NCBI GenBank assembly: GCA_938016265.1
Contig: CALLWB010000001.1
Location: 1-64,000, forward strand
Length of the DNA: 64,000 nucleotides
Source: an uncultured Saprospiraceae bacterium
Lineage (GTDB): Bacteria > Bacteroidota > Bacteroidia > Chitinophagales > Saprospiraceae
Direction of reading: 5' to 3'
Positions 1-64,000 of this stretch are shown here, piece by piece (the stretch's first letter is position 1; the number at the start of each line of letters is the position of its first letter). A program made the translations under genes and the position numbers. Under the pieces are notes generated by a model. That model saw only the letters and a list, made by a program, of their open reading frames with translations. It had not been told where the DNA came from and made no database searches.

Positions 1-294
1 GATGATTTCCTCTTGCATCACTTTAGCTTCTTTTAGCATTTTGGCGCGTTCTTCACGAGCTTCTACTAAAAGTTCTTCGTTTTTTGCTTTGAGGTTGGAC
101 ATTTCTTCCCGTGCACGATCTGCAGATTTAAGCGCGGAGTCGATATCGTCTCCTCTTTCTTTCAATGCTGTTGCGATAGGGCGAAAAGCCATTTTACCCA
201 TTATTATCCAGAACAAACCAAAAATCAAGGTTGTCCAAAGAATCAATCCGAATCCTGGAGTAATTGGGGAGAAAAAATTTGATAAAAAGATCAT
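1..294 (-). CDS. atpF: F0F1 ATP synthase subunit b, N-terminal part (cut by window start)
   Basis: This is the peripheral stalk subunit of the H+-ATP synthase, anchored in the inner membrane and linking F0 to F1. The first 98 residues are visible. One hydrophobic segment (about residues 12-33) is followed by a charged helix rich in E, K and A, with the usual 'FRPIATALKERGDDI' type sequence at the membrane exit. The ATG at 294 is the only sensible start. The gene follows atpE in the same direction, with an 80-nt gap that holds a strong hairpin. The rest of the gene, and presumably atpH and atpA, lie beyond the window. The plus-strand frame over the same bases is its antisense shadow. Confidence 0.93.
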   Translation of the reverse strand, partial: MIFLSNFFSPITPGFGLILWTTLIFGLFWIIMGKMAFRPIATALKERGDDIDSALKSADRAREEMSNLKAKNEELLVEAREERAKMLKEAKVMQEEII

Positions 295-323
295 TATCTA
301 AAATTTAATTGTTTTCAAGAATT

Positions 324-362
324 AGAAGTAAGGCGATGACCAACCGTCATCTCCTTACTTCT
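324..362 (-). promoter_or_regulatory. Long intercistronic hairpin between atpE and atpF
   Basis: Two 17-base arms (324-340 and 346-362) pair with a single C/T mismatch around the 5-base loop CAACC. In the direction of the operon the hairpin is not followed by a T-tract, so it does not look like a simple terminator. It sits between the stop of atpE and the start of atpF. By analogy with other operons, it may stabilise the upstream mRNA or halt part of the transcripts so that more c subunit than b subunit is made. The pairing is seen; the role is inferred. Confidence 0.7.
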
Positions 363-374
363 GTCTTTTTTGGT

Positions 375-1951
<1,577 letters not shown>

Positions 1952-1988
1952 AACTTTTTTACCAATTTCATGGTTTTCAATTATGGTG

Positions 1989-1996
1989 CAAAAATA
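1989..1996 (-). promoter_or_regulatory. Bacteroidota -7 box (TATTTTTG) upstream of atpB
   Basis: Read on the minus strand this is TATTTTTG, an exact match to the TAnnTTTG -7 consensus of the Bacteroidota primary sigma factor. It lies 37 nt before the atpB start. No clear -33 TTTG at the usual ~20-nt spacing is seen. Confidence 0.45.
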
Positions 1997-2241
1997 GGGA
2001 ATTTATCCGCCAATTAAAAGGAATTTTTATTTTTTTCCCTAGTAATTTCAAAATTAAATACTGTGTATTTGAAATACATGGAAAATTAATTCTTTTACTT
2101 AGTCTTTTTTAAGAAAGCAACAGAACAATGTGTGGCGTCAATTTGTTCGGCTGAAATTAATTTGGCGAGATGGGGTTTTAGTGAAATAAAAAATAAACAA
2201 AACACCTTTAGTCAAAACATTTGCGCAAAAACGTGTTTTGA

Positions 2242-3240
2242 TTAGAAATAAATTGGGTGAAATCTGGTTTTACCTAAAGAGTTTATCTCTAATGTTGGAA
2301 AAGGGAATTTTATGATGTTTAATGCGCCAAGCAAAGTCCTAAGTGGTTTGGATCGTGTAGGAATTCGTGTGAAGTCAATATCAAGGGATAAGTAGAATTG
2401 TCGGTATCGGGGAAACTGATCTGGGTCGATAGTAAAGCCATTTCCGTCTTCATCCTCCCAGTTGTACCCATAGCCGTTGTACAAATTCTCAGCACCGTAG
2501 CCAAGACTGACATTTATCCATTTGGGAAATTTGCTGTCTTCTTTTTTTATAAAGCTGGAAATATTCGCGGAAGCCCAAATCGTAATCGCATTGTAATCCT
2601 TGATCGCCGCTTCTGGAATGCTGGAGCCAAAAAGACTGTGTGCCCGTTCTTCTATAGTAGTGGTCACTGTTGCGTCGTTGCGAGAGACCAACAGCTGATC
2701 GGAGTAATTTGGTCGGTGAGCAGAATATTTGAGTACGATGCGCTGCTCCTTCCAGGCAGCCTCTTGAGAAACATACAAAAGCGCGCCCCCAGTATTAAAT
2801 CCAATATCCCCCCAGGAAAAACCCCATTCAGAAGAAAAAGCATCCATCACCTCAAGTGTTCCCTGAAAAAAAGCACTTGCTCCTGCTCCAATCCAAATCG
2901 ACTTCTTATGTGGCATTCCTGTCCAGTCAAAAAGACTCGCCGTCCATTTGCTTTGAAAATAGGCGGTATAGAAGTGGCCTGCTTTATCTATGTCCTTCCA
3001 CTCTGCCCAGTCGTTAAAAAAATGAAATTTTGATCTTGGATGTTCCTTGTACCACAACTGATTGAGTGCCACTACGGTTCCTGTAAAGGAGGTAGCAATC
3101 CCGGTATTCAACGCCCAGAATCTCGTTTTATTCAGCGTGGCTGGTTTGTCAAATAGGTTCAGTTTATCCGTCTGCTGAGCAAACAAACTACTAGTCAATA
3201 AAACCAATAGAACCGCAAGAAATTGTGGTTGATTTTTCAA
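2242..3240 (-). CDS. DUF2279 (YfiM-like) predicted envelope protein
   Basis: This 332-residue secreted protein has a signal peptide (cleavage after about SLFAQ, residue 22). The central part (about 70-165) matches DUF2279, with conserved stretches such as KAGHFYTAYF, the acidic GTLEVMDAFS region and WGFSWGDIGFNTGG. The family is predicted to be periplasmic or outer-membrane; its biochemical role is unknown to me. The start is a TTG: an in-frame TGA lies two codons upstream and no earlier ATG is possible, while a later start would remove the signal peptide. It is upstream of the ATP synthase genes but 290 nt away, so it is probably a separate unit. Confidence 0.75.
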   Translation of the reverse strand: MKNQPQFLAVLLVLLTSSLFAQQTDKLNLFDKPATLNKTRFWALNTGIATSFTGTVVALNQLWYKEHPRSKFHFFNDWAEWKDIDKAGHFYTAYFQSKWTASLFDWTGMPHKKSIWIGAGASAFFQGTLEVMDAFSSEWGFSWGDIGFNTGGALLYVSQEAAWKEQRIVLKYSAHRPNYSDQLLVSRNDATVTTTIEERAHSLFGSSIPEAAIKDYNAITIWASANISSFIKKEDSKFPKWINVSLGYGAENLYNGYGYNWEDEDGNGFTIDPDQFPRYRQFYLSLDIDFTRIPTRSKPLRTLLGALNIIKFPFPTLEINSLGKTRFHPIYF

Positions 3241-3305
3241 GAATCAATTTTTCAGCCTCCATCTGATTACCAGATGTACAGCAAGAATAAACAAAAATCA
3301 AATTA

Positions 3306-4703
3306 TTATCCTAGTAACGTTTTCTGCGTTGCATCTAGTATAGACCGAACACCTTCCATGGTAGGAGACTGTGCGTAAACTCTCAAAACAGGTTCTGTAC
3401 CAGAGGGACGGATCATGACCCATTCATTATCATTAAAGGTATACTTATATCCGTCTATTGTTTCTAATTCTTTTACTTCATATTGGCCGAAAGAAGTATA
3501 AAATTTGTCTTTACACTTATTTATTATATCTATTTTTTGAGCCTCTTCAATTCTAAGATCGTCTCTGTCGAATGAAAAATCTCCAACGTACTCATATACT
3601 TCTTGAAGTAATTCTTTCAAAGATTTGCCCGTTTTAGCCATAAATTCTAAAATCAACAATCCCATCCAAATCCCGTCTCGTTCAGGAATGTGTCCTTTGC
3701 AGGCAATTCCACCAGACTCTTCACCTCCAATGAGAACATCTTCGGTAATCATGATTTCTGCGATATACTTAAACCCAATCTTAGTAACCTGACAAGGAAG
3801 GCCAAATTTTTCGCATAGTTTTTTCACTTTCTCCGTTACTGAAAAAGTAATGATCACCTTCCCGGAAAGGTTTTTATACTTATGTAAATATAGGAGGAGC
3901 AATAGTAGAAGTCGGTGGGAATCCACAAAATTTCCGTCTTCATCATACATTCCAATCCGATCTGCATCTCCATCGTTTGCAAGTCCGCAGGCGATAGAAG
4001 CATCTTTCTTTATGGTTTCTGAAAGCACTGACAAGTTTCTATGAATTGGCTCAGGAGCCTGCCCATAAAAAGAAGGATTGTGTTCACAATGCAAAAGAAC
4101 GGTGTTGCTCAAAATTCGCTTTATTGCGTCCTGGCCTGCTCCGTACATTGCATCGTAGGCAACTTTGATCCCTGAGTTATTGATCGCCTCTAGGTCGAAA
4201 TTATCCTGAACGTGCTTTACATATAAGTCTTCAAGGTTGATATAATTTAGCAACCCGTTATCGTGCATCTCTTCCAAAGTCGGCAGTTCCAAGTTCACAG
4301 AATCTGGAATCAAGGCCTCCACTTTTGCAATATCTACAGGTATCGTTGGTCCACCATAAGCGGACTTCAGCTTGTAGCCATTGTAAGACGGCGGATTGTG
4401 ACTTGCAGTTATGACGACTCCTATGTCCGATTTTGTCTTGACCACACCCAAGCTGACCATTGGTGTAGAAACAGGGCCTTGAGCAAGATTTACTCTTATC
4501 CCATTTGCTCCCATAACTCTAGTTACTGCTTCGGCAAACATTTTTCCTCCGAATCGACAATCATGTCCTATGACAATTTTGTTCCCCTCATTATTTTTAA
4601 TATGCTTGGCTGTTGCTTGCGCTACACGCATAACATTGTCTACTGTATATTCTTGAGCGATGATTGCTCTCCAACCATCGGTTCCAAATTTTATTTTTGT
4701 CAT
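3306..4703 (-). CDS. Phosphoglucomutase/phosphomannomutase (alpha-D-phosphohexomutase family)
   Basis: The 465-residue enzyme interconverts hexose 1- and 6-phosphates and is cytosolic. All four family signatures are visible: the phosphoserine loop TASHNP (S101), the metal loop GDADRIGM (about 245), the sugar-binding loop GGEESGG (about 315) and the phosphate-binding loop RPSGTEPVLRVY near the C-terminus. I place the start at the ATG giving MTKIKFGTDGW; an in-frame TTG seven codons earlier is less likely. Whether glucose, mannose or glucosamine phosphate is the main substrate cannot be decided here. A TATCTTTG box lies 18 nt upstream. Confidence 0.9.
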   Translation of the reverse strand: MTKIKFGTDGWRAIIAQEYTVDNVMRVAQATAKHIKNNEGNKIVIGHDCRFGGKMFAEAVTRVMGANGIRVNLAQGPVSTPMVSLGVVKTKSDIGVVITASHNPPSYNGYKLKSAYGGPTIPVDIAKVEALIPDSVNLELPTLEEMHDNGLLNYINLEDLYVKHVQDNFDLEAINNSGIKVAYDAMYGAGQDAIKRILSNTVLLHCEHNPSFYGQAPEPIHRNLSVLSETIKKDASIACGLANDGDADRIGMYDEDGNFVDSHRLLLLLLLYLHKYKNLSGKVIITFSVTEKVKKLCEKFGLPCQVTKIGFKYIAEIMITEDVLIGGEESGGIACKGHIPERDGIWMGLLILEFMAKTGKSLKELLQEVYEYVGDFSFDRDDLRIEEAQKIDIINKCKDKFYTSFGQYEVKELETIDGYKYTFNDNEWVMIRPSGTEPVLRVYAQSPTMEGVRSILDATQKTLLG

Positions 4704-4721
4704 ATTTTTATTTTTCGATGG

Positions 4722-4729
4722 CAAAGATA
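4722..4729 (-). promoter_or_regulatory. Bacteroidota -7 box (TATCTTTG) upstream of the phosphohexomutase
   Basis: Exact TAnnTTTG match on the minus strand, 18 nt before the ATG at 4703. This gives a short leader. No good -33 element is seen. Confidence 0.5.
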
Positions 4730-4935
4730 CTTAAAAATTAAGTAGATTCTTTTGTATTACGTATGGTAATTATTCAAAAATGATTTTATTGATGTCTTAT
4801 GGCTATAAAGAGCCAAAACGATTAAATATAGGCTGTTGGAGAAAAAAACGCTATGCTATCAATTCCTTATACGCAGTTTTATAAGACAATGTTGAAAAAA
4901 TTCTAAATAAGATGGATGATTTTTAATTTTACGCT

Positions 4936-4943
4936 TACTTTTG
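4936..4943 (+). promoter_or_regulatory. Bacteroidota -7 box (TACTTTTG) upstream of pcm
   Basis: Exact TAnnTTTG match 39 nt before the pcm start codon, in the correct orientation. A -33 element is not evident. Confidence 0.5.
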
Positions 4944-4982
4944 AGAACATATTTAACAATCCAATAATTTAACTTACAAAAG

Positions 4983-5630
4983 ATGCAAGACGGCTATCGG
5001 CATAAAGGTTTACGAAAACAACTCGTCTCCGGTATTCGTGAAAAAGGGATAACTGATGAAGGAGTATTGAAGGCCATTGGCAAATTGCCTCGCCATTTAT
5101 TTCTGGATCGGGCTTTTGAAGAAATTGCCTATGAAGATCGAGCCTTCCCCATCGCGTCCGATCAGACCATCTCCCAACCCTATACTGTTGCCTATCAAAC
5201 AGAATTACTGGAAATAAAACGCCGGGATATGGTGATGGAAGTCGGAACAGGCTCTGGATATCAAGCATCTATCTTGGCCATTATGGGTGCTCGTGTCTTC
5301 ACCATAGAAAGACACAAAGCCTTGCATGATTTCTCTAATAAAATGTTTGAAAAACTGGGCCTTACGCAGATAAGAAGCTACCATAGGGATGGCTATAAAG
5401 GCTTGGCGGAGTTTGCCCCTTTTGACAAAATAATTGTGACCGCTGCAGCACCAAACATTCCAAACAATCTCACCAAACAACTAAAAATCGGGGGCGTCAT
5501 GATTGTGCCCGTTGGCCCGAGTGAAGTACAGTATATGTACAAAATTACTCGACTATCAGCAGATAAATATGATTACAAAAAGCTGCATCGATTTCGATTT
5601 GTTCCTTTTTTGAAAGGGACTGTAGATTGA
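4983..5630 (+). CDS. pcm: Protein-L-isoaspartate O-methyltransferase
   Basis: This enzyme methylates isoaspartyl residues in damaged proteins with S-adenosylmethionine, starting their repair. The 215-residue length is typical. Visible motifs are the substrate-side SQPYTVA (64-70) and the SAM-binding motif I EVGTGSGYQ (86-94), followed by an acidic residue in TIERH and the motif-II region KIIVTAAAPNIP. The gene stands alone between the divergent mutase and the S74 remnant. The ATG start agrees with the family N-terminus. Confidence 0.93.
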   Translation: MQDGYRHKGLRKQLVSGIREKGITDEGVLKAIGKLPRHLFLDRAFEEIAYEDRAFPIASDQTISQPYTVAYQTELLEIKRRDMVMEVGTGSGYQASILAIMGARVFTIERHKALHDFSNKMFEKLGLTQIRSYHRDGYKGLAEFAPFDKIIVTAAAPNIPNNLTKQLKIGGVMIVPVGPSEVQYMYKITRLSADKYDYKKLHRFRFVPFLKGTVD

Positions 5631-5690
5631 ACAAGCACTTTTCATTATGATTTCCTTTACAGGAATATGTCCAGCAATTCATTACCAACC

Positions 5691-5730
5691 CAAAAAGAAA
5701 ACCGCCTCCAAACCATTCGTTTAAAGGCGG
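5691..5730 (-). terminator. Rho-independent terminator of the S74 remnant
   Basis: Read on the minus strand, CCGCCTTTAAAC pairs with GTTTGGAGGCGG (two G-T pairs) around a 5-base loop, followed by TTTTCTTTTT. The frame-corrected stop codon of the S74 fossil lies inside the left arm, so the old gene end is still recognisable. Confidence 0.75.
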
Positions 5731-6097
5731 CCGTTATCTCCGTTTGTTCTTTCATATTTGTTTGCAGAATCAAGCAGTTGCTCTAATCGTTGGGTTAAAT
5801 CGTCTACCGTCGAAGAAAGTGATTCAATTTTTCGTCCTTTTCTTCAATTAATTTCTGTTGTTCTTTAGTGGCCTCTATTAGTACTGGGACAAGTGAAAAA
5901 TAGCTTACAGTCAGTTCATTGCTTCCGTTTGGTCGTACCATGTCCGGGACAATTGCTGCTACTTCCTGCGCCATTACTCCATATTGAAGTCGGTCTCCAC
6001 GTTTTTCTTTATTTTTCCAGTAATACTCATATCCGTTCAATTGACTGATCTTGTCCATTGCTTTTTCTAGGGGTTGGATGTCGGCTTTTAGTCTTCT
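5721..6097 (-). pseudogene. Remnant of an S74-type (tail-fibre/endosialidase chaperone) C-terminal domain
   Basis: The minus strand encodes RRLKADIQPLEKAMDKI and onward, then GVMAQEV and LVPVLIEATKEQQKLIEEK. This is the typical S74 intramolecular chaperone followed by its C-terminal coiled coil. The motif should begin Ser-Asp before RRLK, but an in-frame TAA stands directly before it (6098-6100), removing the cleavage serine. Near 5815 a one-base shift in an A-run moves the coiled coil into another frame, which continues as IESLSSTVDDLTQRLEQLL and ends just before the terminator. Without frame correction only an 84-codon piece from an internal ATG stays open. An intact relative is the 1158-residue protein at 23-26.5 kb. 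A sequencing error could explain the shift but not the stop. Confidence 0.75.
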
Positions 6098-6265
6098 TTA
6101 TAGGTTTCGCATAGGGATGCAAATAAGAACATATGTATGTAATATAAATTTCAAAAGGGGCGAAAGTGCTCTTTTGGCATAACTAATGATATAATATTAA
6201 TAAGGGAAAGGTTGCTTATAACTCCTTTTCAACTATTTTTTTTATTATAATTGCAAAAAAGAATC

Positions 6266-6829
6266 ATGCAAGAAGATATAGATTTTTATTTTAGTGAATC
6301 CAGAGAAGCCATGGAAGCTGCACTCGCTCGCCTCGTAAGAGAACTGTCACGAGTAAGGACAGGAAAGGCCTCCCCATCCATTTTTGATAGTGTGATGGTC
6401 GATTATTATGGATCTCCCACACCGATGCGTCAAGTCGCAAATGTCGGAACTTTAGATGCACGTACTATTACTATTCAACCCTGGGAAAAGGGAATGATCG
6501 AGGAAATTGAAAAAGCGATTTTTGGGGCCAACCTAGGACTGACGCCTCAAAATGACGGACAAATGATCCGTATAACGGTTCCAATGCTCACCGAAGACCG
6601 ACGAAAAAACTTAGTCAAACAGGTTAGAAGTGTTACAGAGGATGCAAAAGTCAGTATCAGAAATGCCCGCCGAGATCTTATGGAGTTACTTAAAACGGCT
6701 GTAAAAGATGGCTACCCTGAAGACATGGGAAAAAAAGCGGAAGGAAAAGCTCAGGATATGACAAATGAGTTTACCAAAAAGGCAGATGATATGGCTGACA
6801 TCAAAGAAGAAGATATTATGACATTATAG
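6266..6829 (+). CDS. frr: Ribosome recycling factor
   Basis: With EF-G this cytosolic factor splits the post-termination ribosome. The 187-residue length is normal. Family landmarks are VRTGKASPSIFD near the N-terminus, YYGSPTPMRQVANV, the TITIQPWEKGMI segment, and RDLMELLK in the second long helix. I chose the ATG five codons after an in-frame TTG because it gives the family N-terminus (MQEDIDFYF). pyrH, its usual upstream neighbour, is absent; the upstream space holds the S74 remnant on the other strand. Confidence 0.96.
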   Translation: MQEDIDFYFSESREAMEAALARLVRELSRVRTGKASPSIFDSVMVDYYGSPTPMRQVANVGTLDARTITIQPWEKGMIEEIEKAIFGANLGLTPQNDGQMIRITVPMLTEDRRKNLVKQVRSVTEDAKVSIRNARRDLMELLKTAVKDGYPEDMGKKAEGKAQDMTNEFTKKADDMADIKEEDIMTL

Positions 6830-6995
6830 TTCATCCGCTGTTATTTTCTTTTCCAATCAAGAACAGAGTATCCGTTTTTTTAAAATTGAGAGAACCTTTC
6901 GGGACTTATTGTCTTTGAATTGATGATAATTTTAATCACCTTGCCAATTGAAAGGACAAGGGAAGTTAATTTTTGTATCCACATATTTCTTTTAA

Positions 6996-8213
6996 TTGAA
7001 ACCAATTCATACCATAATCGTTGTTTTACTCCTTATTATTGGGAGCCATAATCTGATTTACTGTCAAAGCCAATCCGACTTTGAGCATAAACGAAGTCAG
7101 TTAAAGCTAGCCATCAAAAAATTGGGCCTTCTCCTAAAAGAGACTTCCGAGCAAAAAACAACAACGATCAATGATGTCAGAGTTCTAACAACACAAATTC
7201 AAGCACGTGAAGATTTGATAACTTCTATCAAGAAAGAGCTTTCTTCAATTGAAAAAAGTATTAGCAAAAACGAAGAAAGCATTGTTTCTCTGGAATCTGA
7301 CCTTTCTAGTTTGGAGGAAAACTATAAACAAATAGTTAGAAAAGCTTTCCGGACAAGAAATTCGTTTAATAATATGCTCTTCGTTTTTTCGGCTTCCGGA
7401 TTCAATGAAGCATTTAGAAGGTGGCAATATCTAAAGGAATATGAATCGTATAGAAAAAAACAAGTCCTTTTATTGCTTAGAACAAAAAGCACACTCGAAG
7501 AAAAAGTAACTTTGAATGAGGAAAAAAAAGAAGAAAAGGAAGACTTATTAGACGAAGAACTTTGTATCCGTGAATTGGTGAACACTGAACTTGCAGAGAA
7601 AGAAACCATGTTGCAAAAACTCCAACAAAACGAAAAAAAGCTCCGACTTCAATTGGCCAAACAAAAAGAGGCAGACCTGCAACTAAAAAATAGAATAAAT
7701 CAACTTATCGGGACAGAGATCGCTTCCTCCTACGAAAAAGAAAAAACCGTGGACAACACTGCAAGCTCCACAGACATCAAGTCTGAATCTTCAATTTCAT
7801 CCCTGTTCAAATCAAAAAAAGGCAAATTCAATTGGCCAGTAAACAACGGCGTTATTACCGGAAAGTACGGCAAACAACCACACCCCATTTTTAAAACCAT
7901 CATGACCTTCAACAGCGGAATAGACATCCAACCCATCACAGACACGGAGGTTCAAACCATCTGCCGCGGAGAAGTGATTGATGTATTTTTTGTACCTGGA
8001 AACCAGAATGCTGTCATGATAAAACATGGCGAATACTACACCGTATACAGTAATCTTTACGAAACCTATGTAAACCCCGGAGACCAATTAGAGGACAATC
8101 AAAAGATTGGCCGACTAAACACCGATGTTTCTGCTGGAAAACCGAGCGTTCATTTTGAAGTTTGGAAAAACAAAACAAGGCAAGATCCTCTTTGGTGGAT
8201 TTCTAAAAACTAA
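6996..8213 (+). CDS. EnvC-like murein hydrolase activator (coiled coil + degenerate LytM/M23 domain)
   Basis: This 405-residue periplasmic protein has a signal peptide (to about residue 24), a long coiled coil (about 28-255) and a C-terminal LytM domain (about 285-400). Zinc-binding positions of active M23 peptidases are changed: the HxGxD-type motif reads NSGIDI, the usual Tyr-x-His-Leu reads YSNL, and the final HxH reads SVHFE. Like EnvC, it probably activates an amidase during cell division rather than cutting peptidoglycan itself; that role is inferred. The start is TTG with a TAA codon immediately before it, and no later ATG would keep the signal peptide. It follows frr by 166 nt. Confidence 0.82.
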   Translation: MKPIHTIIVVLLLIIGSHNLIYCQSQSDFEHKRSQLKLAIKKLGLLLKETSEQKTTTINDVRVLTTQIQAREDLITSIKKELSSIEKSISKNEESIVSLESDLSSLEENYKQIVRKAFRTRNSFNNMLFVFSASGFNEAFRRWQYLKEYESYRKKQVLLLLRTKSTLEEKVTLNEEKKEEKEDLLDEELCIRELVNTELAEKETMLQKLQQNEKKLRLQLAKQKEADLQLKNRINQLIGTEIASSYEKEKTVDNTASSTDIKSESSISSLFKSKKGKFNWPVNNGVITGKYGKQPHPIFKTIMTFNSGIDIQPITDTEVQTICRGEVIDVFFVPGNQNAVMIKHGEYYTVYSNLYETYVNPGDQLEDNQKIGRLNTDVSAGKPSVHFEVWKNKTRQDPLWWISKN

Positions 8214-8387
8214 GTTAAGGAGTCTTTTAAATAAGCCTAGTATCAATTTACTTAAAAGTATAAATGTTGCGTGCTCCGGTAAGCGCTGTCTGTTGAATCA
8301 ATCATTAGACTAATATGGAGGTACGAATACTAATTGAACAACGCCCACCGGATTACAAGCAATTATGAGGAAGCAAAACGTTTGATT

Positions 8388-8765
8388 TTAACTGTGTTGC
8401 AATTCACTGGTTTGTGAAGCTGCAGCATTCCCTTCATTTATATTTAAATCCCAGGAAGCTCTGGCAAATTGTACATCTTCTTTTTGATCAGAAGAGTTAT
8501 CATCGTTGAAAAAAGTCTCCACCAGTGAAATCTCTTCCATCTTGTCAATGTTGTACAACTTTCGAGGTTGATCATCAACACAGTCATCTTTGCTACATTC
8601 CCAACCCCGTACTAAATAGTTGGACGTTTTGTCGTGCTGCCCTAATACGTATGGTTCTACTAATCTAGAAACACCGTGATAGGTAAAACGAAGCATTTGT
8701 TTGTTGGAAATAGCATTACAAATCAAAATGATCTTGCGTGAATTTTTTAAATTTAATCGTGTCAT
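8388..8765 (-). CDS. Small WYL-domain-like protein
   Basis: The 125-residue protein resembles an isolated WYL-type ligand-sensing domain: ILICNAISNKQMLRFTYHG, then RLVEPYVLGQHDKTSNYLVRGW and KLYNIDKMEEI, the usual beta-rich order. No helix-turn-helix is present, unlike full WYL regulators. I chose the ATG giving MTRLNLKNSRK over an in-frame TTG 18 codons earlier. It diverges from ligA. A -33/-7 promoter pair lies upstream, leaving a leader of about 75 nt. A nucleic-acid-linked sensory role is only a family-based guess. Confidence 0.6.
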   Translation of the reverse strand: MTRLNLKNSRKIILICNAISNKQMLRFTYHGVSRLVEPYVLGQHDKTSNYLVRGWECSKDDCVDDQPRKLYNIDKMEEISLVETFFNDDNSSDQKEDVQFARASWDLNINEGNAAASQTSELQHS

Positions 8766-8841
8766 TGTGTAATTTTTTTTAATTCGGTAAATGTCTTTTA
8801 AATCAACTTGTGTAATCAAAATAATTACCGTGTTCGCAAAT

Positions 8842-8873
8842 CAAAGATAAAGTGTTTTTCTTTAATTCGCAAA
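8842..8873 (-). promoter_or_regulatory. Complete Bacteroidota promoter (TTTG-20-TATCTTTG) for the WYL-like gene
   Basis: On the minus strand TTTG (8870-8873) is followed after exactly 20 nt by TATCTTTG (8842-8849). Both the elements and the spacing fit the Bacteroidota primary sigma factor. It is one of the two best promoter matches in the window. Confidence 0.7.
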
Positions 8874-8974
8874 TTAATTACTAAACTTTATCAAAAAAGT
8901 TATAAAATAATTCTTTCTTGGGACTCATTTCGATTATTTTTGTCCCAGAATCACTATTTAAATGCAAGCAATAC

Positions 8975-11110
8975 ATGAATGAAAAATATTCTTCAGAAAA
9001 ACAACGACAATTGTACGAATTGTCAAAATCTCTGCTTCAAAACCAAGAGATACCGAACAAACAAGAAGCAGAGCAAGAGCTCCAACAACTAAGAGAAACC
9101 ATCGTCTATCATGAATGGAGATACTCCGTCCTAAACGAACCTGTCATTAGCGACTACGAATACGATCATTTGTACAAACGCTTGGAAGCTGTCGAAAAAG
9201 CCTACCCTGCACTGATTGACGAAGACTCGCCAACACAAAGGGTTTCTAGTGATCTGTCTGCTGATTTTGACAATGTTGCGCACTTAGTGCCAATGCTTTC
9301 TCTCGATAATTCCTATAATGCAGAAGATCTTGGTGATTTTGACCAGCGTATTAGAAACCTGACTAAGACAGAACAGGAACATATAGAGTATTGTGTAGAA
9401 CCAAAATTTGACGGAGGTAGTATCGCCCTTGTCTACGAAAATGACCGTCTGGTCCGTGCAGCCACAAGAGGAAATGGTGTTTCTGGCGAAGAAATCACTA
9501 GAAACGCAAAAGCAATGAAATCCATTCCGCTTAAAGCGGCCTTTTCAAAATATGGAATTCATAAAGTAGAGCTTCGTGGAGAGGTGCTGATTCGTTTGGA
9601 TCGGTTTAAGAAGGTAAACGAGGCTCGGCAGAAGGCAGGCAAATCAATACTGGCCAACCCAAGAAATGCATCTACAGGGGCACTTCGTGTAAAAGACTCT
9701 CAAGAGGTCGCAGATCGTGCGTTGGAAGCGTTTATCTACCAACTAGGATATGCGGTAGATGAGAATGGAGAAAATATGCTTGACCAATTTCCAACCCATG
9801 ATGAAGGAATAGAAGCGTTAGCCAACTTGGGATTTAAAGTACCAACTATCGAACGGAAGGTCTGCAAAACAATTGCAGAAGCTGCCAAATTTTGCAACCA
9901 TTGGCAAGAAAAAAGAGACGAATATGCCTACGAAATTGATGGCATGGTCGTCAAAGTAAATAGTATTGATCTACAAGAACTTTGTGGCTACACCAGCCAC
10001 CATCCACGATGGGCAATTGCCTACAAATTTAAAGCAAAACAAGCAACAACAAAGCTCATAAATGTAGAATTTCAAGTTGGGAAAATTGGCAATGTCACTC
10101 CTGTAGCAAAGCTAGAACCAGTTCCGCTAGCAGGCGTGACAGTTTCTTCTGTATCACTGCACAACGAAGATTTTATACGCGATCGGGATTTGCATATTGG
10201 AGACACAGTGCTTGTAGAACGTGCTGGCGACGTAATTCCCTACATCGTCAAAGCAATGGAAGAGTTGCGGAATGGAACAGAAGAAAAAATTGTTTATCCT
10301 ACCAACTGCCCTTCTTGTGAAACACTGCTCGTGCGCCAAGAGGGAGAAGCAATTTGGAAATGCGAAAATACCCTCTCCTGCAATGCCCAAGTCCGCAGAA
10401 GACTCATTCATCATGTATCAAAAGGTGCGATGAATATGGATGGATTTGGTGAAAAATACATTGTCCGTTTTAATGAGCTCGGTTGGATCAATACGATACC
10501 AGATATCTATCGATTGGACTATGATCAGATTGCGGACCTGGAAGGGTTTGGTAAACGGTCTGCCGACAACCTCAAGTCTTCTATTGATAAAGCAAAAGGC
10601 AATCCGATCTCAAGATTACTTTATGGATTTAGTATTCCTTTGGTAGGAACAACGGTGGCGAAAATTTTCGCGTCTGAAGTCGAAGACATCCGGGATCTGC
10701 AGAACTGGACGACAGAGCAGTTTGAAGCATTAAAAGACATTGGACCAAAAGCCGCTGAATATGTTGCCGCTTTTTTTGCCGATCAAGCCAATCTCGATAT
10801 TCTAAACGAATTGGATGCCCTTGGCGTGAATATGAAACGCCTGGACTCGGAGATCAAACAACAGCCAATTTTAGATGGTGCCCTTTCGGGAAAGACGATT
10901 CTATTTACTGGCAGTTTTCAAACCATGAAACGCAATGACGCGAAAGCAAAGGCGATTGCTGTCGGAGCGAAAGCACTGAGTGCCGTTAGCTCAAATCTCG
11001 ACATTTTGGTAGTTGGAGAAAAGGCGGGCTCCAAACTGAAAAAAGCGCAAGAACTCGGTACCGTTCAAATTTTGACAGAGGAAGAGTTTATTGCAATTCT
11101 GGGATCCTAG
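8975..11110 (+). CDS. ligA: NAD-dependent DNA ligase
   Basis: This enzyme seals nicks in replication and repair, using NAD+. The 711-residue protein shows the expected domain order: N-terminal Ia region with YHEWRYSVLNEPVISDYEYD (about 45-64), adenylation domain with nucleophile K144 in EPKFDGGS, OB fold, four-cysteine zinc finger (CPSC...C...C, about 445-470), helix-hairpin-helix region and a BRCT domain starting near LSGKTILFTGSF. I use the ATG giving MNEKYSSEKQ; the upstream in-frame TTG would add 19 residues that cross a TAnnTTTG promoter-like box (8935-8942). It diverges from the WYL-like gene. Confidence 0.96.
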   Translation: MNEKYSSEKQRQLYELSKSLLQNQEIPNKQEAEQELQQLRETIVYHEWRYSVLNEPVISDYEYDHLYKRLEAVEKAYPALIDEDSPTQRVSSDLSADFDNVAHLVPMLSLDNSYNAEDLGDFDQRIRNLTKTEQEHIEYCVEPKFDGGSIALVYENDRLVRAATRGNGVSGEEITRNAKAMKSIPLKAAFSKYGIHKVELRGEVLIRLDRFKKVNEARQKAGKSILANPRNASTGALRVKDSQEVADRALEAFIYQLGYAVDENGENMLDQFPTHDEGIEALANLGFKVPTIERKVCKTIAEAAKFCNHWQEKRDEYAYEIDGMVVKVNSIDLQELCGYTSHHPRWAIAYKFKAKQATTKLINVEFQVGKIGNVTPVAKLEPVPLAGVTVSSVSLHNEDFIRDRDLHIGDTVLVERAGDVIPYIVKAMEELRNGTEEKIVYPTNCPSCETLLVRQEGEAIWKCENTLSCNAQVRRRLIHHVSKGAMNMDGFGEKYIVRFNELGWINTIPDIYRLDYDQIADLEGFGKRSADNLKSSIDKAKGNPISRLLYGFSIPLVGTTVAKIFASEVEDIRDLQNWTTEQFEALKDIGPKAAEYVAAFFADQANLDILNELDALGVNMKRLDSEIKQQPILDGALSGKTILFTGSFQTMKRNDAKAKAIAVGAKALSAVSSNLDILVVGEKAGSKLKKAQELGTVQILTEEEFIAILGS

Positions 11111-11139
11111 GCCGCCTCAGAAAATGACTTGGGTTGGGA

Positions 11140-12000
11140 TTATTTAACCGGCTTACTGCCTTTTGGTCCTAGTTCTTCTATGGTGTATCCGTTCGGATAA
11201 GATGGATGTTTTTTGTCTGTCCTCGTGGCCGGTGTTTTTCGGACAGGCCAAATTCTAAGAAAATAGGCCCTGCTTTTTAAGCTGGCCCTGACAAGGAGAC
11301 GTATAGGTGCTGGTGCTTTTTTATAACCGATGGCACGCAATAACGGCTCATCCATTATTGCCAACATAAATGGCCTGGCAATTGGAAACAAAAACTTAGG
11401 AAGAATCCACCCCATAAACATGTTCATAGTGCTATCTGCAATTCTTCTGGCGGCATCTGTATATTGAAAATGTTCTTCTTCATAGTTTTCAAAGAATGCT
11501 CTGAATTTCGATCTGGTCTCTGGAATACCTTTTATGTGCATCCGAGTGCCTAGTTGTTTCCAAAACTCGAAGGCGGCAAGGTCTTCTGTTCTTGTAGTTT
11601 TTCGATGACCGAATTGATTGATAAACCGCTTGGGTTCAAACAAGAATGCCCCTAAGACGTATAGAAAATCATCGTTAGAGATATTGAAGTTGCTATGAAT
11701 GGCATTCATTCTGTTTATTGCTCTGGCGCCTCGTTCGCTGTCGTATCCATGTTCTACTATTTCTGCCAGGATGAGGTCGGTATCGTCGTATCTTTTTTGA
11801 GATCGTTTGTTGAATTCTCCTGTGCGGTCTAGGAGTTTGCCAATGCTAGGGACAGCAAAGGTTCTGAACAACGCAAACTCTAGCGATCTGGTAGACTCCC
11901 AAGGAAACTCGTGGAGTCCTGATAAATAGACAATTCTTAGATGGTCCTTTACAGGATCAAGTGCTTCTATTTCTTTTAATATTCGGTTACGCCAAAACAT
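11140..12000 (-). CDS. Oxygenase MpaB/DUF2236 family protein
   Basis: The 286-residue protein matches the MpaB/rubber oxygenase-like (DUF2236) family: a helical protein with the RTFAVPSIGKLLDRTGEF region (about 47-64), RAINRMNAIHSNF with a family histidine (about 96-108), DDFLYVLGAFLFEP and FWKQLGTRMHIKG. Members bind b-type haem through conserved histidines; H103 and H152 are candidates. The substrate is unknown. It converges with ligA, 29 nt apart, with no strong terminator seen. A TAAATTTG box lies only 4 nt before the start codon, so the mRNA may be nearly leaderless. Confidence 0.78.
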   Translation of the reverse strand: MFWRNRILKEIEALDPVKDHLRIVYLSGLHEFPWESTRSLEFALFRTFAVPSIGKLLDRTGEFNKRSQKRYDDTDLILAEIVEHGYDSERGARAINRMNAIHSNFNISNDDFLYVLGAFLFEPKRFINQFGHRKTTRTEDLAAFEFWKQLGTRMHIKGIPETRSKFRAFFENYEEEHFQYTDAARRIADSTMNMFMGWILPKFLFPIARPFMLAIMDEPLLRAIGYKKAPAPIRLLVRASLKSRAYFLRIWPVRKTPATRTDKKHPSYPNGYTIEELGPKGSKPVK

Positions 12001-12354
12001 GCTTCAAATTTAAGGTTTTTGAAATCCCTGTGAAACTTTAATTGTTTAAATTAATTTGCATCATCATTTATTAAACTCTGTAAACAGGATACTAGCTATC
12101 TATTTGTTGGAAACATTTGATTTTAATTGAATGCGTTAATTACATTATTCTAGAGGTGTATTAATTAATTAATACATTTTAATTTCTGTTTCTATTTGAT
12201 TGTAAAAAACGATGTGAAGCCTTTTATCCACTCCATTTCCGCCATATCAAGCCCAAAAAGTGTTGCTGGATTTTTTTTGCAAACCCTTTTAGGATGCCTA
12301 TAGAACGATCAGGTTGTTGTATATTGTTGATGAAATTCTTTAATCTTACAGTAT
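12001..12354. other. AT-rich intergenic region with a 20-bp perfect palindrome
   Basis: This is the divergent region between the MpaB-family gene and the methionine aminotransferase. Besides the minus-strand promoter box it contains a perfect 20-bp palindrome at 12157-12176 (TGTATTAATTAATTAATACA). No RNA gene or credible ORF was found. Confidence 0.6.
12005..12012 (-). promoter_or_regulatory. -7 box (TAAATTTG) 4 nt before the MpaB-family gene
   Basis: Exact TAnnTTTG match on the minus strand, almost touching the start codon. If used, transcription would begin at or near the A of the ATG. Confidence 0.45.
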
Positions 12355-13503
12355 ATGGAAGTTCAGTTTAATTCAAAATTACCCAATACAGGAACTACTA
12401 TTTTTTCTGTAATGAGTGCCTTGGCAAAAGAACACAATGCAATAAACCTGTCTCAGGGTTTCCCCAATTTCGATTGTGATCCCAGACTTCAAAAGCTGGT
12501 GACTAGGTATATGGGTTTAGGGCAAAATCAATATGCCCCCATGCCCGGTCTACCGCGACTCCGACAACAAATTGCAAAAAAAGTTGCCCGCCTTTACCAA
12601 AATGATATTGACCCGAACACAGAAATCACCATAACTGCAGGAGCAACACAAGCTATCTATACTGCCATCTCTGCTTTCATTCGTCCAGAAGATCAGGTCA
12701 TCATTATCGAACCGGCCTACGACAGTTATCGTCCTTCAGTTGAGCTAAACAAAGGAATGGCAGTTCCCTATGAACTCAGTGCGCCAGATTATAAAATAGA
12801 TTGGGATCATTTCAAGAAATTGATGAATATTCGCACCAAAATGATCATCATCAATACTCCACAAAATCCATCCGCCTCCATATTGAGTGCACAGGACATG
12901 GAGCAACTCGAAAAATTGACCGCAGATACGGATATCATCGTCCTAAGTGATGAGGTCTATGAACATATTCTTTTTGATAAGGAATCTCATGAAAGTGTTT
13001 TAAAGTATCCAGGACTTTATCAACGCAGCATGGCCGTTTTTTCGTTTGGCAAAACCTATCACATCACTGGTTGGAAAATTGGTTATTGTATTGGTCCTGC
13101 TTATTTGATGAAGGAATTTCGAAAAGTCCATCAGTTTAATGTGTTTTCTGTCAATACACCTATGCAGCATGCGCTTGCCGATTTTCTCGAATTCCCTTTT
13201 CCCTATGAAGGACTTTCTGCCTACTATCAAAAGAAACGCAATTTGTTTGTTGATGCGCTCGAATCTTCCCGTTTTAAAGTGATTCCTTCCACTGGCACCT
13301 ATTTCCAGCTCGCAGATTATAGCGAGATCAGTGATGCGCCGGATACAGAATTTGTCAAACAACTCACTATTGAGCATGGCGTTGCCGCTATTCCGGTTTC
13401 TGTTTTTTATTCTAGCAAAAAACAAGAAAAAGTCATTAGATTTTGCTTTGCCAAAACAGACGACCTCCTGCGAAAAGCAGGGCAATTGCTCCAAAAGATA
13501 TAA
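12355..13503 (+). CDS. Methionine aminotransferase (YbdL-like, PLP fold type I)
   Basis: This 382-residue cytosolic PLP enzyme resembles YbdL/glutamine transaminase K. It has NLSQGFPNFD (31-40), GLGQNQYAPMPGLPRLR (substrate and dimer region), NTPQNPS, the DEVYEH aspartate, and the PLP-binding lysine K233 in SFGKTYHITGWK. Close relatives transaminate methionine and aromatic amino acids and can make methionine from 4-methylthio-2-oxobutanoate. Only 3 nt separate its stop from the omega-amidase gene, which supports a coupled glutamine-transaminase/omega-amidase route. The ATG start fits the family N-terminus. Confidence 0.88.
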   Translation: MEVQFNSKLPNTGTTIFSVMSALAKEHNAINLSQGFPNFDCDPRLQKLVTRYMGLGQNQYAPMPGLPRLRQQIAKKVARLYQNDIDPNTEITITAGATQAIYTAISAFIRPEDQVIIIEPAYDSYRPSVELNKGMAVPYELSAPDYKIDWDHFKKLMNIRTKMIIINTPQNPSASILSAQDMEQLEKLTADTDIIVLSDEVYEHILFDKESHESVLKYPGLYQRSMAVFSFGKTYHITGWKIGYCIGPAYLMKEFRKVHQFNVFSVNTPMQHALADFLEFPFPYEGLSAYYQKKRNLFVDALESSRFKVIPSTGTYFQLADYSEISDAPDTEFVKQLTIEHGVAAIPVSVFYSSKKQEKVIRFCFAKTDDLLRKAGQLLQKI

Positions 13504-13506
13504 ACC

Positions 13507-14286
13507 ATGCAAGACCTGACCGTCACTCTTGTGCAATCCACTCTTCATTGGGAACAGCCGGAGGCCAATCGAACGATGTTTGCTGAAAAACTTGCCGCAA
13601 TAAAGGAAAAAACAGACCTAGTTGTGCTTCCAGAAATGTTTACTACTGGATTTAGTATGAATGCTGCCGAATTGGCGGAAGAGATGGACGGGCCAACTGT
13701 TTTTTGGATGAAAAAAATGGCGCTTTCGTTGGATGCTGCAATTACCGGGAGTCTGATTATTAAGGAAAAGGAAAATTACTATAATCGGCTTGTTTGGGTG
13801 TTGCCAAATGGGGGTGTTTCTTACTATGACAAGAGACATCTGTTTACTATGGCAAAGGAAGAACTGACTTACACCGCAGGGAGAGAGCGATTGATTCTAG
13901 ATTGGAGGGGCTGGAAAATCTGCCCGTTGGTGTGTTATGACTTGCGATTTCCTGTCTGGAGCAGAAATGATGTCAATTATGACTTGCTCATCTATATCGC
14001 CAACTGGCCTGAAAAACGGAATTTTGCCTGGAAGAATTTGTTGCAAGCACGTGCTATTGAAAACCAGGCATGGACTATTGGAGTAAATCGAGTGGGGGAA
14101 GATGGAAATGGATGGTACTTTTCAGGAGATTCCTCTGTTTATGGCCCGTTGGGCGCGGACTTTTATTATCAAAACGCTCATAAAGAAGATATTTTCACCT
14201 ATAAACTCTTGGCAAATCGAATTTCTGAGATCAGAAGTCAAATGCCTTTCCTCGAAGACATGGACGATTTTCATGTTAAATTTTAA
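13507..14286 (+). CDS. Omega-amidase (YafV-like nitrilase-superfamily hydrolase)
   Basis: The 259-residue nitrilase-fold enzyme carries the Glu-Lys-Cys triad: E43 in LPEMF, K109 in YYDKRHLF, C143 in LVCYDLRFP. The motif order and short C-terminus match YafV/Nit2-type omega-amidases, which hydrolyse alpha-ketoglutaramate to 2-oxoglutarate and ammonia. This removes the by-product when glutamine is the amino donor for the aminotransferase encoded immediately upstream, pulling that reaction forward. The pairing of the two genes in one operon is strong context for this assignment. Confidence 0.88.
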   Translation: MQDLTVTLVQSTLHWEQPEANRTMFAEKLAAIKEKTDLVVLPEMFTTGFSMNAAELAEEMDGPTVFWMKKMALSLDAAITGSLIIKEKENYYNRLVWVLPNGGVSYYDKRHLFTMAKEELTYTAGRERLILDWRGWKICPLVCYDLRFPVWSRNDVNYDLLIYIANWPEKRNFAWKNLLQARAIENQAWTIGVNRVGEDGNGWYFSGDSSVYGPLGADFYYQNAHKEDIFTYKLLANRISEIRSQMPFLEDMDDFHVKF

Positions 14287-14525
14287 TTTTTTCAATTCAC
14301 TTTTTGCAATTTATTCGAATTTCAGTGTAAGAACCTTACCACAAGCGTTACTAAATTCGGCATTATTGCAGTTTTACTTTCTGATATAAACAGAACTATT
14401 TAAGGATAATTAATTCATTAAAAGCTACTAATACAAATTGTTCTTATTAAGGTATTTTAATTTTCTTTCATTTTAAACCCGTAAGAAATTAAATAAATTA
14501 ACCTTACCTATATCAATTCTTTAAC

Positions 14526-14640
14526 TACATTTGTCATACTAATGGTTTAGAAATCAATTTTGATTTAAGTGATTTCGGTCTCATCTTGGTTTTTCATTTT
14601 TCAAATCCCGGCGTATCCTCAATACGACCGGGTTTTTTTA
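14526..14640 (+). ncRNA. Possible small RNA transcript (promoter box to terminator, no ORF)
   Basis: A TACATTTG box (14526-14533) is an exact TAnnTTTG match and is followed about 75 nt later by a strong terminator (14607-14640). The interval has no credible ORF and lies 240 nt after the omega-amidase stop. This arrangement could give an RNA of about 95-100 nt. No known RNA family is recognised, and no -33 element is visible. The terminator could instead belong to read-through from the aminotransferase operon. Confidence 0.35.
14607..14640 (+). terminator. Rho-independent terminator
   Basis: CCCGG pairs with CCGGG, with an inner GTAT/ATAC stem, followed by seven T. Plus-strand orientation. 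It ends either the aminotransferase/amidase operon (320 nt upstream) or the possible small RNA. Confidence 0.85.
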
Positions 14641-14663
14641 TTTTGTTTCTTCTTAATAATGAA

Positions 14664-14699
14664 AAAGGTTTATTAGCCAAATTGAGCCAATAAACCTTT
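14664..14699 (-). terminator. Terminator of the GH85 gene
   Basis: The arms AAAGGTTTATT (14664-14674) and AATAAACCTTT (14689-14699) pair perfectly. On the minus strand the hairpin is followed by a T-rich run. It lies just downstream of the GH85 stop codon. Confidence 0.6.
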
Positions 14700-14723
14700 C
14701 AGAATTGAAGTTGATTTTTTCTT

Positions 14724-16625
14724 TTATTTGATAATTAGCTTATCTGTTTTTCTAGTTTTGGAAGTAGACAATTCATAAAAATATACCCCTTTTGGTAGGG
14801 TAATAATTTCATTATTTCTAGCAAGCTGTTGATCCAAAACCAAACTCCCATCAAGCGCAAAAATCCGCAGTTTACCAGAGGCAGCCTCTCCTAGCGAAAC
14901 AGTAAGCTCGCCACTAGAAGGGTTGGGAAAAACCTTTACCAAACTCGCCTCGGCAGCTGGATCTATTGTACTCACTGGCGTAGTTTCCCTTACTACCATT
15001 TTTCCAATTTTAAGGCCAAAACCAGAAGACGCTTCAATTTTCAGATTAATCGCAGTGACTATTTCAGAAGCTGAAATTGGGTATCCGTCAGTAGCCCCAG
15101 ATTCCCAATCCCCAAAAGTACTTGGATAGTAAGGTGATTCGATGGTGGAACCGCTAGCCATTACCAATTCTATAGTGATCGATTGAACAGAGTTGTTCGT
15201 AGCAACCTTATATGTCAAACTTGTGCCTAGTAACTCAGTTATTGGGTCTACTTCGGTAGAATACAAAGGAATATTGAAGGATCCTCCAGATCCCGACGTG
15301 ATAGAAAGGCAAGAACCTCCATCATAAGCATCATCAAACGCATAACCGAGAATATTCAACCCGTCCTTCTTAAACGTCCAGGAAGGAGGAATCGATTGCA
15401 GGCTCATGTTGTGCCAGTCACCCGCAGTAGCGACATTTCCATCATCATAATAATCTTTACCGTGTCCAAGGTTAAACGATGTAATAAATGGGAAAGAAGT
15501 AATCGCCGTTCTCACTGGCACCACATCAGACAGCCCTTTCCAGCCACCATCTTGTTCGAAGGGATCACCATCTACGCCTGAAAATATCTTATTTTCTGTA
15601 GAATAGAAGGCTCCCAAATCCGAAGGGTCATTTTGAAAGTCCGAAAATGCTGGATAGTTGAAGGTAAAGTTGGTAGCAAATACGGCAATTGAAGTTTTAG
15701 CATTCCCATTGGATACAATATTATTAATCCATGTTGAATTGGTAAACGCTGTTTGGTTGTTTCTATCCGGCCACATATCTGCTCCCATGTATACATCGTA
15801 CGGGCTCCTGCCCAAACCAGAAGCGTGTGCAGCAGAATTATTGACTTGAGTCGCCCCCCACCAATAATTGGTAAACATCCCCGTGCTATTTTCAAAGAAG
15901 TAGGAATTGCTGTTATTCAGTTCATTTTGCCAGGAGACGGGTCCGCTGGGCAGCATGGCATCATACCAGATTATTTCTTTGTTGGTAGCGGCTTTTAGGT
16001 CGGCGACAAAGGCTTTCGCCAACGCTCCAACACTAGCAGACACACTCGTTTCAAAATTGAGCAACCAACCATCAAAATTATAATAGTCTGCAATCTCTAC
16101 CATTTTATTTACTGCGATGAAATCGCCATTGGCGTCTTGCTCCAGAAAATCTAGCAACGTAGATTGGCTTCCTCCCCAGGCAGCGGGTGCAAAAAAAACA
16201 CATCCTGTCACCTTTACTCCATTTTGATGGGCAGCATCTACCCACGACTTAGAAGGTATTAGTACTGTTTCACTTGCGCTTCCTCCAAACCAGGCAAGCA
16301 TATCGATATACTGCCAATGGCTAAAATTGAACAGGTTGAACTGACTTGATTCTTCCACATACGGCGCCCAATTGTTCATCCCGTCTGGGGAGTACAATAT
16401 TTTGAAATCTTTGTTCAAATTGCTATGAATCTGATGATTGGCAGCGAGGGATCTGGGGGCAATTGGAGTGTAGGAGATGTTGGCCGCGTTTGTTGTCGTC
16501 TGTTGCCAGTTTTTCAACTGATTGACGGTCAGGACGAGGTCTTGTGCCTTTACAACATTGAAGAATGTAAAAAACAAAAATACAGAAACCACTGCCTTTC
16601 CTAAATGTGGAAATAACATTTTCAT
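14724..16625 (-). CDS. GH85 endo-beta-N-acetylglucosaminidase with T9SS C-terminal signal
   Basis: This 633-residue secreted enzyme should cut the GlcNAc-beta-1,4-GlcNAc core of N-glycans. Order: signal peptide (1-27, ending VVKAQ), GH85 barrel (about 60-400) and a beta-sandwich region (about 400-560). At the end is a type A T9SS sorting domain (about 565-633; it opens VKVFPNPSSGELTV, closes KTDKLIIK). The GH85 catalytic Asn-x-Glu is N190-F-E192 in GWLLNFET, with Glu as acid/base and Asn assisting the substrate acetamide. Export through the type IX system is predicted, in line with porQ elsewhere in this window. The gene is monocistronic and ends at a terminator hairpin. Confidence 0.9.
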   Translation of the reverse strand: MKMLFPHLGKAVVSVFLFFTFFNVVKAQDLVLTVNQLKNWQQTTTNAANISYTPIAPRSLAANHQIHSNLNKDFKILYSPDGMNNWAPYVEESSQFNLFNFSHWQYIDMLAWFGGSASETVLIPSKSWVDAAHQNGVKVTGCVFFAPAAWGGSQSTLLDFLEQDANGDFIAVNKMVEIADYYNFDGWLLNFETSVSASVGALAKAFVADLKAATNKEIIWYDAMLPSGPVSWQNELNNSNSYFFENSTGMFTNYWWGATQVNNSAAHASGLGRSPYDVYMGADMWPDRNNQTAFTNSTWINNIVSNGNAKTSIAVFATNFTFNYPAFSDFQNDPSDLGAFYSTENKIFSGVDGDPFEQDGGWKGLSDVVPVRTAITSFPFITSFNLGHGKDYYDDGNVATAGDWHNMSLQSIPPSWTFKKDGLNILGYAFDDAYDGGSCLSITSGSGGSFNIPLYSTEVDPITELLGTSLTYKVATNNSVQSITIELVMASGSTIESPYYPSTFGDWESGATDGYPISASEIVTAINLKIEASSGFGLKIGKMVVRETTPVSTIDPAAEASLVKVFPNPSSGELTVSLGEAASGKLRIFALDGSLVLDQQLARNNEIITLPKGVYFYELSTSKTRKTDKLIIK

Positions 16626-16721
16626 ATTAATAGGATTGTAAGGGGGGAGGTTAAAGAATACCCGAATATATGAATTATTAACGTCATGTTTTAAACAAAG
16701 GACCTTTTGTTATTGAAAAAA

Positions 16722-16729
16722 TATTTTTG
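16722..16729 (+). promoter_or_regulatory. -7 box (TATTTTTG) upstream of the tandem lipoproteins
   Basis: Exact TAnnTTTG match, 45 nt before the first lipoprotein start. A -33 TTTG is present nearby but at too short a spacing. Confidence 0.4.
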
Positions 16730-16774
16730 GCGAACTTTTTGCAGATTTTACTCTAATCCCCAAAAAAATATCCC

Positions 16775-17335
16775 ATGAAAAAGACGACTCTTATCATTTT
16801 GTTCCACTGCATAATTGGCCTACTTTTCCAAAGTTGTTGTGATGAACCCCCTCGTGCCATTGTTGGTGGATTTGAATTTAGTATTCGATCTTTTGATATG
16901 GAAAACCTCCAATCAGTGGAATTGGATACCTTAAGAAGCCAATTTTATGTAGAACAAAGATATGAGACCGAACAGGTCGTTTTTGAAAATATGGCGAGCT
17001 TCGGTTTGAACACCGCCTACGCCACCTCTTGCCTACCTTCGGAAATAGTAAACCCAATTGATGAGTCTACTATTGACTTTTCTTTTGATGTCGATTTTGA
17101 ATTAGCTAACGTTTCCTATCCTGCAAATACTAATCTGCTTGCAGATCCAACACTCAATGCTGTTATAAGACTAGATAATTATACGGAGTTAGAAGGCCTG
17201 GTGCGTATTACCTTTAATGAATTTTTTGTAGAAAACGCCATTTTTCCTACAGGAGATGCCAATGTTCGGTTATTCTCAGAATCAAATGATGGTATCGTGG
17301 TAGAAAACATCCGCCAGGTCTTTATTGATTTTTAA
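16775..17335 (+). CDS. Lipoprotein of unknown function, tandem copy 1
   Basis: The 186-residue protein has a lipoprotein signal ending in FQSC (Cys at about 21), so it is probably a membrane-anchored lipoprotein facing the periplasm or surface. The rest is a predicted beta-rich domain with the shared marks LDTL, GLNTAYA(T/W)SC and ANTNLL. The next gene is a paralogue of equal length with the same order of marks. I do not recognise a function. The start codon is preceded by ATCCCCAAAAAA, a sequence also found before the second copy. Confidence 0.72.
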   Translation: MKKTTLIILFHCIIGLLFQSCCDEPPRAIVGGFEFSIRSFDMENLQSVELDTLRSQFYVEQRYETEQVVFENMASFGLNTAYATSCLPSEIVNPIDESTIDFSFDVDFELANVSYPANTNLLADPTLNAVIRLDNYTELEGLVRITFNEFFVENAIFPTGDANVRLFSESNDGIVVENIRQVFIDF

Positions 17336-17405
17336 AGAACATACTTTATCCAAATCCAAATATTCTAACTGCCTTTTATAATAATTATCCCCAAAAAATT
17401 ATTCT

Positions 17406-17969
17406 ATGAAAAAATTCTTTTTAGTCCTTGTGTTTCATTGTATGCTTGGTTTGGCGTTTCAAAGTTGTATCAAATGTCCTGACCAACGAATTACTGGTTC
17501 AGACAGCTTTATTGCTGCAGGGGTTGACGATCTTTTTCCTTCGTTCGGAATCACAGAACTTGACACTCTTGCTGCTCCATTCGCTTTTAAACAGAATTAT
17601 GCAACCGAATCAGTCGCTTTTACACAATCCAATGTGGGCCTAAACACTGCATATGCCTGGTCTTGTGGTACTGTTAACACAATCAACTCAATTAGGGAAG
17701 AAAGCTTTAACCTTACTTTCAATAAAGATTTTGAGTTTTTGGGTGATGTGTACTTAGCCAATACTAATTTGCTAGAAAGCCCAGGGCTCAATGACTATAT
17801 TCTCCTTGACTATGTGGATATAAATCGTTGGGCTGCAACCATTTACTTTGAGCAATTGTTTTATGATGAAGTCAACATTCCTAGTGGAGATATGCTTGTC
17901 CGTTTTACTTCAGAGACCGAAGATGGAGTCCTCATCGAGAGTGAGTTGACGGTATTTATGGATCTTTGA
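17406..17969 (+). CDS. Lipoprotein of unknown function, tandem copy 2
   Basis: This 187-residue paralogue of the preceding gene has the same lipobox context (FQSC), ELDTL, VGLNTAYAWSC, YLANTNLLESPGLN, and a C-terminus ending VFMDL against VFIDF in copy 1. The conserved Cys after GLNTAYA could pair with the second Cys near the mature N-terminus. The 70-nt gap contains the repeated ATCCCCAAAAAA motif just before the ATG. The copies have diverged widely, so the duplication is old. Function unknown. Confidence 0.72.
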   Translation: MKKFFLVLVFHCMLGLAFQSCIKCPDQRITGSDSFIAAGVDDLFPSFGITELDTLAAPFAFKQNYATESVAFTQSNVGLNTAYAWSCGTVNTINSIREESFNLTFNKDFEFLGDVYLANTNLLESPGLNDYILLDYVDINRWAATIYFEQLFYDEVNIPSGDMLVRFTSETEDGVLIESELTVFMDL

Positions 17970-18022
17970 TATCAATTTTGAACAATAAACTTCTCGGAAG
18001 ATCTTCAGGAAAGCCATCGAAT

Positions 18023-18910
18023 CTAATAGACCGGGAAGACGCGCATCCAGATATTCTCTGATGGTCGGTCGTTGGGTTCTGTAGGTTGCTTAGCTATTTT
18101 GTCGATGACCTCAAATCCGCTTAGGACTTGGCCGAAAACAGTGTACTCTTGATCCAGTTGTGCAGCACCTCCGTTTTTGAGGTAGGCTTCTCTTATTTTT
18201 GTTGAATAGTCAATGCCTTTTGTTTGTTCATAATAATCCAACTTTTCCTCGTCTATCGGACTTCCGTGTACGATATAATATTGTGCGCCTGAGGATGCTT
18301 TTTCTGGATTGTTGCCTCTGGCTGCTGCTAATGCGCCTTTTATGTGGGCGTGCTCGGGAGTTATTTCTGCTGGTATTTTATTGTTGGGTTCTCCGCTGCC
18401 GATTTTTTTGTCGAGACTTGCTCCTTTCGAGTTGGGATCTCCCCCTTGTAACATAAAGCCATAAATGACCCGGTGAAAAAGCAAATCGTTGTAGTAGCCT
18501 TCTTCTGCCAATTTTAAGAAATTATCTCTGTGTAATGGCGTTTCATTAAACAATTCGACGACCATTTCACCGAAGTTCGTTTCGATAATGACCAGACAAA
18601 TTTCTGGAGCATCAACGTAAAACGCTGTTTCTGTGGTACTCTTTTTTTCTCCTTTTTTTGCAGTAAGTGTTACTTTAAATTTGCCAGACTCCCGATATCG
18701 ATGGGTGGGCTCTTTTTCTTGGGAGGTATTGCCGTCTCCAAAATCCCAATGGTAGGATTCCGCCTTAGCGGATTTATTATTAAACGTCAAGGAAGAAGCG
18801 GCAACCCGGTCTTTTTCTGCAATCTGAAACGAAGCAATCGGTGTGCTGCAAGAAGAGAGTATTATTCCCATCAAAAAAAATACAAAAACCAGATAAAGAA
18901 ATTGTTTCAT
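18023..18910 (-). CDS. Cyclophilin-type peptidyl-prolyl isomerase lipoprotein with PKD domain
   Basis: The 295-residue lipoprotein (lipobox LSSC, Cys 21) has a PKD-like domain (about 28-97; YHWDFGDGNTS is diagnostic) and a cyclophilin domain (about 104-295). Cyclophilin marks are NFGEMVVELF, HRDNF, LLFHRVIYGFMLQGGDP and GSGEPNNKIPAE. It should help protein folding in the periplasm or on the cell surface. It is the last and most divergent of three neighbouring cyclophilin lipoproteins and the only one with a PKD module. A hairpin terminator separates it from the copy upstream. Confidence 0.88.
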   Translation of the reverse strand: MKQFLYLVFVFFLMGIILSSCSTPIASFQIAEKDRVAASSLTFNNKSAKAESYHWDFGDGNTSQEKEPTHRYRESGKFKVTLTAKKGEKKSTTETAFYVDAPEICLVIIETNFGEMVVELFNETPLHRDNFLKLAEEGYYNDLLFHRVIYGFMLQGGDPNSKGASLDKKIGSGEPNNKIPAEITPEHAHIKGALAAARGNNPEKASSGAQYYIVHGSPIDEEKLDYYEQTKGIDYSTKIREAYLKNGGAAQLDQEYTVFGQVLSGFEVIDKIAKQPTEPNDRPSENIWMRVFPVY

Positions 18911-18920
18911 GTCGTTTTTC

Positions 18921-18961
18921 CTAAGAAAATAAAAGGGTCAACTTTGACGGCCAACCCTTTT
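18921..18961 (-). terminator. Terminator between cyclophilin genes
   Basis: On the minus strand AAAAGGGT and ACCCTTTT form the arms, followed by TTTTATTTTCTT. It lies after the middle cyclophilin gene and 11 nt upstream of the PKD-cyclophilin start, so the latter may depend on read-through or a promoter within this short gap. Confidence 0.55.
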
Positions 18962-18985
18962 ACTACTGTATATTTTTATAAAATC

Positions 18986-19804
18986 TTATTTTTTGTTTAA
19001 AACGGTAATCTTCATTTTCACATCTTCTACTGGACGATCGCCAATGGCTCTGTTTGTTTGAACTGAAGCAATTTTGTCAATTACATCCAAGCCTTCAATT
19101 ACCCGGCCAAAAACGGTGTAGTCTCCATCTAAAAATGGGGTACCTCCAAGCGTTTTGTAAACATCTCGTTGTTGCTGGGTATACTTAAATCCCTTGCGCA
19201 TTTCGATACTATTAAGCGATTGATCGGTTTCGGTTTTTCCTTGTACAACATAAAACTGAGAACCGGAAGAGGCTTTCATTGGATTGACCTGATCTCCTTG
19301 TCGGGCAGCAGATAAAACACCTTTTACGTGAATTAACTCTTCGTCAAATTCTGCTGGTACTGTATAACCTGGTCCACCGGAACCAAGAGGTACATTCGGT
19401 GCCGCATTTTTTGAGTTTGGATCTCCTCCTTGTATCATAAATCCATTGATCACTCGGTGAAACAACAAGTCATTGAAAAATGCTTCATCGGCCAACTTGA
19501 TAAAGTTGTCTCTGTGTTGAGGGGTTTTGTCAAATAGTTCGATCGTCATGTTCCCCATAGACGTTTCTAATAATACACGTTTGGCTTTTTTGTTGATTGG
19601 CATGATGTCCTCAACAGTTGCCATTTGGATTGGTTCTTCTTGCATAGGTGTTGTTGTTGGTGCAGGAGTTTCAACTACTGGCTCAGATTCAATTCTATCT
19701 GGTTGTTTCTCTCCTAAAGTGGTCGTGGACTTAGTTGTTCCACAAGAAGAAAGCAACAAAAGTGCTAATAGCGAAACCAATGTAAAAAAATGAAATTTTT
19801 GCAT
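18986..19804 (-). CDS. Cyclophilin-type peptidyl-prolyl isomerase lipoprotein
   Basis: The 272-residue lipoprotein (lipobox LSSC, Cys 21) has a Thr/Pro/Glu-rich linker (about 25-75) and a cyclophilin domain (about 78-272). It carries HRDNFIKLAD, LLFHRVINGFMIQGGDPNS and SGSQFYVVQG. From the HRDNF motif to the C-terminus it closely resembles the third cyclophilin directly upstream, including the DVKM ending, pointing to duplication. The role is prolyl cis-trans isomerisation outside the cytoplasm. It follows the upstream copy by 32 nt and is probably co-transcribed with it. Confidence 0.9.
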   Translation of the reverse strand: MQKFHFFTLVSLLALLLLSSCGTTKSTTTLGEKQPDRIESEPVVETPAPTTTPMQEEPIQMATVEDIMPINKKAKRVLLETSMGNMTIELFDKTPQHRDNFIKLADEAFFNDLLFHRVINGFMIQGGDPNSKNAAPNVPLGSGGPGYTVPAEFDEELIHVKGVLSAARQGDQVNPMKASSGSQFYVVQGKTETDQSLNSIEMRKGFKYTQQQRDVYKTLGGTPFLDGDYTVFGRVIEGLDVIDKIASVQTNRAIGDRPVEDVKMKITVLNKK

Positions 19805-19836
19805 GATATAGGGTAATTTTTATTTCTAATTGTAAA

Positions 19837-20496
19837 TTACTTTAATACTTTAACCGTCATTTTGACGTCTTTGACTGGTCGATCTCCTAGTGCTTTATTG
19901 GTTTGGACCGCTGCAATTTTGTCAATCACGTCCAATCCTTCTACTACCTGGCCGAAAACAGTATAGTCTCTGTCCAAAAAAGGAGTTCCTCCTATTTCTT
20001 TATAGGCTGCCCGTTGCTCAGCGGTATATTTGAAGGCCTTTTGAGTTTCGATGTTATTTAACAATCCATCTTGTGCTGGTTTTCCCTGCACGATATAAAA
20101 CTGAGATCCTGAAGATTCTTTTTTAGGATTTACCTGATCACTTTGTCGAGCAGCAGAAAGCATTCCCTTTAGGTGAATAAGATCATTATTAAACTCTGCA
20201 GGAATAGTATATCCTGGTCCTCCCTGACCTAACGGTCTATCCGGAGCAGCAGTTTTCGAGTCCGGATCGCCTCCCTGCACCATAAATCCTGGAATGACTC
20301 GGTGAAACAGTAAGTCATCGAAAAATCCTTCCCCAGCAAGCTTTACAAAGTTGTCTCTGTGTTTTGGTGTTTCGTCAAATAGTTTGACCTTCATATTTCC
20401 AAATTCTGTTTCGATAGAAACGAATGTTCCCTTTTCTCCGCATGAAGTCAATAGAAGCATGCAAATAGCAAGGCATATTAAAATAAAGCGATTCAT
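19837..20496 (-). CDS. Cyclophilin-type peptidyl-prolyl isomerase lipoprotein (short form)
   Basis: The 219-residue lipoprotein (lipobox LTSC, Cys about 19) runs almost directly into a cyclophilin domain, with no linker. Motifs are HRDNFVKLAG, LLFHRVIPGFMVQGGDP and SGSQFYIVQG. It is the simplest member of the tandem trio and could be closest to the ancestral form. The start lies 6 nt after the stop of the small gene upstream, indicating a shared transcript. Confidence 0.9.
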   Translation of the reverse strand: MNRFILICLAICMLLLTSCGEKGTFVSIETEFGNMKVKLFDETPKHRDNFVKLAGEGFFDDLLFHRVIPGFMVQGGDPDSKTAAPDRPLGQGGPGYTIPAEFNNDLIHLKGMLSAARQSDQVNPKKESSGSQFYIVQGKPAQDGLLNNIETQKAFKYTAEQRAAYKEIGGTPFLDRDYTVFGQVVEGLDVIDKIAAVQTNKALGDRPVKDVKMTVKVLK

Positions 20497-20502
20497 AGTT
20501 AA

Positions 20503-20877
20503 TTAGTTTTGTTCGGGCATGGAGTTGGTCTCCGCTTGCCACTCGTTAAAATATCTGATTATGTTTTTCTTGAGTAAGATTTCTTGTGATTCCTGTCCTT
20601 TTTCCAGGACCGGCTTTAGCAAATCGAAATGTGGCCAACCATCAGCATCTCTACCTTTGAAGTTATAATAACCATCATAGGAAAGGAGCGTGCAAACCGC
20701 CACATGCATGAGGTCTTGCTTTTCCTCTTTAGTGAATTCCTCTTGCATCCGCCCTAGTTCTTGCACACCAATCAGCATTAGCACAGCATTTAAATCTGGC
20801 AATTTATCCTTGCCAATAAGGTCTTTCACCAAGTGCTTTATTCTCAGCCATTCAAAATCAAGTTGCCATTCTTCCAT
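20503..20877 (-). CDS. Conserved small cytosolic protein of unknown function
   Basis: The 124-residue acidic, mostly helical protein has no signal peptide. It includes FEWLRIKHLVKDLIGKDKLP and LLSYDGYYNFKGRDADGWPHFD. I do not recognise a function. It is the first gene of a likely operon with two cyclophilin lipoproteins (6-nt gap). A TAGCTTTG promoter box (20901-20908, minus) lies 23 nt upstream of the ATG. Confidence 0.7.
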   Translation of the reverse strand: MEEWQLDFEWLRIKHLVKDLIGKDKLPDLNAVLMLIGVQELGRMQEEFTKEEKQDLMHVAVCTLLSYDGYYNFKGRDADGWPHFDLLKPVLEKGQESQEILLKKNIIRYFNEWQAETNSMPEQN

Positions 20878-20900
20878 AGGAAAATTAAAGTAATTTTGCG

Positions 20901-20908
20901 CAAAGCTA
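20901..20908 (-). promoter_or_regulatory. -7 box (TAGCTTTG) for the small gene/cyclophilin operon
   Basis: Exact TAnnTTTG match on the minus strand, 23 nt before the start codon of the first gene in the unit. Confidence 0.45.
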
Positions 20909-20946
20909 GTAAGAATTTAGGGAATTTGCAGCCATTTAATCCATAA

Positions 20947-21993
20947 TTATTGGCACTTGCCATTCTTACAGTTTTGTCCAGGGGGACATTTTCGATTGCA
21001 GTCCCCGCAATGATTTGGATCATTGAAAATATCTGCACAAATTCCATCACATGATTTTTCCCCTTTTTTGCATTGGATAGTACAAATACCGTTTACACAC
21101 TTATACCCATCAGGGCATTGAAGACCACAAGCTCCGCAATTGTTATTGTCCGTTTTTAGGTCGCTACAAGTATTGGAACATTTTTGCAAATCCTCCGGGC
21201 ATTCGATGATGCACCTCCCGTTATGACAAATAAAGCCTGGCATGCAGAAAATCCCGCAATTAGTACAGTGATTAGGGTCCGATTTTAAATCGATACATTG
21301 CCCATTGCAAAGGGTTTTATTGTCTGGGCAAGAAGACAGACATTCTCCATTATGACAGACTTCCCCTGGTGCACATAGTATGTTGCAGCCCCCACAGTTT
21401 TTGGGATCTGTATTCGTTGCTGTGCATATATCGTTGCAAGGGGATTTGCCGCCAGGACATTTTTTTACGCAAGCTCCATCAACACACCGTTCTCCATTAG
21501 CACAAGAAATCGCACATGCTCCACAAAAATCAGCATCAGTATCAAGGTTTGTCCAGGTGTTATCGCATAGAGTAAGGTATTTGGCCAGGTCATCTTTTCC
21601 ATCTATTAAATAAAATTCATTTTCATGGAATAGTACCATTATCAGTCTCCCAGCATCAAGTATCCCCTTTTCTAATTGACGGTTTTTTTCTTTAAAAATT
21701 GGAAATGGTTTGGTGCTGGTTTTTCCATTGGTTATCAATATTGCAGCTGCTGCAATATTTGTTGATCGAACTGAAAAGGAAATGACGGTTCCTTTTTTGA
21801 TTTTTTGATTTTTGATTTCAAGGTCCTGAAGGTTGAGGATGTACAGGTTTCCATTAGTTGTTGCTATTCCAGCATAGTTAATACCACCAGACACAATTAG
21901 TCCGTCCTCATTGTTAGAGTTTTCTGGTGCGGAGTCCTGGCCAAACAAAACATAGGAGCAGAACAAGATAAAAACAAGTAAAGTTTTCTTCAT
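20947..21993 (-). CDS. Secreted protein with five 43-residue cysteine-rich repeats
   Basis: The 348-residue protein has a signal peptide (about 1-18), an N-terminal region of about 120 residues of unknown fold, and five repeats beginning at residues 143, 186, 229, 272 and 315. The four complete repeats are each exactly 43 residues. Each has eight cysteines in a pattern like C-x3-C-x9-C-x2-C-x3-C-x5-C-x4-C-x3-C; the last is cut after the seventh. The repeats resemble Stig1-like modules found in secreted proteins of predatory bacteria. Disulfide-rich, extracellular and possibly adhesive or calcium-binding (NDPNHCG) is an inference. Confidence 0.8.
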   Translation of the reverse strand: MKKTLLVFILFCSYVLFGQDSAPENSNNEDGLIVSGGINYAGIATTNGNLYILNLQDLEIKNQKIKKGTVISFSVRSTNIAAAAILITNGKTSTKPFPIFKEKNRQLEKGILDAGRLIMVLFHENEFYLIDGKDDLAKYLTLCDNTWTNLDTDADFCGACAISCANGERCVDGACVKKCPGGKSPCNDICTATNTDPKNCGGCNILCAPGEVCHNGECLSSCPDNKTLCNGQCIDLKSDPNHCTNCGIFCMPGFICHNGRCIIECPEDLQKCSNTCSDLKTDNNNCGACGLQCPDGYKCVNGICTIQCKKGEKSCDGICADIFNDPNHCGDCNRKCPPGQNCKNGKCQ

Positions 21994-22159
21994 TTGTTAC
22001 AATACAATAGCCCAACTACTTAGGGGTAGATTATCAATAAAAATATTTCTATTGTGGGGTGTTCTTAATAATGGCGTATTGTAAATATAGGGTTTTTCTA
22101 CAAACAACAGTTCGTTTTTATGTTTTTTATATATATTATTTTAACTGCCTTGCGCTGTT

Positions 22160-22942
22160 TTACTTCAGCAAATGATGTTTTTCGATAACTCCTAAACCGA
22201 AAAGGGCAAAATCATATTTTACAGGATCATTGGGGTCAAATTGCCTTAGGTTTTTTGTTAACTCTAGAACGGTCAGCCAGTCTGTCTGTTTTCGATCTAT
22301 CAGTCCGAACATTCTTGCGATTCTGTCTACATGGACATCAAGTGGGATGAGTAATTGTGCTGGTTTGATCTCCTTCCAAATACCAAAGTCTACCCCGTTT
22401 TTGTCATTGCGCACCATCCAACGCAAAAACATATTAAGTCGTTTGCAAGTCGATTTCCTGATTGGAGTCGCTACATGTTTTCGAGTACGTTTTGGGGCAT
22501 ACTCTAATGAAAAAAACTGTTCGTGAAATCCTGCTAATGCTTGCTCTACAGTTTCGTCATCTGCCTTTAGGTGGCTTGAAAAAGCTGGTTCCAAACTTTC
22601 GTTATTCTGATAATATTTTTGGAAAAACTCCAGGAAGTACAAGGTGTCTGTACTTTGAAATGTTCGGTGTTTGAAGTTTAAGAATGGTTTGCGATCCTTT
22701 TCTGAGTGGTTTAGCATAAAATCATGCGGTGCGCCATCCATCAGCGTAACCAACTCTTTAGCTTTGTTGATGATTGTTTTGCGTTGCCCCCAGGACAAAA
22801 TAGCTGTCCAAAGTCCCATAATCTCAATATCCTGTTTTTTCTGAAAGGATCGAGGTATCAGAATAGGATCATTGTCTACAAAACTACTCTCATTATAAAG
22901 TTGGGCTTTTTCATCAAGAAACGATTGCAGGTCTTTTTTCAT
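22160..22942 (-). CDS. TIGR02757/DUF2400 family protein
   Basis: The 260-residue cytosolic protein matches the TIGR02757 family: DPILIPRSF (28-36), IMGLWTAILSWGQRKTIINKA, MDGAPHDFM, LNMFLRWMVR, GIWKEIKPAQLLIPLDVHV and FDPNDPVKYDFALFGLG. Its layout recalls helix-hairpin-helix DNA glycosylases (the LDVHVDRIA segment followed by an Asp-Pro-x-Lys-Tyr end), but no activity is established. I start at the ATG giving MKKDLQSF, five codons after an in-frame TTG. It lies downstream of the S74 gene, separated by a strong terminator. Confidence 0.82.
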   Translation of the reverse strand: MKKDLQSFLDEKAQLYNESSFVDNDPILIPRSFQKKQDIEIMGLWTAILSWGQRKTIINKAKELVTLMDGAPHDFMLNHSEKDRKPFLNFKHRTFQSTDTLYFLEFFQKYYQNNESLEPAFSSHLKADDETVEQALAGFHEQFFSLEYAPKRTRKHVATPIRKSTCKRLNMFLRWMVRNDKNGVDFGIWKEIKPAQLLIPLDVHVDRIARMFGLIDRKQTDWLTVLELTKNLRQFDPNDPVKYDFALFGLGVIEKHHLLK

Positions 22943-23000
22943 CCTACAAATGAACAAAATTTGTGTCTATTATCCTAGAAGGTCTAAACCTGTCCGTGCC

Positions 23001-23047
23001 ACAAAAAAAGACATCAGCACACTATTGCTAAGCATACTGATGTCTTT
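23001..23047 (-). terminator. Terminator of the large S74 surface protein gene
   Basis: The arms AAAGACATCAG (23007-23017) and CTGATGTCTTT (23037-23047) pair over 11 bp. On the minus strand they are followed by a run of T. The position fits the end of the 1158-codon gene. Confidence 0.85.
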
Positions 23048-23065
23048 CTTAATAAAAGCTATTTT

Positions 23066-26000
23066 CTATTTTTTAGAATGCTCCACTGTTTCTCCATTCA
23101 TTTTTAGAAATGCCTGGATAGATTCCAAGCTGGAGTTCATATCGTCCATCTTTGCTTTTAGCATTTCGTTTTCTTCTTGCAAAGAGGTGATATCTTGTGT
23201 ATAGTTTTGGTTTAATTCTTTTATAGATTCAATAAGAACAGGCACCAAATGGCTGTATTCAACAGACTTGTACCCTTGCTCATCGGTATGGACTACTTCA
23301 GGGAATACAGATTCAATTTCTTGAGCAATAACTCCCAATTGTAACCCATTCTCAAAGCCCATATTTGGAAATTCATTTATTTTCCATTTGTAGTTTACTC
23401 CTCTTAGCAACATTACTTTTTCTAATGCGTCTTCCAATCCTGCAATGTCTTTTTTGTATCGTCTATCAGAGGTTTCGTTGATTCCATTTGATTTTACACG
23501 TCCGTTTACATGCAAGGCCTGTGTTGGTGCACCGGTTCCAATACCAACTCTATTTGTCCCACCATCTACAAACAGCATGTATAAATTAGCGTCTGATTCT
23601 ACTCTTAAATTTCTATCCAATGATTGTTCATTAAAAACGGAAGTCCCATTGGCATCAAGGACGATAGAGGGGGTCCCATTTTCATAGATTTGAAAACGGC
23701 CATCATCTCCATCATCTAAAAAAGCACCAATTATTGTTCCCCCAGTGTTTGCATCTCGAAAATAGACATCCCTACCAAAATAAGAGTTTCCATTGTCTAA
23801 AACACTTAATACGTTTGTCCCATTATCTTTGATATGGAAGTCTCCTGTTCCATTAAGGTTCCAATTTGCAGCAAATGCACCTTGGGTAATCGTAGTAGCT
23901 TCTGTTAATAAGCCACCAAGTTGTATTCTATCTGCAGCGGCATCGACATTCAGCCCATTGTTTGCTGCAGCTGAAACCGTAGGAGTTCCACTTGTACCGC
24001 CTCCGGTCAGTCCTGCACCTGCAGTCACACCAGTAACATCTCCGACAGGAATAGCTTGAGTTGCTAAATCCCCATTTGCATTAGCGGTAACCATTCTAGT
24101 ACCTGCGCCTGCTAGCGCAGAGATCCTAGCATTGCCGACGACATGAAGTTTCTGTGCGGGGGCTGTTGTGCCGATACCGACGTTCCCTAGGCCAGTGACC
24201 AACATTTTAGAATTGCCATTTTCAACAATGTTTAACAACGAAGTATTTGCGCTACTAAAGCTAAAGTTATCTTTTTGAAGAACATAAATACCCGTTTCCG
24301 TTTTTCCAGCATCAATACCTCCAATAAATGCAGCAGATTCGTTGGACTGGCCGTCGAAGTTTTTGGTAACATTCATTGCCATGGTGGTTAATGCACCATT
24401 GGGTGGTTCTATAACATGCAGTCTTGCTGTTGGGTTTGTATTATTAATACCAACATAACCAGGATTATGAGAAACATAAAGATCAGGGTTGTCTATTCTC
24501 GTAAGTTGGCCAACCAATCCAATACCGCCTCCATCGAGTCCCTGAGTGATAAATGCAAAGTCACCATCTTTATCAGAGTCCATGGCAATTTCCCCTCTTA
24601 CATCTAATGTTCTGATAGGGCCTGCTGTACCAACACCTACTCTATCCGTACTTGCATCTGCCACAAGCAAGTTCGGATTGGTATCACCTTCTACTCTGAA
24701 GTCGCGGTTCAGGCCTTGCGAGTTAAAAATCGAGGTACCATTGGCATCAAGTATGATTGAGGGAACTCCATCTTCATAAATTTGAAAACGGCCGTCATCG
24801 CCGTCATCTAATAACACAGCCAGATTAGGACCGTTTGTGACACCATCCCTAAAGTAAACATCGCCTCCTGTGTAAGTATTACCATTGTCAAGCACACTAA
24901 ATTTATTTACTCCTGCATCTCTGATATGGAAATCTCCAGTTGACGTCAAGTCATTGACCAATGAAAATGTACCATAGGTTAAGGTGGTGGCTTCTGTCAA
25001 TGCTCCACCTAGTTGTATTTTGTCTGCTGCTGCATCTACATTCAATCCATTGTTTGCATCAGCAGAAACGGTTGGGGTTCCTGTCGTTCCTCCTCCTGTC
25101 AGTCCAGCACCAGCAGTGACTCCAGCTACTCCAATAGCTTGTGTCCCTAAAACGCCATTTGCATTAGAAGTAACCATTCTCGTACCAACACCTTGGAGCG
25201 ACGAAACCCTTGTATCTCCTAATACATGAAGTTCGTGTGTTGGATTTAATGTTCCAACTCCAACTCTATTAGTCGTTGCATTAACAAAGAGCATATAATC
25301 GTTTAAAACGGACTCTACTCTAAAATCTCTTTCTTTTCCTTGTTCGTTAAATATTACACCTGTGTTTGCATCCAGATTGATCGTGCTTAACCCATCTTCG
25401 TAGATGATGAGTCGCCCGTCATTTCCATCATCCAAAAAAGCCGAAGTAATCGTTCCTACAGTAGATCCGTCTCTTATATATACATTTCCCCCAAAATAAG
25501 AATGTCCATTATTCAGCACAGCAAATTTGCGCACTCCTGCATCTCGTATATGGAAATTTCCTACATCATTCAGATCATAATTCAACGAAAAAGCGCCATG
25601 GGTTATAGTAGTTGTCTCTGTCAATGGACCCCCCAACTGGATTTTGTCTGCTGCTGCATCTATATTGATCCCGTTATCTGCGGAAGCATTAATTGTTGGG
25701 TTCGTTCCTGTTCCACCGCCGGTAAGTCCGGTGCCAGCTGTTACACCAGTTGTTCCTGTCAGGTTGGAAAGGTCTACTATTTGCGAGCCGCCACCGTCTG
25801 TAACGCTTAGCATTGTTCCTGTAAGTGTTGCTCCGGTATTGTACTCATTTCCTATCACTGCATCGGCGTCATTCACTCCGTCTTGCAGGGAAGACAAATC
25901 AACTGTTTGTGCTCCGCCTCCATCCATGATGTTCAGTGTTGTTCCTGTAAGTGTTGCTCCGGTATTGTATTCATTTCCTATCACTGCATCTGCATCATTT

Positions 26001-26542
26001 ACATTGTCAGTAGAGTTAACGGTGAAATTTGGGTAGGTGCCGGAGACAGATGTTGCTCCTGTACCTGTTATTGTCACTGCTTGGTTCTGTGCTGTATTTG
26101 TGATGGTCCCACCTGAAATAGAAATTCCTGCTCCTGCTGTGAAGTCTGTGGTGTTTACTGTAAAGTTAGGATAAGTACCAGAAACAGTTGTTCCTCCTGT
26201 TCCTGCTATTGATACAGGTATGTTAGGCGAACTATTTGTTATAGTATTGCCAGAAATGGTAATCCCTGGTCCAGCAACAAAATCAACTCCCAACAGTCTT
26301 ATTAGATCAACTGGATTTATATACTTTACAACACCCGTTGCGTTGTTGATAACCATTATGGAAGTATCGGCTGTACCAAAAGCTTTAAGGCCATCAATTC
26401 GTAATGGGTCATCTGTTGAAGAAAGCGGTGTAATATGGAGGGTGTGTGATGGACTGGGTTGTCCAATACCTACATTTTGAGCATAACTTACTGTAGCGCA
26501 AATGCATAAGAATAATAGAGATAAAAGAGTTGTGTTCTTCAT
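23066..26542 (-). CDS. Large surface protein with repeats and S74 self-cleaving chaperone domain
   Basis: The 1158-residue secreted protein has a signal peptide (1-21) and repeats. Two copies of NDADAVIGNEYNTGATLTGT lie near residues 180-250. Three ~200-residue units each begin with TAG(A/T)GLTGGGT and contain NAAADKIQLGG-like and FHI(R/K)D segments. The end is an S74 domain starting at S1025 (SDRRYKKDI), then IAQEIESVFPEVV and LVPVLIESIKEL, and a coiled coil. S1025 and K1030 are spaced like the Ser-Lys pair of phage endosialidase chaperones, which trimerise the stalk and then cut themselves off. A trimeric adhesin or fibre is likely; no phage genes are nearby. A terminator follows. Confidence 0.85.
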   Translation of the reverse strand: MKNTTLLSLLFLCICATVSYAQNVGIGQPSPSHTLHITPLSSTDDPLRIDGLKAFGTADTSIMVINNATGVVKYINPVDLIRLLGVDFVAGPGITISGNTITNSSPNIPVSIAGTGGTTVSGTYPNFTVNTTDFTAGAGISISGGTITNTAQNQAVTITGTGATSVSGTYPNFTVNSTDNVNDADAVIGNEYNTGATLTGTTLNIMDGGGAQTVDLSSLQDGVNDADAVIGNEYNTGATLTGTMLSVTDGGGSQIVDLSNLTGTTGVTAGTGLTGGGTGTNPTINASADNGINIDAAADKIQLGGPLTETTTITHGAFSLNYDLNDVGNFHIRDAGVRKFAVLNNGHSYFGGNVYIRDGSTVGTITSAFLDDGNDGRLIIYEDGLSTINLDANTGVIFNEQGKERDFRVESVLNDYMLFVNATTNRVGVGTLNPTHELHVLGDTRVSSLQGVGTRMVTSNANGVLGTQAIGVAGVTAGAGLTGGGTTGTPTVSADANNGLNVDAAADKIQLGGALTEATTLTYGTFSLVNDLTSTGDFHIRDAGVNKFSVLDNGNTYTGGDVYFRDGVTNGPNLAVLLDDGDDGRFQIYEDGVPSIILDANGTSIFNSQGLNRDFRVEGDTNPNLLVADASTDRVGVGTAGPIRTLDVRGEIAMDSDKDGDFAFITQGLDGGGIGLVGQLTRIDNPDLYVSHNPGYVGINNTNPTARLHVIEPPNGALTTMAMNVTKNFDGQSNESAAFIGGIDAGKTETGIYVLQKDNFSFSSANTSLLNIVENGNSKMLVTGLGNVGIGTTAPAQKLHVVGNARISALAGAGTRMVTANANGDLATQAIPVGDVTGVTAGAGLTGGGTSGTPTVSAAANNGLNVDAAADRIQLGGLLTEATTITQGAFAANWNLNGTGDFHIKDNGTNVLSVLDNGNSYFGRDVYFRDANTGGTIIGAFLDDGDDGRFQIYENGTPSIVLDANGTSVFNEQSLDRNLRVESDANLYMLFVDGGTNRVGIGTGAPTQALHVNGRVKSNGINETSDRRYKKDIAGLEDALEKVMLLRGVNYKWKINEFPNMGFENGLQLGVIAQEIESVFPEVVHTDEQGYKSVEYSHLVPVLIESIKELNQNYTQDITSLQEENEMLKAKMDDMNSSLESIQAFLKMNGETVEHSKK

Positions 26543-26567
26543 AATCTGGGTTTTCTAACTGAGGAAA

Positions 26568-26589
26568 ATATTGTGGTTCACTACAATAT
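26568..26589. promoter_or_regulatory. Inverted repeat in the divergent region before the S74 gene
   Basis: ATATTGT (26568-26574) and ACAATAT (26583-26589) are perfect inverted repeats with an 8-base spacer. They lie 26 nt upstream of the S74 gene start, in the region shared with the divergent lipoprotein gene. It could be an operator or a hairpin in the leader. Confidence 0.4.
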
Positions 26590-26720
26590 AAAACAGAATT
26601 TGTTAAAAAAGGTCTAGTTGTACTGTTTTTTTGATCTTGGCTTGTTTTTTGTCGGAGCAAGAACATATACAATAAAAGGATTGTTTTCAATTCAAAAATT
26701 ATCAAATAAACTATATCAAA

Positions 26721-27149
26721 ATGATAAAATTAAACGTGATCTTGCCTGTTTGTTTTCTGGCAATTTTGACATTATTTAGCTGCAAAAAAGATGATTTGTC
26801 TCCTGTTTTCGACAGTTTTACTGTAAACGGAGTTAATGGAACGGGTACTACTGACTTCAGTGGAGCACATAGCCTAGGAACTTCTCTAAGTATTGTAGTA
26901 GGAGTTTCTGATGATTCTGAACTTTCTTCTTATGAAGTAATTGAAGAAAATGCAATAGTCCCACTTGTAAATTCAGGTGATTTAGACGGTACAACTGGTA
27001 CTTTTACCATTAACTATGCTGTTGATAGCACCGAGTTGGTAAATGGCACCAAACTAATGCCTGGTGATTCTGCACGACTTACTTTCTTAGTCGAAGACAC
27101 ACGTGGGCAGTCTGCCACAAAGACCTATGCCTTCGAAATATTAAACTAA
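26721..27149 (+). CDS. Small lipoprotein with Ig-like beta domain
   Basis: The 142-residue protein has a lipoprotein signal with lipobox LFSC (Cys 21) followed by KKDD. The rest looks like one beta-sandwich, with DSFTVNG, VGVSDDSELSSYEV, PGDSARLTFLVEDTRGQSATKTYAF, resembling DUF4625-type lipoprotein domains. It diverges from the S74 gene and is followed by a clear terminator, so it is monocistronic. Function unknown. Confidence 0.7.
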   Translation: MIKLNVILPVCFLAILTLFSCKKDDLSPVFDSFTVNGVNGTGTTDFSGAHSLGTSLSIVVGVSDDSELSSYEVIEENAIVPLVNSGDLDGTTGTFTINYAVDSTELVNGTKLMPGDSARLTFLVEDTRGQSATKTYAFEILN

Positions 27150-27169
27150 TACCAAAGAAAAATACTAAA

Positions 27170-27207
27170 AACAGGTAATCTGAAGTTCAGGTTGCCTGTT
27201 TTTTTTG
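27170..27207 (+). terminator. Rho-independent terminator after the small lipoprotein
   Basis: AACAGGTAA pairs with TTGCCTGTT (one G-T), with an inner CTGAA/TTCAG stem, followed by eight T. The cytochrome b5-like gene starts only 5 nt after it, so its own promoter would have to lie inside or upstream of the terminator. Confidence 0.88.
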
Positions 27208-27211
27208 TAGA

Positions 27212-27454
27212 ATGTCAGATTTACCAACATATTCAAGAAGTCAATTAGCACTCCGCAATGGTCAGGATAGGGACGAAATTTGGGTCGCCTTCAAAGGGGT
27301 GATCTATGATGTCTCTTCCAGTAAACTTTGGCGTGGCGGAAAACACTATCAACATTGGGCCGGTCAGGATTTGACGGAAGAATTAGAACAAGATGCCCCG
27401 CATACCGAAAAAGTATTTGACAAAATGTCTGTTGTTGGCCGGCTACTAAGTTGA
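27212..27454 (+). CDS. Small cytochrome b5-like haem/steroid-binding protein
   Basis: The 80-residue soluble protein matches the bacterial short cytochrome b5-like domain: YSRSQLALRNGQ (7-18), IWVAFKGVIYDV (23-34), WRGGKHYQHWAGQDLTEEL (40-58) and DAPHTEKVF. The likely axial haem ligands are a histidine among H45/H48 and H64. No signal or membrane segment is present, so it should be cytosolic. The redox partner is unknown. It lies between a terminator and rlmN. Confidence 0.82.
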   Translation: MSDLPTYSRSQLALRNGQDRDEIWVAFKGVIYDVSSSKLWRGGKHYQHWAGQDLTEELEQDAPHTEKVFDKMSVVGRLLS

Positions 27455-27516
27455 AGGTAGTATTGAACGATTGCTATTTTAGAAATGATGATTTCATATT
27501 TAGTAATAAAAGGTAG

Positions 27517-27524
27517 TATCTTTG
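27517..27524 (+). promoter_or_regulatory. -7 box (TATCTTTG) 4 nt before rlmN
   Basis: Exact TAnnTTTG match ending 4 nt before the rlmN ATG. If active it would produce a leaderless or nearly leaderless mRNA. Confidence 0.5.
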
Positions 27525-27528
27525 TTTT

Positions 27529-28578
27529 ATGTCTGAAATTGCTCAAATAGATATTAGAATTCTCACCAAAGAACAGTTAACTGAACTTTTCAAGGATGCT
27601 GGTGAACCTGCTTTTCGTGCGAAGCAAGTGCATGAATGGCTTTGGAAAAAAGGCGCCACCTCCTTCGATCAGATGACCAACCTTTCTAAGCCACTTCGAG
27701 AGTGGTTGACAACCAACTATAAAATAGCAGCCATTACCAACGATGTCGTTCAGCATAGTAATGATGGTACAATAAAAAATCGATTTCGTCTTCATGACGG
27801 ACATTTGATTGAAGCTGTTTTGATCCCAGTACCTGCTGATCAGCGATTTACTGTTTGTGTATCTTCGCAAGTTGGATGTAGTTTGACTTGTTCGTTTTGT
27901 GCGACTGGGAGAATGGGACGGAAACGGAATCTGGATCCTGGAGAAATTTATGACCAGGTAAGAATGGTCAATGAACAAGCAGAATCCACCTTTGGCAGAC
28001 CGCTAACTAACATCGTTTATATGGGAATGGGAGAACCGTTGCTTTCTTACAAAAATGTAATGAAAAGTATCGAGTACATCACTTCGCCTGAAGGATTGAA
28101 CATGTCTCCCCGCAGAATCACCGTCAGCACAGCTGGGATTGCAAAGATGATCAGAAAACTAGCCGATGATGAGGTGAAATTTAATCTGGCAATTTCACTA
28201 CACGCTGCAGACGATGCGAAACGCAACGAAATTATGCCTATCAACGAGACGAACAATCTTGAAGTGTTGATGGATGCCCTAGAGTATTTTTATCTGAAGA
28301 CAAAGAACAAAATCACCTACGAATACATTACTTTTCAGCTCTTCAACGATAGCATTGAGGATGCAGATAAACTGATCAAATTGTGCAAACGATTTCCTGT
28401 CAAGGTCAATATAATTGAGTACAATCCAATTGATGGAGCGCCATTTCTAAAATCGGCCGAAGATCGAATTGACAATTTCGCTTTGCACTTGCGGAAACAT
28501 AAGGTCGGTGTGACTGTCCGCAAAAGTCGGGGAAAAGATATCGATGCTGCTTGTGGTCAACTGGCAAATAAGGGCTAG
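27529..28578 (+). CDS. rlmN: 23S rRNA (adenine2503-C2)/tRNA methyltransferase RlmN
   Basis: This radical-SAM enzyme methylates C2 of A2503 in 23S rRNA and A37 of some tRNAs. The 349-residue protein has the 4Fe-4S cysteines C117, C121 and C124 (CSLTCSFC), the GEPL motif (YMGMGEPL), and the second catalytic cysteine C342 in AACGQL near the C-terminus. The length and ATG start are typical. The stop codon is 1 nt from the end of the convergent TonB-like gene. Confidence 0.96.
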   Translation: MSEIAQIDIRILTKEQLTELFKDAGEPAFRAKQVHEWLWKKGATSFDQMTNLSKPLREWLTTNYKIAAITNDVVQHSNDGTIKNRFRLHDGHLIEAVLIPVPADQRFTVCVSSQVGCSLTCSFCATGRMGRKRNLDPGEIYDQVRMVNEQAESTFGRPLTNIVYMGMGEPLLSYKNVMKSIEYITSPEGLNMSPRRITVSTAGIAKMIRKLADDEVKFNLAISLHAADDAKRNEIMPINETNNLEVLMDALEYFYLKTKNKITYEYITFQLFNDSIEDADKLIKLCKRFPVKVNIIEYNPIDGAPFLKSAEDRIDNFALHLRKHKVGVTVRKSRGKDIDAACGQLANKG

Positions 28579-28579
28579 G

Positions 28580-29398
28580 CTATTCTACGATTATGATCTT
28601 TGTTTTTTCTATGGTTTTCTCTTCTCGTTCCGCTCTGAACTTGACCACTAAAGAACTTTTGGGTTTCGCATTTCTGAATAGATTTCTCATTGCTTCCGTG
28701 ATTTCTCCCGTTTCGCTTACTTCTGTGATGATCGTCTCATTTATTTCGTAGGCAACTTCTACAAATTTGGATTCGAAGAAAAACCCGCACATGTTTTTTG
28801 TGTTGAATTCATCCTCTCCCATTGCATTGACATAGGCAACATCTAGTATTTCTCCAGAAAGTTTGGTGCAAAACAGAATCTGAAGACCATTGTATTTAGG
28901 AGTTAGTTTCTTTAGTAAATCGGCAGAAACTTCAGTGTGCACCGTCGCTTGTTTCATTTTGAACCGTATTGGAAGATTAAAGTGAACGGGGACTGGTTTT
29001 CCTGCTTGTTTGCCGGGTATCCAATTTGGGAATTCATTGATTACTTTGAGGGCTGCCGAATCGCATTCAGGGCTGACGCTTCTTAGTAGTTTGATGTCGG
29101 ACAGGCTGCCATCTTCTTGAATGACAAATGAGATGACTGCCATTCCTTCTGTTCCACTGTCGATTGCTTTTTGCGGGTATTCTAAATTGGAATAGATGTG
29201 TTCCAACATTTTTCTTTCGGCGCACTTCTTCAGCTCTGCTTGCTCTAGGTTTTGGTCTTCGCAGCCAGGGAATCTGGGCATTTCTTCAACGATGGTGTAG
29301 ACCTCAGGTGTTTCTTGTTTCTTTTTTTTCTGGGCGAATGCTGGAGTCGCGATTAGAAAACCAAGTACGATAAATAAGTAGGAAGTTAAACTTTTCAT
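28580..29398 (-). CDS. TonB-like energy transducer C-terminal domain protein
   Basis: The 272-residue protein has a signal peptide (ending PAFAQ, about 23), then a TonB C-terminal domain (about 35-145). Marks are EMPRFPGCE, YPQKAIDSGTEGMAVISFVIQEDGSL and FPNWIPGKQAGKPVPVHFNLPIRF. A second C-terminal region (150-272) is unknown to me. It lacks the long Pro-rich spacer of classical TonB, and the hydrophobic start looks cleavable rather than an anchor, so energy coupling is uncertain. I start at the ATG giving MKSLTSY, not the TTG 20 codons upstream. Confidence 0.8.
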   Translation of the reverse strand: MKSLTSYLFIVLGFLIATPAFAQKKKKQETPEVYTIVEEMPRFPGCEDQNLEQAELKKCAERKMLEHIYSNLEYPQKAIDSGTEGMAVISFVIQEDGSLSDIKLLRSVSPECDSAALKVINEFPNWIPGKQAGKPVPVHFNLPIRFKMKQATVHTEVSADLLKKLTPKYNGLQILFCTKLSGEILDVAYVNAMGEDEFNTKNMCGFFFESKFVEVAYEINETIITEVSETGEITEAMRNLFRNAKPKSSLVVKFRAEREEKTIEKTKIIIVE

Positions 29399-29551
29399 TT
29401 GAATCTTGCTTTGTCGTTTGATGCACAAAGTACAAAAATCAGTCCAGTGGAAGATCAATATCTAATGCAAATGGAAGGATGTCTTTTCCTTTTTTTGTAG
29501 TCGATAGCCTTACTTACTTCCCAATAACATAAAAATTTTTACCTTAGCCGG

Positions 29552-30487
29552 ATGAAAAATTATTTACCAAATATCCTCAAAGGAGCAGCCATGGGTATTG
29601 CAGAAGTTATTCCTGGGGTATCCGGCGGTACAATTGCTTTTATTACTGGTATTTATGAACAATTATTAAATACCATCAAGGCATTCAGCCCAGCCTTGTT
29701 TACTGTTTTTAAGGAAAAAGGAGTGACTGGTGTTTGGGATAAAATAAACGGTCCTTTTCTGATGACCTTGCTGATTGGAATGGCTTGCGGTGTATTGGTA
29801 GGCATTTTTGGGATCTCTTTTTTTCTGGAGAACTATCCGATTTTGGTGTGGGCGTTTTTCTTTGGTCTGATCATCGCTTCTGCTATATATGTTGGCAGGC
29901 AGCTGACCCACTGGGGAGCTACAGAGATTGGATTGTTGATATTAGGAGCGATTGTCGCCTATGGGATTACCATTATAACACCAGCAGAAGGATCGACGTC
30001 TTTATTTTTTGTTTTTTTCTCTGGAGCGATTGCTATATCCGCGCTTATTTTGCCTGGGATCTCAGGCAGTTTTATTTTACTCCTTATGGGAATGTATACG
30101 ATTATTATTCCCACAATGAAGAAAGCACTCACTACCCTAGATCCAGATAGTTTGCTATTTGCTCTAGTATTTGCGCTTGGGTGCTTGACAGGATTGATGA
30201 CCTTCTCAAGAGTCTTGTCTTGGACGTTTGACAACTTTAGAAACCAAACGCTGGCGATTCTAACGGGTTTTATGGTTGGCTCGCTCAATAAAATCTGGCC
30301 TTGGCGCATTCCTGATTTGACAATTGACACCGGAGAGAAAATAAAGGTAATCACTGAACATAATGTCCTTCCGGGAAATTTCCCCACTGAACCTTACCTT
30401 GTGGGGGCGATCATATTGATGGTTGTTGGGTTTTTAGCTGTTTTTGCTATTGAAAAATTGGGGTCATCAAATAAAGGACAAGCTTGA
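29552..30487 (+). CDS. DUF368 membrane protein (polyprenyl-phosphate translocase family)
   Basis: The 311-residue integral membrane protein has about 8-9 hydrophobic segments. The family signature GAAMGIAEVIPGVSGGTIAF (11-30) and the internal repeat-like ALILPGISGSF (about 163-173) are clear. DUF368 proteins (PopT) have been linked to flipping undecaprenyl phosphate back across the inner membrane for reuse in wall synthesis. Its stop overlaps the aroE start (TTGA), showing translational coupling. A near-consensus TACCTTAG lies 3 nt before the ATG. Confidence 0.9.
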   Translation: MKNYLPNILKGAAMGIAEVIPGVSGGTIAFITGIYEQLLNTIKAFSPALFTVFKEKGVTGVWDKINGPFLMTLLIGMACGVLVGIFGISFFLENYPILVWAFFFGLIIASAIYVGRQLTHWGATEIGLLILGAIVAYGITIITPAEGSTSLFFVFFSGAIAISALILPGISGSFILLLMGMYTIIIPTMKKALTTLDPDSLLFALVFALGCLTGLMTFSRVLSWTFDNFRNQTLAILTGFMVGSLNKIWPWRIPDLTIDTGEKIKVITEHNVLPGNFPTEPYLVGAIILMVVGFLAVFAIEKLGSSNKGQA

Positions 30488-31209
30488 AAACGCTAGGACT
30501 CATCGGCTATCCGCTCACCTACTCCTTTTCGAAGCAGTATTTCAGCCAAAAATTTGAAAAGGAAGGTATTCCTAATTATGAATATCACCTGTTCCCATTA
30601 AAACAAATAACAGACTTCCCTAAGCTGCTAGCAGATCATCGGGATATTGTCGGTCTGAATGTCACCATTCCCTATAAGGAGGAAATCATTCCCTACCTTG
30701 ACAACATTGATCAGTCCGCTTCTTTCGGCGCAGTTAACACTATAAAAAAAGAAAACGGAAAACTGATTGGCTACAATACAGATGTCTACGGTTTTGAAAA
30801 AGCACTTTTACCGATATTACCAGCAAATACAAAAGCATTGGTACTAGGTACAGGCGGCGCAGCAAAAGCAGTTTGTTTTGTACTCGAAAAATTAAAAATT
30901 GAGCACAAAAAGGTTTCCAGAACACCAAAAAAAGAAGAATTCGCCTACGATAAACTACGTCAAATAGACCTAGGAGAATTCTTATTAATTGTAAATACTA
31001 CACCTTTAGGAACGGCCCCGAATATTGATGTTTGTCCAGATATCCCCTACGAGTTGCTTAGGCCAAATCATGTCCTTATGGACTTGGTATATAACCCCGC
31101 AGTTACTCAATTTTTAAAAAATGGTGGAGAAAAAGGATCAACCCTCAAAAATGGACTTGAAATGTTATATTTACAGGCAGAAAAAGCTTGGGAAATATGG
31201 ACGACCTGA
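30484..31209 (+). CDS. aroE: Shikimate dehydrogenase
   Basis: This enzyme reduces 3-dehydroshikimate to shikimate with NADPH in aromatic amino-acid synthesis. The 241-residue protein has the shikimate-binding GYPLTYSFSKQYF (8-20) and VGLNVTIPYKE (about 57-67, catalytic Lys), GAVNTI, YNTDVYGF and the nucleotide-binding loop GTGGAAKAV. It is somewhat shorter than the usual ~270. The start is a TTG overlapping the DUF368 stop by 3 bases; an in-frame TAA four codons upstream excludes an earlier start. Confidence 0.92.
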   Translation: MKTLGLIGYPLTYSFSKQYFSQKFEKEGIPNYEYHLFPLKQITDFPKLLADHRDIVGLNVTIPYKEEIIPYLDNIDQSASFGAVNTIKKENGKLIGYNTDVYGFEKALLPILPANTKALVLGTGGAAKAVCFVLEKLKIEHKKVSRTPKKEEFAYDKLRQIDLGEFLLIVNTTPLGTAPNIDVCPDIPYELLRPNHVLMDLVYNPAVTQFLKNGGEKGSTLKNGLEMLYLQAEKAWEIWTT

Positions 31210-31254
31210 TTTTAAGGGACTCCTATTAATAAATCGATTCGTTTTTATTAAAAT

Positions 31255-32442
31255 ATGAGCAAAAAAAAGCAGCCCATACTGGATTTCAGCAACACGCAAA
31301 TTGCTTTTGAACGGAAGTCAAACAAAGAGCTGAAAAAGATGGCAAGGATGTTCAGCCTTATGAACAGCCGTTCCTTGGTAAATATCGGCTCCAAACTAGG
31401 AATGCTCGCTATCAAATTGCGCCTTCCAATCAGCGGGATTGTCAAAAAGACCATCTTCGAACAATTTTGTGGAGGAACGACCTTACTCGAATGCCAATCC
31501 ACCGTCAATGAATTGTACGACCACAAGGTCCAAACCATCCTCGACTATGGAGCAGAAGCAAAACACACCGAAAAAGACTTCAACGCCACCATGCGCGAAA
31601 CAATAAGAGCCATCAAATTTGCGAATGAAAATTTGAGCGTGCCCGTGGTCAGTTGCAAAATAACAGGATTGGCAAGGTTCGAGATATTAGAAAAACTTCA
31701 AGAAGGTATAGAGTTGACCGATTCCGAGCAGGAAGAATACAAAAACGCCTTCAAACGGATGGACTCCTTATGCCATGTAGCTCATGAGTTTAATGTTGGA
31801 ATTTTTATTGATGCCGAAGAAAGCTGGATTCAAAATACCATCGATTTTTTCGCCCGTTCGATGATGGAGCGCTACAATAAGGAAAAGGTGATCATTTACA
31901 ACACCTTTCAACTCTATCGACATGATCGATTGGAGTTTCTTAAAACCTCGCATCAATTGGCACAAAAGGATGGCTATCTCCTAGGTGCAAAACTGGTCCG
32001 CGGTGCCTACATGGAAAAAGAAAACAATCGAGCAGAAGAAATGGGATATCCAACCCCCATCCAACCCAACAAGGCAGCCACCGACAACGACTATAATAAA
32101 GGAATCGAATATTGTATCGACCACTACGAAGAAATTGGAGTTTGTAATGCTTCTCATAATGAACACAGCGCAATGCTAATGGCAGAGCTGATTGCAACGA
32201 GAAATTTACCCAAAAGACACCCACATCTCAACTTTTGTCAACTACTAGGAATGAGCGATCACCTTAGTTTTAACTTGGCAAAATCGGGGTATTGTGTGGC
32301 CAAATATGTCCCTTATGGTCCCGTACGTGATGTGGTTCCATATCTCATACGACGAGCCAGAGAAAATACGGCGGTGGTTGGTGACATGAGCAGAGAACTC
32401 GGTTTTATAAAAAGCGAAATGGCCCGTCGCAAATTGAAGTAG
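31255..32442 (+). CDS. Proline dehydrogenase family protein (monofunctional)
   Basis: The 395-residue flavoenzyme should oxidise proline to pyrroline-5-carboxylate, passing electrons to the quinone pool. Landmarks are KITGLARFEIL, the NVGIFIDAEESWIQ strand, YNTFQLYRHD, GAKLVRGAYMEKE (about 245-257, substrate and FAD site) and the C-terminal RRARENTAV arginines that bind the proline carboxylate. There is no fused P5C dehydrogenase, unlike PutA. It follows aroE by 45 nt and precedes a methyltransferase-like gene by 15 nt. Confidence 0.9.
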   Translation: MSKKKQPILDFSNTQIAFERKSNKELKKMARMFSLMNSRSLVNIGSKLGMLAIKLRLPISGIVKKTIFEQFCGGTTLLECQSTVNELYDHKVQTILDYGAEAKHTEKDFNATMRETIRAIKFANENLSVPVVSCKITGLARFEILEKLQEGIELTDSEQEEYKNAFKRMDSLCHVAHEFNVGIFIDAEESWIQNTIDFFARSMMERYNKEKVIIYNTFQLYRHDRLEFLKTSHQLAQKDGYLLGAKLVRGAYMEKENNRAEEMGYPTPIQPNKAATDNDYNKGIEYCIDHYEEIGVCNASHNEHSAMLMAELIATRNLPKRHPHLNFCQLLGMSDHLSFNLAKSGYCVAKYVPYGPVRDVVPYLIRRARENTAVVGDMSRELGFIKSEMARRKLK

Positions 32443-32457
32443 TTAAACCCCATTAAC

Positions 32458-33231
32458 ATGGCAAGAATTCACTTATTTGAGTTTGAAGACCAACCTTGGT
32501 TTCCCAAATTTATTAGAGACTACATGACTGATTATTTGCAGTTTATGTCCAACAAGATGAACATGTATCAAGGGGTTATGCCGATTCTCAAAAAAGGCTT
32601 GGCCAAAAGCGGGGGAACACAGATTCTTGATTTGGCCTCTGGCGGTGGTGGTGGATTACTAAGAATCGCTTCAGAATTACAAAAAGAAGCACCCGACTTA
32701 AAAATCACATTGACGGATTTTTATCCCAATATTGATGCTTTCGAACAAACCGTCGCACAATCCAATGTTTTTTCCTACGTTTCTCAATCTGTTGATGCTA
32801 CTAATGTCTCCAAGGACTTGAAAGGGTTTCGGACACAATTTTTATCCCTCCATCATTTTCGCCCGGAGCAAGCCAGGCAAATTTTGAAAAACGCTGTAGA
32901 TGCAAATGCGACGATTGGCGTGTTTGAAGCAATGGAACGTGGTCCTAAAAACCTGATAGGAATGCTCTTCATTCCCCTGTTTGTTTTACTAGCGACTCCT
33001 TTCATTCGACCATTCAAGTTCGGACGAATAGTTTTCACCTATTTGATTCCGCTTGTTCCAATATTTACGTTTTGGGACGGTTTTGTTTCAGTACTTAGAA
33101 CTTATTCTATCAAAGAAATGAACGAACTAATCGCTGGTATTCCTAATGCTGATACCTATGATTGGGAAGTCAGTAAGGTCAAATCCGGACCAGGAGAAAT
33201 ATTGTATTTGTTAGGATCGCCAAAGGCATAG
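32458..33231 (+). CDS. Class I SAM-methyltransferase-like protein with hydrophobic segment
   Basis: The 257-residue protein has a SAM-binding-like motif, ILDLASGGGGGLLRIASEL (about 58-76), followed by the acidic TDFYPN. A hydrophobic region (about 163-205) interrupts the second half and may bind a membrane or lipid. The substrate is unknown. It lies 15 nt after proline dehydrogenase in the same direction, but I see no pathway link between the two. Confidence 0.7.
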   Translation: MARIHLFEFEDQPWFPKFIRDYMTDYLQFMSNKMNMYQGVMPILKKGLAKSGGTQILDLASGGGGGLLRIASELQKEAPDLKITLTDFYPNIDAFEQTVAQSNVFSYVSQSVDATNVSKDLKGFRTQFLSLHHFRPEQARQILKNAVDANATIGVFEAMERGPKNLIGMLFIPLFVLLATPFIRPFKFGRIVFTYLIPLVPIFTFWDGFVSVLRTYSIKEMNELIAGIPNADTYDWEVSKVKSGPGEILYLLGSPKA

Positions 33232-33361
33232 AAGCAAAGCGTTAAACGAGTAACGTGTCAGGCGAATTCATTCGCCGATAACTGATCCGATTGATTTGCG
33301 ATCAAAAAAGAAAACCTTCTACCCGGAAGTCCGCCCAGTTCTAACAACTACTTTCTACCAA

Positions 33362-33400
33362 AAAAAGAAAAGCCCTCGAACACTAGGTTCGAAGACTTTT
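33362..33400 (-). terminator. Terminator of the Fic gene
   Basis: AAAAGCCCTCGAA (33368-33380) pairs imperfectly with TTCGAAGACTTTT (33388-33400). On the minus strand it is followed by T-rich sequence. It lies about 40 nt after the Fic stop. Confidence 0.8.
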
Positions 33401-33441
33401 CGATAAATTGGGTGATAGTTTTGCTCTTGCAAAAGAGATTG

Positions 33442-34563
33442 TTACACTTTTGATGTGTAGTAGGTGCCTCGCCCTTTGCCTATTTGATTGGTCAATGCGG
33501 AGGTCTGAAAATGTAGCAAATCTTTTTTGATGGTGTTTCTTGAAACCTTTGGAAATTGATCTTTGATATCCCCAATTTTTACTGGTCCCTTTCGGGAAAT
33601 GTATTCAATAATATCTTTTTGTCGGTGGTTTAAGTAGATGGTTTTGTCGTTTTCTGTGTTGATTTCTTCTCTGGTAAACTTGGAAAAATCTTGTTTGGTT
33701 TTTCGTTGTTTGGCACTATGATTTGCTTCCAATTTGCGAATGGCAAGTTCTACGCAATCCATAAAGAAGATGATCCAATCACTGATTTTCTCTCGTTCGG
33801 TATATCGGTACCGGTGTTTTTGACCAGCTATTAGTACCTTAAAATATTCCTCTTTCCGTTCTTCAAGCACCTTGTCCAGAGACATGTGGCGAATGAAGTT
33901 GTACCGTTCATCCAGCATCAGCTTGGATATCAACAATCGCGCAATCCTTCCGTTGGCATATTGAAACGGAGCAATAGACATAAACTCATAGACAAACGTC
34001 CCAATCAAAATCAACGGATGAATCTTCCGTGAATTGATTTCTGTGTTCATCCAATCTATCAGTTCTCGGGTTTCCTTCTCTGCAATGTAGGGGACTGTTG
34101 TATTGAAGAAAACCTGGTGCTCAAATTCTGGACGATCAGATACGTTTTTATTGGACGCGATCTTATACTTCCCTGCAAAATCTCCATCTTTGTCGCTGTA
34201 TTTCAAAAGCATCTGGTGGAGATTCATCAAGGTGTTTTCAGAGAGTTCCATCTCCTGATGATGGTCAAAGACATGTTTTCTTGCATTGTAACAACCCAGC
34301 AAGACTTCTTCTTTTTTGCTGCTAGGAGGTTGCTTGCCGACTTTTGCTAAAAACAGTTCAATTTCCTGATCAGGAAGGGTATCTACTTCAAAACGAGTAG
34401 AGGCTCCGACGCTTTCAAAACAGGCTTTTTGTTTTAGTCGGTCGAGCTTAGGGGTGTTTGAATCGATAATGACATTCCATTCTCCTTTAAAGGAGTCAAT
34501 AATGCTTATCTTTTGGATAATGAGATGGGTGGTCTCAAAATCAAAATTAATTTTGGGTGACAT
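33442..34563 (-). CDS. Fic-domain protein with Ala in place of the catalytic His, plus C-terminal winged helix
   Basis: The 373-residue cytosolic protein has a Fic core (about 90-260) and a C-terminal winged-helix segment (about 305-373) including RQKDIIEYISRKGPV. Active Fic AMP-transferases need HPFxxGNGRxxR; here the motif reads A198-PFQYANGRIAR, confirmed in the DNA (GCT CCG TTT). A possible inhibitory helix motif, STRFE (55-59), is present upstream. Without the histidine, transfer of AMP is not expected, so it may be a regulator or binding protein. A different catalytic chemistry is also possible. It is monocistronic, with a TAAATTTG box 31 nt upstream and a terminator. No antitoxin is adjacent. 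Confidence 0.82.
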   Translation of the reverse strand: MSPKINFDFETTHLIIQKISIIDSFKGEWNVIIDSNTPKLDRLKQKACFESVGASTRFEVDTLPDQEIELFLAKVGKQPPSSKKEEVLLGCYNARKHVFDHHQEMELSENTLMNLHQMLLKYSDKDGDFAGKYKIASNKNVSDRPEFEHQVFFNTTVPYIAEKETRELIDWMNTEINSRKIHPLILIGTFVYEFMSIAPFQYANGRIARLLISKLMLDERYNFIRHMSLDKVLEERKEEYFKVLIAGQKHRYRYTEREKISDWIIFFMDCVELAIRKLEANHSAKQRKTKQDFSKFTREEINTENDKTIYLNHRQKDIIEYISRKGPVKIGDIKDQFPKVSRNTIKKDLLHFQTSALTNQIGKGRGTYYTSKV

Positions 34564-34974
34564 ATTGCAATTTTCGTTTGGGTAATGCTTAATTCAAATT
34601 TAAAGTAATACTTCAAACAAAACTAGCTTTCACTAATGTTTTATCCGTTTTGTATCCATAACATTGCCGTTTGAAGTCGTAAGAAAGTACAATGTCAAAA
34701 GAAAAAAAATATAGGCCAATTGGTTGACAAAAAAGGACTTGTCCCAATTTGCACATAAAAATTTGTAAAAACATTAACAAAAAATCAATAAATAATAATT
34801 TGTTTTTGTCTCATATATTTCGCGTTTAAAAAGGTAGGAAAGCCTAATTAGGGCCAAATTATACCCTCAAATAGTCAGATTTTTGGTACATAATTGTCTT
34901 ATCATTTGGAAGGTGTTTATAAATAAAGGCGGTATTTTTATAAATTGCACGCACGATTGTCAAAACAGATCAAT
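34564..34974. other. AT-rich divergent intergenic region
   Basis: This separates the Fic gene from the glycosyltransferase operon. It holds the Fic -7 box TAAATTTG (34595-34602, minus) and long A/T runs. No convincing promoter for the plus-strand operon, no RNA gene and no ORF is seen. Confidence 0.5.
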
Positions 34975-35907
34975 ATGAAACCACATTCAGAAATCAGCAT
35001 CCTTGCTCCTTGCTACAACGAAGGAGAAACAGTGATTCGATTTCTGGAAAATCTCGAATCTGTCCTCTGCAAAATCGAAGGGTTATTCACAATAATAATC
35101 ATCAATGATAATTCACTTGACAATACCTTGGCCTTATTGCAAAAACATAAAACTACAAGCAACAATGTCAAGTTGATCATTTTAGATCTGCCCTACAATC
35201 TCGGTCATCAACGCGCCATACACCAAGGCATCCTGCATGCGGTAAAGCTGCAAAGCAAACAATGCATCATCATGGATAGCGACGGTGAAGACAGCCCGGA
35301 CGCTATCCCCAAACTCCTGGAGAAAAACCAACAAGATGTTGTTTTTGTAGAACGAGGAAAGCGCAGCGAAGGACTGATTTTCAAAATGGCCTACTCGATT
35401 TATAAAGCCATCTTCAAATTATTAGTGGGTCAGTCTATTCGCTTTGGCAACTTCTGTATGATCAACCAAAAGGTCATGCAGCTGCTGACCAACGCCAATT
35501 ATGTGCACCTACCTGCTTTTTTACTAAAACAGAAACTTCGCAAAAGTCATATTATTGTAAATCGGGGCGAACGTATTGGAGGCACTTCCAAAATGAGTTA
35601 CTCGTCCCTTGTATTGCATGGTTTCAATTCTATGGTGGAGTTTGCAGAAGAATTGTTATTGACCTTTCTGAAAGTATTTATCCTAGTCATGATTGTTTTT
35701 TGTTCTTTGATGGGCTTTATCGTTTATCACAAGCTATTTTCAGGGCTGGCTATTCCCGGTTGGGCAAGCACCTTTTCGATAGGGTTACTCAATATGGCAC
35801 TGATCTCTTTTGGATTTTTTATTGTTGGAATACTGGTGTTGAACATTGCTAAACGTAAGGACTTCGCCAGTCAAAAACCCATTTATCAAATTATTAAAAA
35901 TGACTAG
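34975..35907 (+). CDS. Family 2 glycosyltransferase (polyprenyl-phosphate sugar transferase type)
   Basis: The 310-residue protein has a GT2/GT-A domain (1-225): ISILAPCYNEGETV at the start, FTIIIINDNSLDNT, and DSDGEDSPD as the metal-binding DxD-type motif. Two transmembrane helices follow (about 232-260 and 270-295). This layout is that of GtrB/DPM1-like enzymes, which load a sugar onto polyprenyl phosphate. I chose the ATG giving MKPHSEISI over an in-frame TTG ten codons earlier. Its 3' end overlaps the next gene by 8 nt, and the membrane glycosyltransferase two genes on could use its product. Confidence 0.88.
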   Translation: MKPHSEISILAPCYNEGETVIRFLENLESVLCKIEGLFTIIIINDNSLDNTLALLQKHKTTSNNVKLIILDLPYNLGHQRAIHQGILHAVKLQSKQCIIMDSDGEDSPDAIPKLLEKNQQDVVFVERGKRSEGLIFKMAYSIYKAIFKLLVGQSIRFGNFCMINQKVMQLLTNANYVHLPAFLLKQKLRKSHIIVNRGERIGGTSKMSYSSLVLHGFNSMVEFAEELLLTFLKVFILVMIVFCSLMGFIVYHKLFSGLAIPGWASTFSIGLLNMALISFGFFIVGILVLNIAKRKDFASQKPIYQIIKND

Positions 35908-36616
35908 CAATACCAGCGATATTTATACAGGAGATGATGTACTGCAAGTCATGTCCGAAAAAGCCATCAACAGAAACAATGCAGTGGAACAACTCATCCG
36001 CAAGGAGTTTCAACTACTATCTGTTCAACAGCCCAAAAAGATCCTTGAAATCGGCCCGGGACACGGTGAGTTTATCAACCGGTTTACCAATGACCAGCAC
36101 TTGTCCACCTATATTATAGAAAAAGATCCTGCCTACTTCAAACAACTGTCCACCCAGCACAAAGGATTCCAGGACATCGAAGAACCAGCTGACAACACCT
36201 TCGACTATGTCTACCTAATCGACGTACTCGAACACATCGAACAGGACGAAGAAATACTTGCAGCAATTTTCAAAAAGCTGAAACCAAAAGGGAAATTACT
36301 TATCTATGTTCCTGCCAGAATGGAGCTGTTTTCCGAATTTGATAAAAAGATTGGCCATTACCGAAGGTATCATAAAAAGGAGTTGCAGAAAAAATTAAAA
36401 ACTGCAGCATTCGATGTAAATCGGGTTCAATACCATGATGTGATTGGGTATTTTGCGGCCTACTACAACAAATGGGTGGCCAAGGACGGCGTACTCAATG
36501 CAAACATGGTCGGCATTTACGACAAATGGCTATTCCCACTTACCAACAATATGGAGAAGGTTCTCCCATTTCCAATCGGAAAAAGTTTATTTGCAATTGC
36601 TACAAAAGCAGGATAA
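35900..36616 (+). CDS. Class I SAM-dependent methyltransferase
   Basis: The 238-residue protein has the SAM-binding motif ILEIGPGHGEF (about 48-58), TYIIEKDP as the acidic strand-2 residue, then NTFDYVYLIDVLEHIEQDEEIL (motif IV and post region) and LKPKGKLLIYVPAR. This is a typical methyltransferase-11/23 arrangement. The ATG lies within the end of the GT2 gene, so translation is coupled. In this operon it might methylate a sugar or lipid-linked intermediate, which is inferred from context only. Confidence 0.85.
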   Translation: MTSNTSDIYTGDDVLQVMSEKAINRNNAVEQLIRKEFQLLSVQQPKKILEIGPGHGEFINRFTNDQHLSTYIIEKDPAYFKQLSTQHKGFQDIEEPADNTFDYVYLIDVLEHIEQDEEILAAIFKKLKPKGKLLIYVPARMELFSEFDKKIGHYRRYHKKELQKKLKTAAFDVNRVQYHDVIGYFAAYYNKWVAKDGVLNANMVGIYDKWLFPLTNNMEKVLPFPIGKSLFAIATKAG

Positions 36617-36617
36617 C

Positions 36618-38141
36618 ATGGGTACACCACAACAACTGTTAGAACGATTGTTAACCGGGATTTTGCGAATGGTTTTCCCCTTGTCTGTGCTAGTAGCAGT
36701 GGGTGTTTTCCTGCTGTTATTTCTTGGCAGAGTTGGCCTTATTAGTTCTTACCATCATGATCTAGGTGGCGTGGAGCCCAATATTATTTATGGCGTGCAG
36801 CAGTTATTGGATGGCAAGCCCTTGTACTCTGATCCTAATCAGCCGCCGTATGCTGTCGTAATGTACAGTCCGCTGTATTTCCATTTTACTGCAGCCATTG
36901 GTCGTCTAACCAACGTCAATCCTCATGAGCCAATAGAAGTCTATCGGATCAGTAGAAGTGTCGCTTTCTTTTTTAATCTTGTTTTTATTGGAATGCTGCT
37001 ATTGATTTTGGTGCGTCATTTCAATATTCGTGTGTTAGTGGCGATGGTGGTTTGCTCGCTGGTGTTTAGTTATTTGCGGATTACTGATTTTGGACGACCG
37101 GATAGTCTTTATCATTTGATGGCTTTGATGACGATGGCTGGGTTTCTGGAGTATTTGAAGACGGAACAGCAACGGTGGTGGGTGCTCGCCTCTGTGTTAA
37201 GTGTCGTCAGTATTTTTGCGAAGCAGAGTGGGTTGATTGTACCGTTTATTCTGTTGTTTTACTTGATGTTTTATGGAAATAACTTTCGACAACTCCTACA
37301 GACGTTAGGCATAATGGTAATTAGTTTTGCGGTGCTCTGGTTGTTATTTAGTGGTGACAGCTATGTCTTTTGGCAGAATGTCTATCAAGGCGTAAGCAAT
37401 GGTGTTTCCTGGGATTGGTTTAAACGGAGAATCTTATTTTTTTACATGCGTGAATTGGCGCTATTTGCTGGACTGGTCTTGGCATTGAGTGCGTTATTTT
37501 TGGTAAGGGATTATTCCAATTCTAAAAAATTTGTTGGGGTGGCGGTACTTGGGTTTTTCTTTTTTGCCTTGCTGACTTCTTTGAAGTGGGGTTCGATGCC
37601 TTCTTATTTCACCCCCTTTCTGACCATGGGCTGGATTGGGATAACTGCCTGGTTGTACTCTGACCAACAAACCATCAAGTACCATCAAGATGCAGTATTC
37701 GGCTTGGTTGCTTTATGTTGCTTCGCCACAGAAGTCCCACACAAATACAACACCTTTAGAGACAAGGAAGACACCACCGCCTACTATCAATCAAAACAGG
37801 TCGCCAATTATCTAAAAGAAGAAGCCAACATCCAACCAACCGACCACCTCCTGGCACTAGTAGACAAACAATACTTAATGGAAAAACATTTCCTCAACAA
37901 CTTCCTGTTCCAACACGCCATTTTGCCCTCCAAAGATATTTTCACCTGCTGTTCCTATCCCTTAAAAAAATTCGACTATTCGATCCTCAACAAACAAGCA
38001 GAGCATGGACTGATCAAGTACTTAGTTCGCAATAAAAATGCATCGAAGGCAACCTTTTTCCACTTCAAATTTCAGGACTACGAAAAAATAAAAGTGTTAG
38101 ACGGATATGAAGTCTACCGATACCTGGCCCCAAAAAAATAA
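36618..38141 (+). CDS. Polytopic membrane glycosyltransferase-like protein (GT-C type)
   Basis: The 507-residue protein has an N-terminal membrane helix (about 18-40), then a loop with DLGGVEPNIIYGVQQLLDG, about nine more hydrophobic segments and a soluble C-terminal part (about 390-507). The early acidic loop with the PPYAVVMYSPLYF sequence resembles GT-C enzymes (PMT/ArnT/GT87 types) that take sugars from polyprenyl phosphate on the outer face. The ATG is one base after the methyltransferase stop. The longer frame reading back into that gene is not used. The acceptor is unknown. Confidence 0.72.
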   Translation: MGTPQQLLERLLTGILRMVFPLSVLVAVGVFLLLFLGRVGLISSYHHDLGGVEPNIIYGVQQLLDGKPLYSDPNQPPYAVVMYSPLYFHFTAAIGRLTNVNPHEPIEVYRISRSVAFFFNLVFIGMLLLILVRHFNIRVLVAMVVCSLVFSYLRITDFGRPDSLYHLMALMTMAGFLEYLKTEQQRWWVLASVLSVVSIFAKQSGLIVPFILLFYLMFYGNNFRQLLQTLGIMVISFAVLWLLFSGDSYVFWQNVYQGVSNGVSWDWFKRRILFFYMRELALFAGLVLALSALFLVRDYSNSKKFVGVAVLGFFFFALLTSLKWGSMPSYFTPFLTMGWIGITAWLYSDQQTIKYHQDAVFGLVALCCFATEVPHKYNTFRDKEDTTAYYQSKQVANYLKEEANIQPTDHLLALVDKQYLMEKHFLNNFLFQHAILPSKDIFTCCSYPLKKFDYSILNKQAEHGLIKYLVRNKNASKATFFHFKFQDYEKIKVLDGYEVYRYLAPKK

Positions 38142-38168
38142 GGGTGCGATAATCAAATTACACCCTTA
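38131..38168 (-). terminator. Terminator of the four-repeat helical protein gene
   Basis: TAAGGGTG and CACCCTTA pair perfectly. On the minus strand the hairpin is followed by TTTTTTT, which overlaps the 3' end of the convergent membrane glycosyltransferase gene. Confidence 0.72.
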
Positions 38169-38195
38169 CAATATCTATTGAAGATCCCCAATCAT

Positions 38196-38666
38196 TTACT
38201 GAGTAATCTCTCTAATTTTCAATGCATACGTTTGGCGTAACCGCTCCCGGTCTCTCATAAAAGAATGATGTATTTGCTGAACCGCATTTTTATCCAATCG
38301 ACTAAGGTCCAGGTTATATTCGTCCAACAAACTCCCGAAAGCATGTTGACTTCCTTGTTGTCTGAATCCATCCACCTGATTCTTGATCATGTCAAAAACA
38401 GAGCCTGGAGCCGTTTTTACGTTCGGGTCTTTCTGATTTTGCTGACGTGCTTCTTCTACCTTGTCTTTTATCAAGTCAATGATGCTGGTAGGTTGACCAC
38501 CTCGTTGTTGTTGGTGCTTGTTTTGTTGGACTTCCTGCACCTTCCCTTTTATCATATCGAAGATAGAGCTGTGTGCTGTTTCCTCATTCGGGTTGTTTCG
38601 ATTTTTGTTTTGAGCTTCTTGTATTGCTTTTGCTATAAAGTCAAGAACGGGGCGATTTTGTGCCAT
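38196..38666 (-). CDS. Small repeat protein with four (I/V)(F/I/L)D(M/L/F)I-x-K motifs, unknown function
   Basis: The 156-residue polar, Gln-rich protein has no signal peptide. A short helical motif recurs four times: PVLDFIAKAIQEAQNKN, SIFDMIKGKVQEVQQNK, SIIDLIKDKVEEARQQN and SVFDMIKNQVDGFRQQG, at spacings of about 32-35 residues. The C-terminus (about 115-156) is a separate helical region. I choose the ATG giving MAQNRPVLDF; the in-frame TTG 12 codons earlier is less likely. I do not recognise the family. Confidence 0.65.
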   Translation of the reverse strand: MAQNRPVLDFIAKAIQEAQNKNRNNPNEETAHSSIFDMIKGKVQEVQQNKHQQQRGGQPTSIIDLIKDKVEEARQQNQKDPNVKTAPGSVFDMIKNQVDGFRQQGSQHAFGSLLDEYNLDLSRLDKNAVQQIHHSFMRDRERLRQTYALKIREITQ

Positions 38667-38874
38667 TATAATTACTAATTTTGTTGTGAATAAAGCGTAC
38701 AATCTTTAGACGAAATATAGCATTTTAGTAACCAAAAAAAATCTAGCCTTGATAAAATGAGTATTCTGTAGCACACCTTTTACGAATGAATGATGAGGCA
38801 GTGGCATACCAATTTCCTTTCAGCGAATACGTGCTGATGGAATTACTAATAAAAAACTTTTATTTCAGACTATA

Positions 38875-39387
38875 TTATTGGTGATATCCTTGGTTGTGCG
38901 CCAATGGACCGCCACATTTTTTGCAGGTTTCGCTAGCAGCTGCGCCACCACCTTCACATCCCTTTGCACAGGTAAAGTGCCATACACCACTTGCATTTTG
39001 AGCAGGCTCTGGTGCTTTTGTTGTCGGAGGTAAAACCGTTGGGTTTGGATTGCTAGGATCTATAGTAGTTGTGGCAGAAGGCGTTGGTTGAGATCCGTGA
39101 TATCCTTGATTGTGTGCCAAAGGGCCACCACATTTTTTGCAAGTTTCAGAAGCCGAAGCACCTCCACCTTCACATCCTTTCGCACAAGTAAAGTGCCATA
39201 CACCTTCTGCATTTTGAGCAGGTTCTGGAGTAGGAGGAGTTGCAGGCTGAGCTGCTGATGGTTGTGTTGCTGTAGTTGTTGAAACAGCAGGAGTTTCAGT
39301 GTCCGTGCTAGTTTCTGTAGAAGAATCCCCACATCCTACCATAAGGAATAAAGCGATGATAGGAAATAAAAATTTAATATAAGACAT
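38875..39387 (-). CDS. Lipoprotein with two identical-type zinc-ribbon-like modules
   Basis: The 170-residue lipoprotein (lipobox MVGC, Cys about 19) has a Thr/Pro/Ala-rich linker, then two copies of a ~40-residue module joined by a second linker. Each module runs EPAQNA-x-GVWHFTCAKGCEGG, then A-x-ASETCKKCGGPLAHN, and ends QGYH. Each has two CxxC/CxxxC pairs plus histidines that could bind zinc or another metal. The modules differ at only a few positions, showing recent duplication. Similar single modules occur in other Bacteroidota. The start is the ATG giving MSYIKFLF. Confidence 0.75.
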   Translation of the reverse strand: MSYIKFLFPIIALFLMVGCGDSSTETSTDTETPAVSTTTATQPSAAQPATPPTPEPAQNAEGVWHFTCAKGCEGGGASASETCKKCGGPLAHNQGYHGSQPTPSATTTIDPSNPNPTVLPPTTKAPEPAQNASGVWHFTCAKGCEGGGAAASETCKKCGGPLAHNQGYHQ

Positions 39388-39482
39388 AGTTGATGTTTTG
39401 ATATGAAACAGCAAGATACCACATATTATTTGAAATTCCCATCCTCAATTGTTACTTAACAAAATATTCAGTAGAAGACAAT

Positions 39483-40298
39483 TTAGACCGCTACCGAATG
39501 ATCCCGTAACGCCTCATTCAAAGACGTCTTTTTGTTGGTGCTCTCTTTTCGTTGTCCAATGATTAGTGCGCAGGGTACATTGTACTCTCCAGCAGGAAAT
39601 TCTTTTTTATACGTTCCCGGAATGACGACTGACCTTGCAGGGACTCGGCCTTTGTAAACTATTGGTTCGTCGCCTGTCACATCAATAATGCGAGTGGATT
39701 GAGTGATCACTACATTGGCCCCTAGTACCGCTTCTTTTTCTACTCGAACACCTTCTACCACAATGCATCTCGACCCAATAAAACAGTTATCTTCAATAAT
39801 AGTAGGAGAAGCTTGAGGTGGTTCTAGTACCCCACCGATACCCACACCACCACTGAGGTGCACATTACGTCCAATTTGCCCACAAGAGCCCACTGTTGCC
39901 CAGGTATCTACCATCGTACCACTACCAACCCATGCACCAACATTTATATAACTCGGCATCAATATCGCGCCGGACTCAATGAATGCACCATGTCTGGCAA
40001 TTGCGTGCGGTACCACCCGTACCCCCTTGGCAGCATATCCCGTTTTCAAGGGTATTTTGTCATGAAATTCGAAAGGTCCCACTTCTATGGTTACCATTTT
40101 CTGTATCGGGAAATACAAGGAGACTGCTTTTTTCACCCAATCGTTTACTTGCCAACCATCATCTGTTGGTTGTGCAACGCGCAATTCGCCCACGTCAAGC
40201 AGGGCAATTACTTCACGAATGCTCTTTTGTACACTTTCCTCTTTGATCATCTCTCGATTCTCCCAGGCATTTTCTATTATTTTTTGCAAATTGTCCAT
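39483..40298 (-). CDS. dapD: Tetrahydrodipicolinate N-succinyltransferase
   Basis: This enzyme makes N-succinyl-2-amino-6-ketopimelate in the succinylase branch of lysine/diaminopimelate synthesis. The 271-residue protein has an N-terminal helical domain and a left-handed beta-helix of hexapeptide repeats (about 100-235), with the family sequences HGAFIESGAILMPSYINVG, VHLSGGVGIGGVLEPPQA and GSRCIVVEG. The ATG start and the length are standard. It is divergent from the YwqK-like gene. Confidence 0.95.
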   Translation of the reverse strand: MDNLQKIIENAWENREMIKEESVQKSIREVIALLDVGELRVAQPTDDGWQVNDWVKKAVSLYFPIQKMVTIEVGPFEFHDKIPLKTGYAAKGVRVVPHAIARHGAFIESGAILMPSYINVGAWVGSGTMVDTWATVGSCGQIGRNVHLSGGVGIGGVLEPPQASPTIIEDNCFIGSRCIVVEGVRVEKEAVLGANVVITQSTRIIDVTGDEPIVYKGRVPARSVVIPGTYKKEFPAGEYNVPCALIIGQRKESTNKKTSLNEALRDHSVAV

Positions 40299-40366
40299 AC
40301 AGTTTATAATTTTGGTATCCTTTATTCGTTATTTTGGCGTAAAAATAATTCTATTTAAATAGAACC

Positions 40367-41005
40367 ATGAAAATAATCCAACTGTTTTTAATATTCCTTA
40401 TCTTCCTTTCATCAAATGCCTGTAAAGAAGGGATAAAAGTCGTCCAGCAAAAGGATGACGATGGCAACTTGACCGCTGAATATGAAGTCCGGCCAAAAGA
40501 TGGCGCAAAGCAAGGAAAATTTACCGGCTATTATCCTTCAGGAAAAAAGTTTGAAGAATCTACTTATCTAAATAATGTCCTTGACGGGAATAGGACGCTG
40601 TACTATGAATCAGGAGCAGTACAAACAAAGGAGAACCACGTAAAAGGAACATTTGCCGGCAAGTTTCAGTCGTTCTATGAGAATGGCCAACCCAAGGAAG
40701 AAGGCGAATATTCCAACGATGCAATGAATGGGGAATGGACTTTTTACTACCCTTCCGGCAAAAAAAGGGAAATCGTCAACTTTATTGAAAATGAGGAGGA
40801 CGGCCCCTTCAAAGAGTTTTATGAAAATGGAAATATCAAAACAGAAGGCCAATACAAAGAGGGAGACAATGAAGTCGGTCTCCTCAAAAAATACAACCAG
40901 TCCGGCAAACTCATAGAAAAAATGGACTGCGAAATGAAACAAATAGGCAATGATTTTTTCAGCCAATGCAAGTCCGTCTGGAAAGATTCCTCCAAGGAAA
41001 TATGA
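40367..41005 (+). CDS. MORN/YwqK-type repeat lipoprotein
   Basis: The 212-residue protein has a lipoprotein signal (lipobox SNAC, Cys about 19) and about five repeats of ~22 residues with the core G-x-(Y/F)YxSGxxxxE (GYYPSGKKFEE, LYYESGAVQT, SFYENGQPKEEG, FYYPSGKKRE, EFYENGNIKTEG). The family is often called 'toxin-antitoxin YwqK antitoxin' in databases, but here it is secreted and has no toxin neighbour, so that label is doubtful. Envelope location is likely. It precedes porQ by 62 nt in the same direction. Confidence 0.8.
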   Translation: MKIIQLFLIFLIFLSSNACKEGIKVVQQKDDDGNLTAEYEVRPKDGAKQGKFTGYYPSGKKFEESTYLNNVLDGNRTLYYESGAVQTKENHVKGTFAGKFQSFYENGQPKEEGEYSNDAMNGEWTFYYPSGKKREIVNFIENEEDGPFKEFYENGNIKTEGQYKEGDNEVGLLKKYNQSGKLIEKMDCEMKQIGNDFFSQCKSVWKDSSKEI

Positions 41006-41067
41006 AAGCTCCCACAATAAATTTTGTAGCTTTAACCGTTATATAGCACACTACTAAAAGATATAAG

Positions 41068-42132
41068 TTGATCAAAAAAATAAAATACGGCGTTTGGGCA
41101 TTCGTTTTCCTCCTCTGTTTGCCAGATATGAAGGCGCAATCTGGCGGACAAAATACCTTTGATTTTTTAAGACTTCCTCATACCGCACGTGTTGGCGGAC
41201 TAGGAGGTAGTCTGATCATGATCAGGGATGACGATGCAGCTCTTGGGTACCACAACCCGTCTTTGCTAAACGTATCAATGCACAAGCAAATCAACTTCAA
41301 CAATAGTTTTTATGTTGCTGGGATCAATCATGGATTTGTCGGTTATACTCACCATCTGGATAAATCAAAAATGACAATGTCTGGTGGCATCCAATACATT
41401 ACTTATGGGCAGTTTGATCTCACCGATCCGACAGGGCAGGTCCAGGGAGAATTTAAGCCTAGTGAATATGCATTCAATGTGGGTTTTGGTAAACAGCATA
41501 GTGACAAACTGTCTTATGGAGCCAATCTGAAAGCAATTTATTCTAAGTTTGAAATCTATAATGCTTTTGGGGCGGCTATTGATCTGGGAGCAACTTACCA
41601 AGACACGTCCAAAAATGTTTCTTTTGCAGTTACAGTAAGAAATGCAGGACTGATGTTGGATACTTATCTTGATAATGGTGAAAAAGAGCCACTACCTTTT
41701 GATGTGCAAATTGGAATAGCCAAACAACTCCGCTACCTACCTCTTCGATTTTCAATAACCTATCATGACCTACACCGTTGGAATCTAAGGTACAACGACC
41801 CGAACAGTGAAGAACCTACTTCGCTTTTTGGAGAGCAGGAAACACAAGAGAAAAAATTTGGTGTTTTCATGGACAATTTTTTCCGCCATTTTATTGTTGG
41901 CATCGAACTACTCGCTGGCAAAAAAGAAAACTTCCGTCTGCGTGTTGGTTACAACCACAATCGTAGAGCAGATCTCAATGTAGCAGGCACTCGAGGCCTT
42001 GCTGGATTCTCTGGCGGACTCGGATTAAAAATCAAACAATTTCGCTTTGAATATGGTATCGTGATGTACCATCTAGCTGGTGCCACCAATCAAATCTCCA
42101 TCGCCACCAATCTGACTGAATTTAAAAAGTAG
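41068..42132 (+). CDS. porQ: Type IX secretion system protein PorQ
   Basis: PorQ is an outer-membrane beta-barrel protein of the PorV/FadL-like group. It works with PorU, PorV and PorZ in the attachment complex that finishes T9SS cargo on the surface. The 354-residue protein has a signal peptide (ending DMKAQ, about 23), the N-terminal FDFLRLPHTARVGGLGG (30-46) followed by DDDAALGYHNPSLL, and alternating beta strands to an aromatic C-terminal region. The start is TTG: an in-frame TAG lies eight codons upstream with no ATG between. Predicted client in this window: the GH85 enzyme. Confidence 0.88.
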   Translation: MIKKIKYGVWAFVFLLCLPDMKAQSGGQNTFDFLRLPHTARVGGLGGSLIMIRDDDAALGYHNPSLLNVSMHKQINFNNSFYVAGINHGFVGYTHHLDKSKMTMSGGIQYITYGQFDLTDPTGQVQGEFKPSEYAFNVGFGKQHSDKLSYGANLKAIYSKFEIYNAFGAAIDLGATYQDTSKNVSFAVTVRNAGLMLDTYLDNGEKEPLPFDVQIGIAKQLRYLPLRFSITYHDLHRWNLRYNDPNSEEPTSLFGEQETQEKKFGVFMDNFFRHFIVGIELLAGKKENFRLRVGYNHNRRADLNVAGTRGLAGFSGGLGLKIKQFRFEYGIVMYHLAGATNQISIATNLTEFKK

Positions 42133-42250
42133 TTGATCGAACTGGGTCGACTTCTGATAGAAGAACTCTTCATTGCTTCGCCATGTTTTTCAGCACCAGC
42201 TGACAGCTTGGTCAGTAGCGCATTTTTCGTCGAGGACAAATCTCCTACTC

Positions 42251-42385
42251 TCAAAAAAGAAGGTACTTGACTGTCGCTCCAATTTTTATTAGCGCCAGGA
42301 AAAACAGCACAAACATTAAACTAAATTTCACTTTATTCGGAGTAATTTCTACTCTTTTTTCCTTCGAGATTTCAGATATTGACAT
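42251..42385 (-). CDS. Possible 44-residue single-span membrane protein
   Basis: From an ATG at 42385 the minus strand encodes a basic N-terminal half (MSISEISKEKRVEI...) and one hydrophobic segment (FSLMFVLFFLALIKIGATV), then a TAA. The composition looks protein-like, unlike the neighbouring GC-rich sequence. There is no recognised family and no clear promoter, so it could be chance. Confidence 0.3.
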   Translation of the reverse strand: MSISEISKEKRVEITPNKVKFSLMFVLFFLALIKIGATVKYLLF

Positions 42386-42443
42386 AAGTAGCACCTTATT
42401 ACGGCTAAAAAATACAAGGATTTGTCCATATAGCCTGAACCGC

Positions 42444-42567
42444 CCTGGCGAGTGAAGGCGACGCAGCGGAGCGAGTAAGACAAGGGGCTGGAATGGACGA
42501 CCATCGGGAGTGCCCGAAGGGCGGAGTGCAACGAACCCATGCAAGACCCGACACCGGCAACGCCAGG
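42444..42567. repeat. GC-rich element bounded by a 7-bp inverted repeat
   Basis: CCTGGCG (42444-42450) and CGCCAGG (42561-42567) enclose about 110 nt of strikingly GC-rich sequence with the inner palindrome GCCCGAAGGGC. The surrounding DNA is AT-rich. It looks like a dispersed intergenic repeat or a structured RNA segment, but only one copy is present in this window. Confidence 0.5.
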
Positions 42568-42637
42568 TGATGGCCCATAATGAAAAAAGAAGCGAGAGGT
42601 GACAAGCGGGAAACGAGACACAACCGTATAAATTTCG

Positions 42638-42645
42638 TATTTTTG
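42638..42645 (+). promoter_or_regulatory. -7 box (TATTTTTG) 5 nt before the UbiB-like gene
   Basis: Exact TAnnTTTG match ending 5 nt before the ATG, the same close spacing as at rlmN and the YdjM-like gene. Confidence 0.5.
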
Positions 42646-42650
42646 CATCT

Positions 42651-44336
42651 ATGATGTTCAATCAGGAAATAAAAGAATTGAATCGGGGAACGGAAATCAT
42701 TCAAACACTGCTCAAGTACGGGTTTGAAGATGTTGCGAACAATTCTCCCGTCAAAATTCTGATTCCGAAAGGCCGGCGCATCGGTTGGCAAAAAGATGAA
42801 AAACTACTGGTAAAGTACTCGCGTTGGGAATTGATCAGAATGGTGTTTGAAGAACTGGGACCAACGTTTGTGAAATTGGCCCAAGTACTAAGCAATCGTA
42901 AGGACATCTTGCCGGACGAGCTCATTCATGAGTTTGAAAAACTGCAAAGCAATGTGGCCCCGTTTGGTTACGATAAAGCCAAGGAAATTGTGGAGGAGGA
43001 ACTGGGACACTCTCTGGAGAAATTGTTCAAGCATTTTAATAAAAAGCCGCTGGCTTCTGCATCTATTGGCCAAGTGCACAAGGCCGTCCTTGAAAATGGA
43101 GAACTCGTAGTCGTCAAAGTACAACGACCCGGCATCAAAAAGATCATAGAAACCGATCTGGCGATCTTAAAACGCATCGTCAATCAAGGAGAAGACTACT
43201 TGGAACGAAAGCATGGTGTCACCAATGCCATTGAATTTGTAGAGGAGTTTGAACGGACCATGCAAAAGGAATTGCTGTACACTTCGGAAGCAAGAAACAT
43301 CCGACAATTTCGGGACTTTTATAAGGAGCATGACAATTTTTATATTCCTGACGTCTACAAGGAGTTTAGTACAGAGAAGGTACTCACGCTGGAGTACTGC
43401 AAAGGCTGCAAAATCACAGACGTTGAGCAACTTGTTGATTGGGGACTGGATCCATTGGATATAGCGGAGCGGGGGATGGATATCTACATGACGCAGATGT
43501 TTGAGTACGGATATTTTCATGCAGACCCTCATCCTGGAAATATTATTATTAAGGAAGATGGCACCATTTGTCTTATTGACTTTGGAATGGTTGGCCGATT
43601 GATGAAGCGGGATAAAAATGCATTTGCATGGGCAATGGTGAGTATGGCCAGACAGGACTCCCGGTCGATGGCGCGCCAACTTCGAAATCTATCCACGTAC
43701 GACGAGATAACCAACGAAAAAGCGTTTGAAGCAGATGTCAATGAGATCATCGAAGATTTTGGGATGCTTGATGTCTCCGAGACGAATATCGCGGAGCTGG
43801 GCATGCGGATACAGCAGGTCATACATAAATACAAAATGCGGGTACCGCCGAGCTTGTTCTTGTTGCTGCGTTCGATGGCAATACTAGAGGGTATTGGCAA
43901 AACGATCCACCCCACATTCAATACCTACGACTATATAAAACCGTATGGCAACAAGCTCCTGAAAGAGGTATTCTCCAAGGAAAATGTCATGGAGGAAATG
44001 GGATATCGGGTGAGCCAGATTGATTATTTCGTTCGGAATTTCCCTCATGATATAAAAGAATTGCTAGGAAGTATTCGCAAAGGACAGTTGAATGTAGACA
44101 TCAACCATCAAGGATATGTGCCGATACTTGATAAGTTTAATGCGGCTACTAACCGTATTATTCTGACACTATTGATCATGGGTTTATTGATCTCTTCTTC
44201 GGTTGTCATGCTTGCAGATTTGCCAGAAAGTGCGAAAACAACTGGTGGCACACCAATCATCAGTCTCTTTGGATTTTTGACGGCTGCTTCGCTTGGTTTA
44301 GTTTTACTTTGGAAAATGGTGCGTAGCAAGAAATAA
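42651..44336 (+). CDS. UbiB/ABC1/AarF family atypical kinase
   Basis: The 561-residue protein has the UbiB kinase-like fold and two C-terminal membrane helices (about 497-520 and 533-556). Marks: KLAQ (75-78) where most members have KxGQ, the Ala-rich loop ASASIGQ (135-141), Lys in VVVKVQRPG (K156), ExD-type [14 protein letters not shown] (290-297) and LIDFG (D310). Such proteins support isoprenoid-quinone synthesis or lipid homeostasis, probably as ATPases. Menaquinone is the expected quinone in this phylum, so a quinone link is plausible but not shown. The next gene starts 2 nt after its stop. Confidence 0.9.
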
Positions 44337-44338
44337 GT

Positions 44339-45445
44339 ATGAAAATTTTACTTGTCGAACCTTTTCTTGGAGGAAGCCACAAACAATGGGCAGAGGCGCT
44401 CCAAAAATACACTCAACACGATATCCAAATACTAGGACTCCAGGGCCGCCACTGGAAATGGAGAATGTACGGGGGGGCAGTAACTCTTGCCCGGCAATTT
44501 CTGGAAAACAACTTTCAACCGGATTTGATTCTTGCGACTTCGATGTTGGATCTTTCTACTTTTTTGGGATTGACGAGTGCAAAATCAGCAGGGATTCCAG
44601 TTGCCCTCTATTTTCACGAAAATCAACTCAATTATCCTTGGTCAGCAGAAGATCAGGATGTGCAGGGTAGACAAGATCGACAATACAGTTTTATTAATTT
44701 TACTAGTGCCTTGGCGGCGAATAACGTCTTTTTTAACTCACAATATCACAAGGACGCCTTTCTTGGAGCGCTACCTGGTTTTTTGAAGGGATTTCCTGAT
44801 CACAAGGAGTTGGGAGCAGTGGCAAAAATTGCGGCAAAAAGTAGCGTTTTGCCCTTGGGCATAGACCTTTCAGCGTTTGATCACTACAAGGAAGCTGCTC
44901 AAAATAAACCGCCAGTTATTGTCTGGAATCATCGGTGGGAATTTGACAAAAACCCAAATGCTTTTTTTGAAATTTTGTATTTATTGAAAAATGAAGGCGT
45001 TGATTTTCAATTGGTTGTTCTTGGAGAACAGTATCGAAATTCACCAGGCATTTTTGAGGAGGCAAAAACAAAACTGTCGGATCGGATCTTGCATTTTGGT
45101 TATGCTGATTCATTCGAAGAATACGCGAAATTGTTGTGGAGTAGCGATATAGCATTGACCACTAGCAATCAGGATTTCTTTGGCGGAAGTGTTGTTGAGG
45201 CTATTTATTGCAACTGTCATCCTGTTTTGCCAAGACGGCTTGCCTATCCAGAACATATACCTGCTGATCTTCAGGAGGATTGTTTGTATTCGAATAAGGA
45301 AGAATGTTTTGCACTAATGAAAAACTTGTTATCTAATAATGGTTTTCCTTTGGATTCTTATTCTAAATATGTATCTCGGTATGATTGGTCTTTTATGAGC
45401 AAGCAATATGATCATCAATTTCAAATAATGGTTGATGAACTTTAA
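44339..45445 (+). CDS. tRNA-queuosine alpha-mannosyltransferase-like glycosyltransferase (GTDC1/DUF3524)
   Basis: The 368-residue GT-B protein matches GTDC1/QTMAN: VEPFLGGSHKQWAEAL (6-21), GRHWKWRMYGGAVTLA (36-51), YFHENQLNYPW (about 91-101), and a C-terminal GT4-like half with WNHRWEFDKNPNAFF and SNQDFFGGSVVEAIYC. The animal enzyme adds mannose to queuosine in tRNA-Asp; bacterial members are less studied, so the acceptor here is an inference. It follows the UbiB-like gene after 2 nt and is surely co-transcribed, though the functional tie is unclear. Confidence 0.82.
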   Translation: MKILLVEPFLGGSHKQWAEALQKYTQHDIQILGLQGRHWKWRMYGGAVTLARQFLENNFQPDLILATSMLDLSTFLGLTSAKSAGIPVALYFHENQLNYPWSAEDQDVQGRQDRQYSFINFTSALAANNVFFNSQYHKDAFLGALPGFLKGFPDHKELGAVAKIAAKSSVLPLGIDLSAFDHYKEAAQNKPPVIVWNHRWEFDKNPNAFFEILYLLKNEGVDFQLVVLGEQYRNSPGIFEEAKTKLSDRILHFGYADSFEEYAKLLWSSDIALTTSNQDFFGGSVVEAIYCNCHPVLPRRLAYPEHIPADLQEDCLYSNKEECFALMKNLLSNNGFPLDSYSKYVSRYDWSFMSKQYDHQFQIMVDEL

Positions 45446-45706
45446 CTGAAAATACTTAATCAAAAAGGCACAAAAGTATCACAATTCAATAACAAATGAC
45501 CATATTCCGAGGCTTCGTGGGCAATGCAAGGTAGATTATGGTTAAATAATTGGGCGAAACAATTAACAATTATTATTATTGTAATAAATGAGGATTAACT
45601 AAGATTTTGTCAAAATGAAGGAATTGTAAGTTTAATATTTATCTGTTTTTGGAAGTGAACTAAACAATTCTTGCTTTTTTGGGTTTAAAAAACAAATTTT
45701 ACTCTT

Positions 45707-46381
45707 ATGGATAACAAGCCTCTTTGGTTTCTGGAAAATATAGATGTGAATGGGATTTTCTGTCCCAACAAAATGAAGCACAGTCCTAACAACAATCTTC
45801 ATAAAACCTTTAAGAAGGGGGAATATATCTATCTGCCAGAAGAACACGCAGACCGTTTGTATTTTCTTACCAAAGGATCCATAAAAATAGGTTCTTATTC
45901 TGAAGATGGTAAAGAAATCACAAAGTCCATTCTTTCCGCAGGAAACGTTTTTGGTGAACTTTCTTTGATTGGGGAAAAGGTGCGGAGGGACTTTGCCATT
46001 GCGCACGAGGAGTCGGAAGCTTGTATTGTGACCGTAGATGAAATGAGGGCGTTGATGCGAGAGCACAATGGACTAAGTTTGTTTATGATGAAATTATTAG
46101 GATCCAGATTGCTCAAAATGGAGCAGCGCCTTGAATCTCTAGTTTTTAAAGACTCCAGATCAAGAATCGTGGATTTCATTCGCGAACTAGCCGATGACAG
46201 AGGCCAACGCGTCGGCTACGAAATGGTCGTCCGCGGATTTATGACTCACCAGGAAATTGCCAACCTAACTGCCACCAGCCGGCAAACTGTCACCACTGTT
46301 TTAAATGACCTTAGAAACAAAGATCTGATTACTTTCAACAGAAGAAGATTGTTAATTAGAGATCTGGAAGGATTGAAGTAG
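45707..46381 (+). CDS. Crp/Fnr family transcriptional regulator
   Basis: The 224-residue protein has a cyclic-nucleotide-binding beta-roll (about 25-135; FKKGEYIYLPEEHADRLYFL, GNVFGELSLIG) and a C-terminal helix-turn-helix (about 175-215; MTHQEIANLTATSRQTVTTVL). The beta-roll lacks the RxSxxS/T of high-affinity cAMP sites: after GELSLIGEKVRRDFA there is no matching Arg-Ser/Thr pair. No cysteine cluster for an FNR iron-sulfur centre is seen. The ligand is unknown. It stands alone, 261 nt after the previous gene. Confidence 0.87.
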   Translation: MDNKPLWFLENIDVNGIFCPNKMKHSPNNNLHKTFKKGEYIYLPEEHADRLYFLTKGSIKIGSYSEDGKEITKSILSAGNVFGELSLIGEKVRRDFAIAHEESEACIVTVDEMRALMREHNGLSLFMMKLLGSRLLKMEQRLESLVFKDSRSRIVDFIRELADDRGQRVGYEMVVRGFMTHQEIANLTATSRQTVTTVLNDLRNKDLITFNRRRLLIRDLEGLK

Positions 46382-46482
46382 CGTCTAGTAGATATCGGTT
46401 GTTTAGTTGCTAATTTGAAGGACGGAAATATCGACCAGCTAACCGTCAAAAAAATTGACAGATATAACTCAAGTAACTTACC

Positions 46483-47118
46483 TTATGGCAATTTTCGTTT
46501 TGGCTTAAAGTCCAGGATATTTAGGCTGCTTTCACAGAATTCGTAATCATGTTCAATGTTGGAAGCGACAATTAGGGTTCTGTCTGCTGCGTATTTTTTT
46601 ATCAAATCCTGGTACCAGGAAACCCCTTGTTTGTCCAGATTGGTAGTCGGCTCGTCTAGCAAAAGCACGGAACCAGTAGAGCAAATGGCCAATACTAGTT
46701 TCAGCCGCTGCTTCATACCAGAAGAAAAGTATTTTATTTCTTTATTCTTAGAAGAAGAAAAGTTTAAAACCTCTATGAGTTCTGCAGGTTGAAGTCCTAG
46801 TAAAAACGGTTTAAATTTTTGGTGGAATTTCAGGCTTTCTAATAAGGTAAGTTCCTCAATCAATTCAATATATGGGGCAGCAATGCAGACCTCTTTATAC
46901 ACCTGATCTTTGTCGGTAATATTAGCGTCTTTTGAAAATTGAATGGTGCCTTTCGAAGGAGTTAGGTGACCAGAAAGAATATTAAGAAGTGTAGATTTTC
47001 CACAACCGTTTGGTCCTAGAATGGCGTGTTGACTACCTTGAATAAATGTGTGAGTGATTCCTCTAAAAATCCATTCAAAACGATAGCGTTTGCCAATGTT
47101 ATTTAGATTTATGTCCAT
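46483..47118 (-). CDS. ABC transporter ATP-binding protein at the end of the lpx operon
   Basis: The 211-residue ATPase has Walker A GPNGCGKST (35-43), signature YFSSGMKQR (130-138), and Walker B LLLDEP (152-157) followed by TTNLD. It overlaps lpxA by 20 nt, so it is translated with the lipid A genes, but no permease gene is nearby. It may serve a permease encoded elsewhere, perhaps in lipid or lipoprotein transport; that is inferred from position only. Confidence 0.88.
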   Translation of the reverse strand: MDINLNNIGKRYRFEWIFRGITHTFIQGSQHAILGPNGCGKSTLLNILSGHLTPSKGTIQFSKDANITDKDQVYKEVCIAAPYIELIEELTLLESLKFHQKFKPFLLGLQPAELIEVLNFSSSKNKEIKYFSSGMKQRLKLVLAICSTGSVLLLDEPTTNLDKQGVSWYQDLIKKYAADRTLIVASNIEHDYEFCESSLNILDFKPKRKLP

Positions 47119-47902
47119 TCAGATTTTTAAATCCTTTCATAATACCTCTTGCAGAGCCTTGCACAAAATCAAGAATATTATCCCGTATAGCTGTTGCTTT
47201 AAACTTAACTGAAATTTGCTCTAAGGCTTGGGTGGTATTATAGCCATTCACAAATAAGATTCGATAAAGACTTTGTATTTCGTGAATTTCTTCATCACTA
47301 AAACCTCTTCGTCTTAGGCCAATGGAGTTGATCCCCACAAAAGCCAATGGCTCTCTAGCGGCTTTTACATATGGAGGAACATCTTTTCTGACCAAACAGC
47401 CGCCACTGACCATTACATGTTCACCAATTTTGACAAACTGATGGACAGCAGTAAGGCCTCCAAGGATTGCGTAATTGCCAATTTCTATGTGTCCGGCAAG
47501 ATTGACATTATTAGCAAGAATACAGTTTTCACCAATAATACAATCATGTGCTACATGCACATAGGCCATCAACAAGGCATTATTTTTAATTATTGTTTTA
47601 CCATTAGACCGAGTACCTCTGTTGAGTGTACAATATTCTCTAATCGTAACATTATCTCCAATTTCTAGATAAGAAATCTCTCCTTTAAATTTGAGGTCCT
47701 GGGGAATTGCACCAACTATTGCTCCTGGAAAAATTTTGCAGTTTCTTCCGATCCTCACTCCGTCCATTATGGTAACATGCGATCCGATCCAAGTACCTTC
47801 CTGTATCACTACATCTCCTTGAATATGCACGAAGGGATCAATCTCCACATTGTCTGCAATCTTTGCTGCCGGATTTATATATGATAGACTTCTATCCTTC
47901 AT
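47099..47902 (-). CDS. lpxA: Acyl-ACP--UDP-N-acetylglucosamine O-acyltransferase
   Basis: This is the first enzyme of lipid A synthesis, transferring a 3-hydroxyacyl chain to O-3 of UDP-GlcNAc. The 267-residue protein is a left-handed beta-helix of hexapeptide repeats (about 5-190) with the catalytic-His context MAYVHVAHDCIIGE, GGLTAVHQFVKIGEH, and the C-terminal helical domain. It overlaps the upstream lpxC/fabZ by 11 nt and the downstream ABC ATPase by 20 nt. Confidence 0.96.
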   Translation of the reverse strand: MKDRSLSYINPAAKIADNVEIDPFVHIQGDVVIQEGTWIGSHVTIMDGVRIGRNCKIFPGAIVGAIPQDLKFKGEISYLEIGDNVTIREYCTLNRGTRSNGKTIIKNNALLMAYVHVAHDCIIGENCILANNVNLAGHIEIGNYAILGGLTAVHQFVKIGEHVMVSGGCLVRKDVPPYVKAAREPLAFVGINSIGLRRRGFSDEEIHEIQSLYRILFVNGYNTTQALEQISVKFKATAIRDNILDFVQGSARGIMKGFKNLNGHKSK

Positions 47903-49292
47903 TCTTACTTTTCTTAATTATTTGAGCCATAAACTCTCCTTCCGTTGCTATTTTATCTCCTACATAAGCAGTGCCCTGCATGTGGCACAATCCTCTTCGA
48001 ATTGGACTTAACAAATCCATTTTCAATATCAATGTATCTCCTGGCACTACCTTATGTTTAAATTTGGCGTATTCAATTTTAATAAAGTAAGTGTCCCATT
48101 CCGTCGGGTCTTCCACTGTATTTAAAGCTAAAATACCTCCTGTTTGTGCTAGTGCCTCAATTTGCAAAACTCCTGGCATTACAGGATTTCCAGGAAAATG
48201 TCCTTGGAAAAATAGTTCGTTAAATGTTACGTTTTTGACTCCAACTACGTGATTTTTAGAGAGTTCAATTATTTTATCTACCAATAAAAACGGATATCGG
48301 TGAGGAAGTAATTTTTGTACCCCTACCACATCATATAATGGAGGTATTGTTGGGTCGTACTTTGGTTTCCCTCTTAGTTTACGTTGTTTTCTATAAAGTA
48401 GTTTCAGTTGTTTGGCAAATTGTACGTTGGCGGTGTGTCCCGGCTTGGTGGCAACAATTTTTCCTTTGATGCGTTTCCCGACAAGGGCTAAATCACCGAT
48501 GACATCGAGCAATTTATGACGGGCAGGTTCATTGCTAAAATGCAAATCTACGGTATTGAGAATGCCTTCCTGCTCGACCTTTACACTTGGTTTGTCTAGC
48601 TTTTTGGCCAAAACATCCAATTCTTTTTGGCTCATTGCTCTATCTACTATCACGATGGCATTATCTAAATCACCTCCCTTTATAAGGTCCAGTGCCATTA
48701 GCTGTTCTAGTTCGTGTAGAAAAACGAATGTCCTGCACGGAGCAATTTTTTCGTGAAAGTCATCAATATTATCCAAAGAAGCGTATTGCTGTCCGAGCAC
48801 CGGAGAATTGAAGTCAATCATTGTAGTGATCTGAAAGTCGTCGGCAGGCAGTGCTAGTAATTCTGTTCCTGTGGCTTCATCTACAAAAGAAACGGGGTCT
48901 TCGATTTCGAAATACTGGCGGTCTGCTTCTTGGGCTACAATGCCAACTTTTTTTATTGCTCTTGTAAAGGCGATTGAACTTCCGTCCATGATAGGAGCTT
49001 CCGGGCCATCAATTTCGATAAGCACGTTGTCCAGGTTCATCCCAACAAGCGCTGCGAGCGTGTGTTCGACTGTACTTACCTGAGCATCCCCTCTTTTTAT
49101 GGTAGTGCCTCTTTGAGTAGAGACGACGGCATCAGCATCAGCATTGATTATAGGAGTTTCCTCTAGATCAATTCTCTTGAACTTAAAACCGTGATTTATG
49201 GGTGCGGGCAAGAATGTCATATTGACCTTCTTTCCGGTATGTAATCCTATGCCTTTAAGGCTTACAGGACCTTTAATTGTATGCTGTTTCAT
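47892..49292 (-). CDS. lpxC/fabZ: Bifunctional LpxC deacetylase / FabZ 3-hydroxyacyl-ACP dehydratase
   Basis: This 466-residue fusion is characteristic of Bacteroidota and Chlorobi. The LpxC half (1-~305) starts with GPVSLKGIGLHTGKKV and has the zinc histidine in EHTLAAL and RHKLLDVIGDLALVG with GHTANV. It removes acetate from UDP-3-O-acyl-GlcNAc, the committed lipid A step. The FabZ half (~325-466) has LLPHRYPFLLVD and the catalytic His in GHFPGNPVMPGVLQIEA; it dehydrates 3-hydroxyacyl-ACP. I start at the ATG giving MKQHTIKGPVSL, 15 codons after a TTG. Fusion balances fatty-acid elongation and lipid A acyl supply. Confidence 0.97.
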   Translation of the reverse strand: MKQHTIKGPVSLKGIGLHTGKKVNMTFLPAPINHGFKFKRIDLEETPIINADADAVVSTQRGTTIKRGDAQVSTVEHTLAALVGMNLDNVLIEIDGPEAPIMDGSSIAFTRAIKKVGIVAQEADRQYFEIEDPVSFVDEATGTELLALPADDFQITTMIDFNSPVLGQQYASLDNIDDFHEKIAPCRTFVFLHELEQLMALDLIKGGDLDNAIVIVDRAMSQKELDVLAKKLDKPSVKVEQEGILNTVDLHFSNEPARHKLLDVIGDLALVGKRIKGKIVATKPGHTANVQFAKQLKLLYRKQRKLRGKPKYDPTIPPLYDVVGVQKLLPHRYPFLLVDKIIELSKNHVVGVKNVTFNELFFQGHFPGNPVMPGVLQIEALAQTGGILALNTVEDPTEWDTYFIKIEYAKFKHKVVPGDTLILKMDLLSPIRRGLCHMQGTAYVGDKIATEGEFMAQIIKKSKNEG

Positions 49293-49337
49293 AACAAGGA
49301 AATGCCGTTCTATTTTCCAGGCTCGGCAAATATACAA

Positions 49338-50405
49338 TTATTTTTCACCGGTGGAAGGTTCTTTATCTGAGTTACCTTCTAAATCTGCTAATTTTTTCTC
49401 GAGTTCGTTAATTCTACTGAGTAAGTTAGGTAGTTTTTGAAAAACTACTTGCGCTCTCAAAAAGTCGTTGTATTTGAATGCAGGAGAACCATGCCAGGCC
49501 AAATTTGGCTCAAGAATAGATCTTGAAACACCGCTTTGCGCTTGTACTTTGGAGCCATCTGCAATACTAATGTGTCCTACAAAACCCGCCTGACCACCGA
49601 TCATGCAATTGTCACCAATCTTGGTGCTTCCAGCGATTCCAGCTTGAGCAGCGATTACGGTATCTTGCCCAACTTCAACGTTGTGAGCGATCTGAATTAA
49701 GTTATCTAATTTTACCCCGTCTTTTATAAGAGTGGAACCCATTGTTGCTCGGTCGATGACGTTGTTGGAGCCGATTTCCACATTATTTCCGACAACGACA
49801 TTGCCGATTTGGGGTACTTTTTTGTAGGTGCCGTTTTCTTGTGGCAAAAAGCCAAAACCATCGCTTCCGATGACGGTATTCGAGTGAATGACGCAGTTGT
49901 CTCCTACAATACAATCGTGGTAAATTCGAACACCAGGATGTAGAGTGACATTTTTGCCAATACGTGCATTTTTGCCAATAAAGACTTGTGGGTAAACCAT
50001 GCAGCCATCTCCAATTGCGGTATTCTTTCCTATGAAAGAAAAGGCGCCAACAGAAACATTTTGTCCTACGGTTGCGGATTTGTGTACAAAGGATTTAGGA
50101 TCTACACCTTCTCCTCGGTAAGCATTGCCGTCAAATTTTTCAAGCAATGTGCTAACACATGCATAAACATCTTCCACCCTGATAAGGGTTGCGGTTATTG
50201 GTTTTTCAGGTTTGAAGTCGTGACTAACTAACAAGACAGACGCTTGTGTAGTGTAGGCATAATCTTCATATTTAGGGTGAGCGATAAAACTTATAGTTCC
50301 GGATTCTCCCTCCTCGATTTTGACAGGTCGCTCTACAATAACGTTTGGATTCCCCTCCAATTTACCGTTAAGGTAGGCGCATAACTCTTGGGCAGTTACT
50401 TGCAT
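49338..50405 (-). CDS. lpxD: UDP-3-O-(3-hydroxyacyl)glucosamine N-acyltransferase
   Basis: This enzyme adds the second 3-hydroxyacyl chain, to the 2-amino group, in lipid A synthesis. The 355-residue protein has an N-terminal uridine-binding domain (1-~105), a beta-helix of hexapeptide repeats (~110-300; catalytic-His context QIAHNVEVGQDT) and a C-terminal helix. It is the first gene of the unit lpxD-lpxC/fabZ-lpxA-ABC ATPase, with 45 nt to the lpxC start. Confidence 0.96.
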   Translation of the reverse strand: MQVTAQELCAYLNGKLEGNPNVIVERPVKIEEGESGTISFIAHPKYEDYAYTTQASVLLVSHDFKPEKPITATLIRVEDVYACVSTLLEKFDGNAYRGEGVDPKSFVHKSATVGQNVSVGAFSFIGKNTAIGDGCMVYPQVFIGKNARIGKNVTLHPGVRIYHDCIVGDNCVIHSNTVIGSDGFGFLPQENGTYKKVPQIGNVVVGNNVEIGSNNVIDRATMGSTLIKDGVKLDNLIQIAHNVEVGQDTVIAAQAGIAGSTKIGDNCMIGGQAGFVGHISIADGSKVQAQSGVSRSILEPNLAWHGSPAFKYNDFLRAQVVFQKLPNLLSRINELEKKLADLEGNSDKEPSTGEK

Positions 50406-50794
50406 GTTGCTAATTTAGAAAATTTAAAATTGGGTTTTTAGTTTTGGTCTCAACGAAAGTTAGCTCAGCGTTCTGCTTTAAGTGTTGTTTTGGATTTTTG
50501 TTTCATAATTTTTATGGTCTTAGTTGAATTTTGGCTTAACATTTGAACAGAATACGATAACTAGCAAAAGGATCTTGGGTTATATTACAAATACCGATTA
50601 AAGATTCATATTTTGTAAAATGATATCATAAGTTATATTAGTTGAATTTGGCTTTTTTGTGAAATTATATTTCGAATTTACAACAAAAAGGAGAGTAAAA
50701 TTAAAGTTCTGTACTGTTTGCTCTTTTGCTAAGTGCTATTTTAATTTTAATCTTGTTTGTATATCTTTGTAAATGAATTAAATACTGTCTACTC
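50406..50794. other. Divergent intergenic region between lpxD and the DUF1573 gene
   Basis: 389 nt of AT-rich sequence. It has a TATCTTTG box (50762-50769, plus) 25 nt before the DUF1573 gene. I find no exact -7 box for lpxD, no RNA gene and no ORF of note. Confidence 0.55.
50762..50769 (+). promoter_or_regulatory. -7 box (TATCTTTG) upstream of the DUF1573 gene
   Basis: Exact TAnnTTTG match 25 nt before the start codon. No -33 TTTG at 20 nt. Confidence 0.5.
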
Positions 50795-51715
50795 ATGCGT
50801 TTATTAACCGTTCTAATAATTTTTTCAGTTTTTTTATACTCTGGTTGTGCTGACTCTTCGTCAGAACACAGTCAGGAGCAAGAAACTAATCTTTCCCAAC
50901 AAATTGCAAAGCCGGTTATAAATGCAATAACTCAAGTAGACTCTACGAAAACAATTGACTCTTTAAATACAATTGGCAATACATTAAAAGAAAAGGTGGC
51001 AAAAAACGTGCCCAGCTCTTCAGGGATAGCAACAAAAGAAAAACAGACGCCTCCCGTAAAAAAACCTGTTCTCAAAAAACCTATTGTTAAAAAAGATCCA
51101 GTTAAAGCTAATCCAGTAACTACTAGTCCTCCAAAATCAAAACCCGTAACCATTCCTAAGCCAGTAATTAAAAAAATTGGTCCCAGAATTTCATTTAACA
51201 ATAAAAACTTTAAATACGGACAAATAAAAGAAGGAAAAGAAATCGACCACTCTTTCTTTTTTAGAAATACAGGAGACGAACCACTTGAAATTATGAATGT
51301 TTCTGTGACTTGTGGATGCACCGTGCCTACTTATTCATTTATGCCTATACTGCCAGGTGCTACTAGTAAAATAGACGTGCACTACGACAGTAAAGGAAAA
51401 ATGTCTTCGCAAAAGGCAACCATAACCGTATTAACAAATTCAACCTCCAATCCAACCGAAAAACTTTTTCTTGAAGGATATGTCATGCCTGTCTGGAAAG
51501 ACGAAAAGAAAGACAGCACAAAAACTAAAGTTGCTGATGGAAAAAAAGATCTAAAAAAGGAAGGGGAAAAAAAGGCCGATAGCTTAATAAAAGATGCCCA
51601 AGCACAAAAAGACGGAAAGACACCTCCCATAGTTACTCCGCCAACACCTCCAAAAGATAAAACACCTGTACTAACACCTCCAGAAAAGAAAGACTCAACA
51701 AATCAAGGCAACTAG
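50795..51715 (+). CDS. DUF1573 lipoprotein with Lys/Pro-rich linkers
   Basis: The 306-residue lipoprotein (lipobox YSGC, Cys 18) has a long Lys/Pro/Thr-rich linker (~65-125), a DUF1573 domain (~130-228) and a second low-complexity Lys/Asp/Pro tail (~230-306). DUF1573 marks are KFGQI-like KYGQIKEGKEIDHSFFFRNTGDEPL and VTCGCTVPTY. The domain is an Ig-like fold common in Bacteroidota surface proteins; its role is unknown. The repeated PVKK/KPVT linker may contact peptidoglycan or polyanions, which is speculative. Confidence 0.85.
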   Translation: MRLLTVLIIFSVFLYSGCADSSSEHSQEQETNLSQQIAKPVINAITQVDSTKTIDSLNTIGNTLKEKVAKNVPSSSGIATKEKQTPPVKKPVLKKPIVKKDPVKANPVTTSPPKSKPVTIPKPVIKKIGPRISFNNKNFKYGQIKEGKEIDHSFFFRNTGDEPLEIMNVSVTCGCTVPTYSFMPILPGATSKIDVHYDSKGKMSSQKATITVLTNSTSNPTEKLFLEGYVMPVWKDEKKDSTKTKVADGKKDLKKEGEKKADSLIKDAQAQKDGKTPPIVTPPTPPKDKTPVLTPPEKKDSTNQGN

Positions 51716-51877
51716 TCGTCCATTTTGATCGGATTCGGGAAAACAGATTAATAGGAATTTAAAATTCTAAAATTCTAGCATTCAACAAAACAGATGCAAC
51801 TATTTTGTTATTAATGCAGTCTTTTTAGATAACAAGTTAATTTGCACATAGACCCTATTCTACCCAAAATACCTACT

Positions 51878-52045
51878 ATGGTTGCTTTAAGTTTTATTTA
51901 TTTAGTGTTTACTTCTCATTTGACCTATATAGTAATCGAAAAGAGGGGGAAGTTTTATAAGGATAGGAACTTCTGGCTCATTGTCATAGGGTTGCTAGCA
52001 GCTATCTATCTGACGAATAAACTTTTCTATCTACCCTTACTATAA
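51878..52045 (+). CDS. Small two-helix membrane protein
   Basis: The 55-residue protein from the ATG at 51878 has two hydrophobic segments (about 2-17 and 31-50) joined by a basic loop, VIEKRGKFYKDRNF. An in-frame TTG 12 codons earlier could extend it. It is followed by a strong terminator 38 nt after the stop, which supports a real gene. No family is recognised. Confidence 0.6.
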   Translation: MVALSFIYLVFTSHLTYIVIEKRGKFYKDRNFWLIVIGLLAAIYLTNKLFYLPLL

Positions 52046-52082
52046 AACGAATGAGAATTTTTTTGAAAAGTGATGTAAAGAA

Positions 52083-52115
52083 AAACCGTCTTCAATGAGG
52101 ACGGTTTTTTTATTT
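52083..52115 (+). terminator. Bidirectional rho-independent terminator
   Basis: AAACCGTC and GACGGTTT form a perfect 8-bp stem, followed by TTTTTTTATTT on the plus strand and by TTCTTT on the minus strand. It can serve both the small membrane protein gene and the convergent M3 peptidase gene. Confidence 0.87.
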
Positions 52116-52167
52116 AACCTTGCTTGTGGGAGTGCTATTTTAATGTCTCGAAAAAGACAAAATCGGA

Positions 52168-53862
52168 TTAATAAGAACTATCATCTATCTGGTCCAAGTG
52201 TTTCTTAATTTCCTCCACTGTTTCCTTGACACATCCGTCATCAAAAGGAGATTTTAAATTTGCGAGTTTCACCAAATCCAAAAACGACTTGCTCCCGCCT
52301 GCTTTACACAATCGAACGTAATCATCCCAAGCATCCGTATGATTTTCGCGGTCTTTAATCCAAAACTGGAAAGCGCAAACTTGAGCCAGGGTATAATCTA
52401 TATAGTAAAAAGGCATTCCAAAAATATGTCGTTGCCGCTGCCAGTATCCTCCTTGCTCTAAAAACTCATTGTCTGCATAATTTCTATGTGGCAAGTATTT
52501 TCGTTCTATCTCCCGCCATTTTTTATTGCGTTGGTCGGTAGTTGCTTCTGGGAATTCATACACGTAATGCTGAAATTCGTCTACAGCAACACCATAAGGA
52601 ATAAACAAAATTGAATTGCTCAAATGGGCAAATTTATACTTGTCCGTTTCTCCCTCAAAAAACAAATGCATCCATGGCCAAGTGAAGAACTCCATACTCA
52701 TAGAATGAATTTCGCAAGCCTCGAATGTTGGCCATTGATATTCATTCAGGCCGATGTCCTTGCTGGAATATACTTGAAAAGCATGGCCCGCTTCGTGTGT
52801 CAAAACATCAATATCACCGCTAGTACCATTGAAGTTGGAAAAAATAAATGGCGCCCGGTATTTGTCGATAAAAGAACAATAACCTCCAGGTGCTTTATCC
52901 GTTTTTGTCTCCAGATCCACTAACTTGTTGTCGATCATAAAATCGAAAAACTCCTTGGTTTCTCCCGAGAGTTCATTGTACATTGTCTTTGCATTCTCGA
53001 TGATCCATGCAGGAGAGCCTTGTGGCTTAGGATTGCCGCTACTGTACTCAAATGGTTCATCGTAATACAAAAACTCTTCTTGGTCGATCCGTTTTGACTG
53101 TCGTTGACGCAACGCTGTTGCTATAGGAACTACGTATTTCAAAACCTGTTCGCGGAAGTTGGCAACCATCTCAGGATTATAATCGGAGCGAAGCATTCTT
53201 GCATAGCCGACTTCTATAAAGTTTTTGTACCCAAGTTTTTGAGCAAGTTGGTGTCTGACTTGCACCATTCGATCAAAAATCCCTTCGATCTTTGTGGCAT
53301 TATTTTCAAAAAATTTCCATTTTGTCTCAGAGGCAGATTTTCTGACTGCCCGCGACTCAGATACCTCAAAAGGCTGAATAGACGACAGATTGAAGTCGCG
53401 TCCTTGAAATTGTATTCTTGCAGATGCCTTGATTTTAGTGTATTCTGTTCGAAGAGCGTTTTCTTTCTTTAGATCATCCAAAATCTCTGGTGTGATCGTT
53501 TTTGCACTCAATTCTGCTATTGTAAAGAGCTGCTTTCCCCACTGTTCTTGCAGTTCGTCCTTGAAGGTTGAAGTGACCAACGCTCGATAAAACTTGGTAA
53601 CGAGTTCCTCAAAAGCAGGCAAGTTCTCATCAAAGAAATTGTTTTCTTCCTCATAAAATTTATCCGCAGTGTCAATGGTGTGCCTGATTCGACAGATATT
53701 ATACATAGAGTCAAACTCCGTTCTAATATCACGAATCTCTTTAAAGGCTTCATTCTGAGCGGCAAGTGTTTTACCAGACTTAAATTTATCGAGGATGATT
53801 AAAAACTGTGTAGTATATTCCTCTATAGAAGGACGTTTGTAGTCAAATTCGTCGAATTTCAT
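52168..53862 (-). CDS. M3 family oligoendopeptidase
   Basis: The 564-residue zinc metallopeptidase, probably cytosolic (no signal peptide), should degrade oligopeptides. The zinc site is H356-EAG-H360 (THEAGHAFQVY) with E384 in FEACEIHSMSMEFF as the third ligand. The C-terminal GMPFYYIDYTLAQ stretch with substrate-binding His/Tyr is present. The length matches the PepF/M3B-like group. A TATTTTTG box (53896-53903, minus) lies 33 nt upstream. It is monocistronic, ending at the shared terminator. Confidence 0.92.
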   Translation of the reverse strand: MKFDEFDYKRPSIEEYTTQFLIILDKFKSGKTLAAQNEAFKEIRDIRTEFDSMYNICRIRHTIDTADKFYEEENNFFDENLPAFEELVTKFYRALVTSTFKDELQEQWGKQLFTIAELSAKTITPEILDDLKKENALRTEYTKIKASARIQFQGRDFNLSSIQPFEVSESRAVRKSASETKWKFFENNATKIEGIFDRMVQVRHQLAQKLGYKNFIEVGYARMLRSDYNPEMVANFREQVLKYVVPIATALRQRQSKRIDQEEFLYYDEPFEYSSGNPKPQGSPAWIIENAKTMYNELSGETKEFFDFMIDNKLVDLETKTDKAPGGYCSFIDKYRAPFIFSNFNGTSGDIDVLTHEAGHAFQVYSSKDIGLNEYQWPTFEACEIHSMSMEFFTWPWMHLFFEGETDKYKFAHLSNSILFIPYGVAVDEFQHYVYEFPEATTDQRNKKWREIERKYLPHRNYADNEFLEQGGYWQRQRHIFGMPFYYIDYTLAQVCAFQFWIKDRENHTDAWDDYVRLCKAGGSKSFLDLVKLANLKSPFDDGCVKETVEEIKKHLDQIDDSSY

Positions 53863-54216
53863 AATTCAAAATATTCTAAAATGAAGTAGGATCGTCAAAA
53901 ATACAATAGTTTAACCGTCAAAGAAAGACTTAGAAGAAAGAATTTCTGGCATATTGTGACACCTTTTTGTACGGATATTTATGTTATATGTTACACCTTT
54001 CTGGAACAAAACACTAGCTTTTCTTTGATTGGCTTTGTCTATTGGTACAAATATTAAATATTATCATTAATATCTATTAGACTAATTTATATTAAAAAGT
54101 AACAGAAAAACGGTAGAATATCTTTATATATCCTTTCACCAACAGAGAAGACTATATCTATTATAGATTAGAAAAACTATTGCCAAACTCTTTTTTTTAG
54201 GTTACTTTTGCCGCTC
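53863..54216. other. AT-rich divergent intergenic region
   Basis: 354 nt between the M3 peptidase and the YdjM-like gene. It has a TATTTTTG box for the peptidase (53896-53903, minus) and a full -33/-7 promoter for the YdjM-like gene at its right end. No RNA gene or ORF is seen. Confidence 0.6.
54180..54210 (+). promoter_or_regulatory. Complete promoter (TTG-20-TACTTTTG) 6 nt before the YdjM-like gene
   Basis: TTG (54180-54182) is followed after exactly 20 nt by TACTTTTG (54203-54210), which ends only 6 nt before the ATG. This supports both the start codon choice and a leaderless mRNA. Confidence 0.65.
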
Positions 54217-55440
54217 ATGGATTCTATAACTCAAATTACTTTAGGTGCTGCCGTTGGGGAGATTGTTCTGGGAAAAAAGATAGGAAACAGAGCAATGATT
54301 TGGGGTGCTGTTGCCGGCACAATACCCGATCTCGATATTTTTGCCAACTTGATTCTGGCTCCAGTAGATGCATTGGCAGCACATAGAGGCATTTCTCATT
54401 CACTTATATTTCCAATAGTTGTTGCACCAGTACTAGGGTGGCTCGTTCATCGGTTTTACAAGGAAAAACTAGATAGAAATCTTTTTGTCAAAGGATTAAT
54501 TTCTTTGCTTGGTATCCTTGTCTGTTGTGGTATTGGTTACCTCTTACTAAGGGGGTTTCTATCCGGTAGTCCGCCTGGCATTTTACCAGTTGTGCTTGGC
54601 ATATTAGTTATTGGACTGCTCATAAAAAGGGTCGTCAATTATTGGCAGACCGATTGGAGTCTCCTAGGGCAAGAAGCAAGCTTTAAAGATTGGTCATTGT
54701 TGTTTTTCTGGGGGATATTTACCCATCCGTTATTGGACTGTTTTACTTCCTATGGAACACAGTTGTTCCAACCATTTTCTGATTATCGGGTAGCGTTTAG
54801 CTCTGTGTCAGTTGCTGATCCCATTTATACAGTACCCTTCATAGCTTGTGTAGTTACCGCTAGCTATTTGTCCAGACATTCAGCCAAGCGAAAATGGTTC
54901 AATTGGACCGGCATTCTGTTAAGTAGCCTGTATTTGTCGTACACGGTATGGAATAAATTTTATGTGAATAACATCTTCGAAAAATCCATGGCTGAACAAG
55001 GAATACAATACAACAGGTACTTCGTTTCACCAACCATTTTCAACAATGTACTATGGCAAGGAATTGCAGAATCTGACCACCGTTTTTATTATGGTGTTTA
55101 TTCTTTGAATGACACACAACCTTTAATGCAGATAGACAGCTTATACAAGGACACCAGGCACCTTAAAAAAATTGAACACTATCGGGAAGTCAAAATTCTA
55201 AAGTGGTTTACCAGCAACTACTACACCGTAGACTCCATCGGCGAAAATCAATACAAAATGAACGACCTCCGTTTCGGTATCATCGGCAACCTCGAACAAC
55301 CAAGAGATACCAGCGGCTACGTCTTCCAGTTCTACCTCACCGAAAAAGACGGACAACTAAATGTCCTTAATCAACGTAATACAGATCGACCCCTTAGCAA
55401 AGAGTTCAATAAACTATGGACCCGAATCAAGGGAAATTAA
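54217..55440 (+). CDS. YdjM/DUF457-type membrane-bound metal-dependent hydrolase
   Basis: The 407-residue protein has the N-terminal family signature MDSITQITLGAAVGE (1-15), AGTIPDLDI and AHRGISHSLIFP, whose Asp and His residues are the predicted metal ligands, and a later FTHPLLDCFTSYGT. About five membrane segments occupy residues 1-240. The C-terminal ~160 residues are soluble, with DHRFYYGVYSL, and are an extension also found in other Bacteroidota members. Substrate unknown. The start is the ATG, not the in-frame TTG three codons earlier inside the promoter box. Confidence 0.85.
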   Translation: MDSITQITLGAAVGEIVLGKKIGNRAMIWGAVAGTIPDLDIFANLILAPVDALAAHRGISHSLIFPIVVAPVLGWLVHRFYKEKLDRNLFVKGLISLLGILVCCGIGYLLLRGFLSGSPPGILPVVLGILVIGLLIKRVVNYWQTDWSLLGQEASFKDWSLLFFWGIFTHPLLDCFTSYGTQLFQPFSDYRVAFSSVSVADPIYTVPFIACVVTASYLSRHSAKRKWFNWTGILLSSLYLSYTVWNKFYVNNIFEKSMAEQGIQYNRYFVSPTIFNNVLWQGIAESDHRFYYGVYSLNDTQPLMQIDSLYKDTRHLKKIEHYREVKILKWFTSNYYTVDSIGENQYKMNDLRFGIIGNLEQPRDTSGYVFQFYLTEKDGQLNVLNQRNTDRPLSKEFNKLWTRIKGN

Positions 55441-55597
55441 CTGGTGGGATAGTTGATTGGTATAATGATTAATGGTTTAGATAAAAAATCACTAATAACC
55501 TATCCCCATTACACAATTTTCCAAAACCTAAATTAACATTATTTAAGTACCATTGTTAGTAGTTGATATTCCTTCATTTTATGTTGGTTTATTGTCT

Positions 55598-55605
55598 TAA
55601 CTTTG
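55598..55605 (+). promoter_or_regulatory. -7 box (TAACTTTG) upstream of the PurF-like gene
   Basis: Exact TAnnTTTG match 37 nt before the start codon. A -33 element at normal spacing is not seen. Confidence 0.45.
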
Positions 55606-55642
55606 GGCCTTTATCGGGTACTATTTAAAATGAAATACTTGA

Positions 55643-57538
55643 ATGAGTGATGCGATAAAGCATGAATGTGGTATAGCAATGGTTCGATTGATGAAACCTT
55701 TGGAGTACTACCAAAAAAAATACGGGACACCACTTTATGGTCTTAATAAGTTGTACCTGCTTATGCAAAAGCAACACAATAGAGGCCAGGATGGTGCCGG
55801 AGTAGCATCTGTAAAAATAGATCCGCCACTCGGTAAGCCCTACATAGACCGCCATAGGACCACCGCCCCTCAACCCTTGAAGGATTTGTTTGACAAGATA
55901 TATGGCAACTTTACGGAAGTATCACCAGATAATTTGAGGGATGCTTCCTGGGCAAAGAATAACCTGCCTTTCATCTCTGAAGTCTATCTCGGTCATTTAA
56001 GATATGGAACACATGGGGGGAATAACATCTCTTTCTGCCACCCAATCATGCGCCAAAATAGCTGGACAAATCGCAATCTAATCCTGGCAGGCAATTTTAA
56101 CCTGACCAATGTCGATGAACTGTTTGACCACCTGGTAGAACTCGGACAACATCCAAAAGGGAAGTCGGACACCCTAACTGTCCTTGAAAAAATCGGCCAC
56201 TTTCTCGATTCCGAAGTACAGCAATTACTGGATAACTACCGAACAATAAAAGGACTTTCAAAGCGAGAAATCACCAATAAAATAAATGAGCACCTTGATG
56301 TCAAAAACATCTTGAGCCGCTCCGCTAGAAAGTTTGACGGAGGTTATGTCATGGGAGGGATGATCGGCAACGGCGATGCTTTTGTGATGCGTGATCCAAA
56401 CGGCATCCGACCAGCATTTTATTACCAGGATGAAGAGGTAGTGGTCGTTGCTTCCGAGCGCCCGGCCATCCAAACAGCGATGAATGTGCCAATCACAGAA
56501 GTGAAGGAAGTACCTCCGGGACATGCATTAATCGTAAAGAAAGATGGACGAATTTCCCTAGATCAATACACCATTCTAGACAAACAAACGTCTTGTAGTT
56601 TTGAGCGGATTTATTTTAGTCGGGGAACAGATCGGGATATTTATCTGGAGCGCAAAAAACTAGGCCACCAGTTGTCCAAACAAGTTCTCGAAGCGGTAAA
56701 CTATGATTTTGAACATACGGTGTTCTCTTTTGTACCAAATACAGCGGAAGTTGCGTTTTATGGGATGATGACAGGATTGGAAGATCATTTGAATGCTATA
56801 AAGAAAGAAAAAATCCTTGCTTTGGGTAAGGACTTTGCCCCTGCAGAATTGGAGAAAATATTGTCAATGCGCGCCAGGCAAGAAAAAATTGCAGTCAAAG
56901 ATGCAAAGCTGCGGACATTTATTTCGGAAGGAGCAACACGCAGCGAGTTGGTCTCTCACGTCTACGATGTGACTTATGGGATTGTAGAGAACAATGTGGA
57001 TACCTTGGTATTGATGGACGACTCCATTGTCCGTGGTACCACACTGGAACAAAGTATCATCAAGATAGTAAGCCGGCTAAAGCCTAAGCGCATAATAATT
57101 GTTTCTTCCGCACCACAAATCAGATTCCCAGATTGCTACGGAATCGATATGTCTAAAATGAAAAACTTTGTCGCCTTTAGAGCCCTAGTCGCGTTATTGA
57201 AGGACACAGGACAGGAGGAAAAACTACAAGAGACGTACGAAAAATGTAAAATCCAAAAGCTACTCCCAAAGGAAGAAATCAAAAATGAAGTGGCGGGATT
57301 GTATGATCTGTTTTCTTATGAAGAAATTTCGAGGAAAATTGCGGAAATCGTTACTCCAAAAGATACACTACCTAAAGTTGATGTCATCTATCAGACATTA
57401 GAAGGACTGCATGAAGCAATTCCTAATCACACTGGAGATTGGTACTTTAGTGGAGACTACCCAACACCTGGTGGCAATGCGGTTGTAAATCGTGCATTTA
57501 TGCATTTTGTGGAAGGCAAGGATGCACGTGCCTACTAG
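55643..57538 (+). CDS. Amidophosphoribosyltransferase-like protein (long PurF homologue)
   Basis: The 631-residue protein has an N-terminal glutamine amidotransferase domain and a C-terminal phosphoribosyltransferase domain, as in PurF, which makes phosphoribosylamine in purine synthesis. The catalytic Cys is C9 (HECGIA), preceded by an eight-residue propeptide. Other marks are HNRGQDGAG, HLRYGTHGGNN, RDPNGIRP, and the PRPP loop VLMDDSIVRGTT. It is over 100 residues longer than typical PurF (~470-510), with extra sequence in the first 170 residues and at the C-terminus. Bacteroidota carry such long forms; whether it is the main PurF or a paralogue cannot be seen here. Confidence 0.85.
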   Translation: MSDAIKHECGIAMVRLMKPLEYYQKKYGTPLYGLNKLYLLMQKQHNRGQDGAGVASVKIDPPLGKPYIDRHRTTAPQPLKDLFDKIYGNFTEVSPDNLRDASWAKNNLPFISEVYLGHLRYGTHGGNNISFCHPIMRQNSWTNRNLILAGNFNLTNVDELFDHLVELGQHPKGKSDTLTVLEKIGHFLDSEVQQLLDNYRTIKGLSKREITNKINEHLDVKNILSRSARKFDGGYVMGGMIGNGDAFVMRDPNGIRPAFYYQDEEVVVVASERPAIQTAMNVPITEVKEVPPGHALIVKKDGRISLDQYTILDKQTSCSFERIYFSRGTDRDIYLERKKLGHQLSKQVLEAVNYDFEHTVFSFVPNTAEVAFYGMMTGLEDHLNAIKKEKILALGKDFAPAELEKILSMRARQEKIAVKDAKLRTFISEGATRSELVSHVYDVTYGIVENNVDTLVLMDDSIVRGTTLEQSIIKIVSRLKPKRIIIVSSAPQIRFPDCYGIDMSKMKNFVAFRALVALLKDTGQEEKLQETYEKCKIQKLLPKEEIKNEVAGLYDLFSYEEISRKIAEIVTPKDTLPKVDVIYQTLEGLHEAIPNHTGDWYFSGDYPTPGGNAVVNRAFMHFVEGKDARAY

Positions 57539-57601
57539 GATCCTGAATAAATCAAAACAATAATCAACACGTAGACCTTACGCTACTGCACACTCAAGCA
57601 A

Positions 57602-58366
57602 CTACTTAAACTCGAGCAATACTGGACAATGATCAGAGTGGTGCACGTCGTTTAGTTGTTGACAAGCCTTGAGCTGGTCCTTCAGATTTTCGGTGACCGA
57701 TTGATAGTCAATGCGCCACCCTTTATTGTTTTTTCGAGCATTGAACCGATAAGTCCACCAACTATACTGTTGCTGATCAGGATTTAGATACCGGAAAGAA
57801 TCAACAAAACCACTTTCAAACCATTTCGTCAGCCAGGCACGTTCGTCAGGCAAGAAGCCACTGTTTTTACTTTTTGGATTGTGAATGTCCTTTTCGGTAT
57901 GAGCGATATTGTAGTCGCCCACCACAATTAGTTTAGGGCGTTCTTTTTTGAGTTCCTGCACCCAGTCGTAGAGGTCATCCAGAAATTTATATTTGAATGC
58001 CTGCCTTTCTTCACCAGTGGTGCCGGACGGGAAATAGCAATTTAGTAACGTGAGGTCTCCAAAATCCATTCTTATGATTCGACCTTCGTTATCGTACTTG
58101 TCCATCCCGCTTTTATAGACAACGTTGTCGGGCTTTACTTTGGTAAAGATGGTAACCCCGCTATATCCTTTTTTTTCCGCACAAACCCAGTAGCCTTTAT
58201 AGCCAATCTCCTCAAAAAGTGCAGGGTCGACTTGATCTTCCTGTGCTTTGGATTCCTGTATGCAATAGACGTCGTGGTTGGTTTCTTTCATCCACTCCAA
58301 AAATCCTTTTTTCATAGCGGCACGAATGCCATTCAAATTATAAGAAACAATGCTTTTTATCTTCAT
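57602..58366 (-). CDS. xth: Exodeoxyribonuclease III (AP endonuclease family)
   Basis: This 254-residue Mg2+-dependent enzyme cuts DNA at abasic sites and degrades 3' ends in base-excision repair. Motifs are SYNLNGIRAAMKKGF (8-22), CIQESKAQ (metal Glu), GYSGVTIFTK, VVGDYNIAH (Asp and Asn), WRIDYQSVT and the catalytic end SDHCPVLLEF (Asp-His). The length is standard for the ExoA/Xth group. It is convergent with the PurF-like gene. A TATCTTTG box (58487-58494, minus) lies about 120 nt upstream. Confidence 0.93.
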   Translation of the reverse strand: MKIKSIVSYNLNGIRAAMKKGFLEWMKETNHDVYCIQESKAQEDQVDPALFEEIGYKGYWVCAEKKGYSGVTIFTKVKPDNVVYKSGMDKYDNEGRIIRMDFGDLTLLNCYFPSGTTGEERQAFKYKFLDDLYDWVQELKKERPKLIVVGDYNIAHTEKDIHNPKSKNSGFLPDERAWLTKWFESGFVDSFRYLNPDQQQYSWWTYRFNARKNNKGWRIDYQSVTENLKDQLKACQQLNDVHHSDHCPVLLEFK

Positions 58367-58486
58367 GATTATGATTGATTAACAAATAAAAAAAACAACA
58401 AACAGGTAAACACAATATTCCTGAGCGTAAGTTTTCACATTGTAAGAAAAAAAACGTTATTAGCATGATGTTTGCTAAAAAACAAC

Positions 58487-58494
58487 CAAAGATA
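58487..58494 (-). promoter_or_regulatory. -7 box (TATCTTTG) upstream of exonuclease III
   Basis: Exact TAnnTTTG match on the minus strand, 120 nt before the xth ATG, giving a long leader. The box lies in the region shared with the divergent DUF5686 gene. Confidence 0.4.
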
Positions 58495-58591
58495 AATAAT
58501 ATTATCTTCGATAGGAAAATCATAAATTGAAGTAGAAAGGAAATATAGAATTGAAACAGCTTTGAATAAAAAACTCAGTAATAGATAGACA

Positions 58592-61111
58592 ATGCGGCGG
58601 AAAAGTATAGTATTTATTATTTCTTTCCTGGTAATGGGGTGGTGTTTTGGTCAGTCGATGCAGATATCTGGTCGTGTATTGGATGACGATACAGACGAAG
58701 GTGTTCCTTTTTGTAATATCTATTTTGATGGAACCACCCAAGGGGTGTCCTCTGATATCGATGGGTATTTTACGCTTCAAATAGAGGGCAAACCTTCGGA
58801 CTCCCTTGTCGTCACAGCAATCAGTTACACCGATCAAAAAAAATGGGTGTCCACAGAAATCGAGCAAACCATCAACTTCAGAATGAAGTCGTCCAGCCAA
58901 AGCCTCACCGAAGTCGTCGTCTATGCCGGAGAGAACCCAGCCAATGCCATCGTCAAAGGAATCATAAAAAACAAGCCCAAAAACAATATCAATAGCCTGG
59001 AATCCTACCAATGTGAAAATTACACCAAACTAGAACTCGACCTCGACAATTTCGACCAGATTCAAAACCGAAAACTCCTCAAACAGTTTGACTTCGTGTT
59101 TGAAAATGTAGACTCTACCTCTGATGTCATTCCCTTCCTGCCGGCCTTCATCACAGAAACCATTTCCGATGTGTATTATGTGCAGGGGGAACCGCTGAAA
59201 GAAATACCGACCGCCATGAAGGTCTCTGGAGTAAGCAACCAAACCGTCGTCGACCTCGTCAATGGCTTTCAAGAACGCTACAATGTCTATGACAATTGGA
59301 TCAACGTAATGGGAAAAGAATTGATCAGCCCATTCTCCAATACCGGTCTTGCTTATTATGAATACTACATTTTGGATAGTATGATGATTGATGGCTATCA
59401 AAGCATAAAACTAAAATTCAAACCTAAAAGAAAACAAGAAAATACTTTTTATGGGGATTTCTGGGTGGCAGATAGCGTTTTTGCTGTTCAGCGAGTCAAC
59501 ATGAGAATGAGTGAAGACGTCAACATCAACTTTGTGAGCCGAGTGATTATCTATGATGAATTTAACCTCAGCCACGATTCTTTATGGTTGCCCCATAAAA
59601 GTAAAATGGTGTTAGATTTTGATGCCTTGAAAAACTCGCCAGGGATCATCGGCCGAAGAACCACCATGTACAAGGACTACGTCGTCAATCAGTCATCCAC
59701 CCCTTCTATCTACAAGGAAAAAGACCCAGAAGAATATACCTTACAAGGACTCGAAAAAAACAATGATTTCTGGGATGCCTCCAGGCATGAAAACCTGGCA
59801 GCCAACGAGATGGGCATTTACAAAATGATCGACAGTATTCAGGAAGTCCCCATATTTAAAACCTATTCCAAAGTACTATATACACTCGCCTCCGGTTGGT
59901 TGCTGGCAGGACCAGTAGAATACGGGAAATATTACAATATATATAGTTCCAATCAAGTAGAGGGTTCCCGCCTTGCCTTATCAGTGGGTACCAGCAACAA
60001 ACTCAGCAAAATCATACGTTTTGAAGTGACTGGCGCTTATGGGTTTAGAGACGATCGCTTCAAATATGGAGGCAACTTCCAGTGGAATGTCAGAAAAGGA
60101 GTGCGTCGTACAGTGCTCAGAGGCGGCTACAAAAACGACGTCAGCTACACCAACAACAGCAGTGAAGATCTTAGCGAAGGCAGCGTGCTTTCCAGCTTTT
60201 ATCGCAACAAGGTAGTTGACAGCCTTGGCAATAAAACCCTCTACGAAAAGCTGCTCAATGTAAAGGAAGGAAAACTTTCCCTAGAGCATGACTGGAAAAG
60301 AGGGTGGTCCAACAAATTGACGTTGCTATATCGGGAAATGGACCCTTATGGAGGGCCAGGACTCGGATTTGATTATAGTTTTCTGTCTGATCCTTCGGAT
60401 CCAACGAATATAGACACGACGATTACCTCAACAGAGTTAATTTTCAATACTCGATACGCCTTCAAAGAAAATATATTGCAAGGAGAATTTGACCGGACCA
60501 GCCTTGGCTCTAAGTATCCGATTATGACTTTTCAATACACACTCGGGATTCCTAATCTCTTTCAGTCGGAATATTCCTATCACAAATTTGTTTTGGGCGT
60601 AAGGCATTATTTCTATACGAATCCGTTTGGTTGGACTGAGTACCTGTTTAAGACTGGTGTGGTAACCGGAACGTTGCCTCACTTATTGCTTGAGTCCCAT
60701 CCAGGAAACGAGACTTTTTTCTTCAGTCAAACTTCTTTTAATACGATGAATCGGTTTGAATTTGTGAGCGACAAGTTTGTCACCCTGCAACTTCAACATC
60801 ACTTGGACGGTTGGTTTTTCAATAAAATCCCGGGTCTCAGAAAACTGGATTTGCGGTTGGTCGGAAATTTTAAAGCGGCCTATGGTCATCTCTCTGCAGC
60901 AAACAAAGCTGCCAATCGTTTGAATTTTGCAGACTTCAACAAACAAATACCTGTTCAAGCTCCAGGACCAGTGCCTTTTATGGAGGCGGGCGTCGGTATT
61001 GAGAATATCTTTAAGATCATTCGTGTGGATGCAATTTGGCGACTCACTTATCTGGACAATCCGGAGGCGCAAAAATTTACTGTTCGGTTTGCCTTTGATT
61101 TTAACTTTTAA
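58592..61111 (+). CDS. DUF5686 outer-membrane protein with N-terminal CarboxypepD-like domain
   Basis: The 839-residue protein has a signal peptide (to about residue 20), a carboxypeptidase-regulatory-like beta domain (~24-110; ISGRVLDDDTDEGVPFCNIYF, DIDGYFTLQI), the DUF5686 region (~110-420; VVVYAGENPANAIVKGIIKN) and a long C-terminal part that looks like an outer-membrane barrel ending in FAFDFNF. The layout recalls TonB-dependent receptors, but no plug domain is visible. Its role is unknown. It diverges from exonuclease III. Confidence 0.85.
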   Translation: MRRKSIVFIISFLVMGWCFGQSMQISGRVLDDDTDEGVPFCNIYFDGTTQGVSSDIDGYFTLQIEGKPSDSLVVTAISYTDQKKWVSTEIEQTINFRMKSSSQSLTEVVVYAGENPANAIVKGIIKNKPKNNINSLESYQCENYTKLELDLDNFDQIQNRKLLKQFDFVFENVDSTSDVIPFLPAFITETISDVYYVQGEPLKEIPTAMKVSGVSNQTVVDLVNGFQERYNVYDNWINVMGKELISPFSNTGLAYYEYYILDSMMIDGYQSIKLKFKPKRKQENTFYGDFWVADSVFAVQRVNMRMSEDVNINFVSRVIIYDEFNLSHDSLWLPHKSKMVLDFDALKNSPGIIGRRTTMYKDYVVNQSSTPSIYKEKDPEEYTLQGLEKNNDFWDASRHENLAANEMGIYKMIDSIQEVPIFKTYSKVLYTLASGWLLAGPVEYGKYYNIYSSNQVEGSRLALSVGTSNKLSKIIRFEVTGAYGFRDDRFKYGGNFQWNVRKGVRRTVLRGGYKNDVSYTNNSSEDLSEGSVLSSFYRNKVVDSLGNKTLYEKLLNVKEGKLSLEHDWKRGWSNKLTLLYREMDPYGGPGLGFDYSFLSDPSDPTNIDTTITSTELIFNTRYAFKENILQGEFDRTSLGSKYPIMTFQYTLGIPNLFQSEYSYHKFVLGVRHYFYTNPFGWTEYLFKTGVVTGTLPHLLLESHPGNETFFFSQTSFNTMNRFEFVSDKFVTLQLQHHLDGWFFNKIPGLRKLDLRLVGNFKAAYGHLSAANKAANRLNFADFNKQIPVQAPGPVPFMEAGVGIENIFKIIRVDAIWRLTYLDNPEAQKFTVRFAFDFNF

Positions 61112-61286
61112 AATGGCTTGCTTTTCTGTCAATTGAAAGAATCTGCTTTATCAAAAAAAAATAGCCATTGGCCTGCCCTAAAGCAATATTCCTATTTATT
61201 TTCGTGCTAGGAAGCAGGTACAACTATTCTAAGATAAACGCATTATTCCAAAAACAATACTTCTCCGCAACTTAGGAACTCAATAA

Positions 61287-62516
61287 CTACTCATATCGAA
61301 GTGATTCAATTGGGTCGAGGCGAGAAGCCTTTAGTGCAGGATAGAGCCCGGATATCAATCCAACGATAAAGCATAGGATGATTCCCATAAAAATCCAGAC
61401 CCATGGAATTATGAAGTTGCCGTCCATAGCAAAGGAGACGATATTCCCGATAAGGATTCCAAATATAACTCCTAGAATACCTCCCATTTGACAAATCGTG
61501 ATGGCTTCAAATAAAAACTGCAGGAGTACAGAATTGCTGGTAGCTCCTAGTGCTTTGCAGATTCCAATTTCTCTGGTGCGCTCAGTTACGGAGACCAGCA
61601 TAATATTCATCAGGCCGATTGCCGCTCCGAATAGGGTGATCACTCCAATAAACATGGTCGCAAATTTAATAAGCTTGAGATTTTCTTCCAACATTTTTAC
61701 AAGGCTATCACTCTTGCTGATTTCGAAGTCTTCTTCTTCTGTTGCTTTTAGGCGTCGGACCAGTCGGAAGAGGCCCATTGCTTCCTCGACAGCATTGTCC
61801 ATTTCTACAGAATTTTGGACGCCAACCGACAAATTGTAATTTTGTTGAGAGGAGGCATAATAGCGCTTGGCAGTTGTCAGCGGAATAAAGACCTGACTAT
61901 CTCCGCTGAACGCATTGCTAGATCCTTTTTCTTCTAATACCCCAATTACTTTATATCGATCGCTCCCAATGGAGATAACAGCATCGATCGCTTTTTCTTC
62001 TTTTTTGAATAATTTTTTCGCGATTTTTATTCCAAGAATAGCCACATTCCGGCCATTATTGTCATTCTCAAAAATATTTCTACCATACCCAATATCGTAT
62101 CCAGCAACTTCCATGTAGTTTTCGTCTATTCCAAAAACGGTGATGTTGGGGTCAGTTGATTTGTCTTGAAACCTTATGGTGCCTTCAGTTGTAGCCATTA
62201 CAGAGATGGACACCTTGGCAGGAAAAAAGTAGCGATCTTTGAACTCTGTTGCCTGATCAAATGTGATGACAGGACCTTTTTTATTTCTTCCACGGTTTCC
62301 ACCTCCAATACCAGTACCTTTTCGGATAATATTAAAAGTATTAGCTCCCATGTTGGAAAGATTGGAGCTCATCGTATTGCTGAGGCTATCCATTGCAGTC
62401 AGAATACCAACCAACGCCATAATACCAATAGCAATAATCAACGAGGTAAGCACTGTACGAAGAAAATTACTTCGAACGGCTCTAATTGCTAATGCTATAA
62501 TCTCCCTGACATTCAT
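61287..62516 (-). CDS. MacB-like ABC transporter permease (FtsX family)
   Basis: The 409-residue inner-membrane protein has an N-terminal membrane helix (~18-43; [20 protein letters not shown]), a large periplasmic MacB_PCD domain (~50-250) with a Gly/Arg-rich loop ([15 protein letters not shown]), and a C-terminal FtsX domain with three helices (about 285-400; [23 protein letters not shown] end). It should work with an ATPase encoded elsewhere and exports or moves a lipid, peptide or lipoprotein substrate. No partner ATPase or adaptor gene is adjacent. Confidence 0.9.
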
Positions 62517-62686
62517 GGTGAATAGTAATATTTAAAACGAATTTACATATAAAAATGTGGGAATTCGAAGGTTAATAGAGACAGTGCCGATATCTATAGA
62601 TGAAAGTCGATTTTTTTACGATTGAGGATTTTTAGTAGGAATATGACCGTAAATTTATTGCCTAAATTAGTTTTCAAAATTTCTCC

Positions 62687-62694
62687 TATCTTTG
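62687..62694 (+). promoter_or_regulatory. -7 box (TATCTTTG) upstream of the sulfatase-fold gene
   Basis: Exact TAnnTTTG match 22 nt before the ATG of the last gene. No -33 at 20 nt. Confidence 0.5.
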
Positions 62695-62716
62695 CGCCGA
62701 ACTAAAGCAAACAGAA

Positions 62717-64000
62717 ATGGCGGAAATGCCAAGAAATATAATTTTCACAATAGCAGATAGTCTTAGATATGATAGTGTTTATGAGAACTCTGTGAGAATG
62801 CCCTACGTAGAAAACAACTCTATTTCGTTTAGTGAGGGTAGATCAGCAGGTTGTTGGACATTGCCTGCTACTGCATCCATGTTCACTGGCTTAATGCCGC
62901 ATGAACATGGAGCAACTTCTCAAACACGCGCCATTCATAAACATTTGCCTACCCTGGCAGAAAAGATGAAAGCTGCCGGATACAATACTTATCAGGTAAC
63001 CGCCAATGTGGCGACTACCCATATTTTCGGTTTGCATCGTGGTTTTGACGAAGTGCGAAGAATCTGGCAATTGGTAGACTCTAAGTTTAACTCTCTTCAG
63101 AAATTTTTGGTGTTGATGGGGAAACCCAGATTGCGTGCTAAACTGTTTTCCAAGGATCTGTTGATGCAACGCATGTCTGAAGATCTGGAAACTGCCAAGA
63201 CATGGCTTCAATTTACCTACGCCGATATTTTTGATCAGGCACGGAAAATCATCGCTGAAAATGAAGCAAGAGGAGAAAAGTGTTTTATTTTTCTCAACTT
63301 AATGGAAACCCACTTTCCGTATCACGTCGCTCCAACTTTTAAGACAAGTACACCAGGCTTATTTTCAAAGTTTCAAGAGGTGTATTCGCTATTTCATATG
63401 ATCAATCAGACCTTTCTGAAACAAGGATCTAGCCCAATAAATGACAACATGGTGCCAGTCATAAAAAATCGACAGGCCCTCGCTTGGAGTCTATTGGCAC
63501 CAGAGGTAGATAGTTTTTGTAAAGAAATGCATGAAGGAACAGGAAACCTTGTCGTTTTTGGTTCTGATCATGGAGAAGCCTTCGGAGAGGATGATTGGGT
63601 TTACCATTTCAGTAATGTGACTGACGGAGGAAACAAAGTGCCTATGTTTTGGATGGACAACAATGGGGGAGCGTCAAAAGTGATCAACACTCCAGTAAGC
63701 ATGCGCCATATCTACAACAGTTTTTTGAAAGTTGTTGGTCAAGACGCTGAAGGACCTTCTATCATCCATGATCCAGAAAATTCTAATCCTGTAATGTCTT
63801 CTTACTGGTATAATAACAAGGGGAAAACATTGCCTAAGTATAAATACAATCAGCTATGCATGGTCGTAGATGACCATCGGTACTTGCTTAGAAATGATGC
63901 CTGGCATAAAGCACCATTTGCCAATACGGGAATCGAACCAAGGTTTGACCGTCTGGGTAAAAACATCAATCCAATTGAAGAATTGAATCTCGAAGGCCTA
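62717..64000 (+). CDS. Sulfatase/alkaline-phosphatase superfamily protein, 3' end cut by window
   Basis: The first 428 residues are open to the window end. The fold marks are IADSLRYDS (D14, metal site), WTLPATASMFTG (47-58) in the place of the sulfatase nucleophile motif, and VFGSDHGEAFGEDD (metal Asp-His), with NLMETHFPYH between. True sulfatases have C/S-x-P-x-R, where Cys or Ser becomes formylglycine. Here the position is T48 and the Arg is T52, so a phosphodiesterase, phosphotransferase or similar activity is more likely than sulfate-ester hydrolysis. There is no signal peptide, suggesting a cytosolic enzyme. The ATG start is preceded by a promoter box. Confidence 0.82.
   Translation, partial: MAEMPRNIIFTIADSLRYDSVYENSVRMPYVENNSISFSEGRSAGCWTLPATASMFTGLMPHEHGATSQTRAIHKHLPTLAEKMKAAGYNTYQVTANVATTHIFGLHRGFDEVRRIWQLVDSKFNSLQKFLVLMGKPRLRAKLFSKDLLMQRMSEDLETAKTWLQFTYADIFDQARKIIAENEARGEKCFIFLNLMETHFPYHVAPTFKTSTPGLFSKFQEVYSLFHMINQTFLKQGSSPINDNMVPVIKNRQALAWSLLAPEVDSFCKEMHEGTGNLVVFGSDHGEAFGEDDWVYHFSNVTDGGNKVPMFWMDNNGGASKVINTPVSMRHIYNSFLKVVGQDAEGPSIIHDPENSNPVMSSYWYNNKGKTLPKYKYNQLCMVVDDHRYLLRNDAWHKAPFANTGIEPRFDRLGKNINPIEELNLEGL

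Follow-up and report, generated by a model that had tools for sequence, protein, structure and literature searches.

The window examined here (the whole 64,000-nucleotide [nt] stretch of DNA analyzed, from an uncultured Saprospiraceae bacterium) contains a GC-rich intergenic element of 149 nt at positions 42434 to 42582 on the forward strand, with a GC content of 0.638. When the whole window was scanned in 125-nt stretches at steps of 5 nt, the highest GC content was found at 42441 to 42565 (0.656, versus 0.56 for the runner-up elsewhere and a window mean of 0.400), which bears out the GC-rich block reported at this place in an earlier reading made from the letters alone (the sequence-only reading). 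Its intergenic position also held. The element lies between an open reading frame (ORF) of 354 amino acids at 41068 to 42132, for which no Pfam match was found, and an ABC1-kinase ORF at 42651 to 44336, both on the forward strand; the short ORFs that cross the block, including one of at least 100 amino acids on the strand opposite the window copy, were taken as spurious. The gene after the ABC1 kinase (44339 to 45445) matched tRNA-queuosine alpha-mannosyltransferase (Pfam QTMAN_N).

The -7 promoter motif of the Bacteroidota type is TAnnTTTG. Positions 42638 to 42646 (+), outside the element, hold what we take to be such a motif, probably serving the downstream gene. In the congeneric genome G002, the orthologue of the ABC1-kinase gene has a different upstream gene, the gap between the two lacks the element, and a similar motif again precedes the orthologue. 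A leader or riboswitch of the kinase gene is unlikely, since the putative -7 motif sits between the element and the ATG and a similar one occurs at the element-free orthologue. Most likely, the window copy rides as a passenger ahead of the kinase promoter and outside that gene's message.

Copies of the element and their conserved fold

In the 7.44-Mb genome to which the window belongs, BLAST revealed seven further copies with 80 to 85% identity. A BLAST search with one copy against 60 genomes matched this genome alone, and a structure model was therefore needed. Two covariance models were used: R1, built from the eight BLAST copies (alignment A3), and R2, a broader model built solely from copies of the window bacterium's family. 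In the window genome, R1 found 11 copies and R2 found 20 at an E value of ≤0.01 (18 of them at ≤0.001). The genome-wide search proposed in the sequence-only reading accordingly returned more copies (8 in total by BLAST and 20 by covariance model), mostly intergenic: 9 of the 11 copies with flanks overlapped no ORF of ≥100 amino acids, the other 2 being the window copy (opposite-strand ORF) and the copy at L023 (a same-strand ORF covering half of it).

In a wider search of 199 genomes of the family, R1 had matches in 20, counting the window genome; part of these matches (40, from 39 loci in 15 genera) make up alignment A4. All 20 genomes chosen for R2 were matched (18 of the 20 R1-positive genomes, with G065 and G074 omitted, plus the congeners G001 and G002), with 1 to at least 150 copies per genome, the high counts being lower bounds. 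For G081 and G175, two genomes of one genus, R2 found 192 copies in 800 kb, or 246 with a nucleotide profile added, and the nucleotide profile found 494 copies in 1.6 Mb of the pair. The copy number is low in the window genome and very high in some relatives, which carry one copy every few kilobases. The plasmid and phage collections yielded no match to the window copy, and two exact-pattern scans of named genomes, a set from which the window's own and near records may be missing, gave no hit.

Single copies folded no better than shuffled sequence (window copy, z = 0.60 with RNA and z = -0.88 with DNA parameters); because their minimum free energies were ordinary, folding one copy could not reveal structure. 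Across copies, the picture was different. The eight copies of A3 share 36 pairs, 13 of which had changes on both sides that retained pairing. In A4, with the closing helix P1' included, 90.4% of 1157 cells were paired, compared with 65.3% in shuffles, and both-side changes were found in 33 of 36 pairs; sliding the structure by 1 to 3 columns left ≤46.3% paired. Thus, of the checks that the sequence-only reading had put forward, folding was uninformative for one copy and positive across copies, and the compensatory changes between copies were present in both alignments. This covariation shows a conserved, strand-specific fold. At its core is a three-way junction in which three parts meet: the closing helix P1', which is short; P4, a long arm that ends in the cap P5; and P6, the 3' hairpin. 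Two small hairpins, P1 and P3, stand 5' of the junction. The features are as follows.

42434 to 42582 (+): whole element, matched by covariance models R1 and R2 and aligned with seven other copies from its own genome (A3)
42438 to 42453 (+): P1, 5' hairpin (AACCGCC / GGCGAGT), supported by covariation
42461 to 42476 (+): P3, small hairpin, supported by covariation
42479 to 42481 (+): P1' closing helix, 5' strand (G-C, A.G, and C-G with 42572 to 42574), compensations in relatives, imperfect here
42484 to 42499 (+): P4, 5' strand (arm resembling that of Flavo-1: GGG, G facing A, CT, GGA internal loop, ATGG, CG), supported by covariation
42512 to 42522 (+): P5, capping hairpin GCCC-GAA-GGGC with a GNA triloop, supported by covariation
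42532 to 42549 (+): P4, 3' strand (CG, CCAT, GCA internal loop, AG, A, CCC), supported by covariation
42552 to 42569 (+): P6, 3' hairpin (CACCGGC..GCCAGGTG), supported by covariation
42572 to 42574 (+): P1' closing helix, 3' strand, compensations in relatives

P1' was paired in 81.9% of its cells in A4, with the compensations in relatives read by eye; a rival partner upstream (42457 to 42459) reached 86.7%, on an alignment fitted to that rival.

The inner palindrome GCCCGAAGGGC pointed out in the sequence-only reading was recovered at 42512 to 42522. The proposed boundaries did not survive. CCTGGCG (42444 to 42450) and CGCCAGG (42561 to 42567), read as the closing ends, are both present, yet their pairing is not conserved among copies: all 7 pairs form in the window copy only, and 3 to 5 of the 7 form in the other seven A3 copies. 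Some 7-bp inverted repeat occurred in 328 of 1000 shuffles, and the two arms are a chance match in the window copy. The purine-rich stretch after about 42582 was absent from the other copies, and the conserved part stopped near 42582, not at 42620. The suggested kind of element, a dispersed repeat (REP/MITE-like) or a structured RNA, was right apart from its inverted-repeat ends; several mostly intergenic copies with compensatory changes speak against a single, unconserved sequence.

Relation to Flavo-1

Rfam files Flavo-1 (RF01705) as an sRNA gene and gives no function. In the part of the 2010 motif paper that concerns it, Flavo-1 is one table row (PMC2864571), and it is counted among the most abundant small-RNA families in a passage that states no function (PMC9029176). 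A transcriptome paper likewise assigns it none (PMC9723704). The likeness to our element lies in the P4 arm, which has an identical order of pairs, mismatch, two pairs, 3-by-3 loop, and helix. The Flavo-1 arm plan (3 bp, A.G mismatch, 2 bp, 3-by-3 GNA/GNA loop, helix) recurs at window positions 42484 to 42499 and 42532 to 42549, as compared with the model by eye and with the mismatch reversed to G.A in the window copy. Both elements are dispersed in Bacteroidota, and the window element differs in its extra 3' hairpin and its 5' hairpins.

At the RF01705 gathering score (42 bits), no match was found anywhere in the window, and an Rfam search of positions 42380 to 42660 at an E value of ≤5 gave an unrelated snoRNA family as its sole match. 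The relative at L029 matched RF01705 over P4 with 30.1 bits (cutoff, 42). Among 150 genomes of the family, 30 matched RF01705 at an E value of ≤0.1 (2 above the cutoff), the window genome being absent from the 30. Among 345 genomes of the phylum, RF01705 matched 51 at ≤1e-4 (43 above the cutoff) and R2 matched 36 at ≤1e-5. For 12 of the 18 R2 loci outside the family, RF01705 matched at the same place and on the same strand (6 above the cutoff); the remaining 6 had no match. When R2 was run on 20 strong canonical Flavo-1 loci, none was found. R2 retrieves Flavo-1 loci; against this stand the window copy without an Rfam match, the 6 unmatched loci, and the empty reverse search. We therefore take the element in the window to be a probable remote and enlarged relative of Flavo-1, linked to it via intermediates, and no member by Rfam's rule. 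The element itself is real, has structure, and is dispersed; it is probably an enlarged form of the Flavo-1 kind. No paper was found for the phrase "Flavo-1 RNA," and in the literature on Bacteroidetes, Saprospira, Flavobacterium, and REP repeats, judged by title except for parts of PMC2817692 and PMC12306157, we found no description of the element or of strand alternation on a kilobase scale.

Strand layout and turnover of copies

In relatives with many copies, neighboring copies tended to lie on opposite strands. Within the first 800 kb of G081 and G175, neighbors ≤10 kb apart alternated in 164 cases and shared a strand in 37 (102.9 alternating expected), and a fresh 400 kb of G081 gave 82 and 11 cases, respectively (47.0 alternating expected). 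None of 5000 permutations, in which doublets of <700 bp were held as units and single copies were given random strands, reached the observed alternation in either sample. G122, which belongs to another genus, had 44 alternating and 15 same-strand neighbors (29.5 alternating expected; 0 of 5000 permutations); its two samples were weaker separately (7 and 93 of 5000 permutations), and it has one run of four same-strand copies. Strand alternation in these relatives is well measured. Close doublets were oriented 5' to 5' in 53 of 54 cases (36 of 36 and 17 of 18). We also observed that 3'-to-3' pairs in G081 and G175 enclose genes in nearly all cases and that terminator-like hairpins with T runs often stand directly before the 5' end of copies in these genomes. 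A tandem array of ~70-bp units beside an element copy in G081 (about G081:C1 327594 to 328349) is absent in G175.

Copies were found on the 5' or the 3' side of genes in both orientations, and gene direction did not follow copy direction (of 150 aligned copies, 126 were classed, 23 lay over a called ORF, and 1 had no flank). Regulation tied to gene direction was unsupported among the 126 classed copies.

Turnover of copies was assessed in 40 site comparisons between G081 and G175 (20 each way, partly reciprocal). The two genomes were equal in length at 27 and different at 7, and 6 were flagged as possibly empty. Two of these six were inspected; both genomes carried the copy, and neither a clean empty site nor a target duplication was found there. 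Long flanks at the compared sites were mostly 93 to 96% identical. At 11 orthologous sites (an aligned partner was lacking for 9 of the 20 listed), the copies differed at 222 of 1059 unpaired positions and showed 37 compensated double changes; in 10 further double changes, one genome had lost the pair. Of the single changes, 20 broke a pair, 5 kept it, and 2 were between unpaired states. So many compensated changes despite such similar flanks suggest that hairpins were swapped as a whole instead of drifting base by base, although misaligned columns may inflate the count of changes.

Rearrangement breakpoints may be more frequent at copies, with 11 of 32 copy sites with both flanks mapped broken in G081, versus 1 of 26 gap interiors, and 5 of 29 copy sites broken in G175, versus 3 of 24 gap interiors; the excess is suggestive only, because doublet flanks overlap neighboring copies and the two counts are reciprocal. 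A division into conserved 3'-inward blocks and variable 5'-side gaps was seen in one direction of comparison (97% versus 79% of bases covered) and was blurred in the other (65% versus 59%), for which part of the region lay outside the sample.

A layout of this kind might reflect a function performed in place, in which the copies would be sites of chromosome organization or recombination kept by selection and the alternation would be either required or left behind by loss of segments between same-strand neighbors. The strand alternation in two genera, the sharing of most G081/G175 sites (27 of 40 comparisons), and the compensated changes at orthologous copies are consistent with such a function. 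We nevertheless regard it as quite improbable: G002 does not share the window site, and only 20 copies occur in the 7.4-Mb window genome and only 41 (RF01705 matches) in the 5.6-Mb genome G531, so there is no general need for a dense layout.

Nature of the element and comparison with known systems

The loops of the hairpins bear on whether the element acts as DNA or RNA. Triloop hairpins in copies were often of the form C-GNA-G. GNA accounted for 23 of 44 distinct triloop hairpins in A4, 78 of 142 in A5, and 5 of 12 in A6, versus 6 to 9% in shuffles; in A6, which comes mainly from G122, tetraloops prevailed (43 of 69 hairpins) and GNA triloops were few. For stems of ≥5 bp, GNA and its complement TNC numbered 72 versus 2 (of 132) in A5, 11 versus 0 (of 21) in A4, and 2 versus 0 (of 5) in A6, and in sequence outside copies, the two together made up 13 to 18%. 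The RNA equivalents of certain DNA mini-hairpins are much weaker than the DNA forms. DNA mini-hairpins, CGCGAAGCG among them, have extraordinary stability according to the relevant part of PMC10527192. The conserved pairs pointed the same way in A4, where DNA parameters recovered a fraction of 0.39 and RNA parameters 0.28 (36 of 40 rows favored DNA); the gap was small in A5 (0.29 versus 0.25) and A3 (0.32 versus 0.29), and eight tRNAs showed the opposite trend (0.76 with DNA versus 0.86 with RNA parameters). GNA triloops on one strand would suit a folded single-stranded DNA better than an RNA, although this evidence, like that of the energy parameters, is indirect.

These data weigh on the possibility of a structured noncoding RNA, in which the copies would be transcribed and act as RNA and their number would reflect RNA gene duplication. 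The strand-specific covariation with G-U pairs, the sRNA label that Rfam gives to the related Flavo-1, and the coincidence of several transcribed leaders of F. psychrophilum with Flavo-1 matches, as given in part of PMC9723704, favor it. The same part of that study places Flavo-1 matches within transcribed regions in sense and antisense alike, with many outside them, and this indifference to direction argues against an RNA, as do the hundreds of copies unrelated to gene direction, the smaller number of conserved pairs recovered with RNA parameters, and loops unlike the RNA tetraloops GNRA and UNCG, which were not enriched (0 of 15 in A4, 2 of 43 in A5, and 3 of 43 in A6). We consider an RNA rather unlikely.

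With slightly less than even confidence, we favor a nonautonomous element of the REP/MITE-like type that is kept by transposition or recombination and acts through one of its strands, folded as single-stranded DNA. The action as a folded single strand is what we infer. Once the folding strand was exposed, a trans-acting enzyme would recognize the junction and hairpins and would then copy or exchange that strand; through exchange, copies would trade hairpins with one another, and their neighbors would be reshuffled.

A Y1-type enzyme is a possible partner, judging from gene neighborhoods. Y1_Tnp genes were matched in 13 of 14 genomes. The sole Y1 gene found in G122 (L133 1091 to 2385) lies between two inverted copies that follow each other at about 1 kb, their 3' ends inward, and 5 of 11 Y1 matches in G010 and G217 lie within 1 kb of a copy. 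That the element is REP-like and cognate to a host Y1 (HUH) transposase of the IS200/IS605-RAYT kind nonetheless deserves little credence. No copy was found within up to 1.5 kb on each side of the Y1 genes of eight genomes (G000, G001, G002, G031, G081, G086, G106, and G195). The window genome, with the one Y1 transposase gene found in it, is among these eight, and its membership in the REP/RAYT class is unsupported. In G123, which carries 56 copies, Y1 gave no match. A cognate Y1 clade was not found, the Y1 proteins near copies being scattered on the tree, and the three proteins scanned were of the IS200/IS605 type, below the NCBIfam REP-transposase cutoff.

The favored reading, a mobile or recombining element acting as folded single-stranded DNA, may extend further. 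The present family would tie Flavo-1 to a larger, more variable element. Two clues, hairpin loops of the kind typical of very stable DNA and a strand order that alternates along the chromosome, invite the tentative and somewhat doubtful proposal that Flavo-1 is no RNA family but the recognizable core of a class of elements that act as folded single-stranded DNA throughout the Bacteroidota. In high-copy genomes, alternating copies would bracket gene blocks with their 3' ends inward, so that exchange between neighbors would invert or swap blocks instead of deleting them. If this were true, what is now filed as an "sRNA" family would have to be moved to the DNA elements, and it would probably help to drive genome rearrangement in a major phylum.

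MITEs and similar nonautonomous mobile elements are short, noncoding, dispersed, and mostly intergenic. Our element shares these properties but is without conserved terminal inverted repeats, the sole candidate arms being unconserved. REP and BIME elements are short, GC-rich, palindromic, intergenic, and present in many copies, and BIMEs alternate in orientation, according to the part of PMC2817692 that introduces them; the element described here is likewise short, GC-rich, palindromic, intergenic, and multicopy, and it alternates in relatives. The RAYT-type layout given there, a transposase gene flanked by two inverted copies, was found in G122 and not in the window genome or seven others, and in place of the single GC-rich palindrome with a GT(A/G)G head of the same source (PMC2817692, in part), a junction was found, with no such head in the conserved columns. 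Whereas a REP is a single palindrome, the element measures about 150 nt and contains a junction; its copies do not regularly flank a transposase, and its alternation spans genes over kilobases.
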